DNA of 64,000 nucleotides from Buchnera aphidicola (Sarucallis kahawaluokalani) (GTDB lineage Bacteria; Pseudomonadota; Gammaproteobacteria; Enterobacterales; Enterobacteriaceae). The stretch lies in assembly GCF_005080725.1 (NCBI RefSeq), contig NZ_CP032999.1:89605-153604 (forward strand), read 5' to 3'. The notes beneath the pieces are model-generated. The model was not told where the DNA came from. It made no database searches and was given only the letters and a program-made list of their open reading frames with translations. The position numbers were made by a program, and so were the translations under genes. Below are positions 1-64,000 of this stretch, piece after piece (position 1 is the first letter of the stretch; each line of letters begins with the position of its first letter).

Positions 1-1500
1 AATTTATCATTTTTTGATGTTAAAAAGATTCTTACATTACAAAATGAGTCATATAAGCTATATTACTTAAAAAAAAAATTTCTTTTAAATCAGTTAATTC
101 CTGTTTACTTACATGAAAATTATTTAGATTTATATTTTGGTCCACAATTACCGAATGTAAAATATTGTTTATATTTTAAATTACAACGATGTATAATAAT
201 ATATCGGAATTATGAAATATCAAATAAAAATTTTCAACGTATTCATGGTACAGTATGGTTGAATCAACAGGAAATGTTATATGATTTAAATAGATCACAG
301 ATGATATATAAACGAGATCACAGAAAAATTAATAGAGTGATGAAGTTATACCATAAACAAAAAGAAGCACCTGGAATGATTTTTTGGCATCCTCATGGAT
401 GGATTATTTTTAATGAACTAAAACATTTTATTAGTTCACAATTAAAAAAATGGAAATATCAAGAAATAAATACACCACTTATGTTAAATAAAAGTTTATG
501 GAAAATTAGTGGTCACTTAAAAAATTTTAGTAATTCAATTTTTTTTACTCGTTCTGAGAATAATAAATATTGTATTAAACCTATGAATTGTCCTGCGCAT
601 ATACAAATTTTTAACAGGTATTTACGATCTTATCGCGAACTTCCAATAAGATTTGCAGAATTTGGTGTTTGTCATCGTGATGAAAAATCTGGTGCATTAT
701 ATGGTTTATTACGATTGAAAAGTTTTACCCAGGATGATGCACATATATTTTGTACTCCAGAACAAGTAAAAACAGAAATTAGTAATTGTATTAAAATGAT
801 TATGGAATCATATAAAATATTCGGGTTTAAAAATATTTATATTAAATTCTCAACTCGTCCCAAGAAAAGAATTGGTGATGATGCTATTTGGGATAAAGCA
901 GAGTGTAGTTTACAAAGTGCGTTAATAGATGCTGGGCTTAAATTTGAATATCAGAAAGGTGAAGGAGCATTTTATGGTCCTAAAATTGAATTTATTTTAG
1001 AGGATTGTTTACATAGATTATGGCAATGTGGAACTATACAACTTGATTTTTATTTACCTGAACGTTTTGGTTCATACTATATTGATGAGAGTAATCATCA
1101 CCAAACACCAGTTATGATTCACCGTGCAATATTAGGTTCCATGGAAAGGTTTATTGGGATATTATTGGAAGAATATTCAGGTTTATTACCAATTTGGTTA
1201 TCTCCAATACAAGTTGTTATTCTTAATATTAATGATCAACATAATGAATATGTTATTAATATTTATAAAAAATTATTCAAAGAAAATATTAGAGTTCAAT
1301 ATGATATTAAAAATGAAAAAATTAATTTTAAAATAAGAAAATATATTGTGGAGAAGATCCCTTATATATTAATTTGTGGTGATAAAGAAATAGATTGTAA
1401 TCAAGTTAGTGTGCGTAATCGAGATAATATAACAAAGGTAATGCATATCGATAATTTTATAAAAACAATAAAATACGAAATTGATTCTCGTGTTTTATAA
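1..1500 (+). CDS. thrS: Threonine--tRNA ligase, 5' end outside window
   Basis: Charges tRNA-Thr with threonine in the cytoplasm. The frame is open from base 1, so the gene begins upstream of the window; 499 residues are visible against 642 in E. coli, so about 143 N-terminal residues (TGS domain and part of the editing domain) are missing. The class II catalytic core is complete: EAPGMIFWH, the zinc ligands in MNCPAH, DDAHIF and MIHRAI, then the anticodon-binding domain ending in DSRVL. In the visible part of the editing domain, the E. coli stretch DMCRGPH reads DLYFGPQ, so the editing Cys and His are replaced (see findings). It heads a translation-gene block, as in E. coli. The ATG at 259 is internal and is not the start. 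Identity is certain. Confidence 0.97.
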
Positions 1501-1505
1501 ATTAT

Positions 1506-1520
1506 GGAGGAATAAGTATT
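1506..1520 (+). promoter_or_regulatory. Shine-Dalgarno and ATT initiation codon of infC
   Basis: GGAGG at 1506-1510 is followed by seven bases and then ATT at 1518-1520. It is among the strongest ribosome-binding sites in the window and decides the infC start. A rare AUU codon behind a strong site is the arrangement used for IF-3 autoregulation in E. coli; that it works the same way here is inference. Confidence 0.85.
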
Positions 1521-2057
1521 AAAGCTAGTAAACGTATGCAATTCATGAAAAATAATCGTATTAATGACGAAATTAAAGCAAATAAAATTAGATTAATTGG
1601 TGTTAATAATGAATTAATTGGTATTGTCAGTTTTAGGGAAGGTTTACAGCATGCTCAAAAGTTACAATTAGATTTAGTTGAAATTAGTCCTAATGCACAT
1701 CCTATAGTATGTCGTATTATGGATTACGGTAAATTTTTATATAAAAAGAGTAAAAATATAAAAGAACAAAGAAAAAAACAAAAATCTATACATATTAAAG
1801 AAATTAAATTTCGTCCAAATACAGATATTGGTGATTATCAAGTTAAATTAAATCATTTAATCCGATTTTTAAAACAAGGACATAAAATTAAAGTTACTAT
1901 AAGGTTTCGAGGAAGAGAAATGGCACATCAACATATTGGATTAAATATGTTACATAGAATTAAAGATGATTTAAAAGAAATATCTATTATAGAATCATTT
2001 CCTAAAAAAATTGAAGGTCGTCAAATGTTAATGGTATTATCCCCAAAAAAAATATAA
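1518..2057 (+). CDS. infC: Translation initiation factor IF-3, ATT start
   Basis: Binds the 30S subunit, blocks premature 50S joining and proofreads the start codon. The first ATG of the frame is at 1536, but the frame continues upstream to ATT at 1518, preceded by GGAGG at 1506-1510 with a 7-base spacer. Starting there gives 179 residues (E. coli 180) and an N-terminus that aligns from the first residue (MKASKR against MKGGKR). The N-domain motif RINDEI, the linker and the C-domain ([12 protein letters not shown]) are all present. E. coli infC also begins with AUU, which lets IF-3 repress its own translation. The gene sits 17 bases after thrS and 34 before rpmI. Confidence 0.95.
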
Positions 2058-2091
2058 TCATGTAATCTAATAAAAATAAAGGTAATTTTTT

Positions 2092-2289
2092 ATGCCAAAA
2101 TTGAAAACATTAAAAAGCGCTGCTAAACGTTTTAAAAGTATTAAATCTGGAAAATTTAAACGCAAACAGTCGAATTTGCGACATATTTTGACAAAAAAAA
2201 CATCGAATCGTAAGAGACATCTTCGATCAAAAATTTTAGTTTCTTATGCAGATCAACGTCATGTACAATCCTTTTTTCCATACATTTAA
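2092..2289 (+). CDS. rpmI: 50S ribosomal protein L35
   Basis: Small basic protein of the large ribosomal subunit. It is 65 residues, the same length as in E. coli, starting [15 protein letters not shown] and rich in Lys and Arg throughout, with the central SGKFKRKQ and the K-R cluster before SYADQ. An AAGG motif at 2079-2082 precedes the ATG. It lies between infC and rplT as in E. coli, where the L20 product represses translation of this gene and rplT; I cannot tell whether that loop survives. The call is secure. Confidence 0.97.
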
Positions 2290-2333
2290 TGTATTATTTT
2301 TTAAATTAATTATAATATTTTAAGGAATTTAAG

Positions 2334-2690
2334 ATGGCTCGTGTAAAACGTGGTGTAACTGCTCGTGTAAAACATAAAAAGATTTTACAACAAGCAAGTG
2401 GGTATTATGGTGCTCGGTCACGCGTATATCGTGTTGCAAAACAAGCAGTGATTAAAGCTGGTCAATATGCCTATCGTGATAGAAAACAAAAAAAAAGACA
2501 ATTTCGAAAGCTTTGGATTACTCGAATTAATGCTGCAACTCGTATTCATCAAATGTCATATAGTAATTTTATGTTTGGTTTAAAAAAGATAGGAATGATA
2601 ATTAATCGAAAAATTTTATCTAATATTGCCATGTTAGATAATAATACATTTAGTTTTTTAATACAAAATATAAAAAATCATGTAAAATAA
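2334..2690 (+). CDS. rplT: 50S ribosomal protein L20
   Basis: Large-subunit protein needed early in 50S assembly and, in E. coli, a translational repressor of its own operon. It is 118 residues (E. coli 118) with the typical start MARVKRGV, the long basic N-terminal extension ([20 protein letters not shown]) and the globular domain that includes [17 protein letters not shown] at 2322-2327 serves as ribosome-binding site. A perfect hairpin (2713-2737) follows between this gene and pheS. Gene order matches E. coli apart from the missing pheM leader. Confidence 0.97.
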
Positions 2691-2712
2691 TTTTTAATAT
2701 ATTTTTCTACAT

Positions 2713-2737
2713 AAGCTTCCTATATTCTTGGAAGCTT
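2713..2737 (+). promoter_or_regulatory. Hairpin between rplT and pheS
   Basis: AAGCTTCC (2713-2720) and GGAAGCTT (2730-2737) form a perfect 8-bp stem with a 9-base loop, with relatively high GC for this region. In E. coli this position holds the pheM leader and the attenuator of pheST. No T-run follows directly, so it may be an attenuator relic, a processing site or a weak terminator. The structure is seen; the role is inferred from position only. Confidence 0.5.
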
Positions 2738-2763
2738 TGATAATTAAATTTTTAGGAATTATT

Positions 2764-3786
2764 GTGAGTAAATTAAGTATTATGTTTAATGAAATTCAGT
2801 TTTTAAAAGATTTTCATATACAATTAAATAATATTCGTGTAGAGAAAGAATTGGAAGATTTAAGAATTAAATATCTTGGAAAAAAAGGTTTGATTACTGC
2901 TTATATTCATAATTCTCGGATGTTAGAATTAGATGAACGAAAAAATTTTTGTAGAAAAATCAACAAAATTAAAAAAGAAATTATGTTGATTTTAAATGAA
3001 AAAAAGATATATTTTCAAAATAAATATATTCAAAAAAATATTGATTTACAAAAAATAGATATTTCATTACCAGGTAGTAGAAATAAAATAGGTTGTATGC
3101 ATCCTATTACTACTACTATTTATTATATAGAAAGTATTTTTACTCAACTAGGTTTTGAAATTATTACAGATAGTTTAGAAATAGAAAATGAGTATTATAA
3201 TTTTAGTGCTTTAAATATACCAATTTTTCATCCTGCTCGTGATAGAAAAGATACCTTTTGGTTTAATAGTAATATTTTGTTACGTACTCAAACTTCTAAT
3301 ATGCAAATCCATGTTATAGAAAAAAGAAATTTACCAATTAAAATTATTGTTCCGGGAAAAGTATATCGTAAAGATTATGATCAAACACATAGTCCTATGT
3401 TTCATCAAATTGAAGGTTTAATCATTGATCAGAATATTAATTTTGCAAATTTAAAATGGATTATTAGTAATTTTTTAAAAATATTTTTTAATGAATATGT
3501 AAAAATTAGGTTTCGCTCTTCTTATTTTCCGTTTACTGTATTATCTGCTGAAGTTGATATTATGCGAGATGATAATACCTGGTTAGAAATTTTAGGATGT
3601 GGTATGGTACATCCTAATATTTTACAACGATTTGATATTGACACTACTAAGTATTCCGGAATTGCATTTGGTATCGGGGTAGAAAGAATATTAATGTTAA
3701 ATTATAGAATAAATGACTTACGTACATTTACCAGGAATGATTTAAGGTTTTTAAAACAATTTAAACAAGGTAGATACTTTGCATGA
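2764..3786 (+). CDS. pheS: Phenylalanine--tRNA ligase alpha subunit
   Basis: Catalytic subunit of the alpha2-beta2 PheRS. The N-terminal coiled-coil region is followed by class II motifs: HPARDRKDTFWF, LRTQTSNMQ, RKDYDQTHSPMFHQIEG, and GFG-type motif 3 as GIAFGIGVERI. The start is uncertain. GTG at 2764 has AGGAA at 2754-2758 with a 5-base spacer and gives 340 residues. ATG at 2782 gives exactly the E. coli N-terminal length but has no clear ribosome-binding site. The TTG at 2728 lies inside the upstream hairpin and is unlikely. The stop overlaps the pheT start (ATGA at 3783-3786), suggesting translational coupling of the two subunits. Confidence 0.93.
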   Translation: MSKLSIMFNEIQFLKDFHIQLNNIRVEKELEDLRIKYLGKKGLITAYIHNSRMLELDERKNFCRKINKIKKEIMLILNEKKIYFQNKYIQKNIDLQKIDISLPGSRNKIGCMHPITTTIYYIESIFTQLGFEIITDSLEIENEYYNFSALNIPIFHPARDRKDTFWFNSNILLRTQTSNMQIHVIEKRNLPIKIIVPGKVYRKDYDQTHSPMFHQIEGLIIDQNINFANLKWIISNFLKIFFNEYVKIRFRSSYFPFTVLSAEVDIMRDDNTWLEILGCGMVHPNILQRFDIDTTKYSGIAFGIGVERILMLNYRINDLRTFTRNDLRFLKQFKQGRYFA

Positions 3787-6158
3787 AACTCAGTGAACAG
3801 TCTTTACGTAATTGGATTGATACAAAATTAACTATTCAAGATATTTGTCAACAATTAACTGATTTTGGTTTAGAAGTAGAAGAAAGTAAAGCATATATTA
3901 ATACTTTTGAAAAAGTTATTATCGGTCAGATTACATCTTATAGTAATTATTCTAATACTGGTTTTATAGTTTATAAAGTAAATATAGGTATAAAAAATAT
4001 TAATGTTATATGTCATAAAGTTTATATTAAAGAAAATATTAAGGTATTTATTGCTCATAATGGTACGAAATTGTTTAATAATCATGTTGTACAGGCACTG
4101 CATGTACATGGTGTAGTTTCAGATGGTATATTTTGTACATTTCATGATTTAGGTTTAATGAAAAATAAAAATCAAATTGTACAATTACCAGACTCTGCAC
4201 CAATAGGTTTATATATTAAAAATTATAATTTTTATAAAGATAAAATTATTAAAATTAATACTACTTTTAATAGAACAGATGTGTTTGGTTCATTCGGTAT
4301 TGCAAGAGATTTAGCTATCTTAAATAATTTACCGCTTCCTAAAATTATGAATGTTAAGATACCTGTTTTAAATAAAAATACATGTAATATATGTATTGAA
4401 CATCATAATATGATATATAAGTATTGTGGAAGGGTTATTAAAAATATTAACTTACATGTAAAAACGCCAATATGGATAAAAGAAAAATTAATTAAATGTC
4501 AAATTAGTCCTGTTAATATTGTAGTAGATATTATAAATTATGTATTTATGGAATTAGGGCAATCTGTATATGCGTTTACTTTTTCAGATGATATATATAA
4601 TATTTGTGTTGGTTTTTTAAAAAAAAATATATTATTAAAAGATAATAAAAATATTTGTTTAAATAGTAAAAGTATGGTTTTGAAACATAAAGATAAAATT
4701 TTATCATTTTTGGGAAATATTGATTTTAATTATTTTCCTGTAAATTTAAGTAATCAACATTTATTTGTTGGATCATTTTTTATTGATCTAGATATTTTAA
4801 ATTATTCTACTCATTATATACAATTAAATAATCAGATGAAATTCAATGAATATTTTGTTGATCCAGATTCACAAAAAAATGTTATAGAATATACAACATA
4901 TTTGTTTTTAAAAATATGTGGTGGCGATTCTAGTACCATATGTAGTATACAATCAAAAAAATATGATCAATATGTATATCGAAAAATTAAATTAAGTTAT
5001 CATCATGTAATAAAAATGATTGGTCATAATATTTCTTATAATATGATTGAAAAAATATTAATACAATTACGATATCATGTAATTTCGAAAGGTTATGTTT
5101 GGTATATCACTCCTCCCTCTTGGAGACCTGATCTCATGATCGAGGAAGATATAATATCTGAAATTTTAAAAATTTATCATCAAAATAACATATTATCTTT
5201 GCCTTTATTAAGTAAACATACAGTATTTAAAACAAATAGATTAATTAATTACTTAAAACGTGTCAAATATAATTTAATAGATCGCGGTTATTATGAAATT
5301 ATTACCTATAGCTTTATTGATCCAAAAATTCAGAAATTAATAAATCCAGGTAAAAAATATTTATCTGTACAAAATCCTATCTCGCAAGATATGTCATGCA
5401 TGCGACTTTCTTTATGGCCTGGTTTGTTAACAATTTTATTGTATCATCAGAATCGTCAGCATGAAGAGGTTCGTTTTTTTGAAAGTGGTTTATGTTATTT
5501 ACCTAGTGAGAATAATATTTTAGGAGTAGATCAAAACTTGTATTTTTCAGGAATAATTGGTAACATTGGTGCTAAAAAAAAATGGAATATACCTGCTAAA
5601 AAATTTGATTTTTATGATATAAAAGGAGATATAGAGTCCATTTTTGATGTTATTGGTTGTTTAGATAAAATTACATTTTGTAAAGAAAAAATTAATGGTT
5701 TACATCCTAATAATAGTACTGTAATTATTTTTAATAAAGAAATTATTGGATATATGGGAGAAATAGATCCATTTTTATCAAAGAAAATGAATTTAATTTA
5801 TTCTACTTTTTTGTTTGAGTTGTTTTGGTATAAATTAAAATTTCAACACGATATTCAAATTACTGCAGTATCAGAATTCCCATATATTAGAAGAGATATT
5901 TCTATTATTGTTTATAATACTATCTTAGTATCGGATATAATTCTTACTTTAAAACAAACATGTTTATCTGATCTTATTAAAATCCAAGTTGCTGATGTTT
6001 ATACCGGTGATGCTATTACATCAGGTTATAAAAGTATAACATTTAAGTTATTATTTCAAAGTACATATACAACATTAACAGACAATTATGTTGATTCTAT
6101 GATTAGCGCGTCTATGACAGTTTTACAAAATAAATTTAATGCCATCTTAAGAAGATAG
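3783..6158 (+). CDS. pheT: Phenylalanine--tRNA ligase beta subunit, editing site degenerate
   Basis: Beta subunit of PheRS, 791 residues (E. coli 795). Domain order is preserved: N-terminal tRNA-binding (EMAP-like) domain, B1 domain, B3/B4 editing domain, B5 domain around PSWRPDLMIEEDI, catalytic-like core with AMRLSLW-type sequence CMRLSLWPGL, and C-terminal anticodon-binding domain (FPYIRRDISI). The editing domain has drifted strongly: E. coli QPMHAF reads QSVYAF and LLECAFF reads LFVGSFF, removing the His and Glu needed to clear Tyr-tRNA-Phe. The CGAPN motif of the EMAP-like domain is also gone (CHKVY). Aminoacylation should persist; editing probably does not. The next gene converges after 34 bases; ihfA, which follows pheT in E. 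coli, is absent. Confidence 0.95.
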   Translation: MKLSEQSLRNWIDTKLTIQDICQQLTDFGLEVEESKAYINTFEKVIIGQITSYSNYSNTGFIVYKVNIGIKNINVICHKVYIKENIKVFIAHNGTKLFNNHVVQALHVHGVVSDGIFCTFHDLGLMKNKNQIVQLPDSAPIGLYIKNYNFYKDKIIKINTTFNRTDVFGSFGIARDLAILNNLPLPKIMNVKIPVLNKNTCNICIEHHNMIYKYCGRVIKNINLHVKTPIWIKEKLIKCQISPVNIVVDIINYVFMELGQSVYAFTFSDDIYNICVGFLKKNILLKDNKNICLNSKSMVLKHKDKILSFLGNIDFNYFPVNLSNQHLFVGSFFIDLDILNYSTHYIQLNNQMKFNEYFVDPDSQKNVIEYTTYLFLKICGGDSSTICSIQSKKYDQYVYRKIKLSYHHVIKMIGHNISYNMIEKILIQLRYHVISKGYVWYITPPSWRPDLMIEEDIISEILKIYHQNNILSLPLLSKHTVFKTNRLINYLKRVKYNLIDRGYYEIITYSFIDPKIQKLINPGKKYLSVQNPISQDMSCMRLSLWPGLLTILLYHQNRQHEEVRFFESGLCYLPSENNILGVDQNLYFSGIIGNIGAKKKWNIPAKKFDFYDIKGDIESIFDVIGCLDKITFCKEKINGLHPNNSTVIIFNKEIIGYMGEIDPFLSKKMNLIYSTFLFELFWYKLKFQHDIQITAVSEFPYIRRDISIIVYNTILVSDIILTLKQTCLSDLIKIQVADVYTGDAITSGYKSITFKLLFQSTYTTLTDNYVDSMISASMTVLQNKFNAILRR

Positions 6159-6192
6159 TTTGCACTACTTAAATAAATTATATATTTTTAAT

Positions 6193-8265
6193 TTATAATT
6201 TCATAAAATCTATAAAAGATAAAAATATTTTTTGAATATTGTATAATAAAATTATTCTATTGTTTTGAATATTTTTTTTAGTATATTTAATTGAGTTTTG
6301 ATCTAAAAAATCATTAATTGGTTGATTTAATGTAAATAGTAGTTGTAGAATCTTGGAATATTTTTGATGTTGTATCAGATGATACAGGATACAATGAATA
6401 TTATTTGTAATGATAAATAATATTTTTTCTTTCTCATTTTGAATTAATTGATAGTTTATATTATCTTGTTTTTGACAAATTTTATTTTTTTTAAGTAGAT
6501 TAAAGATTCTTTTATATGTAAAAATTAATTTTTTAAAGTGGATATTTTCTTTAAATGTTAATACAGTATTTAATATGAGATTTATTTTTAATAAATTATT
6601 TTTGTGACATGCTACAATTGATTTAATAATATTAATATTATGTTTTTTTTTGTACCATGCGTATAATCTATTTTTTATAAAATTCATTATCTCGTCTTGA
6701 TGGTTTTTATTAGTATACAAATGAGAATAGGTTAAAATTGCATATTTAATTATATGTGTTAAATTAATATCAATTTTTTTTTCTATAATAATTCGTATAA
6801 TACCTATAGTTAGTCTTCTTAAAAAGAATGGATCTTTATCTTTTTTTGGTTTATAATTAATTAAAAATAAACCTACAATTGTATCAATTTTTTCAGCAAG
6901 TGCTAAAGTACAACTTAATGTATTAGAAGGTAATGTATCCTGAGAAAATTTTGGTTTATACTGTTCTTGAATAGATAGGGCTATGTTTTTTGATTCACCA
7001 TTTTTTAAGGCGTAATATTTTCCAATTATACCTCTTAATTCTGGAAATTCGTATACCATATTAGTATTAAGATCGCATTTCGATAAATATGCCGCACGTA
7101 TGCTACAAGAAAGACTAGTATTTGTATATTTTGCAATTTGTGTAATTAATTTCATTAGTCGATAAGATTTATCTAACATATTTCCTAATTTTTCGTGAAA
7201 GATAATATCTTTTAATAATAAAAAGTTTTCTTGTAGTGTTTTTTTTTGGTCTTTTTCAATAAAAAATGAGATATCAAATAATCGTGCATGTAATACACGT
7301 TCATTTTCTAATATAATTTGATGATAATTTTTAGTATGTGTATTAGCAACAATTATAAAATAATTAGTAAATTTATTATCATGAATATAATATATTGGAA
7401 TAAATTTCTGTATTTTTTCCATAACATATATAATAATTTTTTTTGGAATATGTAGGAATTTTTTTTTAAATTTTCCTAAAAAAATTTTTGGCCATTCTAC
7501 TAAATAAGTTATTTCTTCTAATAAATTTTCATGAATATAAATTTTTCCTTGTATTGTATTAGCTATTTTTTTTGCTTGATATTGAATTTTTTTTTTTCTA
7601 ATTTTGTATTTTGCTATTACTTTTCCTTTTTTATATAAAATATTTTCATATTCTTCGGCATTTTGAATGTTAATTTTTTTAAATTTAGTAAATATATTTC
7701 CATATAAATATTTTTTTGTAAATAAATTTTCTAGGTTAAATGGAATAAATTGTTCTTGTAGTAGGATAAGAATTTTACGAATCGGTCGAATAAATTTTAT
7801 ATTATTATTATTATTCCATAACATATTTTTTTTTATAAATATATTTTTTAGTGCATATTTTATAATATTTAATAAAACATCTTTTATAGATTTTTTTTTT
7901 TGTATTTTTTTGTATGATAACCATGTACCTTTTTCAGTATGTATACGATGTATTTGTGTTAATGTAATATTGAATTTTTTTAACCATTTTAATGCTGGTT
8001 GCATGATTTGTCCTTGATCGTTAAAAGAATATTTGATTGCCGGACCTCTATGTTCAATAGTTTGTGTCATTAGTTTTGTATTAATTTTTTTAATAATTAC
8101 AGCAATTCTCCTGTGAGTGTCAAATAAATTTATTTTTGAAAATTTCATTTGATATTTATTTAGTTCGGATACAATATTGCAATAAAATTGACGAGATATA
8201 TTTCTTACTTGTTTTGCTGGAATATCTTCAACATTTAATTCTATTAAGCATGTTTTATAGTTCAT
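6193..8265 (-). CDS. glyS: Glycine--tRNA ligase beta subunit
   Basis: Large tRNA-binding subunit of the bacterial alpha2-beta2 glycyl-tRNA synthetase; 690 residues against 689 in E. coli. The N-terminal MNYKTCLIELNVEDIPAK, the central EFPELRGIIG and the HD-type region around LAEKIDTIVGLF are recognisable, followed by an anticodon-binding C-terminus rich in Lys, Asn and Ile. It lies 18 bases downstream of glyQ on the same strand and is surely co-transcribed, as in E. coli. An 11-base T-run on the plus strand (7587-7597) is an in-frame A11 encoding Lys-Lys-Lys. It converges on pheT with only 34 bases between the stops. Confidence 0.96.
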   Translation of the reverse strand: MNYKTCLIELNVEDIPAKQVRNISRQFYCNIVSELNKYQMKFSKINLFDTHRRIAVIIKKINTKLMTQTIEHRGPAIKYSFNDQGQIMQPALKWLKKFNITLTQIHRIHTEKGTWLSYKKIQKKKSIKDVLLNIIKYALKNIFIKKNMLWNNNNNIKFIRPIRKILILLQEQFIPFNLENLFTKKYLYGNIFTKFKKINIQNAEEYENILYKKGKVIAKYKIRKKKIQYQAKKIANTIQGKIYIHENLLEEITYLVEWPKIFLGKFKKKFLHIPKKIIIYVMEKIQKFIPIYYIHDNKFTNYFIIVANTHTKNYHQIILENERVLHARLFDISFFIEKDQKKTLQENFLLLKDIIFHEKLGNMLDKSYRLMKLITQIAKYTNTSLSCSIRAAYLSKCDLNTNMVYEFPELRGIIGKYYALKNGESKNIALSIQEQYKPKFSQDTLPSNTLSCTLALAEKIDTIVGLFLINYKPKKDKDPFFLRRLTIGIIRIIIEKKIDINLTHIIKYAILTYSHLYTNKNHQDEIMNFIKNRLYAWYKKKHNINIIKSIVACHKNNLLKINLILNTVLTFKENIHFKKLIFTYKRIFNLLKKNKICQKQDNINYQLIQNEKEKILFIITNNIHCILYHLIQHQKYSKILQLLFTLNQPINDFLDQNSIKYTKKNIQNNRIILLYNIQKIFLSFIDFMKL

Positions 8266-8283
8266 TTGATGTCAATTATACCT

Positions 8284-9177
8284 TTAAATTAATGGAAATC
8301 CTTTTTTTTTTCTATTTTTATATTGTTGCTTTGCTATTGTAGTAGATATATTACGAATTTTTAAAATGTATTTTTGTCTTTCGGTATTAGAAATAACTTT
8401 TTTAGCATCAATTAAATTAAAATAATGAATTGCATGTAAGATATGTTCATAAGAAGGTATTACTAATGGATATTTTAAATTTATTAATCTCATTGATTCT
8501 TTTCGGTGTATATTGAATAATTTCATTAATAAATTAATATTAGAAATATCAAAATTATATATTGACTGCTCAATTTCATTATTTTGAAATAATGTTTGGT
8601 AATTAATTTTATAGTATTTATTTTGATCCCATATAATATCATACACATTATCTACGTTTTGTATGTGCATAGCTATTCTTTCTAATCCATATGTTATTTC
8701 AGTTATGATAGGTTTGCATGTTAATGAACCCATTTTTTGAAAATAGGTAAATTGTGTAATTTCCATACCATTTAACCATATTTCCCATCCCATACCCCAA
8801 GCACCTAATGTAGGATTTTCCCAATTATCTTCAATAAAACGTACATCATTTAATGTGATATCTATATTGATTTGTTCCAAAGACTTTAAGTATAATTTTT
8901 GTATATTATCTGGTGCAGGTTTTAACATGACTTGGAATTGATAGTATTGTTGTAAACGGTTTGGATTGTCTCCATAACGCCCATCGGTGGGACGTCTTGA
9001 ATGCTGTAGATATGCTACATGATATGGTTCAGGACCAATTGATTTCAAAAAAGTATTTTGATGAAATGTGCCAGCGCCAACAGTAATATCTATTGGTTCT
9101 ATAATAATGCATCCTTGTTGTGACCAAAAATTTTTTAATGTATTAATTATATTAATACAACTATTATTTTTTTTCAT
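8284..9177 (-). CDS. glyQ: Glycine--tRNA ligase alpha subunit
   Basis: Catalytic subunit of the heterotetrameric GlyRS, 297 residues (E. coli 303). Class II features are visible: FWSQQGCIIIEP near the N-terminus, the GAGTFHQNTFL region, RRPTDGRYGDNPNRLQQYYQ, and NPTLGAWGMGWEIWLNGMEI. The last ~25 residues are shortened and Lys-rich compared with E. coli. It is the first gene of the glyQ-glyS unit. The promoter must lie in 9178-9413, shared divergently with rplY, but AT richness hides any convincing -35/-10 pair. Confidence 0.97.
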   Translation of the reverse strand: MKKNNSCINIINTLKNFWSQQGCIIIEPIDITVGAGTFHQNTFLKSIGPEPYHVAYLQHSRRPTDGRYGDNPNRLQQYYQFQVMLKPAPDNIQKLYLKSLEQINIDITLNDVRFIEDNWENPTLGAWGMGWEIWLNGMEITQFTYFQKMGSLTCKPIITEITYGLERIAMHIQNVDNVYDIIWDQNKYYKINYQTLFQNNEIEQSIYNFDISNINLLMKLFNIHRKESMRLINLKYPLVIPSYEHILHAIHYFNLIDAKKVISNTERQKYILKIRNISTTIAKQQYKNRKKKGFPLI

Positions 9178-9413
9178 ATTATATAAATTAATTGTTTAAG
9201 TGTCTGAAGTGTATAATATTTTAATTATTATCAATACATGTTAAGTGATTTAATAGGATATATGATATTATCAAATATTTTTATTAAAATAAATTTTATG
9301 ATTTTTTAATATATGATTTACATATAAAAAATATATATATTTTATGTATATCCCGTTGTAGTATATTTTTGACTGATTTTTTAATTATCTATTTACAATA
9401 TTTAAGGGAAATT

Positions 9414-9701
9414 ATGATTATAATATATGGGGAACAACGTATTAAAATAGGAAAGAGCGCTAGTAGGAAACTGAGAAATGTAAATAATAAAATTCCAAGT
9501 GTCGTTTATGGATTAAATAAACCGACATTATATATTTCATTAGATCATGATAAAGTTTTTCATTTACAAAACGATAAAAATTTTTACAAGAATATTATTA
9601 CTTTAAAGATATCTGATCAACAATACCTCGTCTCTGTACATGCTGTACAAAGACATTGTTTTAAACAACGATTGTTACATATTGATTTTTTATATAAATA
9701 A
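9414..9701 (+). CDS. rplY: 50S ribosomal protein L25
   Basis: Binds 5S rRNA in the large subunit. The frame is open upstream, but ATG at 9414, preceded by AAGGGAA (9404-9410), gives 95 residues against 94 in E. coli and aligns from residue 1 (IKIGKSASRKLR against the E. coli KGASRRLR region). LDHDKV, VQRH and the C-terminal LLHIDFLYK are preserved. It is monocistronic and converges on the DedA-family gene; the gap holds nested inverted repeats (9729-9797). Confidence 0.95.
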   Translation: MIIIYGEQRIKIGKSASRKLRNVNNKIPSVVYGLNKPTLYISLDHDKVFHLQNDKNFYKNIITLKISDQQYLVSVHAVQRHCFKQRLLHIDFLYK

Positions 9702-9728
9702 ATTTTAATTTTATATTTTTTTTGACTT

Positions 9729-9797
9729 TCGGTACGTAACTTTTGATTTTATTATACTGAATTTTTGTATAATACCATTTATTGTCTATCGTACCGA
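9729..9797. other. Nested inverted repeats between rplY and yabI
   Basis: The outer arms TCGGTACG (9729-9736) and CGTACCGA (9790-9797) are perfect complements 53 bases apart. Inside them TATTATAC (9750-9757) and GTATAATA (9767-9774) form another perfect 8-bp stem with a 9-base loop. The position between convergent genes suggests a bidirectional terminator or a small structured transcript. It lacks a T-arm or a plausible anticodon loop, so it is not an ordinary tRNA. Confidence 0.45.
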
Positions 9798-9878
9798 TTA
9801 AAATTTTTAATTTGTATTTCAATGTGTATTAGTATTAAGTAATACATTTGATTTTTAATGTAACAATGTTTACATTTT

Positions 9879-10517
9879 TTATTTTAATTTTTTGCATATT
9901 TTGTATATTTTATTATTTTTACGTATAAACCATATTATTAATAATATTAATACTATTATTATGGTAATTAAAATAAGATATTTGGTTGACAAAAAATTTT
10001 TTGTATAATTAAAATGATGAATTATAGCACCTGTGAATATCCCTGGCATAAAATATAATATAGGCCATATTATACAACTAATCAAACTTGGGAATATAAA
10101 TTTTTTGATTGGAATTGATAACATACCTGCCATCATAGGAATTATTGGTCTTGTAGGACCAATTAGTTTACCTAATAATATAGTCATCATACTATATTTA
10201 TTAAGTATGTTTTTTATTTTATTAAAAAAAATTATATTTTTTTGAAAGATACTTATTTTATATATCCAATTTTTACATTTCCATCCAATATAATAAGATA
10301 AGTAATCACCAATGGAACATGTAAGAACACTAACGGACCATGCAGTATACAGTGATACTTTCCCACTTCCAATAAGTGTGCCTAGTGTAGCCATTAAGAC
10401 AATTCCTGGTAATATTAATCCTAGTAGTGCTAATGATTCTAAGAAAGTAACTATCATTATTAGTATTAATGGATGTGATGAAAACTGTGTTAAAAAATAT
10501 GATAAACAAGCTTTCAT
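9879..10517 (-). CDS. yabI: DedA-family inner-membrane protein, YabI-like
   Basis: Integral membrane protein of 212 residues, shorter at the C-terminus than E. coli YabI (about 254). DedA proteins are thought to be proton-coupled lipid carriers of the undecaprenyl-phosphate or phospholipid flippase type. The family acidic residues appear in FLESLALLGLILPG and IGDYLSYY, and the conserved basic motif in GPTRPIIPMMAGML. Three to four further hydrophobic segments follow, and the protein ends with a strongly basic tail. In Buchnera the usual peptidoglycan/lipid context is reduced, so retention is notable. Its start lies divergent from rsmA. Family call is sure; assignment to the YabI branch rests on remembered sequence similarity. 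Confidence 0.85.
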   Translation of the reverse strand: MKACLSYFLTQFSSHPLILIMIVTFLESLALLGLILPGIVLMATLGTLIGSGKVSLYTAWSVSVLTCSIGDYLSYYIGWKCKNWIYKISIFQKNIIFFNKIKNILNKYSMMTILLGKLIGPTRPIIPMMAGMLSIPIKKFIFPSLISCIIWPILYFMPGIFTGAIIHHFNYTKNFLSTKYLILITIIIVLILLIIWFIRKNNKIYKICKKLK

Positions 10518-10667
10518 AATATCTCTTTTTTTTTTTTATAAATTAAAAATGAATTATATTAAATATTTTTTTTAGGTACAGTTTTTTAATGTATTTATGT
10601 AATTTAATTTTATATTTTTCTATAATATCATATTATTTGATATTTTAACATTGGTATTTCAAAATAT

Positions 10668-11480
10668 ATGAATAGAATTCTACAAGGATATATACCTAAG
10701 AAATATTTAGGTCAAAATTTTTTACAAGATAGAGATATCATTAATAAAATTATTAATTTAATTAATCCAAAGAAAGAAGATTCATTAGTAGAAATTGGTC
10801 CCGGTTTATCAGCTTTAACAGAACCGATGTGTAATATTTTAGATAATTTAATTGTCATTGAAGTAGATTGTGATATATTAAATTTACTGAAAAGATGTAT
10901 TTTTTATAATAAATTATATATTTTTAATAGTAATGTAATAAATTTTGATTTTAAAAAATTATCCATTCAGAGAAATAATGCATTGCGTATTTTTGGAAAT
11001 ATACCTTATAATATTTCAGTGCAATTAATATTATATTTAATACAATTTAGAGAATATATTTTAGATATACATTTTATGTTGCAAAAGGAAGTAGCAGATC
11101 GATTAGTGGCTTTACCTGGTAACAAAAAGTATGGTCGATTAAGTATTATTACACAATCGTATTATGATATTAATATTGAATTTATTATTCCACCTGATGC
11201 TTTTTTTCCTATACCCAAAATATATTCTAGCTTTGTAACTATTACACCTAAAGTATTTCCATTATGCGCCTGGGAAAAAATGCATATTTTAAAAGAAATA
11301 ACATTTTTTGCTTTTCGACATAGAAGAAAGATACTTAAAAATAGTTTATTACATTATATTAGTAAAAAGTTTTTAATTAATTTAAATATTAATCCTAATT
11401 TAAGAGCAGAAAATATATCTGTAAAAGAATATTGTAAAATCGTAGATATTATATATTCTTTAAAAAAATATAATAAATAA
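10668..11480 (+). CDS. rsmA: 16S rRNA adenine dimethyltransferase (KsgA)
   Basis: Dimethylates two adjacent adenines in the 3' terminal helix of 16S rRNA, a late quality-control step of 30S assembly. It is 270 residues (E. coli 273). The SAM site is visible as VEIGPGLSALTEPM, followed by the acidic IVIEVD, and the catalytic motif NIPYNIS. The N-terminal KKYLGQNFLQD motif is typical of the family. apaH follows after 22 bases, as in E. coli, but the apaG gene that lies between them there is missing. Confidence 0.97.
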   Translation: MNRILQGYIPKKYLGQNFLQDRDIINKIINLINPKKEDSLVEIGPGLSALTEPMCNILDNLIVIEVDCDILNLLKRCIFYNKLYIFNSNVINFDFKKLSIQRNNALRIFGNIPYNISVQLILYLIQFREYILDIHFMLQKEVADRLVALPGNKKYGRLSIITQSYYDINIEFIIPPDAFFPIPKIYSSFVTITPKVFPLCAWEKMHILKEITFFAFRHRRKILKNSLLHYISKKFLINLNINPNLRAENISVKEYCKIVDIIYSLKKYNK

Positions 11481-11502
11481 AATATTTTATAAGGAATAAA
11501 GT

Positions 11503-12318
11503 ATGAGTACATATTTAATTAGCGATATTCATGGACATTTTAAGCAATTAGATTTGTTATTAAAAAAAGTTTCATTTAATCCTATTTATGATACGTTGTT
11601 AGTTGCGGGCGATTTGATTGGTCGTGGACCGAATTCTTTAGAGGTATTATTATATCTTCAATCACTAAAAGAAAAGGTTATTGTTGTCTTAGGCAATCAT
11701 GATATCAATACGGTACTAACCTATTATGGTTTAAAAGAATATGATGAAACACTTCAATTAGGTGCTTTATTTCGATCAAATAAATTACATACATTAATAG
11801 AATGGTTACGTAAACAATCATTTTTATATATAGATAAAATTAAGAATATCATTTTGGTACATGCTGGTTTATATCCTTATTGGGATATATACACATTGCA
11901 ATATTATGCAAGAAAAATACAATATTTTTTATCATCAGATGATTTTTTAAATTTTTTAAAAGAGATACGTAATACCGATAGATTTATTCATTGGAACAAT
12001 GAATTAACGTTATTAGATAAAATAAAATTTAGTATTAATGTTTTTACTAAAATGCGTTATTTATATTTTAATAAATCTTTGAATTTGCATTATAAATATG
12101 CTCCTTCTAAAATATCTAAATGTAAAGGATTAATTCCTTGGTTTGATATAAAAAATTTAATCGATAAAAGGTATTCTATTTTTTTTGGTCATTGGGCTGC
12201 TTTATCGGATAAAATGAATATTTATAATAACATCATATTATTAGATACTGGGTGTTCTTGGGGAAAGTATTTAAGTTTATTTCGGTGGGATGATAAAAAA
12301 TGGTTTATACAAAAATAA
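11503..12318 (+). CDS. apaH: Symmetrical bis(5'-nucleosyl)-tetraphosphatase
   Basis: Hydrolyses Ap4A to two ADP, removing a by-product of aminoacyl-tRNA synthetases. It is 271 residues, slightly shorter than in E. coli (about 280). The metallophosphatase motifs are complete: SDIHGH, GDLIGRGPNS, LGNHD, then VHAGLYP and FGHWAA. AAGGAA at 11491-11496 is the ribosome-binding site. The stop is two bases from the stop of the convergent carB, leaving no room for a terminator. It forms a two-gene unit with rsmA. Confidence 0.96.
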   Translation: MSTYLISDIHGHFKQLDLLLKKVSFNPIYDTLLVAGDLIGRGPNSLEVLLYLQSLKEKVIVVLGNHDINTVLTYYGLKEYDETLQLGALFRSNKLHTLIEWLRKQSFLYIDKIKNIILVHAGLYPYWDIYTLQYYARKIQYFLSSDDFLNFLKEIRNTDRFIHWNNELTLLDKIKFSINVFTKMRYLYFNKSLNLHYKYAPSKISKCKGLIPWFDIKNLIDKRYSIFFGHWAALSDKMNIYNNIILLDTGCSWGKYLSLFRWDDKKWFIQK

Positions 12319-12320
12319 AT

Positions 12321-15300
12321 TTATACTTTACTATGTTTTACATCGTAATTAAATACCGTATTTATATCTTGTAATTTAGTAATTTCTTTATATGGATTAG
12401 TTTTTAATGATAAAATTGTAGCAAAAGCAGCATTGATTGTAGTATCATAGTAAATATTATTAGATAAGGCAAGAAATCTAATGTGTGGATACGATGTATT
12501 GTATGTATTTTCATGTGTTGTATCAATAATATACGAATATTCTTTGTTTTTTAAATGGTCTTGTATATTAGGCCGACCTTCATTAATTTGATTTACAATT
12601 CTGGAGTGAATACCGGAGTTTTTTAACAAATGGTGTATTTTTTCTGTTGTATCGATTTGAAATCCTATTTGTATTAATATGATAGATAAGTTTATTACAT
12701 ATTTTTCATCTGATTTTTTAATTGATAGTAAAACGCGGTTAATTTTTTTTATATTGGTTTGCGATGCTAATTTTGCTTTTGCAAAAGCAGAGGCAAATGT
12801 TTTTCCTATCCCCATAACTTCTCCTGTAGATCGCATTTCAGGTCCTAAAATTGGATCAACTCCTGGAAATTTATTAAAAGGTAAAACAGATTCTTTGACT
12901 GCAAAATACAATGATTTGGCATTGATATTATGATATTTTTGTTGTTTTAATGTTTTTCCAATCATAACTTTAGCTGCTATTTTAGCTAATGGTATATTTG
13001 TAGCTTTAGATACAAAAGGAATGGTACGTGATGCTCGAGGATTTACTTCAAGTATGTATATTTTATTATTTTGAATTGCTAGTTGTACGTTCATTAATCC
13101 TTTAACGGACAAAGAGAGTGCTAATTGTAGTACCTGTTCTTTTATTTTATTTTTAATATTTTTTTGTACTGTATATGTTGGTAATGAACATGAAGAATCT
13201 CCAGAATGAATACCTGCTGGTTCTATATGTTCCATAATTCCACCAATAAGTACATGTTTAGTATCACAGATGATGTCAACATCTATTTCTGTTGCATTTT
13301 CCAGATAATGATCTAATAAAATTGGATTTTTTTTTGATGGTGTTAACGTTTTATTAAAATATTCTTTTAAATCTGTGATATTATATACAATTTTCATGAA
13401 TCTTCCGCCTAGTACATAAGATGGTCGTACCATGATCGGATATTTTATATTATTCGCTATGTTTAATCCTTGTTGTATTGTTTTTACAGTAGCATTTTTT
13501 GGTTGTTTTAGATTTAAAGATGATACAATTTTTTGGAATTGATGTCTATCTTCTGCTTTATCGATGTTATTAGGACTAGTTCCGATAATTGGTATGTTAA
13601 ATTCTTGTAATTTTTTAGCTAATTTCAATGGAGTTTGTCCACCGTATTGTACTATTACTCCAAATGGTTTTTCTATACGTGTTATTTCTAGTATATTTTC
13701 TAATGTAATTGATTCAAAATATAATCTATGAGATATATCATAATCTGTAGATACTGTTTCTGGATTACAGTTAACCATAATTGTTTCAAATCCTTCTTCA
13801 ATTAAAGCTTGTGCAGCATGTACGCAACAATAGTCAAACTCTATCCCCTGACCAATTCTATTTGGGCCGCTTCCTAAAATAATTATTTTTTTATTAGATA
13901 TACTTGGATGTGCTTCACATTCTTCTGCCCATGTTGAGTACATATATGCTGTTTCTGTATGAAATTCAGCTGCACAGGTATCGATTCTTTTATATGTTGG
14001 ATGTAACTTTAATTGATAACGTATTTTTCGAATTTCATTTTCTGATACGTTCATTAATATTGCAATTCTTAAATCTGAAAAACCTTTTTTTTTAATTTTT
14101 TTTAAAAAATCATAATTTATATCATCAATGTTTTTATTTTTAATAATTTCTTCAGTTTTTATAATATCTTGTATATATGTTAAAAACCAAGGGTCAATGG
14201 ATGTGAGTTGATAAATATTTTTGACAGACATGTTTGCTCTAAAAGCATCTGCTATATACCATAAACGTTCTGCACCGGGATTTTTTAACTCATTTTTAAT
14301 TATTCTTATATTTTTAATATCTTTAGTGTCTACTTTGGGATCAAAACCATTGGAATCGATTTCCAATCCCTGCATAGCTTTTTGTATTGATTCTTGAAAT
14401 GTTTTTCCTATCGCCATGACTTCGCCTATAGATTTCATCTGTGTTGTTAAACGGTCGTTACAACCAGAGAATTTTTCAAAATTAAATCTTGGTATTTTTG
14501 TAACAACATAATCAATAGTTGGTTCAAATGATGCAGGAATTTTAGAATTAGTAATGTCATTTTTTAATTCATCTAAAGTATATCCAATGGCTAGTTTTGC
14601 AGCAATTTTAGCAATTGGAAAACCCGTTGCTTTCGAAGCAAGTGCAGATGAACGTGATACTCTTGGATTCATTTCAATCACTAACATACGTCCATTTTTC
14701 GGATTAATTGCAAATTGCACATTTGATCCTCCAGTTTCAACCCCAATTTCTTCTAGTATTTTTATCGATGCATTACGCATATATTGATATTCTTTGTCAG
14801 TCAAAGTTTGAGCTGGGGCAATTGTAATTGAATCTCCTGTGTGTATACCAATAGGATCAAAATTTTCAATACTACAAACAATAATACAATTATTATTACA
14901 ATCTCGTACTACTTCCATTTCATATTCTTTCCATCCTAACAGCGATTCATCAATTAAAATTTCTTTTGTTGGAGATAATTGGAAGCCCTTTTTACATATT
15001 TTTTTAAATTCTTCATAATTGTAGGCAATACCTCCTCCTGTACCTCCCATAGTATAAGATGGTCGGATAATACAAGGAAATCCAATAATTTTCGAGAAAT
15101 GTAATGCTTCTTCTATATTATGTACTATTTTGCATATAGCTGTTTCTAGTCCAATTTTCTTCATTGACTGTTTAAATAGATTTCTATCTTCTGATTTTTG
15201 GATAGCTTGAATACTGGCACCTATAATTTTTACGTTGTATTCAGATAATATTTTTTTTTTATATAATTGTAATGTACAATTTAATGCAACTTGTCCTCCC

Positions 15301-15569
15301 ATTGTTGGAAGTATTGCATCTGGTTTTTCTTTTTGAATAATTTTTTTAATTATTTTCCAGTGAATAGGTTCAATATATGTAGAGTCGGCTATTTCAGGAT
15401 CAGTCATGATAGTTGCTGGATTAGAATTAATTAAAATAATTCTATATCCTTCTTCTTTTAACGTTTTACATGCCTGTGTTCCTGAGTAGTCAAATTCACA
15501 AGCTTGTCCAATAACAATTGGACCTGCGCCAATAATTAAAATAGATTTAATATCAGTACGTTTTGGCAT
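12321..15569 (-). CDS. carB: Carbamoyl-phosphate synthase large subunit
   Basis: Makes carbamoyl phosphate from bicarbonate, ATP and ammonia delivered by CarA, for arginine and pyrimidine synthesis. It is 1082 residues (E. coli 1073). Both homologous halves with ATP-grasp folds are present: [19 protein letters not shown] and the second-half [17 protein letters not shown]. The C-terminal regulatory domain is present but altered: E. coli DATHGTA reads DTTEKIH, NKVHEG reads NQINEG and INTTSG reads IDTTHE, which affects the UMP/IMP site. The ornithine-contact motif YDTT is kept. It follows carA after one base and is co-transcribed with it. Confidence 0.97.
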
Positions 15570-15570
15570 T

Positions 15571-16722
15571 TTAATTCCTATATTGATTTTTTTTGTATTT
15601 TTTTATATTTTTTATAAATTTTTTAAATAATTCTTCTGCATCATGAGGGCCAGGATTTGCTTCTGGATGTCCTTGAAAACCAAAAACATTTTTATGAATT
15701 ATTTTGATACCTTGAATAGTTTTATCGAATAGTGATTGATGTGTGATTTCAATGTTTTTTGGTAAAAAATTCTTATCAATTGTAAAATTGTGATTTTGTG
15801 TTGTAATAAAAACCTTTTTTGTTTTTATATTTTGTACCGGATGGTTGCTACCATGGTGTCCAAATTTCATTTTTAAAATTTTTGCTTGATTAGCTATTGC
15901 AAGCAATTGATGTCCTAGGCAAATACCAAAAATTGGTATCATAGTATTTAATAAAATTTTAATATTATTAATATTATTAATACATAATCTTGGATCACCT
16001 GGTCCATTAGATAAAAGAATACCATCTGGATTTAATGATATAATTTTTTCAGCAGAAGTATTTTCTGGGACTACAGTTAGGTAACATCCGTAATCAACTA
16101 ATATTCTTAATATATTTTTTTTTACACCAAAATCATATACAATAACATGAAATGGTAATTTTTTAATACATTGGTTATATTTACCAGTATAAATATTTTT
16201 TGTACCTTTATTCCAGTGGTAAATTTTTTTCGTACTGATATCTGTTATTATATTTATTTTAGATTGATTAATAGCGTTGTTAATGCGTTTATATATTGTA
16301 TTAATATTAGTTGTTTTATCAGTAAATATACATCCATATTGTGTACCTTTATTTCTGATAATTTTAGTTAATTTTCTTGTATCGATATTCATAATTCCAA
16401 TAATATTATTATTTTTTAAATATTTTTCTAAATTCATATTGCTGCGATAACTACTATGTATTAAAGAAATATCATGCATAATAATTCCTTTAATTTGTAT
16501 TTTTTCTGATTCGCAATCTGTTTGGTTAATTCCAGTATTTCCGATATGTGGATATGTAAATGTAATAATTTGGTTTGCATACGAAGGATCAGTTAATATT
16601 TCTTGATAACCTGTCATAGCAGTATTAAATACAATCTCACCAGTAGTCATTCCTGTTATACCTATGGAAACACCTTCGAATAATGTACCATCTTCTAAAA
16701 CTAAAAATGCAGATTCTTTCAA
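15571..16722 (-). CDS. carA: Carbamoyl-phosphate synthase small subunit, TTG start
   Basis: Glutamine amidotransferase subunit that supplies ammonia to CarB. The frame is open to 16797, but TTG at 16722 is preceded by GGAG (plus-strand CTCC at 16731-16734) with an 8-base spacer and gives 383 residues against 382 in E. coli, aligning from residue 1 ([11 protein letters not shown]). E. coli carA also starts with UUG. The catalytic Cys is in FGICLGHQ and the His/Glu pair in [18 protein letters not shown]. The extra N-terminal residues of the longer frame match nothing in the family. It lies downstream of dapB, in E. coli order. Confidence 0.94.
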
Positions 16723-16834
16723 TGTGCGTGCTCCAAATTGTATAAAGATTGTAGTTATGTTTTTATAATATTTTATTTTTATATTTTTACATATCAATAT
16801 TAAACTTATATGATATGTATAATTTTTTATTGAC

Positions 16835-17626
16835 TTATATTTTTAAAACATCTATCATACTAAATAATCCTGCTGCTTGTTCTTTTATCCAAATAGCTGC
16901 TTGTATAGCACCTGATGCAAATGTATCTCTATTATTAGCCTGATGTGATATTGTAATTTTTTCTCCAGTTCCTAAAAATATAATTTTATGTTCACCAATA
17001 ACATCTCCTCCTCTAATAATAGAGAATCCAATTTTTTTTCTTTCTCTGGTATTTGTAATTTCTTTTTTTCTATATATACTAACAGTATTCAGATCCCATT
17101 TCTTATTTTTAGCAATAATGTTACCTATTTGTAGTGCAGTACCTGAAGGTGAGTCTAACTTATTTCGGTGATGTGATTCTACAATTTCTATATCATAGGA
17201 ATCATTAATAATTTTTGACGTTTGTTCTAATAATTTAAAAATTAGATTTATTCCAATGCTAAAATTGGATGACATAACAATACTTATTTTTTTTGAGTAG
17301 CTTTTTATTGTATTATATTCATTTTCAGTAAACCCTGTGGTACCAATAATAATTTTTTTGTCATATTTATGACAAATTTTTAGATTTTTTAGTGTATTTT
17401 TTGGTGTGCTAAAATCTATCAATATATCAAATGATTTTATTATTTTTTCAATATTTGTACTAATTGGAATCTTTTTTTGTTGTTTCGTAAATATATCTAA
17501 AGTTTTTTTTTTTACAAGAGCGTATGTTAATATAACATCAGTATATTTCTGTATTACTTGGATTAAACTGGATCCCATACGTCCATATGCTCCAGTAATT
17601 GCTATGCGTGTTAATTTTGAGTTCAT
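16835..17626 (-). CDS. dapB: 4-hydroxy-tetrahydrodipicolinate reductase
   Basis: NAD(P)H-dependent step of the diaminopimelate/lysine pathway, one of the essential amino-acid routes that aphid symbionts supply to the host. It is 263 residues (E. coli 273). The nucleotide-binding motif is ITGAYGRMGSSL, the catalytic/substrate region is ESHHRNKLDSPSGTA, and GTTGF precedes the central SSNFSIGINL. It lies upstream of carA in the same direction; E. coli has fkpB, ispH and rihC between lspA and dapB, all missing here. Confidence 0.96.
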   Translation of the reverse strand: MNSKLTRIAITGAYGRMGSSLIQVIQKYTDVILTYALVKKKTLDIFTKQQKKIPISTNIEKIIKSFDILIDFSTPKNTLKNLKICHKYDKKIIIGTTGFTENEYNTIKSYSKKISIVMSSNFSIGINLIFKLLEQTSKIINDSYDIEIVESHHRNKLDSPSGTALQIGNIIAKNKKWDLNTVSIYRKKEITNTRERKKIGFSIIRGGDVIGEHKIIFLGTGEKITISHQANNRDTFASGAIQAAIWIKEQAAGLFSMIDVLKI

Positions 17627-17755
17627 AATTATATACTTTTTTTATAAGAAGATTACAAAATATTTTTATTTAAAAATATTTTATTATTTTTAGGTGAAAT
17701 TTAGTATAAATTTTTTTTGATATGCGAAAATTATATTATAATAATTATTTTAAAA

Positions 17756-18226
17756 TTAATTTTTAACATTCAATTGATATAGTCTAAGAATTATTCCAAT
17801 AAAAAATATTAAATCAGAAAAGTTAAAGATAATAACATGATAATCATTAAAATTAATATCTATAAAATCAATAATATATCCATGATATAGTCGATCAACT
17901 GTATTGCTAATTGTTGCGCCTAGTATGCATTGGTAACTATAATAATGGCTAGTATAAAACGTTTTGTATATGAAATATATTATTAATATTAATTGTAATA
18001 TTAAAATTGTATACTGATATTTTTGATAAATTTTTTCGTATATATTCAATAATAAACCGTAGTTTTTTACGTATAACAAATTTATAAAGGTAAATATTTT
18101 TTTATATTCATTGTATTTCATATAATGATTTACTAAATATTTACTATAAATATCTATTAGTATAATGATACAGGTTATATAAAGATTTTTACAAAAATTG
18201 ACGATGTTCCCCGTTTTGATTAACAT
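17756..18226 (-). CDS. lspA: Lipoprotein signal peptidase
   Basis: Aspartic protease of the inner membrane that removes signal peptides from lipidated prolipoproteins. It is 156 residues (E. coli 164), very Lys/Ile/Tyr-rich and strongly diverged, but four membrane segments and the catalytic motifs remain: LIDIYSKYL near the N-terminus, NYG, SNTVDRL and FNFSDLI, carrying the two active-site Asp. The start (ATG 18226) lies 38 bases inside the 3' end of ileS, so the genes overlap and are probably translationally coupled. ileS-lspA adjacency is as in E. coli. Confidence 0.92.
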   Translation of the reverse strand: MLIKTGNIVNFCKNLYITCIIILIDIYSKYLVNHYMKYNEYKKIFTFINLLYVKNYGLLLNIYEKIYQKYQYTILILQLILIIYFIYKTFYTSHYYSYQCILGATISNTVDRLYHGYIIDFIDINFNDYHVIIFNFSDLIFFIGIILRLYQLNVKN

Positions 18227-21002
18227 TTTTATTACATCTATTACAAATTTTTTTGTCTTGATTATTAAGGTTAATTTTATTAAAAAAATTCCAACATCTT
18301 GGACATTTTATTCCTAAAAATTTTTTAATTAATATCTTAATTTCTGGTATATTTTTGTTGCTATTTATATTTTCTAGAGCGTATTTATCTTTTTGAATAC
18401 TAGTATGAGAAACTAGTAACATAAATTTTAATTCTTTTTCTAGAAGAATTAATGTATTATATATATTTCTTTTCGCATAAATTATAACTTTCGTTTCTAA
18501 CGATGTATTGATTTTTTTTTTATTTTTTATTTTTTCTAGCATTTTATTTACTTCTATTTTAATTTTAAATAATATTTTCCAAAATTCATCACTAATAATA
18601 TTTTTTTGTAAGATCGGTTTTATTGTAAACCACGTTTTTATAAAAATAGATTTTGTATTATTAATATTAGGTATATTTTTCCAAATTTCATGTGCTGTAA
18701 ATGGAAGAATAGGAGTCATCCAACGTACTAAAGATTGTATAATATAGTATATTGCTGTTTGACAGCTTCTTCTTGCAGTACTATTTTTTTGTGTAGTATA
18801 TTGTCGGTCTTTAATAATATCAAGATAAAATGATCCAAGTGTTATTGAACAAAATTTTATAATATGTTTGATAATTTTGTGAAATTTAAAATTTTGATAT
18901 AATTTAATTATTTTATTTTGTAATATTTTAGTTTTTGTTATGATCCATAGGTCTAATGCAATCATTTGATTTGTAGGGATTGTATGAATTTTATGATTAA
19001 AGTCATATAGATTTCCTAATAGAAATCTACTGGTATTGCGAATCCGTCGATAATTTTCTGATATTTGTTTTATTGTATCTTTTGATATTGTCATGTCATG
19101 TGTGTAATTAGTTGATGCCACCCATAGTCTTAAAATATCGGATCCAAATACATTAACAATTTCGCTAGGTTGTACGATATTACCAATAGATTTAGACATT
19201 TTTTTGCCTTTATTATCTACTGCAAATCCGTGAGTTAATATTGTATTATATGGTGATACTTTATTTAAAATAGTTCCTATAATTAAAGAGGACATAAACC
19301 ATCCTCGATATTGATCAGTTCCTTCAAGATACATGTTAATAATTTCTTTTTTTTGAGGTAAATCATAAATATTTAAATAATGTATACAGCCAGATTCAAA
19401 CCATACATCTAATATATCCGTAGATTTTTCATATTCATGAGAATCGTTTCCTAAAAAAATTTTTTTATCAAGTTGCCACCATATTTCTGATCCTTTTAAT
19501 GCAATCATTTTTTCTATTTTATGCATTATATTTATTGTGTCAGGATGTAACTTTCCAGTTTTTTTATGAATAAACAATGTCATTGGAATTCCCCAAGTTC
19601 TTTGTCTTGAAATACACCAATCTGGTCTATTTTCTAACATAATTTGCATTTTTTTTTGACCCCATTTTGGTATCCAATGTACTTGTTTAATAGCATTCTT
19701 TGCTGTTTGCTGTAATTTATGATCGCTAACTTTAATAAACCATTGTTTTGTAGCTCTATATATAATTGGTGTTTGATGTCGCCAACAATGCGGGTATGTA
19801 TGTTGTATAGTATTACTATGTAATAATTTATTATTTTTTTTTATATTATCAAGAATAATTTTATTACTATGGAAAATATTTTTTTTGTCTAGATCAGGAT
19901 GTATATCACTGATATATCTTCCTTTTTCATCAATAATATTAGCCAATTTGATATTATATTTTTGACTTATAAGATAATCATCCTCTCCATGGTCGGGGGC
20001 AATATGTACAGCCCCTGTACCCATTTCTAATGTAACATGTTTAGATAAAATGATAGGAATGTTAAAATCTAGAAATGGATGTTTGCATTGTATGTTTTCT
20101 AAATCTTTTCCAAATACTGTTGTAATAACATTCCACTGATGAATTTTTAAAGTATTCATAATCTGTGGTATTAATTTTTTAGCCAGAATAATATAATTAT
20201 CTTGAAATTGAATTAATTGGTATTTCACATTTGGATGTACTGCAACTGCTCTATTTGCCGGTAAACTCCAAGGCGTCGTTGTCCAAATAATTATACTAAT
20301 TGTATGTACTTTATGAGGTATTGGAAATATATTTTTTAAATATTTAGTTGTTAATATTTTAAATTTTACAATTATTGATGTTGTTTTTTGGTTATCATAT
20401 TCTACTTCTGCATCTGCTAAAGCTGATTGACATTTTGTGCACCAATGTACAGGCTTGGCGCCAAGATATAGGTATTTTTTTTTAATTATTTTCTTGAGTA
20501 CATTGATGACATTTGCTTCTAGTTTTTTATGCATTGTTAATTGAGAATTATTCCAGTCTCCAAATATTCCTAACCTTATAAAATCTAATTTTTGTTTTTT
20601 TACTTGTTGAGTGGCGTATTGTTGACACATCTTACGAAATTTTTTTTTTTTTATGGTATACTCTAAAGTATTATTTTTTTTTTCTATTTGATGTTCTATA
20701 GGTAAACCATGACAATCCCAAAAAGGAATATATGGTGTATAAAAATTTGATAATGTTTTTGATTTAATAATTATATCTTTTAAGATTTTATTTATAGCAT
20801 GTCCAATATGAATATTTCCATTGGCGTATGGTGGCCCGTCATGTAATAAAAAAATTTTTTTATTTTTATTATTTTGTTGAATTATTTGATATATTTCTTT
20901 TTTATTCCAATCTTTTAATATTTCAGGCTCTTTTTGTGATAAATTCCCTTTCATAGGAAATTTTGTTTGTGGTAAATTTAAAGTTTCTTTATATGTTTTC
21001 AT
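18189..21002 (-). CDS. ileS: Isoleucine--tRNA ligase
   Basis: Class I synthetase, 937 residues (E. coli 938). The HIGH motif is in GNIHIGHA (residues 65-68), the second signature in KKMSKS. The CP1 editing domain looks intact: the Thr-rich WTTTPWSLPANRA and GTGAVHIAPDHGEDDY, which holds the key Asp. The C-terminus keeps paired Cys zinc ligands (CPRCW, CNRC). An in-frame A13 run (plus-strand T's 20640-20652) encodes four Lys. It heads the run ileS-lspA-dapB-carA-carB. The upstream ribF of E. coli is absent; rpsT is divergent 185 bases away. Confidence 0.97.
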   Translation of the reverse strand: MKTYKETLNLPQTKFPMKGNLSQKEPEILKDWNKKEIYQIIQQNNKNKKIFLLHDGPPYANGNIHIGHAINKILKDIIIKSKTLSNFYTPYIPFWDCHGLPIEHQIEKKNNTLEYTIKKKKFRKMCQQYATQQVKKQKLDFIRLGIFGDWNNSQLTMHKKLEANVINVLKKIIKKKYLYLGAKPVHWCTKCQSALADAEVEYDNQKTTSIIVKFKILTTKYLKNIFPIPHKVHTISIIIWTTTPWSLPANRAVAVHPNVKYQLIQFQDNYIILAKKLIPQIMNTLKIHQWNVITTVFGKDLENIQCKHPFLDFNIPIILSKHVTLEMGTGAVHIAPDHGEDDYLISQKYNIKLANIIDEKGRYISDIHPDLDKKNIFHSNKIILDNIKKNNKLLHSNTIQHTYPHCWRHQTPIIYRATKQWFIKVSDHKLQQTAKNAIKQVHWIPKWGQKKMQIMLENRPDWCISRQRTWGIPMTLFIHKKTGKLHPDTINIMHKIEKMIALKGSEIWWQLDKKIFLGNDSHEYEKSTDILDVWFESGCIHYLNIYDLPQKKEIINMYLEGTDQYRGWFMSSLIIGTILNKVSPYNTILTHGFAVDNKGKKMSKSIGNIVQPSEIVNVFGSDILRLWVASTNYTHDMTISKDTIKQISENYRRIRNTSRFLLGNLYDFNHKIHTIPTNQMIALDLWIITKTKILQNKIIKLYQNFKFHKIIKHIIKFCSITLGSFYLDIIKDRQYTTQKNSTARRSCQTAIYYIIQSLVRWMTPILPFTAHEIWKNIPNINNTKSIFIKTWFTIKPILQKNIISDEFWKILFKIKIEVNKMLEKIKNKKKINTSLETKVIIYAKRNIYNTLILLEKELKFMLLVSHTSIQKDKYALENINSNKNIPEIKILIKKFLGIKCPRCWNFFNKINLNNQDKKICNRCNKNVNQNGEHRQFL

Positions 21003-21187
21003 ATAATTCTCATGTTTGATTGAAATATATATACTAAAATAATATTTGTAATTCTTATTATATTACATAGGTATAATACAAACTTATTAATTATATTTTT
21101 TATTTTAATATTACAAAATTATTTTTTTTAATTATTATAATATCTTTATACAATTAGGATTATTGTATAGAACATAGGAGGTTCAAT

Positions 21188-21451
21188 TTGGCAAATATTA
21201 AGTCAGCAAAGAAAGATGCTGTTCAGTCTAAAAGAAATAAAATAATTAATTCTAGTCGTAAAACTATATTACGTAGATTAATGAAAAAATTTTCTGAAGC
21301 AGTGTTACAAAAAGATAAAGAATTAGCTAATATCCTTTGGTTAAAATTACAATCTAATTTAGATAAATTTTCTCAAAAAGGTTTAATTCATAAAAATAAA
21401 GCTGCTCGATATAAATCTAGATTTTATTTAAAAGTTAAGACCTTAGTTTAA
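21188..21451 (+). CDS. rpsT: 30S ribosomal protein S20, TTG start
   Basis: Primary-binding protein of the small subunit; 87 residues, same as E. coli, starting (M)ANIKSAKKDAVQSKRNK and helical, Lys-rich throughout. The start is TTG at 21188, with AGGAGG at 21176-21181 and a 6-base spacer. E. coli rpsT also begins with UUG and is autoregulated through its weak start. A possible -10 TATAAT lies at 21136-21141 but no good -35 accompanies it. Inverted repeats downstream (21451-21532) separate it from convergent dnaJ. Confidence 0.96.
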   Translation: MANIKSAKKDAVQSKRNKIINSSRKTILRRLMKKFSEAVLQKDKELANILWLKLQSNLDKFSQKGLIHKNKAARYKSRFYLKVKTLV

Positions 21452-21532
21452 TTCATTCCGATTGTGAATGAATATTGAATAATAGTAGTACTGCTTCATA
21501 AAATTATTTTTATTAAAAATGAAGCAATACTA
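21451..21532. terminator. Two inverted repeats between rpsT and dnaJ
   Basis: ATTCATTC (21451-21458) pairs with GAATGAAT (21466-21473), an 8-bp stem with a 7-base loop directly on the rpsT stop. A second, longer repeat pairs 21486-21499 with 21519-21532, a 14-bp stem with one mismatch. No clean T-run follows on either strand. The position between convergent genes suggests termination or 3'-end protection in one or both directions. Confidence 0.5.
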
Positions 21533-21540
21533 TAAAAAAT

Positions 21541-22686
21541 TCATCCTGTCAAATCATCAAAAAATTTTTTTACTCCTTCAAAAAATTTTTTTGATTTTTG
21601 GTTGTTTTTTTCAGTATTATTTTCATTTAGACTATTTTGCAGTTCTTTAAATAATTTTTTTTGGTGTTGGTTTAAATTGATAGGAGTTTCTACCATTATT
21701 TGACACAATAAATCTCCTGTTTGATATGTACGAATAGAAGTTACACCTTTATGTCTAATTCTAAATAATTTACCTGATTGTGTTTCAGGTGGTATTTTAA
21801 TATTTATTTTTCCTTCTAAAGTTGGTATTTGTATTTCTCCTCCTAGTGTTGCAATACAAATATTAATTGGAATTGTACAATATAAATTATTTTCTTTTCT
21901 TTGAAAGAATGGGTGTTTTTTTACAAAAATCTTTATATATAAATCACCTGCATTAGCGTTATTTTTCCCAGCCTCTCCTTCATTTTTTAATTTGATTTTA
22001 TCTTGATTATCTACTCCTGGTGGGATTTTTACTAATATTTTTTTTTCTTTTTTGATTCTTCCAGTACCTTTACAGTATAAGCATGGATTAGATATAATTT
22101 CGCCTGCTCCTTGACAAGTTGAACAAGTTTGTTGAACAGAAAAAAAACCTTGTCGAAGATGTATTTGCCCACTACCATTACATGTTTGGCATTTGTGTGT
22201 ATGTTCTTTTGACTGAGAACCAGTTCCAAAACAGGGAGAACATGTTTGAAATGTAGTAATTGATATTGTCTTATTTAATCCACGTACAGCTTCTTCTAAA
22301 CTTAATTCTAAATTATATTGCAAATCTGCACCTTTTTTAGCTCGTTTTTTTTTTTGGGTGCCAAATATGTCACCAAAGACGTCTCCAAATATATCACTAA
22401 AATCGGTATTATTAGAAAAATTTGGATCAAAAGATGAATAGTTTGAATATCCTCCTCCTTGATCAAAAGCAGAATGTCCATGTTGATCATATGTTGTTCT
22501 TTTTTGTGGGTCTATAAGAACCTCGTATGCTTCTTTGATTTCTTTAAATTTCTTTTCTGAGTTTTTATCACCTTGATTACGATCTGGATGATATTTCATA
22601 GCCAATTTTTTATATGCTTTTTTTATTTCACGATCGTTAGCTGACTTAGAGATGCCCAATGTTTGATAATAATCTTTTTTTATCAT
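21541..22686 (-). CDS. dnaJ: Chaperone protein DnaJ
   Basis: Hsp40 co-chaperone that delivers substrates to DnaK and stimulates its ATPase. The ATG at 22686 with an AGGA ribosome-binding site gives 381 residues (E. coli 376) and an N-terminus matching the family (KKDYYQTLG); the longer GTG start at 22707 would add seven residues. The J domain has the HPD motif ([10 protein letters not shown]). A Gly/Phe-rich linker with [12 protein letters not shown] precedes four CxxCxGxG zinc motifs, and the C-terminal substrate domains are complete. An in-frame A11 (plus T's 22345-22355) lies in the linker. It is downstream of dnaK, separated by a strong hairpin. Confidence 0.96.
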
Positions 22687-22718
22687 GCATATTTTCCTAA
22701 ATATCACTAAATCTCATA

Positions 22719-22748
22719 ACGGACGTAATAATTTTTATATACGTCCGT
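22719..22748 (-). promoter_or_regulatory. Intercistronic hairpin between dnaK and dnaJ
   Basis: ACGGACGTA (22719-22727) and TACGTCCGT (22740-22748) form a perfect 9-bp stem with a 12-base loop, unusually GC-rich for this genome. It occupies most of the 91-base gap between the dnaK stop and the dnaJ start. No T-run follows on the minus strand, so it is more likely a processing site, 3' stabiliser or partial terminator than a full stop. Confidence 0.55.
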
Positions 22749-22777
22749 ATAAGTTATAGATTTTTGTTTTTGAGTAT

Positions 22778-24685
22778 TTATTTTTTAGGTTCTTTAACTT
22801 CTTCATATTCTGCATCAACAGCATTATCTGTTTTCTGATTTGTTTTTTGATTTGTATTTTGAGATTGTTGATTTTTTTGTATTAATTCCATTAATTTAGA
22901 AGATGATTGCATTAATTCTTGTATTTTTTTTTCTATTAGGTTTTTATCATCTTGTTTCATTATATTTTCTAATTCATCAATTTGTTTTTTTATTTTATCG
23001 TATTCTTCTGTAGTGAGTTGATTTTTTGATTCTTCTAATTGTTTTTTTGTACTATGTACAATTTGATCACCTTGATTTTTTACTTTAATTAATTCTTCGA
23101 ATTGTCTATCGGCTTCAGAATTAATCTCTGCATCTGATATCATTTTTTTTATTTCTTCTTCATTTAATCCTGATGATGCCCGGATAGTAATTTTTTGTTC
23201 TTTTCCAGTTTTTTTATCTTTTGCAGAAACATGTAATATGCCGTCGGCATCAATATCGAATGTTACTTCTATTTGCGGCATACCTCGAGGTGCGGGTTCA
23301 ATACCATCTAAATTGAATTGTCCTAGTGATTTATTATCTATAGATTTTTTTCTTTCTCCTTGCAGGATGTGTATAGTTACTGCAGATTGATTATCTTCTG
23401 CTGTTGAAAATATTTGACTATGTTTTGTTGGGATTGTTGTATTTTTTTTAATTAGTGGTGTCATAATACCACCCATTGTTTCAATACCTAGGGATAATGG
23501 TGTAACATCTAATAATAATACGTCTTTGACATCTCCGGATAATACACCTCCTTGTACTGCAGCACCGAGAGCCACTGCTTCATCTGGATTGACATCCTGT
23601 CTTGGTTTTTTTCCAAAAAATTTTCCTACTTTTTCTTGTACTAATGGCATACGTGTTTGTCCACCTACTAAAATAACATCATTTATATCCGATATAGATA
23701 ATTTAGCATCTTTTAGAGCAGTTTGTACTGGAGTAATTGATTTTGTAATTAGATCTTCTACTAATGATTCTAATTTAGAGCGTGTAATTTTAAGGTTTAA
23801 ATGTTTTGGACCATTTGCATCGGCTGTAATGTAAGGCAAATTAACATCACTGTGTTGTGCAGAAGATAATTCAATTTTTACTTTTTCTGCTGCTTCTTTT
23901 AATCTTTGCATTGCTAGCGGATCATTTCTTAAATCTATATTTTGTTCTTTTTTAAATTCTTCTACTAGGTAATTAATGAGTCTACTGTCGAAATCTTCTC
24001 CTCCTAAATGAGTATCGCCATTAGTTGCGAGTACTTCAAATGTTTTTTCCTGATCTACATTATCTATTTCTATGATTGAAATATCAAATGTTCCCCCTCC
24101 TAAGTCATATACAGCAACTATTCTATTTCCCGGACTTTTATCTAAACCATAAGCCAATGCTGCAGCGGTAGGTTCATTAATAATACGTTTTACTTCTAAT
24201 CCAGCAATTTTTCCGGCATCTTTTGTAGCCTGTCTTTGTGCATCATTAAAATATGCTGGTACAGTAATTACTGCTTCTGTAATTCTTTCGCCTAGATAAT
24301 TTTCTGCTGTTTTTTTCATTTTTTTAAGTACTTCAGCAGAGATTTGTGGTGGTGCCATACGTTGGCCTTTGATATTAATCCATGCATCACCATTTTCAGA
24401 ATTTATGATTTCATATGGCATAATTTTAATGTCTTTTTGTACTTCTGTATCTTGGAATTTTCTACCAATTAATCTTTTAATTGCAAATAGTGTATTTTTT
24501 GGATTAGTTATTGCCTGTCTTTTTGCTGGTTGTCCTACTAAAATTTCTCCGTCTTGAGTATATGCAATGACAGATGGTGTAGTACGATCACCTTCAGAAT
24601 TTTCTAATACTTTAGCTTTTTTTCCATCAATAATTGCAATACAAGAATTTGTAGTACCTAGATCTATACCTATAATTTTTCCCAT
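22778..24685 (-). CDS. dnaK: Chaperone protein DnaK (Hsp70)
   Basis: ATP-dependent chaperone, 635 residues (E. coli 638). The ATPase domain is intact ([48 protein letters not shown]), as are the linker [13 protein letters not shown], the substrate-binding domain and the C-terminal lid ending EEVKEPKK. Residues are much better conserved than in most neighbours, as expected for an abundant chaperone in endosymbionts. A candidate heat-shock promoter lies about 130 bases upstream. Its exchange factor GrpE, also in this window, is truncated. Confidence 0.98.
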
Positions 24686-25016
24686 AATTATACTTTTCCA
24701 TTTTTTATGTGTGAATTTTAAGTTATGAGTTGAGATGAATTTTCATAAAAATATTTCTATACTTATTTTTCTTCTGCATGCAATGAAGATATTTATATTT
24801 GTTATTAATTTAAATATGGTCTTTCTTGTATTTCATCAAGTATTTTTTTATAATTTCAGTAATTTATATTCTTATAACCTTTTTATAGTATGTAATTTAT
24901 CAATATAAAATGTTATATATGATGGTATAAAGTATTTATATATATTATAAATTGTATTATTTATATATTATATAATATTAAATATGTTTGAATAATTTAT
25001 ATAAGGATATTAAACA
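24686..25016. other. Divergent dnaK/nuoA intergenic region
   Basis: 331 bases between the divergent dnaK and nuoA starts. It holds the candidate dnaK heat-shock promoter on the minus strand. On the plus side it becomes almost pure A/T before AAGGA (25003-25007), the nuoA ribosome-binding site. TATAAT occurs at 24971-24976 but the nearest TTGTAT is only 13 bases upstream, too close for a standard promoter. I see no gene or gene remnant in it. Confidence 0.6.
24814..24840 (-). promoter_or_regulatory. Candidate sigma-32 promoter of dnaK
   Basis: On the minus strand CTTGAT (24835-24840) is followed after 13 bases by GACCATAT (24814-24821). This resembles the heat-shock consensus CTTGAA / CCCCATNT and its spacing, and it points at dnaK 130 bases downstream. 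Matches are partial, so this is a candidate only. Confidence 0.4.
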
Positions 25017-25394
25017 TTGTCTGTTGAAAATTATAATTTTTTTTTATTTGTTGTATGTGTGTTAATAATGTGTGGTATGATGTTACTAGGTGGTTGGTTA
25101 TTAGGTCAGCGTGGTGTTTCTAGAGGGAAAAATATTCCATTTGAGTCAGGTATTAATTCATATGGTGATGCAAATGTAAGATGGGTGATTAAATTTTATT
25201 TATTAGGAGTATTTTTTGTAATTTTTGATGTTGAATCGTTATATTTATATACCTGGATTATAAATATTAAAAATATTGGTTGGTTTGGTTTTTTTGAAAT
25301 ATCTTTATTTATTTTTACAATATTTTTAGCATTATTTTATCTTTTAAAAGAAAATGTGTTTAATTGGGATTCTTGCAATGATGATATTATTTAA
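25017..25394 (+). CDS. nuoA: NADH-quinone oxidoreductase subunit A, TTG start
   Basis: Small membrane subunit at the junction of the membrane and peripheral arms of complex I. It is 125 residues against 147 in E. coli, the difference lying in the C-terminal tail. Three membrane segments are visible, with the conserved KNIPFESGI loop, and [13 protein letters not shown] in segment two, which carries the conserved acidic residues. The TTG start at 25017 is supported by AAGGA (25003-25007). First gene of the 13-gene nuo operon. Confidence 0.95.
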
Positions 25395-25438
25395 CATATA
25401 GTTTTAATTTTATTACTTTGGATAAAATTGGTAATATT

Positions 25439-26107
25439 ATGAAGTATACTTTAACAAAAATTGATATGACTAGTTTAAGTAGGTATCCTAGTCAAAAGAA
25501 AACAATTGTAGATGATCCATTAAAAAAAAATGAGAATAATATATTCACTGGAAAGTTAACACAATTAATACATAAAATAGTTAATTGGAGTCGTAAAAAT
25601 TCTTTATGGCCATATAATTTTGGATTATCGTGTTGTTATGTAGAAATGGTTACATCGTTTACTGCTGTGCATGATATTGCTCGTTTTGGTGCTGAAGTAT
25701 TACGGGCATCTCCTCGACAGTCCGATGTTATGATCATTTCGGGTACACCTTTTATTAAAATGGTACCGGTTATACAAAGATTATATGATCAAATGTTGGA
25801 ACCTAAATGGGTGATTTCTATGGGTTCTTGTGCTAATTCAGGAGGTATGTATGATATTTATTCTGTTGTGCAAGGTGTAGATAAATTTTTACCAGTAGAT
25901 GTTTATATTCCCGGATGTCCGCCTAGACCAGAAGCTTATATACAAGGATTAATGTTATTACAAGATGCAATTGATAAAGAACGTCGTCCATTATCCTGGA
26001 TAGTTGGTGAACAAGGTGTATATAAAGCTAATATGCAATCCCAAAAAGATAAAAAATATGCTGATCGATCAAAAATAGGAAAATTACGCAATCCTGAGAA
26101 TATTTAA
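25439..26107 (+). CDS. nuoB: NADH-quinone oxidoreductase subunit B
   Basis: Peripheral-arm subunit that binds iron-sulfur cluster N2, the last electron carrier before quinone. The four cluster Cys are in [19 protein letters not shown] and [12 protein letters not shown] at 25439 gives 222 residues (E. coli 220) with a matching N-terminus (MKYTLTKID); the longer frame from TTG at 25418 adds seven unmatched residues. It lies 44 bases after nuoA. Highly conserved compared with the membrane subunits. Confidence 0.96.
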
Positions 26108-26141
26108 TTTTAAACAAATTGTATATGTATATGGTTATTTA

Positions 26142-26156
26142 TTTTTTTTTTTTTTT
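26142..26156 (+). repeat. Homopolymer T15 in nuoB-nuoC gap
   Basis: Fifteen consecutive T on the plus strand in the 98-base gap between nuoB and nuoC. It is not preceded by an obvious hairpin. Such a tract is prone to length change and polymerase slippage but lies outside coding sequence, so changes would be tolerated. Confidence 0.7.
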
Positions 26157-26205
26157 GATTTATTTTTATAAAAATTTTTTAATTTTAATATAGAGTTATA
26201 GTAAT

Positions 26206-27945
26206 ATGAATACTATTGTTTCAGAGTTATGTAAGCATTTTAAAAATAATAATTTTTTTATACAAAACACATTGTTTGATCATCCAATTATTTGGGTAGA
26301 TCGTAGTATGATACTTTTAGTAGTAAAATTTTTAAAAGAAAATACTCAACAGTACAATATGTTATTTGATTTACATGGAATAGATGAACGGTTACGAAAA
26401 AATAGAAATGATATGCCTATTTCTGATTTCTCAGTTTTTTATCATTTAATCTCTATTCAAAATAATACAGATATTATCATTAAAGTGCCATTATTAGAAA
26501 AGAATTTAAGTATTTCTACAATAACAAAAATTTTTCCAAATGCGAATTGGTATGAAAGAGAGACATGGGAAATGTTTGGTATTGTTTTTGATAAACATCC
26601 AAATTTAACACGAATTATTATGCCAAAAACATGGGTAGGTTATCCTTTAAGAAAAGATTATCCTGCTAGAGCCACTGAGTGTAGTCCTTTTTATTTAAAT
26701 GCATTAAAGGAAGATGATTCTATGCAGGCTTTAGAATTTAATCCTAATGATTGGGGTATGAAATTAAGAAACAAAAAATCAGAATTTATGTTTTTAAATC
26801 TTGGTCCTAATCATCCTTCTGCACACGGAGCTTTTCGAATTATTTTACAATTGGATGGAGAAAAAATTATAGATTGTATGCCAGATATTGGTTATCATCA
26901 TCGGGGTGCAGAAAAAATGGCAGAGCGTCAATCATGGCACAGTTATATTCCATACACAGATCGTATTGAATATTTAGGAGGATGTGTTAATGAAATGCCA
27001 TATATATTAGCAGTAGAAAAATTAGCTGGTATTATTGTTCCTGATAGGGTGAAAGTGATTCGTGTAATGTTATCAGAATTATTTCGAATTAATAGTCATT
27101 TATTATATATTTCAACTTTTATTCAAGATGTTGGAGCAATGACACCTGTTTTTTTAGCATTTACAGATAGACAAAAAATATATGATATTATTGAGGCTAT
27201 TACCGGTGCTAGGATGCATCCAGCTTGGTTTAGAATTGGTGGATTGGCTTGTGATTTACCCATTGGATGGCATAATTTATTATTAAGTTTTTTGAATTGG
27301 ATGCCAAAACGATTAAATGAATATGTTAATTCTGCTTTGAAGAATAGTATTTTAATTCAACGGTCTAAAGGTATTGCATGTTATAATCAGAAAGATGCTT
27401 TACAATGGGGTGTTACTGGAACTGGATTACGTGCCACTGGGATTGATTTTGATGTTAGAAAAAAAAGACCATATTCTGGATATGAAAATTTTGATTTTTC
27501 AGTACCTTTAGGTAATGGTATTAGCGATTGTTATACTCGAGTAATGCTAAAAATTGAAGAAATTCAACAGAGTTTGATTATTTTAAAACAATGTTTAAAT
27601 CATATGCCTGAGGGATCGTTTAAAGCTGATCATCCATTGACTACACCTCCAAATAAAAAAGATACGCTACAAAATATAGAAACTTTAATTACACATTTCT
27701 TACAAGTTTCTTGGGGTCCAGTAATTCCCGCGAATGAAAGTTTTCAAATGATTGAAGCAACAAAAGGTATTAATAGTTATTATTTGATTAGTGATGGCAG
27801 TACGATGAGTTATCGTACTCGAATTCGTACTCCAAGTTTTCCGCATTTACAACAAATTCCTTCGGTTATTCGTGGTAACCTGATATCTGATTTAATTGTG
27901 TATTTAGGTAGTATTGATTTTGTTATGTCTGATGTTGATCGGTAA
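26206..27945 (+). CDS. nuoC: NADH-quinone oxidoreductase subunit C/D (fused)
   Basis: Single 579-residue protein, fused as in E. coli (about 596-600). Residues 1 to about 175 are the NuoC part, with [12 protein letters not shown] and the PLRKDYP motif at its end. The rest is the NuoD part, with [27 protein letters not shown] and the quinone-site region near the N2 cluster; the C-terminus ends with the conserved DFVMSDVDR. It belongs to the peripheral Q-module. Fusion is typical of Enterobacterales and supports the taxonomic reading. Confidence 0.97.
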
Positions 27946-27981
27946 TAGTTTTAATAATATTAACTTTTCAAAATAATTAAT

Positions 27982-28458
27982 ATGTTAAATAATAAATTAA
28001 ATGATATAGAGTTATATAAAATTATAGAAGAAACAAAACACTATGAAGATAAAAAAGCTGCATCTATTGAAGCATTAAAAATAGTTCAAAATTCTCGGGG
28101 ATGGATATCTGATCAGTTAATGTATGAAATTTCTGCGATTTTGTGTATTTCTGTTAGTCAGTTGGAAGAAATAGCTACTTTTTATAGTCAAATATACCGT
28201 CAACCAGTTGGACGTAATATTATTAAATACTGTGATAGCGTTGTTTGTTATATGATGGGATGTAATAAGATACAATTAATTTTAGAAGATATTTTAAAAA
28301 TCAAACCTGGATGTACGACTATAGATCACAAATTTACTTTATTGCCTATTTCATGTTTAGGTAATTGCGACAAAGCTCCTGTTTTAATGATTAATAGTAT
28401 TACATATTCTAATGTTAATTCTACGTGTATACCAATTTTGTTAGAGAAATGTAAATGA
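27982..28458 (+). CDS. nuoE: NADH-quinone oxidoreductase subunit E
   Basis: Small flavoprotein-fragment subunit carrying the [2Fe-2S] cluster N1a. It is 158 residues (E. coli 166). The four cluster Cys are in KYCDSVVCY and [11 protein letters not shown]. The N-terminal helical part ([18 protein letters not shown]) is recognisable. Its stop overlaps the nuoF start (ATGA at 28455-28458), which indicates translational coupling within the NADH dehydrogenase module. Confidence 0.96.
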
Positions 28459-29795
28459 AAAAACATATTAGAACTGCCGAAACACATCCCCTAACATGGC
28501 GTTTGAATCAATCATATTCAAATATAGTTTGGGCATCTGAATACTGTAAAAAGAATGGGTATTCAGCACTACATATAATGTTAAAAAATATGATTCCAAA
28601 AGATGTTGTGCAAATGATTACGGAATCTAAATTGCGTGGTCGAGGAGGTGCGGGATTTTATACTGGTATTAAATGGAGTCTAATGCCTCAAAAAAAAGAT
28701 TATCAAGCAAGATATCTTTTATGTAATGCTGATGAGATGGAACCGGGAACTTATAAAGATAGGTTATTACTTGAAAAATTGCCTCATCAATTACTTGAAG
28801 GGATGATCATTGCTGGATTTGCTATAGAAGCTTCTATGGGATATATTTTTTTAAGAGGGGAATATATAGATGCTGCATATAATTTAAAACGTGCTATCCT
28901 GGAAGCTAGAAAACTTGGATATTTAGGTAAAAATATTTTAGGTACTAATTTCAATTTTGATATTGTTTTACATACAGGTGCTGGAAGATATATTTGCGGG
29001 GAAGAAACTGCATTAATTAATTCATTGGAAGGTAATCGACCTAATCCAAGAATTAAACCTCCATTTCCAGCGCTAATTGGATTATGGGGTAAACCAACTT
29101 GTGTTAATAATGTTGAAACATTATCGAATATACCATCGATTATTTTGAATGGAGTGAGTTGGTACAAGGAAATTTCTTTAAGTGATGATACAGGGACAAA
29201 ATTAATGGGTTTTTCCGGTCAAGTAAATAATCCCGGAGTTTGGGAAGTTCCGTTTGGAATCAGTGCAAGGGAACTATTAGAAGATTATGCAGGAGGTATG
29301 AAAAAAGGATTTGTTTTAAAGGCATGGCAACCTGGAGGTGCAAGTACAGATTTTTTACTTCCTGAGACACTGGATGTCAAAATGGATTTTTCAAGTATTG
29401 CAAACATTGGTAGTCGATTTGGGACTGGTGTTGCAATGGTTGTAGATCATACTGTTAGTATAGTTTCTTTAGTTTTAAACTTAGAAAAGTTTTTTGCTCG
29501 TGAATCATGTGGTTTGTGTACGCCATGTCGAGAAGGTTTACCTTGGATCGTAAAAATTCTACAATCTTTTGAAAATGGTTCTGCTACAATAAATGATTTA
29601 GATATTTTAGAAGATTTGTGCTTTCAATTAGGTCCTGGAAAAACTTTATGTGCACATGCTCCTGGTGCAATTCAACCGTTACAAAGTGCAATAAAATTAT
29701 TTCAGTTAGACTTTAAAAAATGTATTATGAATATTAATCAAAAAATGAGTGATACCAGGAATAAAACAAACAGTATTTTTGAATTATTTTTATAG
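28455..29795 (+). CDS. nuoF: NADH-quinone oxidoreductase subunit F
   Basis: Entry point for electrons in complex I: binds NADH, FMN and [4Fe-4S] cluster N3. It is 446 residues (E. coli 445). FMN/NADH-binding motifs [29 protein letters not shown] and [19 protein letters not shown] are intact, and the N3 ligands are in [12 protein letters not shown] plus the later TLCAHAPGA. It starts inside the nuoE stop codon. The sequence is well conserved, implying a working NADH dehydrogenase module. Confidence 0.97.
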
Positions 29796-29862
29796 TATTG
29801 TTTTGGTATAGCATTTTATTTTTACTAAGATAAATTTTATATTATTTTGGAAATTAATTACT

Positions 29863-32571
29863 ATGGCCATAATTTATATAAATAAAAAGAAATATAATTT
29901 TTCTCATGCAAATAATTTATTACAAACATGTTTATCGTTAAATATAGATATACCATATTTCTGTTGGCATCCTGAATTAGGTAGTGTTGGTTTTTGTAGA
30001 TTATGTGCTGTGAAACAATATAATAATTTAAATGATTCCTCTGGGAGAATTATAATGTCATGTATTACTCCTATAGTGAATAACATGATTATTACAACTC
30101 ATGACACCGAAGTAAATAAATTTAGGAAAGGAATTATAGAATTACTAATGACGAATCATCCACATGATTGCCCGATATGTGAAGAAGGTGGAAACTGTCA
30201 TTTACAAGACATGACTGTTTTAACTGGTCATCATAATCGACGATATACCTTTGATAAACGTATACATAAAAATCAATATTTAGGTCATTTTATATCACAT
30301 CAAATGAATAGATGTATTGGATGTTATAGATGTGTGCGTTATTATAAGGATTATGCTGGAGGTACTGATTTTGGCGTATATGGTGCTAGTAATAACATCT
30401 ATTTTGGTCGATTTGAAGATGGATGTTTAGATAGTGAACATTCAGGTAATTTAATTGAAGTTTGTCCTACTGGGGTTTTTACTGATAAATTATCATCCAA
30501 AAATTATAATCGTAAATGGGATTTGCAACATGCACCAAGTATTTGTCAGCATTGTAGTATTGGATGCAACATTATTGTTGGAGAAAAATATGGTATTGTA
30601 AGTAAAATAGAAAATAGATATCATAGTCATATTAATCGTTATTTTTTATGTGATTTAGGTCGTTTTGGTTATAATTATGTTAATACAAAATATAGATTAA
30701 AATATCCTATACAAGTATTTCAGAATAAATGTATTATTTTAAATCAAAATGATTCAATTGATATAGTATCAAATATATTAAAAAATACAAATCGTATTAT
30801 GGGTATTGGATCAATACGATCTAGTTTAGAAAATAATTTTGCATTAAGAAAACTAGTTGGGAAAGAAAATTTTTCTAGTGGTATGTTAGATAATGAGCAT
30901 AAATGTGTAAAATTAATTATTGATATTTTGGAAAATAGTGGTTTATATATTCCAACATTATATGAAGTAGAAAGTTATGATCTTGTATTAATTATAGGCG
31001 AAGATATTACACATACTTCCCCAAGATTGGATCTAGCAATTAGACAATTAAATAAAATTCAACAGAGTAAAAATTATCAGCAATATAATGTTCCTAAATG
31101 GCATAATGTCGCTATGTTAAATATATCTAATAAAAAAACGTGTATTTATATTGTACACACTCATGAAATAAAATTGGATAATATTTCAGCAATGAGTCAT
31201 TATGCTTCTATACGAGATCAGGAAATATTTACCACAGTTCTTGCTCATAAAATTTATGGTGTATCTCATTCATTTAAAAATCTTACTGCAGATGTTATGA
31301 ATGACACTGAAATTATTTATAAAGCGTTATTGTCATGTAAAAAACCTTTAATTATTTCTGGTACACATTCGGGCAGTATAAATTTAATACATTCATCAAC
31401 AAATATTGCACAAGGCTTACAAGCGCTAAAAAAAGATGTTGGTTTAATATTACTCACTGCTTCTTCCAATAGTATTGGTGTGGGTTTAATATCTGATTTT
31501 TCCATGACAGATGTGATGAATAAAATTTCTTCTGATCAAATTGATACATTAGTTATTTTAGAAAATGACTTGTATCGTTATGTATTAAAGAAAGATATGG
31601 ACTGTATTTTAAAAAAAATAAAAAATATTATTGTATTAGATCATGTGTTAACTCCCACTGCTCGAAAAAGTACTATATTTTTTCCTACAACTAATTTTTC
31701 GGAAAGTTCAGGAACTATTGTTAATTATGAAAGTAGAATGCAAAGATTTTTTTCAGTTTTTAACCCTATGGTATACGATAATACCATTTGTATTTTAGAA
31801 GCATGGTTTTGGTTATATAAAATATATTATAAGATACATAATATCAATAACATTGATATTACATTGGATCATGTTATTCAAGATTATATAAATCATATTA
31901 TCATATTCAAAAGCGTATTGAATGTTGCTCCTAACGAAAAATATCGTATTTTAAATCAAAAAATTGCACGATTATCTCATCGGGCAAGTAGCAGAACAGC
32001 AATATTTTCTGAATTAAATATTCATGAACCGAAACAAAAAAATGATGAAAATACCATGTTTGCTTTTTCTATGGAAGGTAATCAGCAACCTAATCAAGAT
32101 ATGGAATATATTCCATTTGTTTGGTCTCCGGGGTGGAATTCGTTACATGCTTGGAATAAATATATATTTAAAAATGATCATTATAATTCTGGTGTTCATA
32201 TATTTCAAAGAAATAATTTAAATAAGAAATATGATTTGATAGAAAGGTATGATGTAAATGCACGTAACGATGAATGGAAAATTATACCATATTATGTTTT
32301 ATTTGGTAGTGAAGAATTAAGTCAATATTCTGATGTTATTAGTAAAAATTATTCTACTGCCTATGTTATTATTCATAATAAATATAAAAAAATATTAGGA
32401 TTAGCGCTTAATCAAAAAATTGAATTTGAATGTTTAGGTCAATTATTTCAATTATCGATTCAATTTTCATCAAAAATACCTTTAAAACAATTAGGTTTGC
32501 CATTAGGATTTCCTAATATTCCACATGTTTTATTAGGTTGTGTAGTAAAAAATATCAGAGGCGTAATATAA
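29863..32571 (+). CDS. nuoG: NADH-quinone oxidoreductase subunit G
   Basis: Largest peripheral-arm subunit, 902 residues (E. coli 908). The N-terminal [2Fe-2S] ligands are in [14 protein letters not shown]. The [14 protein letters not shown] segment and the [13 protein letters not shown] and CPTGVFTDK motifs bind further clusters. CQHCSIGC with a later YFLCDLGRF corresponds to cluster N7, the cluster present in E. coli but absent in many other complexes. The C-terminal molybdopterin-oxidoreductase-like domain is present but strongly drifted, with much Lys/Asn/Ile. Confidence 0.96.
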
Positions 32572-32576
32572 ATACT

Positions 32577-33542
32577 ATGATGCATGTAAATTTCATTCAT
32601 GTTTTAAGTTTATTTTGCAAAACTTTTATGATTGTATTTTTAATTATTTTTTGTAGTGCTTTTTTAAGTTTTGTCGAACGTAGAGTATTAGGTTTATTCC
32701 AAAATCGATTTGGACCTAATCGGGTAGGTTGGTTTGGATCATTACAGTTGATTGCTGATATGATTAAAATGTTATTCAAAGAAGATTGGGTACCTTTGTT
32801 TAGTAGAAAATTTATTTTTATTATAGCTCCAGTTATTGCATTTATTACATCTTTACTTGTGATTGCTACAATTCCGTTCGATAAAAATTTTTATATTATT
32901 AATTTAAACATCGGTATATTATTTTTTTTAATTATGTCTGCAGTTTCGGTATATTCAATTTTATTTGCTGGATGGTCTAGTAATAATAAATATGCTTTAC
33001 TAGGTGCAGTTCGTGCTATTGCTCAAACTTTAAGTTATGAGGTATTTTTAGGTTTTTCTTTAATGGGTGTCATTGCCAGAGCAAATTCTTTTAATTTGAT
33101 TTGTATTGTTAACTCTCAAAAATATATTTGGAATATTATTCCGCAATTTTTTGGATTTTTAACCTTTATTATTGCAGGTTTAGCATTATGTCATCGACAT
33201 CCCTTTGATCAACCTGAGTCCGAACAGGAATTAGCAGATGGATACCATATTGAATATTCAGGAATGAAATTTGGTATGTTTTTTATTGGACAGTATATAT
33301 CCCTGATTGTAGTTTCTGCTATAATTACAGTTATGTTTTTAGGTGGTTGGAATGGACCATTTTTTTCTGGATATGTATGGTTTTTTTTAAAAACTGTATT
33401 TTTTATAATGTTTTTTATTTTATTACGTGCATCTTTACCAAGGCCTCGTTATGATAAAATTTTGTATTTTGGATGGATTATATGTTTACCCATAACATTA
33501 TTAAATTTAATTTTTACAGCATTTTTTATATTATTAATTTAA
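32577..33542 (+). CDS. nuoH: NADH-quinone oxidoreductase subunit H
   Basis: Membrane subunit that forms the quinone chamber with NuoB and NuoD. ATG at 32577 (or 32580) gives 321 residues (E. coli 325); the frame is open from 32538 inside nuoG, but the extra residues do not fit the family. Motifs: [21 protein letters not shown], split by the first loop, [14 protein letters not shown], the acidic loop [17 protein letters not shown], and [12 protein letters not shown]. About eight membrane helices. The conservation of the charged loops is striking next to NuoM and NuoN. Confidence 0.95.
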
Positions 33543-33558
33543 TTTTTAGGTATATATC

Positions 33559-34101
33559 ATGAGTATTCAATATATTATTTTAGCAATTTTTACTCAAATT
33601 CGTAGTATTTTCCTTACTATGAAGCATATGTTTGCAAAACGTGAAACTAGATTATATCCTGATCATTCAGTATATCTTTCTCCAAGATATCGTGGAAGAA
33701 TTGTTTTAACAAAAAATCCTGATGGTAAAGAACGCTGTGTAGCATGTAATTTATGTTCTGTAGTATGTCCTGTGAGTTGTATATCTTTGCAGAAATCGCA
33801 GAATAAATTTGGTCGGTGGTTTCCATTATTTTTTAGAATTAATTTTTCACGTTGTATTTTTTGTGGATTATGTGAAGAAGCTTGCCCAACTGCTGCAATT
33901 CAGTTAATTCCTGATTTTGAATTAAGTGACTTTAATAGAAAAGATTTAGTTTATAAAAAAAATGATCTTTCTATTTTAGGTACTGGAAAATATCATAATT
34001 ATAATTTTTATGAAAAGACTGGAGTATATAATCAAATAGATACTAGCACTAAAAATAGTGCTCATAGCATACCAGTGAATATAAAGGATTTATTACCATA
34101 G
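33559..34101 (+). CDS. nuoI: NADH-quinone oxidoreductase subunit I
   Basis: Ferredoxin-like subunit carrying two [4Fe-4S] clusters (N6a, N6b) that pass electrons to N2. It is 180 residues, the E. coli length. The paired ligand motifs are [15 protein letters not shown] and [15 protein letters not shown]. The RYRGRIVLT segment and the C-terminal [14 protein letters not shown] are family features. AGG at 33548-33550 precedes the ATG; nuoH ends 16 bases upstream. Confidence 0.97.
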
Positions 34102-34112
34102 GAATAAAAAAT

Positions 34113-34595
34113 ATGTATTTATGTTTTTATACTTTATCTATATTGACTATATTATTTACTATACTTTCAATTATTCAAACAAAAATCATGTATGCATTAT
34201 TTTATTTTTTTATTTCAGTATTAACTACTTCTGGTATATTTTTTGTATTAGGTGATTATATGATAGGTTCATTGCAAATGATTATTTACTCTGGTGCTAT
34301 TCTAATATTATTTGTTTTTGTTGTAATGCTATTAAACTTTAACGATATGAAAAATAATTGTTGTTCTCGGAAATATAATTATTTTTATTTTTTTTTATTG
34401 ATCTCATTTTTTTATACTTTTTTTTATAAGATATTTTTTTGTATACATAGAAAATATATTTTTCAAGTAATTAATCATTTAAATGTTTTAGGAAAAATTT
34501 TGTTTGATCCGTATATATTATTAATTGAATTTACTTCAATTTTATTATTATCAATTGTGATTATTGTATTTTTGATTTCTAAAAAAAATAAATAA
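34113..34595 (+). CDS. nuoJ: NADH-quinone oxidoreductase subunit J
   Basis: Membrane subunit of the proton-pumping arm with about five helices; 160 residues against 184 in E. coli, shortened at the C-terminus. The helix-three signature is visible in LGDYMIGSLQMIIYSGAI followed by LILFVFVVMLLNF, where the conserved glycine and bulge residues lie. The last part is Phe/Tyr/Ile-rich and drifted. It lies 11 bases after nuoI in the operon. Confidence 0.93.
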   Translation: MYLCFYTLSILTILFTILSIIQTKIMYALFYFFISVLTTSGIFFVLGDYMIGSLQMIIYSGAILILFVFVVMLLNFNDMKNNCCSRKYNYFYFFLLISFFYTFFYKIFFCIHRKYIFQVINHLNVLGKILFDPYILLIEFTSILLLSIVIIVFLISKKNK

Positions 34596-34626
34596 TATTA
34601 TATTTTATACTATAGGATATCATAAT

Positions 34627-34929
34627 ATGATTTCTTTATTACATTGTTTATGTTTGTTTTTAATGTTATTTGTATTGGGTGTAATATCAATTATTTTAAA
34701 TGATAATTTATTATCTATGTTTATTGGTTTAGAGATTATCATGAATTCTATATCATTATTATTTGTAGTGATTGGAAATTATTGGAGTCATACAGACGGA
34801 CAGGTTATGTATGTTTTATCAATTACATTATCGGCAATAGAATCAAGTATTGGTTTAACGCTATTGATACAATATTTTAGACAAACACATACTTTAAATA
34901 TTAATAAATTCAGTGAGATTATTGAATGA
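34627..34929 (+). CDS. nuoK: NADH-quinone oxidoreductase subunit K
   Basis: Three-helix membrane subunit, 100 residues as in E. coli. The two conserved glutamates of the proton path are present, in MFIGLEIIMNS and LSAIESSIGL. AGGATAT at 34614-34620 lies just before the start. Its stop overlaps the nuoL start by four bases (34926-34929), so the two are translationally coupled. Confidence 0.96.
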   Translation: MISLLHCLCLFLMLFVLGVISIILNDNLLSMFIGLEIIMNSISLLFVVIGNYWSHTDGQVMYVLSITLSAIESSIGLTLLIQYFRQTHTLNINKFSEIIE

Positions 34930-36773
34930 ATATAATTTATTTAGTAATTTTTTTTCCTCTGATAAGTTTTATTTTTTTATTTTTTTTTAAAAATGTTTTA
35001 TCATATAAAATTATTTCTTTTATTAGTTTTCTTTTGATTAGTTTATCTGTAGTTTCGGTTTGTTTATTAGATATATTTTTTTTTATTAGTCCATATTTTA
35101 CTTTTGAAAAATGTTTGTGGTCATGGTGGAATATACAAAGTATTACAATTGATATTGGAATTTTAATTGATAGTTTGACCTGTGTATTTTTATCAATGAT
35201 TACAATAGTTGCGTGTTTGGTATATTTTTTCTCTATATGGTATATGCAGCATAAAACTAATAATATTGGTTTTTTTGAATTGGTAAATTTATTTTTAGTA
35301 AATATGTTAATTTTAGTAATATCTAACAATTTTCTTTTCATGTATTTAGGATGGGAAGGAATTAGTGTTTGTTCATATTTATTAATTAATTTTTATTATT
35401 CTCAAGTACGTGTTAATTATTCTGCTATGAAATCATTTATTTTCACTAAAGTAGGTGATTTATTTTTAATTACTGCAATATTATTATTATATATTCATTA
35501 CCATACTTTAAATTTTTATGAAATTGCATTTTTAACAAAAATTTATTTAATAAAAGGAACGAAATTCTTACAAATAGTTAATGTTTTACTTTTAATAGGT
35601 GCAATTGGTAAATCAGCGCAAATACCGCTACAAATTTGGTTACCTGAAGCTATGGTAGGACCAACTCCAGTTTCTGCTTTAATTCATGCTGCTACTATGG
35701 TGACTTCTGGAATTTATTTAATTTTAAGAAATTATAATGTATTTATATTAACACCACATGTTTTATATATGATTGGTATTGTAGGTGGTATTACTTTAAT
35801 TTTATCCAGTATAGTTGCTTTAGTTGAAATTGATATAAAACGAATACTAGCATATTCTACAATGAGTCAAATTGGGTATATATTTATTGCTTTAAGTGTA
35901 GGTGCATGTAATGCTGCTGTAATGCATTTAATTATACATGCTATTTTTAAAGCTTTATTATTTTTGTCTGCTGGTGTTTTAATTTCTAAGTGTTGTTACG
36001 AACAAAATATTTTCCGTATGGGCAATCAATTATATAAAAGATTTCCATTTTTGTATGTTTGTTTTTTAATAGGTGGTGTTTCTTTGGCAGGATTTCCAAT
36101 TTTTACTGCAGGGTTTTATAGTAAAGAAGGAATATTATTATGCATTTACAATAGTAAAAATATGTTTTTTTTTATTATAGCTATATTATCAATCATTTTA
36201 ACAACTTTATATATTTTTAGATTAATATTTGTCACGTTTCATACAAGTTCAAATTATCATATTACTAAAACTTCAATGAATTGTTTTCAATATATTCCAC
36301 TTATTATATTTTCTATATTTTCAACTACTTTTGGAATATTGATTCTTCCAAATATATCTAATATGTTTCCAATGATTGCATTACCGAAAGGTTATACTAA
36401 ATTTTATTTAGAAAGTATTTCTAGTATATTAGTTATTTTGAATATTTTTATATCATATTATTTTTATATTTTACGGAAAAATATAGTATTAAAAATATTT
36501 ATTTTAAAATGCTTAGTTACTTTAATAAATTTTATTAAAGACAGTAGTTTTGGTTTTTATTATATTTATGAATTATTTTTTTTGAATATATATTTAGCAG
36601 TAGCATATTTTTTATCTCGTAAACCTTTTAATGTATGCAGTTGTTTTGTATTATTTCTTGTAAAAAAAATTAATTTTTTATTAATATCTATTGAAGATAT
36701 TACATTGAATGTTTATATTATGTTAATTAGTTTAAATATAATTTTTGTTTCTTGTTTAATCATTTTATATTAA
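34926..36773 (+). CDS. nuoL: NADH-quinone oxidoreductase subunit L
   Basis: Largest antiporter-like subunit, at the distal end of the membrane arm, with the long lateral helix at the C-terminus; 615 residues (E. coli 613). The signature of this family is intact: WLPEAMVGPTPVSALIHAA, LGWEGISVCSYLLINF with the key Glu, DIKRILAYSTMSQIGY and IHAIFKALLFLSAGV. This contrasts with NuoM and NuoN, where the matching motifs have eroded. The C-terminal 100 residues are drifted but hydrophobic. Confidence 0.96.
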   Translation: MNIIYLVIFFPLISFIFLFFFKNVLSYKIISFISFLLISLSVVSVCLLDIFFFISPYFTFEKCLWSWWNIQSITIDIGILIDSLTCVFLSMITIVACLVYFFSIWYMQHKTNNIGFFELVNLFLVNMLILVISNNFLFMYLGWEGISVCSYLLINFYYSQVRVNYSAMKSFIFTKVGDLFLITAILLLYIHYHTLNFYEIAFLTKIYLIKGTKFLQIVNVLLLIGAIGKSAQIPLQIWLPEAMVGPTPVSALIHAATMVTSGIYLILRNYNVFILTPHVLYMIGIVGGITLILSSIVALVEIDIKRILAYSTMSQIGYIFIALSVGACNAAVMHLIIHAIFKALLFLSAGVLISKCCYEQNIFRMGNQLYKRFPFLYVCFLIGGVSLAGFPIFTAGFYSKEGILLCIYNSKNMFFFIIAILSIILTTLYIFRLIFVTFHTSSNYHITKTSMNCFQYIPLIIFSIFSTTFGILILPNISNMFPMIALPKGYTKFYLESISSILVILNIFISYYFYILRKNIVLKIFILKCLVTLINFIKDSSFGFYYIYELFFLNIYLAVAYFLSRKPFNVCSCFVLFLVKKINFLLISIEDITLNVYIMLISLNIIFVSCLIILY

Positions 36774-36847
36774 TATAATAATTTTTTAAAATTTTATATA
36801 TTTGAATTTTAGAGTTTATATTTTATGAAATCTATAGGAATTATGAT

Positions 36848-38323
36848 ATGTTAATTTTTTTTCTGATTATTCCTTTATTAGGTAGTTTATGTTGTTTATT
36901 TCTTGGAAATAAATTTTATCATGCATCGCGATGTTTTTCATTATTTACAGTGATATTAATGCTTATATTTTCTACTTTCTGCTGGTATAAATATTTTTAC
37001 CGATATCATACTACATTATACATTCAATATTGGAATAATGAAGTGATAATACCATGGATTCCTCAATTAGGAATTAATTTACATTTTGCAATCGATGGAT
37101 TATCATTGATAATGATTTTTTTAACTAGTATTTTAGGATTATTAGCTATTTTACATTCTTTTTCCGAAGATAAAAAAAACGAAAATTTATTTTATTTAAG
37201 TTTATTATTAATTTTATTTGGAACGGTTGGTGTGTTGTTATCAATTGATTTATTTCTGTTTTTTTGTTTTTGGGAAATTATGTTATTACCAATGTATTTT
37301 TTAATTATTTTTTGGGGTCATAAAAAATATACAAAACAACAAAGAAAATATACTGCAAATCAATTTTTAATTTATACACAAATATCTAGTATATTAATGT
37401 TATTTTCAATTTTATTATTATCATTAAATTATTATTATCAAAATAATATTTGGACATTTGATTATAATATTTTCATAAAAAATACAATTCCTTTGTTTTT
37501 GCAATATATTATTATGGTGGGATTTTTCATTGCATTCGCGGTAAAAATGCCAATAGTACCATTTCATGGGTGGATTGTAAATTGTTATAGTCAATCTCCT
37601 ATAGATAGTTCATTAGATTTAATAGGTATGTTAATTAAAGTAGCAGCGTATGGCTTATTACGTTTTAATATTCACCTATTTAAAAATACTCTACATCATA
37701 TTTATCCTATTATTGTTATACTCGGAATCATTACTATCTTCTATAGTTCTTGGATGGCATTTGCTGAAAAAAATGTAAAGAAAATTATTGCATATAGTTC
37801 TATATCACATATGGGTTTTCTACTCATTACCATATATTGCGATAATTATTTTTCATCTATTGGATCAATTATGCAAATTGTTTTTGGTTCATTTACAACA
37901 GCAGCGTTATTTATTTTATTAAGTCAATTATATAGACGTATTCAAACTAATAATATTAGTAAAATGGGTGGATTATATTCTCAAATTAAATGGATTCCAG
38001 GATTTTTTTTATTTTTTTTATTTGCTAACTTGAATCTTCCTGGAACAGTGAATTTTATTGGTGAAATTATGATGTTAACTGGAGTTTATATTAAGAGTTC
38101 ATTTATAGGAGGATTATTAGTATTTAGTTTATTATTTGCTGTGATTTATTCTTTAAATATGTTAAATAAAATATTTTATGGTGAAAAAAAAATATTAGTT
38201 ATAGGTAGTAAAAATATGTATTATTTTGAATTTTTTATTATACTTTTTTTTGTATTAGTAACATTATTTTTAGGGTTTTATCCAAAGATGATTATTAGTA
38301 TGATACAATTTGCAACACTTTAA
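36848..38323 (+). CDS. nuoM: NADH-quinone oxidoreductase subunit M
   Basis: Antiporter-like proton-pumping subunit, 491 residues (E. coli 509). FAIDGLSLIM, the key Glu in FCFWEIMLLPMYF, the Lys in FAVKMPIVPFHGW, the Lys in LIKVAAYGLLRF and the Glu in NFIGEIMML are kept. Two signatures are not: E. coli LPDAHSQAPTAGS reads IVNCYSQSPIDSS, and IAHGLSAAGLF reads IVFGSFTTAALF. The gene is full length, so the subunit is presumably still assembled, but its half-channel chemistry may be altered. Confidence 0.94.
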   Translation: MLIFFLIIPLLGSLCCLFLGNKFYHASRCFSLFTVILMLIFSTFCWYKYFYRYHTTLYIQYWNNEVIIPWIPQLGINLHFAIDGLSLIMIFLTSILGLLAILHSFSEDKKNENLFYLSLLLILFGTVGVLLSIDLFLFFCFWEIMLLPMYFLIIFWGHKKYTKQQRKYTANQFLIYTQISSILMLFSILLLSLNYYYQNNIWTFDYNIFIKNTIPLFLQYIIMVGFFIAFAVKMPIVPFHGWIVNCYSQSPIDSSLDLIGMLIKVAAYGLLRFNIHLFKNTLHHIYPIIVILGIITIFYSSWMAFAEKNVKKIIAYSSISHMGFLLITIYCDNYFSSIGSIMQIVFGSFTTAALFILLSQLYRRIQTNNISKMGGLYSQIKWIPGFFLFFLFANLNLPGTVNFIGEIMMLTGVYIKSSFIGGLLVFSLLFAVIYSLNMLNKIFYGEKKILVIGSKNMYYFEFFIILFFVLVTLFLGFYPKMIISMIQFATL

Positions 38324-38364
38324 AAAGTATATTATGATTTAATTTGATAAGGTTAATCACTTAT

Positions 38365-39816
38365 ATGTTTATACCTATTTTTAAATTAGTAGCTTTACTT
38401 CCTCTTGTTATTTTAATGACAGGTATTATTGTAATTATGTTTTCTATGATTTTTCGAAGAAATCATTTTTTTGTTTTTTGTGTTACTTTTTTAAGTTTAT
38501 TTTCTGTATTGTGTATTTTATTTTTAATTTACTTTATTACTCCAATTTTTGTTACTATCCTATTGTATATTAATTTTAATTCTTTATTATATATTTTTCT
38601 TATTGTTTTTTCTAGTATGTTAATGTTAATTGTATTTTACTTTTATATAGAAAAAATATTGATGTATCAGGAAGAATTTTATGTATTAATATTATCTTCA
38701 ATTATTGGTGCTATTATATTAACAGAAGCAAATCATATTATTACTGTATTAATTGGTACGGAACTAATGTCTTTACCAATATTTGGATTGATGACATATT
38801 TTTTAGAATCAAAAAGAAAGATTCGAGTGATATTAAAATATATGTTTTTATCTAGTCTGATGACTAGTTTTGCATTATTAGGTATAGTGTTGATATATTT
38901 AAAATGTGGAAGTCTAACTTTAAATTGTATTAAGATTACACTTTTAATTAGTAGTAGTTATGAAAATAAAATTTTATTAATTGGTTTAATGTTATTATTT
39001 ATATCATTTTTTTTTAAATTATCATTATTTCCATTACATTTCTGGATTTTTGATATTTATGAAAATATTTCCCCTGTATTATTATTGTATTCTACGATCA
39101 TCATAAAAATTGCGAGTTTTTCAGCATTAATTAAAATATTATCATATTGTCCATACGAAAAATGTAAAATTATATATTTAATTATAGAAACTATATCATT
39201 TTTTTCGATAATATACGGAAGTATTGTAGTGATTACACAAAATAATATTAAAAAATTTTTTGGTTATTCTTCAATTGTTCATATGGGATATGCATTAATT
39301 TCGGTACTGACTATAAATAATTATTATTTATCAAATCATATAGCTTTTATATATTTATTAAATTATGTTATTAGCAGTATTGGAATATTTAGTTTATTAA
39401 GTTTATTAGTTTTGTTAAATAATAATATAACATTTGATATAAATCACATGCCTTTATATAATATGTTATTAATTGATAAACCAGTACTAAGTTTTTCTTT
39501 TGTAGTTATTATTTTTTCTTTTTTAGGTATCCCATTTACTTTTGGATTTTTTGCTAAGTATTTTACTTTAATAGTAATTTTACATAAAAAACTTTGGTTG
39601 ATTTTATGTGCAGTCATTATTAATTCTGGTTGTTCGATATATTATTATTTAAAAATAATATTAATTGCATACAATAAAACTAATGTTGCATTAATAAATG
39701 GTAAAAAATGTTATAAAATTATTGATATAATAATTATTTTAATCAGTAGTGTAATTATATTATTTGGTATATTTCCACAAATTTTGATGAATTTTTTAAA
39801 TATGAAATATTTATAA
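38365..39816 (+). CDS. nuoN: NADH-quinone oxidoreductase subunit N
   Basis: Third antiporter-like subunit, nearest NuoK. ATG at 38365 gives 483 residues (E. coli 485) and fits the N-terminus (LVALLPLVIL); the frame is open from 38344 without support. The Glu in LIGTELMSLPIFGL and the Lys in FFFKLSLFPLHFW are present, as is the helix-eight Lys in IIIKIASF, but the loop E. coli PDVYQGAPAPVS reads FDIYENISPVLL. Last gene of the operon; folC follows 160 bases later. Confidence 0.94.
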   Translation: MFIPIFKLVALLPLVILMTGIIVIMFSMIFRRNHFFVFCVTFLSLFSVLCILFLIYFITPIFVTILLYINFNSLLYIFLIVFSSMLMLIVFYFYIEKILMYQEEFYVLILSSIIGAIILTEANHIITVLIGTELMSLPIFGLMTYFLESKRKIRVILKYMFLSSLMTSFALLGIVLIYLKCGSLTLNCIKITLLISSSYENKILLIGLMLLFISFFFKLSLFPLHFWIFDIYENISPVLLLYSTIIIKIASFSALIKILSYCPYEKCKIIYLIIETISFFSIIYGSIVVITQNNIKKFFGYSSIVHMGYALISVLTINNYYLSNHIAFIYLLNYVISSIGIFSLLSLLVLLNNNITFDINHMPLYNMLLIDKPVLSFSFVVIIFSFLGIPFTFGFFAKYFTLIVILHKKLWLILCAVIINSGCSIYYYLKIILIAYNKTNVALINGKKCYKIIDIIIILISSVIILFGIFPQILMNFLNMKYL

Positions 39817-39976
39817 AAATTTATAACTTTAAATGTATATATTTGGAATTTTTATTGGTGATTTTAAATATATAATTTTCTTATGCGTAAATTTTTTAAA
39901 TTATTTTTATAGCGATTTTTTATGTTGTATATTACATTATTCTCATGATATGATTTATTATATAGAAATTATTTTT

Positions 39977-41254
39977 ATGAAACATTATTTCTACAATCAA
40001 CATATTTTACTATCAAAATGGTTGCAGTATATTCAATTTATATGCTCAAAAAATATGCGCAATAATATAAGCAGAGTAGTTTATATTGCAAAAAAGTTAA
40101 AAATATTAAATATTTCGTCTTTTATTATTACTGTATCTGGTACAAATGGTAAGGGTAGTACATGTGCATTGTTAGAAAAAATACTTTTAGATTCAGGATA
40201 TACAGTAGGAAAATATTCTTCACCTCACTTATTTAATTACTATGAAAGAATTAAAATTAATGGATCATATATCATCAATCCTTTGATACATATTTCTATA
40301 TTTAAAAAAATATTGTCAGTATGTAAAGATATAAAATTTTCATATTTTGAGTTTATTACATTGGCTGCATTATTGATATTTCAATCAAGTAATTTAGACG
40401 TTATAATTTTAGAAGTTGGATTAGGTGGTAGATTAGATGCTACGAATGTCATTATACCTCATTTAGCAATTGTGACTAACATTGGATTAGATCATATACA
40501 TGAATTAGGAGATAGCAGATATCTGATAGGATATGAAAAATCGGGTATATTTCGTAAGAATGTAATAGTATGTATTGGAGAAAATAATATCCCTTATTCA
40601 GTATATCAAGTAGCAAATTTTTCTAATGTATCTTTATACCGTATACAGTATGAATGGAATTATTTTCAGTCTAATAATAACTGGTATTTTTATGATCAAA
40701 ATGGTATTGTAAAAAATTTACCTATACCAAAAATATCACTTTCCAGTGCTGCCATTACAATAGCAGCATTGCGTGTCTTAAAATTGAATATTAAAAAAAA
40801 AAATATTATACAATCTTTAAAAAAAGTTTTTTTACCTGGAAGATTTCATATTATTCATAGGTATCCACTAATTATATTAGATGCTGCACATAATGCACAT
40901 GCAACATATTATTTATATCAACAACTAAAGAATTTTTTAAATCAAAAAAAAAATATTAAAATTTATGGATTATTTGGAATATTATCTCGTAAAGATATTA
41001 AAAATACTGTATTAAATTTGAAGGAATTAATTCATTGTTGGTATTACACTAGTTTACAAACATATGATTCTGCTACAGAATATATTTTAAAAGAAATATT
41101 ACCAAATAGTGCTTTATTTTATCCTAGTGTACAAAATGCTATATATCAATTAATGCAACGTGTACAAAAAAAAGATTTAATATTAGTATTTGGATCTTTT
41201 GTTTCTGTTGCTGAAGCTATTACGTCAATTCGATCTATATATTTTCAACTATAA
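39977..41254 (+). CDS. folC: Dihydrofolate/folylpolyglutamate synthase
   Basis: Adds glutamate to dihydropteroate and to folates, keeping folate coenzymes in the cell. The ATP-binding P-loop is SGTNGKGSTCALLE, followed by SSPHLFNYYERI, EVGLGGRLDATN and the C-terminal DAAHNAHA. ATG at 39977 gives 425 residues (E. coli 422) and aligns near the N-terminus (LSKWLQYIQ against LASWLSYLE); the frame is open from 39833 and ATG at 39950 is an alternative. It carries an in-frame A11 (40793-40803). It sits after nuoN as in Buchnera, not as in E. coli, and converges on prs with five bases between stops. Confidence 0.94.
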   Translation: MKHYFYNQHILLSKWLQYIQFICSKNMRNNISRVVYIAKKLKILNISSFIITVSGTNGKGSTCALLEKILLDSGYTVGKYSSPHLFNYYERIKINGSYIINPLIHISIFKKILSVCKDIKFSYFEFITLAALLIFQSSNLDVIILEVGLGGRLDATNVIIPHLAIVTNIGLDHIHELGDSRYLIGYEKSGIFRKNVIVCIGENNIPYSVYQVANFSNVSLYRIQYEWNYFQSNNNWYFYDQNGIVKNLPIPKISLSSAAITIAALRVLKLNIKKKNIIQSLKKVFLPGRFHIIHRYPLIILDAAHNAHATYYLYQQLKNFLNQKKNIKIYGLFGILSRKDIKNTVLNLKELIHCWYYTSLQTYDSATEYILKEILPNSALFYPSVQNAIYQLMQRVQKKDLILVFGSFVSVAEAITSIRSIYFQL

Positions 41255-41259
41255 ATAAT

Positions 41260-42237
41260 TTATTTTATAAAATCGAACGTTGTATATTTTTTATATTCAA
41301 ACATAGCTGAAATAGATTCTTCATTACTAATTCTTCGAATTGCTTCTGCTAACATTGTAGATAAAGTTAATGTTCGAACCTTTGTTTGTTTTTTGATTTC
41401 TGATGTTAGTGGAATAGTATCACAAACAATAATTTCATCAATATATGTTTTTTGAATATTATTGAGAATATTACCAGAAAACACAGGGTGTGTTGCATAT
41501 GCTAAGACTTTATTTGCTCCGTGTTTTTTTAATGCCTGTGCAGCTTTACATAATGTATCTCCAGTATCAATCATATCATCTACTAAAATACAATCTCTAT
41601 TGGAAACATCACCTATAATATTCATGACTTGTGCAATATTTTTTCGAGGTCTTCTTTTATCAATAATTGCCATATCACTGTCATTTAATAATTTTGCAAT
41701 TGCTCTTGCTCGAATAACTCCTCCAATATCAGGAGAAACAATAATTGGATCTTTTAATTTTAATTGTAACATATCTTCCAATAAAACAAAACTTCCAAAA
41801 ACATTGTCTACTGGTACATCAAAAAATCCTTGTATTTGCTCTGCATGTAAATCAACTGTAAGAATACGATCAATTCCAACATTAGATAGAAAATCTGCTA
41901 CTATTTTTGCTGTAATTGGTACTCTAGTTGAACGCACTCTACGATCTTGTCGTGCATATCCGAAGTATGGAATCACTGCAGTGATTCTTCCAGCAGATGC
42001 CCTTCTTAAAGCATCTATAATAACTGCTAGTTCAATAATATTGTCATTTGTTGGGTAACAGGTTGATTGAATAATAAAAATATCGTCTCCTCTAACATTT
42101 TCATTAATTTGAACACTAATCTCTCCATCACTAAAACGACTAACTGTTGCATTTCCAAGTTTGCTATATAATTTATTTGCAATTAATTTTGCTAATATTG
42201 GGATTGAATTACCAGAAAATATTTTCATATTTAACAT
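41260..42237 (-). CDS. prs: Ribose-phosphate pyrophosphokinase
   Basis: Makes PRPP from ribose 5-phosphate and ATP for nucleotide, histidine, tryptophan and NAD synthesis. It is 325 residues (E. coli 315), extended by about ten residues at the C-terminus ([10 protein letters not shown]). Motifs are near-identical to E. coli: [26 protein letters not shown], the metal/ribose site [15 protein letters not shown], and the PRPP loop [12 protein letters not shown]. Single-gene unit, divergent from prfA across 198 bases of AT-rich DNA. Confidence 0.97.
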
Positions 42238-42435
42238 AAAGATCTCTTGTATTAAGATTCTAGTGAGTATTTTTCATATTAATCATAATAGAATTAAATA
42301 TGTTTTACATTTGAAAAATATTATTTTAAATTAAATTATAATGTAAATTAAAATATATTAATATTATAATAAAAATTGTAATTTTATATATGATATTTTT
42401 TATGTGTATGTAACGTAAATAAGGAAAATTATAAT

Positions 42436-43509
42436 TTGAAAAAAACTATTATAAATAAATTAGATAAATTATATGATCAAGTAAAAAAAATTGAAATATT
42501 ACTTTCATCAAAAAAAATTATTTCTAATCAAATACGATTTAAAAAATTATCAAAAAAATATTTAAAATTATCGAATTTAATTAATTATTTTTTGAGATGG
42601 AAAAAAATAAAAAAAGATATTCAATTAACTAAGCAATTATTAATTGATCCTGAAATGTTTGATATAGCACAAGATGAATTACGTTTATTAAATGATCAAA
42701 AAAAATCTTTACAAAATAAAATTAAAAATATGCTTTTACCAGACGATGCCAGTAATATTAAAAGTTGTTTTATTGAAATTAGAGCAGCCACTGGTGGTGA
42801 TGAAGCTGCAATATTTTCGGGGGATTTATTTAAAATGTATGGTCGTTATGCTGAATTTAATCATTGGAATTTTAAAATTATTAGCAGTCATACAGGCGAA
42901 AAAGGAGGTTTTAAAGAAATTATTGTAAAGGTTACTGGGTCTGGTGTATGTAGTAAGTTAAAATTTGAATCTGGTGGACACCGTGTACAACGTGTTCCTA
43001 AAACAGAATCACAAGGTAGAATTCATACATCAACTTGTACAGTGGCAATCATTCCGGTAATAAAATCATCTAGAGAAATTGTAATAAATAATTCTGATTT
43101 GAAAATTGATACATTTCGATCTTCTGGTGCTGGAGGACAGCATGTTAATACTACCGATTCTGCAATTCGTATTACACACATACCTACAGGTACTGTGGTT
43201 GAGTGTCAAGATGAGCGTTCACAACATAAAAATAAATCTAAGGCACTTTCTATTTTAATTTCTAGAATTCATGCACATGAGATGGAGAAACGTAATAAAG
43301 AGAATTCACTAATTAGAAAAAATTTATTAGGGACAGGTGATCGTTCTGATCGTAATAGGACGTATAATTTTCCGAAAAATAGAGTAACTGATCATCGTAT
43401 TAATTTGAGTGTATATCGTCTAGATGATATCCTAAATGGAAATTTGGATATCTTAATTGATCCAATTACTCAAGAGTATAATGCTAAATTATTGTTAAAA
43501 ATTGTATAA
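42436..43509 (+). CDS. prfA: Peptide chain release factor 1, TTG start
   Basis: Terminates translation at UAA and UAG. It is 357 residues (E. coli 360). The start is TTG at 42436 behind AAGGAA (42421-42426). The stop-codon recognition motif is PKT in RVPKTESQGR, and the peptidyl-hydrolysis motif is SSGAGGQHVN. The C-terminal SQHKNKSKAL and TYNFPKNRVTDHR are family features. Followed six bases later by prmC, which methylates the GGQ glutamine. hemA, upstream in E. coli, is absent. Confidence 0.97.
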   Translation: MKKTIINKLDKLYDQVKKIEILLSSKKIISNQIRFKKLSKKYLKLSNLINYFLRWKKIKKDIQLTKQLLIDPEMFDIAQDELRLLNDQKKSLQNKIKNMLLPDDASNIKSCFIEIRAATGGDEAAIFSGDLFKMYGRYAEFNHWNFKIISSHTGEKGGFKEIIVKVTGSGVCSKLKFESGGHRVQRVPKTESQGRIHTSTCTVAIIPVIKSSREIVINNSDLKIDTFRSSGAGGQHVNTTDSAIRITHIPTGTVVECQDERSQHKNKSKALSILISRIHAHEMEKRNKENSLIRKNLLGTGDRSDRNRTYNFPKNRVTDHRINLSVYRLDDILNGNLDILIDPITQEYNAKLLLKIV

Positions 43510-43515
43510 CATAAT

Positions 43516-44343
43516 ATGAATATTAATTTTTGGATCAAATATGGTGTTCGGTTTTTATCTAAAGTACAAACACCAACTTTAGATACAGAATTATTAATTA
43601 GTTATGTAATTCAAAAATCACGTACTTGGATAAATATTTTTGATAATTATATTTTAGATTATAAACAGACTGTTTTTTTAAAAAAATTATTATTAAGACG
43701 TTTATTAGGTGAGCCTGTTGCATATATTATGCACAAAAAAGAATTTTGGTCTTTATCTTTTTATGTTTCAAAATATACTTTAATCCCAAGACCAGAAACA
43801 GAAATTTTAGTACAAAATAGTTTGATTCGAATAAATCATGGGGATTATGTATTAGATTTAGGAACAGGGTGTGGAGCAATATCTTTAGCTATAGCATATG
43901 AAAAACCTAATTGTAAAGTTATCGGAATTGATTGCGTACATCAGGCAGTAAGCATTGCAAAAAAAAATTCTAAAAATTTAAATATTACAAACGTTAATTT
44001 TTTTTATAGTAATTGGTTTTCTTGCATTAATCAAAAATTTAATTTAATTGTAAGTAATCCTCCATATCTGAGTAAATATGAAAAATTTACTTTATCCAAA
44101 GAATTATTTTTTGAACCACCTGTTGCTTTATTTTCTAGTAATAATGGTTTTTCAGCAATTGATTATATTATTAATCATTCCAAAAAGTATTTGGAATTAC
44201 AAGGTTGGTTATTAATTGAACATGGTTGGAAACAAAAAAAATTAGTTTATCAATTATTTCAAAAAAGTTGTTTTAGTAATATTTATTCATATAAAGATCC
44301 TTTAGGATATTATAGAATAACAGTGGGACAAAAATTATATTAA
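43516..44343 (+). CDS. prmC: Release factor glutamine methyltransferase (HemK)
   Basis: Methylates the glutamine of the GGQ motif of release factors, raising their activity. It is 275 residues (E. coli 277). The SAM site is VLDLGTGCGAISLAI, the catalytic motif is VSNPPYLS, and LIPRPETEILV precedes the methyltransferase fold. The pairing with prfA is as in E. coli. A 10-bp hairpin starts on the base after its stop codon (44344-44368). Confidence 0.96.
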   Translation: MNINFWIKYGVRFLSKVQTPTLDTELLISYVIQKSRTWINIFDNYILDYKQTVFLKKLLLRRLLGEPVAYIMHKKEFWSLSFYVSKYTLIPRPETEILVQNSLIRINHGDYVLDLGTGCGAISLAIAYEKPNCKVIGIDCVHQAVSIAKKNSKNLNITNVNFFYSNWFSCINQKFNLIVSNPPYLSKYEKFTLSKELFFEPPVALFSSNNGFSAIDYIINHSKKYLELQGWLLIEHGWKQKKLVYQLFQKSCFSNIYSYKDPLGYYRITVGQKLY

Positions 44344-44368
44344 ATATTTTATTGGTGAAATAAAATAT
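44344..44368 (+). terminator. Hairpin after prmC
   Basis: ATATTTTATT (44344-44353) and AATAAAATAT (44359-44368) form a perfect 10-bp stem with the loop GGTGA, directly after the prmC stop codon and 72 bases before ackA. A short T-run (GTGTTTTATG) follows. It may end the prfA-prmC transcript or only mark a processing site. The stem is pure A/T, so its strength is doubtful. Confidence 0.45.
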
Positions 44369-44439
44369 AGTGTTTTATGTATAAGTGTATATAATCGTAT
44401 GATATTTTTATAAAATTATATATTTTTATTGGAGAATTT

Positions 44440-45645
44440 ATGTTAAATACTGTAGTATTAGTTTTAAATTGCGGAAGTTCGTCGTTAAAGTTTTCTATTT
44501 TAGATCCTATAAATAATAAAAAGTATCTTTTTGGATTGGTTGAACGATTGTATACTTCTAATTCATATATTACGTGGTATTTTGATAATAAAAAAAATAA
44601 AAAAAATATTGGTCATACTATTTCTCATAGCCACGCAATAAAATTTATTGTGCAAGTAATTTTTGCTAAATATCAATCATTAATTTTAAAAATTCAATAT
44701 ATTGGACATCGTGTCGTTCATGGTGGTGATCAATTTATGAAATCAGTTATTATCAACGACTCTGTCATACAAAATATTAGTAAAAATACAATTTTTGCTC
44801 CTTTACATAATCCAGTAAATTTATTGGGTATTAAAGCAGCTATAAAGTATTTTCCAAAATTAAAAAAAAAAAATTTTGCAGTATTTGACACCTCTTTATA
44901 CTATAATATTCCCGAACATGCATATTTATATCCCATACCATATGAATTTTATCAAAAACATCGTATTCGTCGCTATGGCGCTCATGGTATTAGTTATCTA
45001 TATATTATTCAACAAATATCAAAAATTTTAAATATCGATTTGAAGCGTTTAAATATTATTATCTGTCATTTGGGTGGAGGTGCATCGGTATCGGTATTTT
45101 GTAATGGTATATGTGTAGATACTTCTATGGGTTTAACGCCTTTGGAAGGTTTAGTTATGGGTACGCGTAGTGGTGATATAGATCCTTCAATAATATTTTT
45201 CATGTATAATATTTTAGGTTTAAGTATATATGATATTCAGAATATATTAATTAATAAATCTGGTATAACTGGTTTAACCAATGGAAAAACAAGTGATTTT
45301 CGTGATATTGAAAAGTTATATTATTCTGATATGCAGGCATATAGAACTACAAATATTTTTTGTTATAGATTATCTAAATATATTAGTGCATATTCTACTG
45401 TATGTAATGGGAAAATACATGCTTTAGTATTTACTGGAGGTATTGGCGAAAATTCTGCTTTGGTACGTGAATTAACTATACTGAGATTATCTTTGATTGG
45501 TTTTCAACTAGATAATCAAAACAATTATAAAAAATTGCTTAAAACATATAATTTTATTCATAAAAAAGATACTATTCCGATTTTAGTCATACCAACGAAT
45601 GAAGAACTTATGATTGCTCAAGAAGCAATAAAATTGTTTAGATAA
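44440..45645 (+). CDS. ackA: Acetate kinase
   Basis: Converts acetyl phosphate and ADP to acetate and ATP, the substrate-level ATP step of overflow metabolism. It is 401 residues (E. coli 400). NCGSSSLKFSI, GHRVVHGGDQF, GLTPLEGLVMGTRSGDIDP and FTGGIGENSALVRE are intact. Two active-site-region changes are visible: HLGNGGS of E. coli reads HLGGGAS, and GAHGTSH reads GAHGISY. GGAG at 44431-44434 lies five bases before the ATG. Paired with pta downstream as in E. coli. Confidence 0.96.
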   Translation: MLNTVVLVLNCGSSSLKFSILDPINNKKYLFGLVERLYTSNSYITWYFDNKKNKKNIGHTISHSHAIKFIVQVIFAKYQSLILKIQYIGHRVVHGGDQFMKSVIINDSVIQNISKNTIFAPLHNPVNLLGIKAAIKYFPKLKKKNFAVFDTSLYYNIPEHAYLYPIPYEFYQKHRIRRYGAHGISYLYIIQQISKILNIDLKRLNIIICHLGGGASVSVFCNGICVDTSMGLTPLEGLVMGTRSGDIDPSIIFFMYNILGLSIYDIQNILINKSGITGLTNGKTSDFRDIEKLYYSDMQAYRTTNIFCYRLSKYISAYSTVCNGKIHALVFTGGIGENSALVRELTILRLSLIGFQLDNQNNYKKLLKTYNFIHKKDTIPILVIPTNEELMIAQEAIKLFR

Positions 45646-45718
45646 TTTTTGATTATTTATAAAAATAAATTTTTATTATTATAAAATAATATTATTATTT
45701 GATATTCGAGAGAATATT

Positions 45719-47797
45719 GTGAAACGTACTATTATGTTAATTCCTCTTGGTAAGAGTGTAGGTCTTACCACTATCAGTTTAAGTTTAATAAAGTTATTGC
45801 ATCAAAAAAATGTTATTTTTTTTAAACCGTTTCTTGAAAAATTATATAATATAGGTGATACATCTTACATTTTAAAAAGATATTATTCTATTTCTTGTAT
45901 TGAAAGTATTATAGATAATATTCATATACATCCTATGAAGGAAAAATTTGTTCAAAAAATTGTACAGGATGCTGTAGATTTATATTATTTATACAGGAAT
46001 AAATATGATATTATATTTATTGAAGGTGTTAAATCTAATCAATATAATATTCACGATTTAAATATTAAATTTTTACAACATATTGATGCTGAAATTATTT
46101 TCTATGACTCTGGTATTAATTTTTTTTTAAAAGATAATTTTAATTACCATAAAATATATGGTATTAAAAATAATATTTTAGGTGTTATCAAAAATTTTTG
46201 TAATGTTTCTATAAATTTTTATAATGATCTTTTATTTTTTCGTTCTCATGCTGATTGTAATGATTATCGTTCTATAAATATACCCTCTGCTTTTACTGCA
46301 TATATTCCTTGGAATAGAGAAATAATAAATTTTTCTATATATAAAATATTCAAATTGATCAAAATAAAACAATTTATTAAAAATAAATATCAAATAAATT
46401 TAATTGATTCTTTTATATGTTATAATCACTTTTTATTGCATTATAGTAATAATATGCATAATACCGTTTTACTCATCCCATTTTATGTATTTTTGCAACA
46501 ATATGATCAATTGATATATATAATATTAAATACAAATGGTATACATTCTATTATATTAACTAATTGTAATCAATACGATATAGAAAAAATTTTTATATTG
46601 ATGCAACAAATCAAGTATAGTATAATATTTTTTTATACTGAATGTAGTTTTAACAGCGTTGTATCCACTATTCATAGTTTTAAAATTAAAATATTACATA
46701 AAAATGCGCGTGATATTGATGTATTATTAGATTATATCATTTATCATATTAATCGTAGATTACGAAGCATTCTTTATGCTAATACAAAAAAAAGTATTTA
46801 TTTTTCACCTGTGATGTTTCAAAAATATTTAATTGATACAGCTAAAAATCTTCAACGGCATATTTTATTACCTGAAGGTACTGAGAAACGTATTATACAT
46901 GCCGCTAGTATTTTATCTAATTTAAATGTTGCGCGTTTTACATTATTAGGAGATAAGAATATTATATATTATACAGCTAAACAACAAGGGATTAATCTTT
47001 CTAATAATATTGATATCATTGATCCTAAAAATCTATATAAAAAATATGTTGAAAAATTTTTTATATTAAGAGCACATAAAGGAATAACTTGGCAATTTGC
47101 AGAAGAATGCGTGCAAGATAACATGGTATTTGGTTCTTTATTATTACGTGATAAAAGTGTAGATGGTATAGTATGTGGTGTTAATTATACAACTTCACAT
47201 GTTATACGTACTGCTTTACAATTAATTGGTATGAATAATATTTGTAATCAAAAATATAATCTTTTATTATCATCTGCTTTTTTTATGTTACTTCCTAAGA
47301 CATTATTAATATATAGCGATTGCGCTGTAAATATTAATCCTAATGCACAACAATTATTTAATATTGCATATAATGCTGTTAATTTAGCAATTTTATTTGG
47401 GATTGAACCTAAAATAGCTATGTTATCCTATTCTACCGGTAATTCAGGAACGGGTCATACAGTAGATAAAGTACGAGAAGCTACTATTTTGTTAAAAAAA
47501 ATATTTCCACATTTTAGTATTGAAGGTCCTATTCAATACGATGCTGCAATTAATTCGAATATTTTAAGTATTAAATTACCTAATTCATCTTTACATGATA
47601 CGGCTAATATTTTTATTTTTCCCGATTTAAATTCAGGTAATATTACTTATAAAGCTGTACAACAATCTTTAAATATATCTTCTATTGGTCCAATTTTGCA
47701 AGGTTTAATGCAACCAGTAAATGATTTATCGAGAGGAGCTACTATTAGTGACATTTTATATACCATACTTGTTACTATAATACAGTCAAAAATATAA
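45719..47797 (+). CDS. pta: Phosphate acetyltransferase, GTG start
   Basis: Makes acetyl phosphate from acetyl-CoA, feeding AckA. It is 692 residues (E. coli 714). The N-terminal P-loop-like part (IMLIPLGKSVGLTT) and the DRTGG-type regulatory domain are strongly drifted and AT-biased, while the C-terminal catalytic domain is well kept: GVNYTTSHVIR, SYSTGNSGTG, GPIQYDAA, FIFPDLNSGN and PVNDLSRGA. Start GTG at 45719 after GAGAGAA. It converges on yfaE with 19 bases between the stops. Confidence 0.95.
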   Translation: MKRTIMLIPLGKSVGLTTISLSLIKLLHQKNVIFFKPFLEKLYNIGDTSYILKRYYSISCIESIIDNIHIHPMKEKFVQKIVQDAVDLYYLYRNKYDIIFIEGVKSNQYNIHDLNIKFLQHIDAEIIFYDSGINFFLKDNFNYHKIYGIKNNILGVIKNFCNVSINFYNDLLFFRSHADCNDYRSINIPSAFTAYIPWNREIINFSIYKIFKLIKIKQFIKNKYQINLIDSFICYNHFLLHYSNNMHNTVLLIPFYVFLQQYDQLIYIILNTNGIHSIILTNCNQYDIEKIFILMQQIKYSIIFFYTECSFNSVVSTIHSFKIKILHKNARDIDVLLDYIIYHINRRLRSILYANTKKSIYFSPVMFQKYLIDTAKNLQRHILLPEGTEKRIIHAASILSNLNVARFTLLGDKNIIYYTAKQQGINLSNNIDIIDPKNLYKKYVEKFFILRAHKGITWQFAEECVQDNMVFGSLLLRDKSVDGIVCGVNYTTSHVIRTALQLIGMNNICNQKYNLLLSSAFFMLLPKTLLIYSDCAVNINPNAQQLFNIAYNAVNLAILFGIEPKIAMLSYSTGNSGTGHTVDKVREATILLKKIFPHFSIEGPIQYDAAINSNILSIKLPNSSLHDTANIFIFPDLNSGNITYKAVQQSLNISSIGPILQGLMQPVNDLSRGATISDILYTILVTIIQSKI

Positions 47798-47816
47798 TTT
47801 TTATTCAGTATCATAT

Positions 47817-48104
47817 TTAAATAATAATATGTATGTTACTTTTTATATTACAACAGCATGCTAAAATATGTTTCGGTTGTATATACGATAAAATATTTTT
47901 ATGAAAATATTCTATTTTTCCATGTATTAACTTTACACTACAACTTCCACAATAACCTTCTTGGCATTGATAAAATATATTAATATTATTAATTAATAAT
48001 ATTTTCAATAATGATAGTTTTTTTTGTTCTATGGTGATATAGTATTTTTTATTTATTATCTGAATAATATATTTTTTTTTATATTTTAAATTTTTTAAAT
48101 GCAT
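47817..48104 (-). CDS. yfaE: YfaE, 2Fe-2S ferredoxin for NrdB
   Basis: Small ferredoxin that helps keep the diferric-tyrosyl cofactor of NrdB. The four Cys are in [11 protein letters not shown] and ILACCC, the latter with three Cys in a row as in E. coli. ATG at 48104 has GAGGT eight bases upstream and gives 95 residues (E. coli 84); a GTG at 48119 is a weaker alternative. The start lies 26 bases inside the nrdB 3' end, so translation is coupled with NrdB. Strongly Lys/Ile-biased elsewhere. Confidence 0.93.
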
Positions 48105-49209
48105 CTTTTGATACCTCACAATCTATTTGGCTAGTTAAATAGGAGCTTGCTTCGACTTCTTGTGGTGCAACCTGCACGTTATCTGACGTTAACCAATTGT
48201 TAATCCACGGAATTGGATTTTTTGTCTTTGGAAATATTGTTGGCAAATTAATTGCTTGCATTCGCAGATTTGTAATATATTCGATATATTTAAACATGAT
48301 ATTTTTGTTTAATCCTAGCATAGGTCCATGTTTAAATAAATATTCTGCCCATTGTTTTTCTTGTAATGCAGAAGTTTTAAATAAATTAATAGATGTTTGT
48401 TCACATTCCTTGATTATTTTTTGCATTTCTGGATCACTTTCTTCATTTTTTAGAATGTTAATAATATGTTGTGTTCCAGTTAAATGTAAGGATTCATCTC
48501 GTGCTATCAATCGGATGATTTTAGCATTTCCCTCCATGAGTTTTTGTTCTGCGAATGCAAAAGAACATGCAAAACTAACATAAAATCGTATTGCTTCAAG
48601 AACATTGACGCTAACAAGACATAAAAATAAAGCTTTTTTAATAGTTTTTAAGTTAATCTTTATTTTTTTTTTGTTGTTTATATAATATCCTTCTCCAAAT
48701 AAATTCCAATAGTTAGTCATAGTAATTAAGTTATCATAGTAATAAGAAATATTTTTTGCACGTTCATAGATATTTTTATTTGAAATAATTGTATCAAATA
48801 TATCTGATGGAACATGAGTAATATTTCTAATAATATGTGTGTATGATCTAGAATGAATTGTTTCTGAAAATGACCATGTTTCTACCCATGTTTCTAATTC
48901 GGGTATTGAAATAATAGGTAAAAAAGCAATATTTGGACTTCTTCCTTGAATGGAATCCAATAGAGTTTGGTATTTTAAATTACTAATAAAAATATGTTGT
49001 TCATGTTTTGGTAAATATGAAAAATCTATCCGGTCTTTAGATAAATCAATTTCTTCAGGTCTCCAGAAGAAAGAGAGTTGTTTTTCTATTAAATTTTCAA
49101 AAATTTGGTATTTTTGTTGATCAAATCGGGCAATGTTTACAGATTGTCCAAAAAACATTGGTTCTTTTAGTTGATTATTATTATTTCTAGAAAAAGTAGT
49201 ATATGGCAT
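48079..49209 (-). CDS. nrdB: Class Ia ribonucleotide reductase beta subunit
   Basis: Carries the diiron centre and stable tyrosyl radical that starts ribonucleotide reduction. It is 376 residues, the E. coli length. The radical/metal motif [14 protein letters not shown] holds the Glu, His and Tyr; further iron ligands are in EAIRFYVSF and [13 protein letters not shown]. The C-terminal tail ([13 protein letters not shown]) needed to dock to NrdA is present. Lies between nrdA and yfaE, as in E. coli. Confidence 0.97.
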
Positions 49210-49249
49210 AATTTTACCTAATTTATATTTTAATATTAAAATTTATATT

Positions 49250-51535
49250 CTATAATATACATGATCCATGGTTACATTGATTATTATAATTATTATTCAG
49301 AACTTCTGATTGGTATTCTTTTACGCCATCTCTAGTATTTTGATAATATAAGGTTTTTAATCCTAAGTTATATGCAGTGAGTAGATCTTGTAAGAGGGTT
49401 TTCATTGGTATCTTATTTTTGGGAAATTTTTTAGGGTCATAGTTTGTATTTGTTGAGATTGACTGGTCAATAAATTTTTGCATAATACCAATTAAATTTA
49501 AGTATCCTGTATTATTTGGTATATCCCATAATAATTCATATTTTTTTTTCAGTTCAATAAATTCTGGTACAACTTGTTTTAACATACCATCTTTTGAAGC
49601 TTTAATAGTAATGTAACCTCTTGGTGGTTCGATACCATTTGTAGCATTTGCTATTTGTGATGATGTTTCTGTTGGCATAATTGCTGATACTGTGGAATTT
49701 CTTAAACCATATTTCATAATTTGATTTCTTAATTTTTTCCAATTTAACTGTAAGTTATTTTTACAAATTTTATCAATACTTTTTTTATAAGTATCTATTG
49801 GAAGTAGACCTCTAGCATAGTTTGTTTGATAGAATAACGGGCATGCTCCTTTTTCTTTCGCTAATTTGCATGACGCATATAATAAATAATATTGAATGTA
49901 TTCAAATGTGGTATGTGTCAAATTATTTGCACTACCATCTGAATATCGTACATTATTTTTTGCTAAATAATACGCAAAATTAATTACTCCAATACCTATA
50001 GATCGTCTATTTTTAGCACCATTTTTTGCTGCAACAACTGGATATTCTTGATAATCGATAATTTCATCTAATGCTCTAACTAATAAGTTCGATAATTGTT
50101 TTAGTTCTTTTAAATTTTTAATACATCCTAAATTAAATGCGGATAATATACATAATGCAATTTCAGAATTTGTATCATGTAAATCATGGATTGGAATAGT
50201 TGGTAATGTAACTTCTAAACATAAATTTGATTGTTTAATGGGAGCATACTCTGGATTAAATGCACTATGTGTATTACAATGATCTACATTTTGTATGTAA
50301 ATTCGACCTGTTGAAGTTCTTTCTTGCATAATTAAAGAAAATAGTTCAATTGATTTAATTATTTTTTTTCTGATATTAGGATTTTTTTCATATTTTATGT
50401 ATAATTTTATAAATTTTTTTTGATTGGAAAAAAAATAATTATATAATCCGGGAACGTCTGATGGACTAAACAGTGTAATATATTCTTGATTAATTAATCT
50501 TTGATACATAATTTTATTAATTTGGACACAGTAATCTACATGTCGTACCCTGTTTTCTTCTATACCTCTATTATTTTTTAATACGATAAGACTTTCAATT
50601 TCTAGATGCCAAATTGGATAAAATAATGTTGCTGCGCCTCCTCTAATTCCTCCTTGCGAACATGATTTTATTGCTGTTTGAAAATATTTATAAAAAGGTA
50701 TGCATCCTGTATGAAAGTTTTCTCCATTACGAATTGAACTACCAAGAGCACGAATTTGACCAACATTAATACCAACTCCTGCTTTTTGTGAAATATATTT
50801 TACAATTGAACTTGCAGTTGCGTTAATAGAATTTAAACTATCTGCACATTCTATTAATACACATGAACTAAATTGTCTAGTTGGTGTACGTACTCCAGCC
50901 ATAATAGGTGTTGGTAAAGAGATTTTAAATTTTGAAATAGCATCATAAAAGTTTTTAATATATTTCATTTTTTTTTTTTGAGGATATTTAAGAAATAAAC
51001 AAGCTGAAATCATAATATATAAAAATTGAGCACTTTCGTATATTTTTCCACTAACTCTATCTTGTATGAGATATTTTCCTTCTAATTGTTTTACAGCAGC
51101 ATAAGAGAAATTCATATCACGATTATGATGGATAAATTTATCCATAATATTGTATTCTTCTTGAGAATATCCTGTGATTAATTTTTCATCGTATTTTTTT
51201 AATTTTATCATATTTGTTACATGTTCATAAAGACTTGGTGGATGAAATGTTCCATATGCTTTTTTTCTTAATTGAAATATTGTTAATCGTGCAGCCATGA
51301 ATTGATAATCTGTCGCATGTTCTGAAATAAGATCTGCTGTAGTTTTTATAATTATATCGTGAATTCGATTTGTTGAGATTTTATTATATAATTGTATTTT
51401 TGTATTGAGTATAATTTTTTCTATTGAAATATTATTTAATTTTTTTGATGCACGTTCTAATATGTTTTTTATTTTTTGAAAATTAATTTTTTCTGTATTT
51501 CCATTTCGCTTAGTAACTAATAATACGTTTGGCAT
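49250..51535 (-). CDS. nrdA: Class Ia ribonucleotide reductase alpha subunit
   Basis: Catalytic and allosteric subunit making dNDPs; 761 residues, the E. coli length. The N-terminal ATP-cone begins at LLVTKRNGNTEKINF. Active-site Cys are in RQFSSCVLIECADS, SNLCLEV and ALCILSAFNLG; the C-terminal Cys pair that receives electrons is in CNHGSCIL. An in-frame A12 run (plus T's 50968-50979) encodes Lys residues. First of the nrdA-nrdB-yfaE unit, 68 bases downstream of gyrA on the same strand reading from the other side. Confidence 0.97.
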   Translation of the reverse strand: MPNVLLVTKRNGNTEKINFQKIKNILERASKKLNNISIEKIILNTKIQLYNKISTNRIHDIIIKTTADLISEHATDYQFMAARLTIFQLRKKAYGTFHPPSLYEHVTNMIKLKKYDEKLITGYSQEEYNIMDKFIHHNRDMNFSYAAVKQLEGKYLIQDRVSGKIYESAQFLYIMISACLFLKYPQKKKMKYIKNFYDAISKFKISLPTPIMAGVRTPTRQFSSCVLIECADSLNSINATASSIVKYISQKAGVGINVGQIRALGSSIRNGENFHTGCIPFYKYFQTAIKSCSQGGIRGGAATLFYPIWHLEIESLIVLKNNRGIEENRVRHVDYCVQINKIMYQRLINQEYITLFSPSDVPGLYNYFFSNQKKFIKLYIKYEKNPNIRKKIIKSIELFSLIMQERTSTGRIYIQNVDHCNTHSAFNPEYAPIKQSNLCLEVTLPTIPIHDLHDTNSEIALCILSAFNLGCIKNLKELKQLSNLLVRALDEIIDYQEYPVVAAKNGAKNRRSIGIGVINFAYYLAKNNVRYSDGSANNLTHTTFEYIQYYLLYASCKLAKEKGACPLFYQTNYARGLLPIDTYKKSIDKICKNNLQLNWKKLRNQIMKYGLRNSTVSAIMPTETSSQIANATNGIEPPRGYITIKASKDGMLKQVVPEFIELKKKYELLWDIPNNTGYLNLIGIMQKFIDQSISTNTNYDPKKFPKNKIPMKTLLQDLLTAYNLGLKTLYYQNTRDGVKEYQSEVLNNNYNNQCNHGSCIL

Positions 51536-51603
51536 TTTTTAATTACCTGATAATTAAAGAAGAATAATATATAAAAATTTTTTTAAATATTTTTATGCTA
51601 TTT

Positions 51604-54135
51604 CTAAGTAAGACACTTAAGTTTATTATTAGCAATTTTTTGTAATGCAACCACCTTTTCTTTTTTAGAGGTACGGATTAAAATTACACCTTGTGTATTT
51701 CTTCCTAAAATTCTAATTTCAGAAACGTTTGTACGTACTAACGTACCAGCATTAGTAATCATCATAATTTGATCATTTTTAGAAACTTGTATTGCGCTGA
51801 TAACTACACCATTTTTTTTTGTAATTTTAATGGATCGTACACCTTTAGTTGCTCTAGATTTTATAGGGAAATTTTCAATCTTTGTTCGTTTTCCATATCC
51901 ATTTTCTGTCATTGTCAATATTGTGCCTTTTTCATGAGGAACAAGTAATGATACTACCTGGTCATCTTTATCAATATTAATACCCCGAATACCATATGCA
52001 GTTCTACCCATTTTCCGAACTTCTTTTTCTGAAAAATGTACTACTTTTCCTTTTTTGCTAAAAAGCATAATGTTGTTTATTCCATTAGTTATTTCAGCAC
52101 CAATAAGTTCATCTTTATTTTTTAAATGAATTGCTATCATTCCAGTAGATCGGGGTTTTTTAAATATATGTAACGGAGTTTTTTTTACAATACCACTAGC
52201 GGTTAACATAAAAACATTTTTATTATTTGTAGCCTTGCTTAAATTTAAAATAGCAGTAATTCGTTCTTTTTTTCCTAGTGGAATTAAATTAATAATTGGT
52301 CTACCTATGGCATGTCGGCTTGCTTCTGGTAATTGATATACTTTAATTTTATATAAAATTCCTCTATTTGAAAAACATAAAATTGTATCGTGTGTATTTG
52401 TAATTAATAATGTTTCTATATAATCTTCTTTAGTAGTTTTTGCCGCAGATTTTCCTTTTCCACCTCTATGTTGTGTATTATAATCCGATAATGGCTGATA
52501 TTTTACATATCCTTTATGTGATAAAGTAACTACTACGTCTTCTTTTGGGATCATGTCTTCTATTTCTACTTCGGTATTATGTTCTATAATTTCTGTTTTT
52601 CGTTTATCACCAAATTGGTGTTGTATGATTTTTAATTCTTTTTTAATGATTTTTAACATATCTTCATTATTATTTAGAATGCATGATAATGATTTTATTT
52701 TTTTTAATAAGGTGTTATATTCATCTAATATGCGTTCTTGTTCTAAAGTGGTTAATCGTTGTAATTTTAATTCTAAAATCGCTTCTACTTGATTAGTTGT
52801 AAATTTATATTCTGTATCAGTTTTATTTTGATTATTTTGTAATATATTACTTTCTACATTGATTATTTCTGATAATTTAGTATTTATTGTCCATTTTTTT
52901 GACAATAATTTTTCTTTTGCTAAATTAGGTTTTTTGGATTGTTGAATAATTTCAATAATTTCGTTGATATTATTTAATGCAATAGTTAATCCTTTTAAAA
53001 TTTGTATTTTTTTTTTTGCTTTTTTTAATTCAAAAATAGTTCTTCGTGTAATAATATTTTTTCTATGCGATAAAAAACATTTTAATATATTTTTTAACGA
53101 CATAATTTTTGGTTGTCCATAGTATAATGCTACCATATTAATACCAAAAGATATTTGCATTTGTGTTAACATATATAGTTGATTTAATAATATTTCTTTA
53201 ATTGTATCTTTCTTGATTTCAAGAACAATACGCATACCATCTTTATCTGATTCGTCACGTAAGGCATGAATACCTTCTATTTTTTTTTCTTTCATTAATT
53301 CTGCAATTTTTGTGATTAATATTGCTTTATTTACTTGATATGGTAACTCATATATTATAATAGATTCACGTTTATTTCTTATGTTTTTTTCTATTTTATG
53401 TCGGGCTCGGATATATATTTTTCCTTTTCCGGTACGGTATGCATTTTCGATACCTTGATAACCACTAATAATTCCATATGTTGGAAAATCTGGTCCTGGT
53501 ATATAATGCATTAATTCTTTTAGTGAAATATTATGATTATTAATATATGCAAGACATGCATTAATAACTTCGTTTAAATTATGTGGTGGAATGTTTGTAG
53601 CCATACCTACTGCAATACCGGATGATCCATTGATTAGCAAATTTGGTATTCTTGTTGGTAAAATTTCAGGTATTTTTTCTGTTTCATCATAATTTGGAAG
53701 AAATTCAACAGTATCTTTTTCTAAATCTTCTAGTAATGTATGTGCTATTTTTGACATTCTAATTTCTGTATAACGCATTGCAGCTGCTGTATCACCATCT
53801 ATAGAACCAAAATTTCCCTGACCTTCAATTAAAGTATATCGTAATGAAAATGGCTGCGCCATTCTCACAATAGACTCGTATACTGCAGAATCTCCATGAG
53901 GATGATATTTTCCAATAACATCACCTACAACCCGAGCAGATTTTTTGTATGGTTTATTCCAGTCATTTCCTAGTATTTTCATTGCAAATAATATTCTTCG
54001 ATGTACAGGTTTTAGTCCATCTCGTACATCAGGTAGTGCCCGTCCCACAATTACTGACATAGCATAATCAAGGTACGAAGATGTTAATTCTTTTTCAATA
54101 TCTACTGGATCAATATTATTGTATATTGTATTCAT
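51604..54135 (-). CDS. gyrA: DNA gyrase subunit A
   Basis: Breaks and rejoins DNA in gyrase, which introduces negative supercoils. It is 843 residues (E. coli 875), lacking most of the acidic C-terminal tail. The catalytic Tyr is in [12 protein letters not shown], the quinolone region in [19 protein letters not shown], and the GyrA box reads QHRGGKG, so DNA wrapping should persist. The C-terminal pinwheel repeats are present. An in-frame A11 (plus T's 53007-53017) lies in the coiled-coil arm. Upstream of nrdA on the minus strand and divergent from the DUF2076 gene. Confidence 0.97.
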
Positions 54136-54272
54136 AATTTATTTCTCGGACAGTAATATAAATTTATTTCATGTACAATTATATCATATTAAAATGGTAC
54201 ATAGAATATTAAAAAATAATGATTTATGTTTTATAATTATTTAAAATGGTTTTCAATGAAAAGGATATATAT

Positions 54273-54935
54273 ATGAAAACAGCAGAAAAGCAATTAATCA
54301 TTAATTTGTTTAAAAAAATTCAAAATATATCATTACAAACACCTAATAAAGATATTGAAGCTACAAAGTTAATTAATTTCTTATTACAAAGTCAAAATGA
54401 TGCGATTTATTACATGGTACAAACATTATTAGTACAGGACATTATTATACAAGAATTAAATGATAAAATTCAAAAATTAGAAAATAAAGAGAATCAATGT
54501 TCTACTCAAAATACAAGTTTTTTACCTGATCATGTAAAAGAAAAAGTATGTAAATTACCTGTATATAATGATATCCAAAGTAATACAAAGAATCATAATG
54601 CTCAAAATATACCACATGTTAAAGAAAATACTTATTTTAACAATAAAGATCATGTATCTAATAATACAGGAGGTGGTATATCAAGTTTTTTAGGAAATGC
54701 TATGCAAACAGCAGTGGGTGTTGCAGGAGGGATGGTTGCAGGTAACATCTTAGCAAATATTTTAAATAACCATGACAAACCAAGTGATACGATACATCAT
54801 AATACTGATATTGGTTCTTCTGAACATATTGATACTCCAATAAATAATTTTTTTCAAGTGGATGATAGTAATACTACTAGTGAATACCCTACAGAAGATT
54901 CATATGATATATATGATTTAGATGAAGATTTCTAA
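54273..54935 (+). CDS. DUF2076 family protein of unknown function
   Basis: I recognise the family, not a function. ATG at 54273 has AAGGA seven bases upstream and gives 220 residues; the upstream ATG at 54246 lacks such a site. The N-terminus (TAEKQLIINLFKKI, then DAIYYMVQTLLVQD) and a following heptad-like helix match DUF2076. The middle is Asn-rich and drifted. Residues around 140-165 form a Gly-rich hydrophobic stretch (GNAMQTAVGVAGGMVAGNI) resembling the family's second conserved block, perhaps a membrane-inserting hairpin. The C-terminus is acidic (Asp/Glu-rich). No signal peptide is seen. The gene sits in the same place between gyrA and the peroxiredoxin in other Buchnera, from memory. 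Confidence 0.8.
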   Translation: MKTAEKQLIINLFKKIQNISLQTPNKDIEATKLINFLLQSQNDAIYYMVQTLLVQDIIIQELNDKIQKLENKENQCSTQNTSFLPDHVKEKVCKLPVYNDIQSNTKNHNAQNIPHVKENTYFNNKDHVSNNTGGGISSFLGNAMQTAVGVAGGMVAGNILANILNNHDKPSDTIHHNTDIGSSEHIDTPINNFFQVDDSNTTSEYPTEDSYDIYDLDEDF

Positions 54936-54980
54936 TATAAACATACAACATTACTATTTTATATTTTTATGTTATTTATT

Positions 54981-55009
54981 AAAAACCAGCAGTAATATTT
55001 ATGCTGGTT
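54981..55009 (-). terminator. Rho-independent terminator of tsaA
   Basis: AACCAGCA (54984-54991) and TGCTGGTT (55002-55009) form a perfect 8-bp stem with a 10-base loop. Reading the minus strand, the stem is followed directly by T's, so it suits the end of tsaA, whose stop is at 55028. It also lies downstream of the DUF2076 gene on the plus strand and could act both ways. One of the clearest terminators here. Confidence 0.7.
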
Positions 55010-55027
55010 ATATTAAACATTTATATA

Positions 55028-55612
55028 TTATTGATAATATTCAATTAATCCTTTTTTTGATGGGTGTATGGTTTTTTCGCCATTTTTCCAATTAGCTGGA
55101 CATACTTCTCCGTATTTTTCATGTAATTTAATAGCATCGATTGTTCTGACCATATCCGAAATATTACGACCTATTGGCAAATCATTAATTACTTGGTGTC
55201 GTACAATGTTGTTTTCATCTATTATAAATGATGCTCGTAATGCAATGCCTAGTGTCGGATGTGCAACATCGTAAGCATTTTGAATATCTCCCTTTATATC
55301 TGATACTAAAGTATATTTTATTTTTCCAATACCACCCTGTTTAATTGGAAGGTTTTGCCATGCTTGATGTACAAATACTGAATCACGTGATACCCCGATA
55401 ATTTTTGTATTTCTTTTTTTAAATTCATTATATAATTGGTTTAATGCTATAATTTCTGTTGGGCATACAAATGTAAAATCCATTGGCCAGAAAAATAAAA
55501 CTACCATTTTTTTTCTTGTTGATTTTCTAAAATTAAAATCATTGATAATGTTTCCATCTTTTAAAAGAGCTGAAGTAACAAAGTTTGGTGCAATTTGAGA
55601 TATTAAGTTCAT
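55028..55612 (-). CDS. tsaA: Typical 2-Cys peroxiredoxin (AhpC/Tsa)
   Basis: Thiol peroxidase that reduces hydrogen and organic peroxides in the cytoplasm. It is 194 residues. The peroxidatic Cys is in MDFTFVCPTEII, the resolving Cys in GEVCPANWKNG near the C-terminus, and the conserved Arg in the LRASFIIDE region. The closest relatives by motif are Tsa-type enzymes rather than E. coli AhpC. The partner reductase is not in this window. Its start is 136 bases from ung, divergent. Confidence 0.94.
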   Translation of the reverse strand: MNLISQIAPNFVTSALLKDGNIINDFNFRKSTRKKMVVLFFWPMDFTFVCPTEIIALNQLYNEFKKRNTKIIGVSRDSVFVHQAWQNLPIKQGGIGKIKYTLVSDIKGDIQNAYDVAHPTLGIALRASFIIDENNIVRHQVINDLPIGRNISDMVRTIDAIKLHEKYGEVCPANWKNGEKTIHPSKKGLIEYYQ

Positions 55613-55748
55613 TTTTTTCTACTTTTAAAATAAATATTTTATTGATTATTTTGAATATATCATAATTAAATTTATTTATTATTTTATTATATATTTTTAT
55701 TTTTTATAAAATATATTTATTGATTGATATATTATATTAATTGTTAAA

Positions 55749-56401
55749 ATGAATGATTTACACTGGAAATATATATTTAATTTAGAAAAAAAAAAATATT
55801 AAATATTTTAAAAATAGTTTCTTTTGAAAGGAGAAAAAAAATTATTTTTCCTAACTCAAGAGATGTTTTTCGTGCTTTTTGTTTAACTCCTTTTCATTCA
55901 ATTAAAGTAGTTGTTATTGGGCAGGATCCTTATTATCAAGATAATCAAGCTAATGGATTGGCATTTTCAGTAAATTTTGGTTGTAAAATTCCGCCATCAT
56001 TAAGGAATATATATAAAGAAGTGATTTCTAATTTTTATTTACCTAAAAACTATTATTTTCATGGATGTTTATCAAGATGGGCACTACAAGGTGTATTATT
56101 ATTAAATTCTATTTTAACAGTGGAGTCTGGAAAACCGAAATCACATGCTCATTTGGGTTGGCAGAATTTTACTAATGCAATTATTTATTATATCAATAAA
56201 TATTTGCGTCAAGTAATTTTTTTATTATGGGGTAAAGATGCACAAGAAAAATCTAACATGATTCATCGTAATAAACATTTTGTTTTGTATGCTTCTCATC
56301 CATCACCTTTGTCGGCAAATCGAGGTTTTTTTGGTTGTAATCATTTTTTTAAAACGAATGATATTTTGTTGAAACAAAATAAAAATGTTATTTTTTGGTA
56401 G
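55749..56401 (+). pseudogene. ung: Uracil-DNA glycosylase, frameshifted at an A11 run
   Basis: Family 1 uracil-DNA glycosylase, which removes uracil from DNA. The N-terminus is in the frame of ATG 55749 (MNDLHWKYIFNLEKKK), which hits TAA at 55800. The rest, from KILNILKIVSFERR onward, is in another frame and contains all catalytic features: GQDPYY with the Asp, LLLNSILTV with the Asn, HPSPLS with the His, and RGFFGCNHF. The switch falls at eleven A's (55786-55796); a twelfth A would join the two frames perfectly. The downstream part has no other defect, so the gene is probably rescued by transcriptional slippage, as reported for other AT-rich endosymbionts. The C-terminus ends slightly earlier than in E. 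coli. Confidence 0.85.
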
Positions 56402-56421
56402 CAAATTTATTTATATTATGT

Positions 56422-56455
56422 AAATACCATAATTTATGGTATTTATTTTTTTTTT
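56422..56455 (+). terminator. Rho-independent terminator of ung
   Basis: A perfect 23-base palindrome at 56422-56444 (AAATACCA ... TGGTATTT) is followed by ten T's at 56446-56455, a classic terminator for ung. The T-run is also the last codons of the convergent grpE, so the two genes share DNA at this point. Confidence 0.7.
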
Positions 56456-56763
56456 ATGGTATTAATCAGTGATTTTTGAGTTAATTTTATCCCCTGGATG
56501 ATAGGGTTATTTTCTAATTTTTTTTCATGTGCAATTTTAGTAATTGTATTAAATTTTTCTATTATCAAAGATAATTTTTCTATAAAATTTTTTAAGTGTT
56601 CACTTTTTATTTTTTGAATAGTATATTCAGATTTTTTTTTTATATTCTCAATATTTGCCTGTGCCCGTAATGTAATATCTTTTTTTTTTTTTAAAATCTC
56701 TTTTAATTTTTCTTTTAGTAAATTAATATGAGTATGATTATTATTATTTTTATGATTATTCAT
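56443..56763 (-). CDS. grpE: GrpE, C-terminal domain missing
   Basis: Nucleotide exchange factor of DnaK. Only 106 residues remain against 197 in E. coli. The acidic N-terminal part has shrunk to an Asn/His-rich start. The coiled coil (LKEKLKEILKKKKDITLRAQ, IENIKKKSEYTIQKI) and the four-helix-bundle part (FIEKLSLIIEKFNTI, IQGIKLTQKSLINTI) are present. The reading ends in Lys-Lys-Lys-stop where E. coli continues RKFGVEV; the beta domain that contacts DnaK is absent and no remnant is seen in other frames. It contains an in-frame A13 (plus T's 56680-56692). It may be decaying, or a dimerisation remnant; a second grpE elsewhere would explain its loss. Confidence 0.85.
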   Translation of the reverse strand: MNNHKNNNNHTHINLLKEKLKEILKKKKDITLRAQANIENIKKKSEYTIQKIKSEHLKNFIEKLSLIIEKFNTITKIAHEKKLENNPIIQGIKLTQKSLINTIKKK

Positions 56764-56877
56764 ATATTTTATTCTTTAGAGACAGTATTTGTTATTTATT
56801 ATAAGTGGTGTTATTACTTTATTCAATAATATATAATTAATTTTATTGATTTTATTTTTGTAAGGCATATATAAATC

Positions 56878-57753
56878 ATGAAAATACAGTTTCGGTGGAT
56901 TGCTATTTTAGGGCACCCTCGTAATTTAAAGTTTTTTATGACTCATAAAATTTTATATGATTGGTTAACACAAAAAGGTTATCATGTTGTCATTGAGAAA
57001 AGTATTGCAAAATTTTTAAATATTAATAATCCGAAAATTGCCACATTTATACAAATTGGTGAAAAATGTGATTTAGGTATAGTAATTGGTGGTGATGGTA
57101 ACATGTTATGTATTTTAAGGGAATTATCTTATTATCCTATTAAAATTATTGGAATTAATTGTGGTAATTTAGGTTTTTTAACTGATTTACAACCTAATAA
57201 TATGATTTTCATGTTATCGAAAATTTTATCTGGTTTATATAATGTTGAGAAGAGATTTTTGTTGGAGGTAAAGGTATTAAATGAACAAATCGAAAGAAAT
57301 TGTATTGCTGTTAATGAAGTTGTTTTACATGCAGAAAAGATGTCATGTATGGTAGAATTTGAAGTATATATTGATAAAAAATTTGCTTTTTATCAAAGAT
57401 CGGATGGTATTATTATCTCTACTCCTACTGGTTCTACTGGATATGCATTATCTGCTGGAGGACCAATTTTATCATTATCTTCTAGAGTGATTACTATAGT
57501 TCCTATGTTGCCGCATACACTATCTGCTCGTCCAATTGTTATTAATGAAAATGATGTTATTATGCTGAAATTATTTCATTTAGATAAAAAATTTCAAATT
57601 AGTTGTGATGGTCAAATTCAATTACCGATTATCAAAGCAAAAAAAATTTTTATTTATAAAAGCAAAAATTTTGTTAATTTAATTCATCCTATAAGTTATC
57701 ATTATTTAGATACATTACGTAAGAAATTAAATTGGTCAAAAAATTTTTTTTAG
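56878..57753 (+). CDS. nadK: NAD kinase
   Basis: Phosphorylates NAD to NADP. It is 291 residues (E. coli 292). The signature GGDGN is in VIGGDGNMLCIL, the NAD-binding NE/D motif in AVNEVVLH, and SDGIIISTPTGSTGYALSAGGPI forms the second conserved block. GNLGFLTDL lies between. ATG at 56878; divergent from grpE with 114 bases between, convergent with ssrA. Confidence 0.96.
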   Translation: MKIQFRWIAILGHPRNLKFFMTHKILYDWLTQKGYHVVIEKSIAKFLNINNPKIATFIQIGEKCDLGIVIGGDGNMLCILRELSYYPIKIIGINCGNLGFLTDLQPNNMIFMLSKILSGLYNVEKRFLLEVKVLNEQIERNCIAVNEVVLHAEKMSCMVEFEVYIDKKFAFYQRSDGIIISTPTGSTGYALSAGGPILSLSSRVITIVPMLPHTLSARPIVINENDVIMLKLFHLDKKFQISCDGQIQLPIIKAKKIFIYKSKNFVNLIHPISYHYLDTLRKKLNWSKNFF

Positions 57754-57869
57754 TTTTTTAATTAAAATTTTTATTTATTTTTTTACATTATCTGAAATAA
57801 TTATTTATTTGTAATATGTGTATTTTAAAATATTTGAAATAATTAATTTTATATGAAAATATTTTTTAT

Positions 57870-58237
57870 TGGAGCTGGCGGGATTTGAACCCGCGTCCAA
57901 AATATCTACAACTATAGTACTACATGCTTATTCTTTGAAATTTTTGGTATTTTAACACAAAGAAAAATGTTTTTACATACCTATCTCATTTTTTTTTATT
58001 TTCATATAAGATTTGAGAATTATCTTATTATGGGTTTCTTTTTATCGGTCCTTTTGAAAATTTTATTCTTATAAAAGATAAAATAAGAATAAATAAAGGG
58101 CTTTATTAGTTTATTAAGCTGCTAAAGCGTATTGTTTTTTTTCTGCATTTAATAATTTTCGGTTTTTAACGAGGCAACCGAACCCTCGGCATGCACTAGT
58201 AGTATTCGAAAATTTTGTCGAATCCAAAATCAGCCCC
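57870..58237 (-). ncRNA. ssrA: Transfer-messenger RNA (tmRNA)
   Basis: Rescues stalled ribosomes and tags the nascent peptide. The 5' end is GGGGCTGATTTTGGATTCGA (58237 downward) and the 3' end carries the T-arm GGGTTCAAATCCCGC and CAGCTCC plus discriminator A at 57870; CCA is not encoded. The acceptor stem pairs with G3-U70, the alanine identity. Length 368 (E. coli 363). The tag reading frame (58146 down to 58117) encodes AEKKQYALAA and ends with TAATAA at 58116-58111. It contains eight consecutive A's. The last residues YALAA match the E. coli tag. Its own promoter lies just upstream (58262-58290). Confidence 0.97.
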
Positions 58238-58261
58238 AATTTTTTTGTATTTTGAATTTAT

Positions 58262-58290
58262 ATCATATACTATATAATGATACTTGTAAA
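58262..58290 (-). promoter_or_regulatory. Sigma-70 promoter of ssrA
   Basis: On the minus strand TTTACA (58285-58290) and TATGAT (58262-58267) are separated by 17 bases. Each matches the consensus at five of six positions and the spacing is ideal. Transcription would begin about 18 bases upstream of the mature tmRNA 5' end, consistent with RNase P trimming of a precursor. Confidence 0.65.
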
Positions 58291-58371
58291 ATACATTTTT
58301 GAATTATTATTCTTTTTAGTATTCATCATTATATTTATTATATTAATTTTAATTACATTTTAGGAGCTAAC

Positions 58372-58689
58372 GTGGATGTATTAAAGGAAATACAACAACA
58401 GATTCAAAATAATTCGATTTTGTTATATATGAAAGGTGTACCTAATGCACCAAGTTGTGGTTATTCTGCACGTGCAGTAGAAGCTTTATCTTCTTGCAAA
58501 GTACGTTTTGCATATGTAAATGTATTAGATCATAATGAAATCCGTACTATGTTACCTAAATATGCGAATTGGCCTACATTTCCTCAATTATGGGTTAATG
58601 GGAAGTTAATCGGAGGATGTGATATTATTTTACAAATGCTAAAAGATGGAGAATTACAAGAATTGTTCAAATCAATCAATAATAAATAA
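58372..58689 (+). CDS. grxD: Monothiol glutaredoxin 4, GTG start
   Basis: Monothiol glutaredoxin that carries or transfers iron-sulfur clusters. It is 105 residues (E. coli 115; shorter C-terminus). The active site reads CGYS instead of the family CGFS (PSCGYSARAVEAL); the rest, including WPTFPQLWVNGKLIGGCDI, is well kept. GTG at 58372 is preceded by AGGAG (58362-58366). It lies divergent from ssrA and ends before a 13-bp hairpin shared with rnt. Confidence 0.95.
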   Translation: MDVLKEIQQQIQNNSILLYMKGVPNAPSCGYSARAVEALSSCKVRFAYVNVLDHNEIRTMLPKYANWPTFPQLWVNGKLIGGCDIILQMLKDGELQELFKSINNK

Positions 58690-58700
58690 TGTATTTTCGA

Positions 58701-58738
58701 AATTAGATTAATGTATTTTTTTTTGCATTAATCTAATT
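58701..58738. terminator. Bidirectional hairpin between grxD and rnt
   Basis: AATTAGATTAATG (58701-58713) and CATTAATCTAATT (58726-58738) form a perfect 13-bp stem with a T-rich 12-base loop, filling most of the 58-base gap between the convergent genes. Symmetric, so it may serve both. The exit T-runs are short on both strands. Confidence 0.6.
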
Positions 58739-58747
58739 AAATAAAAT

Positions 58748-59377
58748 TTATTTTTTAAAAGGCCAACCACCTAATTTTTTCCATTTATTAACTAGTGTAC
58801 AAAATAAATTAGCAGTTTTTAAAGTATCATATAGAGCGGAATGCGCTTTTTGATTATTAAATGGTAAACCAATTGTCTGACATGCTTTTGCTAGTACTGT
58901 TTGTCCTGTTATTACTCCACTGAGTGTTGCTGTATCAAAAGTTACAAAAGGATGAAACAGATTGTTATTAATATTACATCTTTTTATTGCAGCCATAAGA
59001 AAACTATGATCAAAATGTGCATTATGTGCTACTATAATACTTTTTTTACATAGATTAAATTTCATTTCTTGATATACTATATCAAATATAAAATTTAAAG
59101 CTTCTTTTTCGTATATTGCTCGTCGTAATGGTTGAAATGGATTGATTTTATTTAGTAATAATGATTGTGTATCAATCAGAGATCCTGAAAATGGTTTGAT
59201 ATGTAAATGTATTATATTTGATTTTTTTAACCAACCCGATTGATCCATTTTTAAAGTTATAATTGCTATTTCTAATAACGCATGAATCTTATGGTTAAAT
59301 CCGGTTGTTTCAATGTCTACTACTACAGGATAAAATTTTCTAAATCTGTGGTTTAATTGGTTATATTTATCGTTCAT
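58748..59377 (-). CDS. rnt: Ribonuclease T
   Basis: 3'-5' exoribonuclease of the DEDD family that matures tRNA, 5S and other stable RNA ends. It is 209 residues (E. coli 215). Catalytic motifs: Asp and Glu in [12 protein letters not shown], Asp in [10 protein letters not shown], and His/Asp in [12 protein letters not shown]. The retention of a maturation exonuclease fits a genome that must trim its tRNA and 23S ends. A 9-bp A/T hairpin (59394-59418) lies just upstream of the start. Confidence 0.96.
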
Positions 59378-59843
59378 ATATTTTTATTATATGTGATATT
59401 TATTTTTTTTAAATATCATATAAAAATAAAATATTTTTATATTATTTTTTTATATTTATAAAAATGATATTATAAAAAATTATTTTTTTATAGCATGAAT
59501 AATATTCATAAGATTCAAAACTTAATATTGTAATTTGATATAAGTATATGTGATTTATTCTTTATAAGAATGATGTTTTTCATTTTTTGGAATATTATTT
59601 ACTTTATTCGAAAATACGTATGACTATAATTTATTAATAGTAAATATTTTAATTTATTTTTATATATATTATGTAAAATATTTTTATTATCTATTTTTTT
59701 TTATTTTTTTTTAGAAAATTTGTAAATATTTTATTCTTTTGAAGAAATAATATTTTTATGTTGTATTTAGAGTACTTTTATATTTTCATATGAATATTTA
59801 AGTTTAAAGTAGTGATATTTTATAATTATTTTGGAGAGAAATT
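59378..59843. other. Non-coding gap between rnt and ychF
   Basis: 466 bases, the longest gap in the window, almost entirely A/T. It has a 9-bp inverted repeat with an all-T loop next to rnt (TGATATTTA 59394-59402, TAAATATCA 59410-59418) and the ychF ribosome-binding site GGAG (59833-59836). No open frame resembles a known protein. In other Buchnera, as I recall, pth lies here; no motif of it is visible. Probably the remains of a deleted gene plus the ychF promoter. Confidence 0.6.
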
Positions 59844-60914
59844 TTGATTTTGAAATGTGGTATCATAGGATTGCCTAATGTTGGAAAATCTACTTTATTT
59901 AATATTTTAACTAATTCAAATATTCCAGCTAAAAATTTTCCATTTTGTACTATTAAGCCTAATATTGGTGTTGTGCCAGTATTTGATGATCGGTTAAATT
60001 GTATTGCAGATATTATACATCCAGAAAATATTATTAATACTTTTTTGAAATTAATCGATATTGCAGGTTTAGTGAAGGGTGCTTCTAATGGATCAGGTTT
60101 AGGTAATCAATTTCTAAGTAATATACGTCGTGTTGATTTACTTTTTCATGTAGTAAGATGTTTTAATGATCATAATATCTTGCATATTCATAATATTATC
60201 GATCCAATATACGATATTGAAATTGTTAATATGGAATTAATTTTTTCTGATTTACAGTTATGTCAATCAGAAATTTTACGATTAAAAAAAAATAAAATAC
60301 ATAGTAAAAGATTATTAGTTCTTGAATCTTGTTTGGATATTTTGAATAGAGGTGATTTTCTAAGAAAATCTTTATTAAATCGTGAAGATGTATTTTTGGT
60401 TAAAGATATAAATTTTATTACTTTAAAACCAGTAATTTATATAGCAAATATTTCTGAAACTAAAAAGAATAATTTCCCGATAAATAAATTACTACATCAT
60501 ATTCATAAAGAGCATAGTATTTGCATTGTAGTTACAATTTCGAAGGAAATCAAAGATACAGTTTTAAACTGTAATCAGTCAAATAATTTATATTTACAAA
60601 AAAATAAACAATCGATTTTGAATAATATGATTTTTACAGGATATAAATTGCTAAATTTACAAACCTTTTTTACTGTTGGAAAAAAAGAAGTACGGGCCTG
60701 GACTATAAATATTGGAGAAAATAGTATTCAAGCAGCTAGAAAAATACATACAGATTTTCAAAAAGGTTTTATTCGTGCCCAGGTTATTGGATATCATGAT
60801 TTTATTAAATTTCGTGACGAAAAAACATTAAGAAAATTTGGAAAAATTCGATTAGAAGGTAAAAATTATTTAGTAAAAGATGGAGATATTATTAAATTTT
60901 TATTTCATGTATAA
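59844..60914 (+). CDS. ychF: Ribosome-binding ATPase YchF, TTG start
   Basis: Obg-family P-loop ATPase that binds the 70S ribosome. It is 356 residues (E. coli 363). Motifs: GLPNVGKSTLFNIL (P-loop), FPFCTIKPNIGVVPV (switch I region), DIAGLVKGAS (G3), and YIANISE in place of NKxD, typical of this ATP-preferring branch. The C-terminal TGS domain ends EGKNYLVKDGDIIKF. TTG at 59844 has GGAGAG (59833-59838) before it. Followed by a 12-bp hairpin and convergent thrC. Confidence 0.96.
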   Translation: MILKCGIIGLPNVGKSTLFNILTNSNIPAKNFPFCTIKPNIGVVPVFDDRLNCIADIIHPENIINTFLKLIDIAGLVKGASNGSGLGNQFLSNIRRVDLLFHVVRCFNDHNILHIHNIIDPIYDIEIVNMELIFSDLQLCQSEILRLKKNKIHSKRLLVLESCLDILNRGDFLRKSLLNREDVFLVKDINFITLKPVIYIANISETKKNNFPINKLLHHIHKEHSICIVVTISKEIKDTVLNCNQSNNLYLQKNKQSILNNMIFTGYKLLNLQTFFTVGKKEVRAWTINIGENSIQAARKIHTDFQKGFIRAQVIGYHDFIKFRDEKTLRKFGKIRLEGKNYLVKDGDIIKFLFHV

Positions 60915-60926
60915 TACAGATAATTA

Positions 60927-60962
60927 TTTTAGAGAAGATATATTGTATATTCTTCTCTAAAA
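60927..60962. terminator. Bidirectional terminator between ychF and thrC
   Basis: TTTTAGAGAAGA (60927-60938) and TCTTCTCTAAAA (60951-60962) form a perfect 12-bp stem with a 12-base loop. The stem ends in TTTT/AAAA, so each strand has T's at the exit side, the usual form of a terminator serving both ychF and the thr operon. Confidence 0.7.
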
Positions 60963-60973
60963 GTAATATTATT

Positions 60974-62254
60974 TTATGATTTTAAAAATTTTTTTAATTT
61001 TTCAAAATTTGGTTTCATATAATGAGATAATATTGGTAGAGTAGATGGTTCTGCTAATGTTTTTGGTAATGGAATATTTATATTTAGTACTTTATCTATA
61101 ATATTTTTAAATTTTGCTGGATGTGCTGTTCCTAGGAATAATCCAAATTCGTCTTTTTTAATTTGATTTTTTAATAATTGGTAAGCAACTGCTGCATGTG
61201 GTTCAGAAATATATCCTATTTTTTGTAAATCTAATAAAGTTTGAGTAGTGATTTGATCTGATACACTACCAAAACCTAACTTATTTAAATTCCATTTTTT
61301 TCGTGAAAATAATTCTGTGACTCTAGGCCAATTATTTGGGCGACTGATATCCATTGCATTAGATATTGTTGAAATACAGTTATATGGGTTCCATATTCCT
61401 GTTTTTAAAAATCTAGGTACAGTATCATTAGCATTAGTTGCTGCAATAAATGATTGAATTGGTAATCCCATAGATTTTGCTAATAATCCTGCTGTTAAAT
61501 TTCCAAAATTTCCACAAGGTACTGCAATCACTAGTTTTTTTTTTTGTTTTGTCAGTGCGTAAGCTTCAAAAAAATAACATACTTGTGCTAATAATCGACT
61601 AATATTAATTGAATTAGCAGAATTTAGTCCTGTTTCTTGTCGTAACTTATTATCATTAAATGCCTGTTTTACTAATGCTTGACATTCATCGAAACTACCA
61701 TCTATTGCAATAGTTGTAATATTTTCTCCTAATGTACAGAATAATGCTTCTTGTAAGGTACTAATTTTTCCTTTAGGATATAATATAATCACACGTACAT
61801 TTTTTGATTTATAAAATGCATGTGCTACAGCTGCTCCGGTATCTCCCGAAGTGGCAGTAAGTATCGTGGTAGTATTGTTTTTTTTATTTAGATGAGAGAT
61901 AATCTGAGCCATAAATCTAGCTCCGAAATCTTTAAATGCTAGAGTTGGCCCGTGAAATAATTCGCAACATGATATATTTTTAGTTACTGGAACAATTTTT
62001 GGTCCAGGAAAAGAAAAGGCTTGTTTTACATATTTTTTTAATTCGCTAGTTTTAATTTCAGAACCTATTAGAATAGATAATATTTTTACGCTACGTGTTA
62101 AAAAATCCATCTCAATTATTTCTTGTAATTTTTTTTTTGGTATTTTTGGTAAGTTTAGTGGGAAAAATAATCCTTGGTTATTTCCTAAACCCATTTTTAC
62201 TGCTTTTAGAAAATTAATTTGTTCGCAGTAATTTTTTAAATTATATAATTTCAT
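60974..62254 (-). CDS. thrC: Threonine synthase
   Basis: PLP enzyme that makes threonine from phosphohomoserine. It is 426 residues (E. coli 428). The PLP lysine is in GPTLAFKDFGARFMA, the Ser/Gly-rich phosphate site in TATSGDTGAAVAHAF, and AVPCGNFGNLTAGLLAK follows. An in-frame A11 (plus T's 61535-61545) encodes Lys. Last gene of thrABC, five bases after thrB. Threonine is essential for the aphid, so this is a symbiotic function. Confidence 0.97.
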   Translation of the reverse strand: MKLYNLKNYCEQINFLKAVKMGLGNNQGLFFPLNLPKIPKKKLQEIIEMDFLTRSVKILSILIGSEIKTSELKKYVKQAFSFPGPKIVPVTKNISCCELFHGPTLAFKDFGARFMAQIISHLNKKNNTTTILTATSGDTGAAVAHAFYKSKNVRVIILYPKGKISTLQEALFCTLGENITTIAIDGSFDECQALVKQAFNDNKLRQETGLNSANSINISRLLAQVCYFFEAYALTKQKKKLVIAVPCGNFGNLTAGLLAKSMGLPIQSFIAATNANDTVPRFLKTGIWNPYNCISTISNAMDISRPNNWPRVTELFSRKKWNLNKLGFGSVSDQITTQTLLDLQKIGYISEPHAAVAYQLLKNQIKKDEFGLFLGTAHPAKFKNIIDKVLNINIPLPKTLAEPSTLPILSHYMKPNFEKLKKFLKS

Positions 62255-62259
62255 AAATA

Positions 62260-63198
62260 TTAAACCTCAATATTTCTAGCGCCAAGTATGTCTAATTCAC
62301 AAATATGGACGAATCCATTTGCATTTTTTAGGTAATTTTTTTGAAGCCAATGAGATATATTATTAGCAATTGATATTTTATTACATATTACGAAAATTGT
62401 TGGTCCTGATCCAGAAATTCCAAAATTAATCGCTCCAATATTTAATATTTTTTGTTTCATTTCTAAGAAATGAGGAATTAGTTGCATACGATATGGTTCT
62501 GCAATTATATCTTTCATTAATTTTATAGCCAGATTCTCTTGTTGAGTATGTGAAGCATGTATAAAACCTGATAATAATCGACTATGTTCAATACAAGTAT
62601 TTTTATCATATTGCATTGGTAAAATTGATCTAGCAGACGATGTGGAGATGTTAATTCCAGGCCAAGCTACAATCCATATCCAATTTTTAAAAAATGGAAT
62701 TTCTTGACTAATAAAATTATCTTCATTAATTACTAATTGTAGTCCTCCGTAATAAGATGGAGCTACATTATCATAGTGAGGTTCTCCAGATATTTCACCT
62801 TCTATTATTCCCATAATATTTAATAATTCTATTGCATTTAATGGTTTATTAAAAAATTGATTCATAGCCACTAAAGTAGCAACAATAGAGCAAGCACTAG
62901 ATCCTAAACCAGAACCAATGGGCATATTTTTTTCTAAAGTAATTTTTACTGATGTATTGGTTTTGATGATTTTACGAAAATGTTTCCAGCATTTCCAAAC
63001 AATATTTTTTTTCATATTTTTTGGTAATTGAAATGCAAATCTTCCTATATTTTTTATTTTTAAGGTATCACTTGGTGTAATTGTGATGTAATCACCTAAT
63101 GATGTTCCATTTTTTGGTGAAATCGCTGCTCCTAATATGTCAAAACCAACATTGATATTACCAATAGAAGCAGGTGCATAAATTTTTATCATATTCAA
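62260..63198 (-). CDS. thrB: Homoserine kinase
   Basis: GHMP kinase that phosphorylates homoserine. It is 312 residues (E. coli 310). The N-terminal [17 protein letters not shown], the ATP-binding [15 protein letters not shown] and the C-terminal [11 protein letters not shown] are the three family motifs. Lies between thrA and thrC, as in E. coli and Buchnera. Confidence 0.97.
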
Positions 63199-63208
63199 TT
63201 CCTAAGCA

Positions 63209-64000
63209 TCATGATAATATTTGTAGTAAATCAGAGAAAATTCCAGCAGCTGTGACATTATTACCTGCGCCATAACCTCTTAATACTAAAGGCATAGGTT
63301 GGTAATATTTGCTATGTATTATTAGTGCATTTTCACCATTTTTTACATTATACAATGGATCGGTTTGATCTATTTCTGTTAATTGAACGCGACAACATCC
63401 TTCTTTTTGAATAGTTCCAATAAATCGTAATACTTTTTTATTATCCTGAGCGTTTTTTATTTTTTTTAAGAAAAATGTATCTAGTTTTTTTAACTCTTTA
63501 AAAAAAATTTTTTCATTTTTTATGTCAAGTAAATGACCTGGTAATATTGGTATAATATTAATATCATTTAATTCTAATTTATATCCTGCTTCACGTGCTA
63601 AAATTAGTATTTTTCGCGCAACATCTATTCCGGATAAATCGTCTTTAGGATTAGGTTCTGTAAATCCTAATTTTTTGGCCATGATAGTAGCTTCTGAAAT
63701 AGATAATCCTTCCTCTAATTTCCCAAATATAAATGATAAAGATCCGGATAATATTCCTCGAAAATTAATTAATTTATCTCCAGAATCAAATAGATTTTTT
63801 AATGTTTTAATAATAGGCAATCCAGCACTAACATTAGTTTCATATAAAAAATTTTTATTTGATTTCATTGAAATTTTTCTAATTTTTGTGTATTTTTCCC
63901 AACTATCAGTGTTAGCTTTTTTATTAGGTGTAACAATGTGAATATTATTTTTTAATATATTATAATATTCATTAGTAATTGTTTGACTAGCTGTACAATC
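63209..64000 (-). CDS. thrA: Bifunctional aspartokinase/homoserine dehydrogenase I, 5' part outside window
   Basis: The visible 263 C-terminal residues belong to the homoserine dehydrogenase domain. The frame is open to the window edge (DCTASQT, then [11 protein letters not shown], at the edge), so the aspartokinase half and the start lie outside; the ATG at 63868 is internal. Motifs [42 protein letters not shown] and [15 protein letters not shown] include the catalytic Lys/Asp region. Stop is ten bases before thrB. Makes homoserine for the threonine branch. Any leader attenuator would be upstream, out of view. Confidence 0.97.

Follow-up and report, generated by a model that had tools for sequence, protein, structure and literature searches.

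The window examined here is a 64,000-nucleotide stretch of the genome of Buchnera aphidicola (Sarucallis kahawaluokalani), a single contig of 428,356 bases referred to below as G000. Within it the uracil-DNA glycosylase gene ung lies in the order gyrA (putative), peroxiredoxin, ung, grpE, nadK and tmRNA. The neighbouring 2-Cys peroxiredoxin gene (ahpC/tsaA-like; 55028–55612, minus strand) serves below as a synteny marker and as a control for rate of change. On the other side grpE (56443–56763, minus strand) converges on ung and encodes a truncated GrpE of 106 residues that lacks the C-terminal beta domain, the gene ending at an A10 run that faces ung; similarly short GrpE proteins are found in three genus-mates (G001, G002 and G006) and in one species of another genus (G269), and the protein is of full length in most others in which GrpE was found. 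Between the two genes we read from the sequence an AT-rich inverted repeat, AAATACCATAATTTATGGTATTT (56422–56444, plus strand), followed by T10 at 56446–56455, which is likely the 3′ end of ung. The initial annotation had given ung a good terminator, and the palindrome with its T-run is indeed present, although it is AT-rich with only two G-C pairs, and a terminator scan did not report 56422–56444 on account of the small number of such pairs.

The ung gene itself (plus strand) is read in two frames. The first opens at the ATG at 55749, encodes the start peptide MNDLHWKYIFNLEKKKY and terminates at 55800–55802, while the second, which carries the remainder of the protein, runs without a stop from 55781 as far as the TAG at 56399–56401, its catalytic part occupying 55797–56401. 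The frame changes within an uninterrupted A11 run at 55786–55796, the proposed slippage site, and this is the only break, the remainder of the gene being intact. As the initial annotation had stated, one more A joins the two frames, and with twelve A's the reading proceeds through Glu-Lys-Lys-Lys-Ile-Leu-Asn to give a protein that begins MNDLHWKYIFNLEKKKILNILK and matches Ung: the joined product scores 278 bits against the NCBIfam equivalog NF003589 and the second frame alone 277 bits, for a cut-off of 223. The joined protein can be aligned to Escherichia coli UDG from residue 3 and to the UDGs of other bacteria from their opening residues onward. The same annotation described the downstream catalytic residues as intact, and we find all three motifs of family 1 uracil-DNA glycosylases, GQDPY, LLNSILTV (LLN-LTV) and HPSP.

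Comparison with ten other genomes of the genus (400–500 kb each), nine of which have ung, provides insight into the age of this break. In two of them, G001 and G002, ung is broken at the same codon and with the same offset as in G000; an ATG-x-W-x-EKKK start peptide, sharing the ATG, Trp and E-K-K of the window's, lies in one frame and the core in another, and each gene is one base short. The comparison of run length across sister lineages that had been proposed as a check gives A11 in G001 and A10 followed by G in G002, while in the other seven genus-mates with ung, all in frame, the run ranges from a short one to A9. Downstream stop codons, which had been named as a sign against the reading of ung as an expressed gene, were looked for in ung of the sister species and none were found. 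G000, G001 and G002 form one clade (support 96/89) in a tree of the Ung core and peroxiredoxin, with core distances of approximately 0.34–0.58 neutral substitutions per site, and because the break is common to this supported clade it must be old, predating the split of the three. Where ung has truly been lost from the genus, in G010, it has been cleanly deleted between the peroxiredoxin gene and grpE, leaving approximately 250 bases (L102).

The break is not confined to this clade. Among 50 Buchnera-type species in which ung adjoins the peroxiredoxin gene, a set drawn from the family and from selected genomes, the start peptide and core are out of frame with each other in 21, spread over 10 of the 13 genus codes having a long run. 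In 20 of these 21 the E-K-K-K codons are again where the frame changes, within 10 to 13 consecutive A's. In the remaining species (G301, L066) ung is broken a few codons earlier than the A-run site; we considered this as a break lacking a homopolymer and rejected it, as a T10 run is present. All 21 out-of-frame species therefore have ten or more consecutive A's (20 species) or T's (one) at the break, whereas such runs occur in 14 of the 29 in-frame species and are missing from 15 (Fisher p 3.6e-5). The offset is that of the window in 12 species and the other one in nine, set beside the 14 species that are in frame with such a run. When these three states are placed on the tree of Ung core and peroxiredoxin, at least 15 changes are needed, at least seven changes between in and out of frame being forced by well supported branches alone, and five of the 13 long-run genus codes contain more than one state. 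In-frame ung genes with runs of A16 in L088 (G321) and A15 in L074 (G363) should yield mixed transcripts too.

A missing A in the assembly could also account for such a break, and A-rich runs are error-prone in some sequencing methods (454; PMC3890641). However, an error would have to have recurred identically in the three genomes of one clade, which by itself makes it very unlikely, and long-run breaks are seen in 21 species. The window's genome provides a further control. Our survey of A-runs of at least 10 covered the window together with the surroundings of plus-strand A11 runs, a partial sample biased to the plus strand, and found 83 deep inside open frames, 13 with an in-frame ATG upstream and four at the opening of a frame, the last being two ordinary gene starts, ung and secA. 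A minus-strand run at 10526–10537 of the window and another in L109 were rejected as frame breaks, since an ATG right after the run identifies each as an ordinary gene start. Approximately 96 of the 98 coding runs in this sample are thus in frame, ung and secA being the exceptions, and because so many comparable runs are correct the assembly is very unlikely to be generally at fault where A-runs occur. Taking these observations together, we regard sequencing or assembly error as scarcely credible.

The second exception, secA, lies outside the window at about C1 156693 (L120:1137, L152), where the start peptide of SecA (MFSKIMKFFF...SDSQLKKK) and the rest of the protein occupy two frames that meet at an A10 run; the rest scores 950 bits against the equivalog NF009538, for a cut-off of 814. 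The gene is broken in seven of the 11 members of the genus, each time at exactly TT-A10-C and with the same offset, and is in frame in four, one of which has A11. The genus member from which ung is deleted, G010, has a split secA as well. Unlike the ung run across the group, that of secA shows no drift in length within the genus. An alignment shows the SecA core to be equally conserved in broken and intact pairs, and each of 39 species from outside the genus has an open SecA frame of at least 826 codons, a length consistent with an intact gene, lengths being the property inspected. SecA is essential in bacteria. Some process must therefore restore the frame of secA where it is broken, and ung would benefit from that process too. 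The GeneTack paper, in which Buchnera is not named, includes among its clusters one of SecA showing frame transitions.

The catalytic part of broken ung is constrained like that of the in-frame species. No stop codon occurs in the core (from GQDPY) in any of the 50 species, and the core motifs are kept among them, a few species varying within the search patterns. In the clade of G000, G001 and G002 the pN/pS of the core is 0.29–0.40, compared with 0.28–0.50 for in-frame pairs. Among pairs below 45% protein distance the median pN/pS is 0.49 where both copies are broken, 0.52 for mixed pairs and 0.54 where both are in frame, and the corresponding ratios of Ung to peroxiredoxin divergence are 1.04, 1.03 and 1.05, all of these being simple uncorrected counts over pairs that are not independent. 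A neutral simulation set at the observed third-position divergence predicts that each lineage would gather 11 stops over 190 codons, and not one of 5,000 runs was free of stops, as all the observed genes are. The initial annotation had further suggested that ung would be expressed at a reduced level, lowering uracil repair. Some weakening of this kind may occur, but equal constraint on in-frame and broken copies argues against a large loss of Ung function.

These results bear on whether ung of the window is simply a recent pseudogene. In Buchnera genomes, 10–70% of the genes that are disrupted owe this to a frame break at a homopolymer (PMC3164680), which gives such a reading some initial appeal. 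However, the break predates the split of the three genomes and since then there have been no stops and pN/pS has been 0.29–0.40, while the real loss of ung in the genus took the form of a clean deletion. A recent origin would require three independent and very recent breaks, which the shared ancestry already contradicts. Neither relaxed selection nor accumulating stops, the marks of a pseudogene, are seen in ung, and the break is instead kept between species with no decay of the gene, which is one mark of a slippage-rescued gene in an endosymbiont. We consider a recent pseudogene to be extremely improbable.

The start peptide bears on another possibility, that the catalytic part is translated from a downstream start to give a shortened Ung, the first frame being a leftover. 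In G000 an AAAGGAG lies seven bases before an in-frame ATT at 55841, and among the species of opposite offset there are several in which an ATG in frame lies close to the run. However, the AGGAG is missing from G001 and G002, the core frame has no ATG, GTG or TTG before the QDPY motif in G000 and G002, and the earliest in-frame start of this frame in G000 is a TTG at 55958. Furthermore, all 21 broken species have kept the first-frame ATG and Trp, although in simulation the TGG alone would survive neutrally with a probability of approximately 0.32 per lineage, and this retention disfavours a downstream start, which we judge to be very unlikely.

A more plausible explanation, and the one we think likely to be correct, is that ung is still a live gene whose A-run is truly broken and that slippage by RNA polymerase supplies enough in-frame mRNA for selection to act upon. 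In this model, polymerase would slip on A11 to produce ung mRNAs of mixed A-length; those with twelve (or nine) A's would encode full Ung from the ATG at 55749 to the TAG ending at 56401, and their share would suffice for selection to maintain the protein. The initial annotation had proposed slippage rescue of ung on the strength of its occurrence in Buchnera and Blochmannia. Slippage at long poly(A) is reported to correct 12–50% of the transcripts of broken genes in one aphid symbiont and one ant symbiont (reviewed in PMC5009743). In Buchnera RNA, slippage at A and T runs rises exponentially with run length (PMC5574713). The same study, the single deep survey of such transcription indels in Buchnera, reported no frame-restoring error, which counts to some degree against the proposal. 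For ung, the proposal is strongly supported by comparison, since break, start peptide and core are all conserved, the run is uninterrupted in every broken species, both offsets occur and no conserved frameshift stimulator is seen, although this support is indirect. We infer that correction would happen at the level of the RNA and not of translation, as we do the amount of Ung that would result.

The alternative is that the ribosome changes frame, either by −1 frameshifting or by sliding along the poly(A) lysine codons when the mRNA has A11. A AAA AAA is a good slippery site, and this heptamer is present inside A11 at the frame change. In a cell-free system, sliding of E. coli ribosomes has been observed on A11 (PMC4363877). 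The direction required in G000, G001, G002 and secA is −1, and that all three breaks of the clade could also be repaired by a −1 ribosomal shift counts against slippage. However, the 84-nt folds after the run differ among G000, G001 and G002, with no downstream RNA structure shared between them, and across the wider set the direction is not constant, 12 species requiring −1 and nine, one of them broken at a T-run, requiring +1 or −2. A ribosomal −1 shift could repair secA and the ung genes of the G000 clade, but it would leave the nine species of opposite offset unexplained unless free sliding of ribosomes is assumed. Because both offsets are found, together with the T10 case of G301, a two-way mechanism acting on base runs fits the data and a one-way ribosomal signal does not. 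Transcriptional slippage is the best supported such mechanism: runs of A and of T are both subject to it, bases can be gained or lost, a stimulator is not required, and it is documented on such runs in Buchnera RNA (PMC5574713). We therefore regard frame change on the ribosome as unlikely, though less so than the other alternatives considered.

The distribution of frames among species with long runs provides a further clue. The three states are nearly even, 14 in frame against 12 and nine out (chi-square p 0.58, species being treated as independent), and remain so when each state is counted once per genus code (7/7/5, p 0.81). This near-even spread suggests that the frame at the run has become neutral: a run of at least 10 would yield all three phases, so that its length modulo 3 would be unseen by selection and free to drift while the protein stays constrained. 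We offer this proposal tentatively, as a real possibility for which we would stop somewhat short of claiming the better part of the case. If it holds, loss of the genomic frame, repeated and for the long term, would be tolerable both in a conserved repair gene and in secA of one genus, an essential gene, since expression restores it; the calling of pseudogenes in endosymbionts would change, and the run lengths and phases of ung would provide a natural series for gauging slippage output against selection.

Slippage-repaired homopolymer frameshifts are known in Buchnera and Blochmannia, whereas the breadth of the ung case and its apparent indifference to frame look new. We found no open report of slippage in ung or secA of Buchnera, in a search to which Tamas et al. 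(2008, PNAS) and Wernegreen et al. (2010, MBE) were external. Programmed transcriptional slippage operates in dnaX of Thermus and in IS elements. In common with ung, these programmed systems involve an A-run of nine or more and mixed mRNA lengths (PMC5009743), the latter being what we would predict for ung, but in ung a functional second product is not evident, and the run drifts in length and phase from one species to another. The frameshifts of Blochmannia vafer (dnaX, dnaG, ytfM, erfK and others; PMC3017870) resemble ung in being conserved, recurrent and situated at homopolymers in constrained genes, although they concern three genomes and few genes, while here the symbiont is a different one, ung is joined by the essential secA and the sampling is far wider. 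Closest are the slippage-rescued poly(A)-tract frameshift genes of Buchnera and Blochmannia from Tamas et al. and Wernegreen et al., which, as described in papers citing these two, share with ung one change of length within a long run of A's in a gene that is otherwise intact and kept across species of an AT-rich insect endosymbiont. The ung case differs in that one site is broken in 20 of 50 species, with both offsets, at least 15 frame changes and one case at a T-run.
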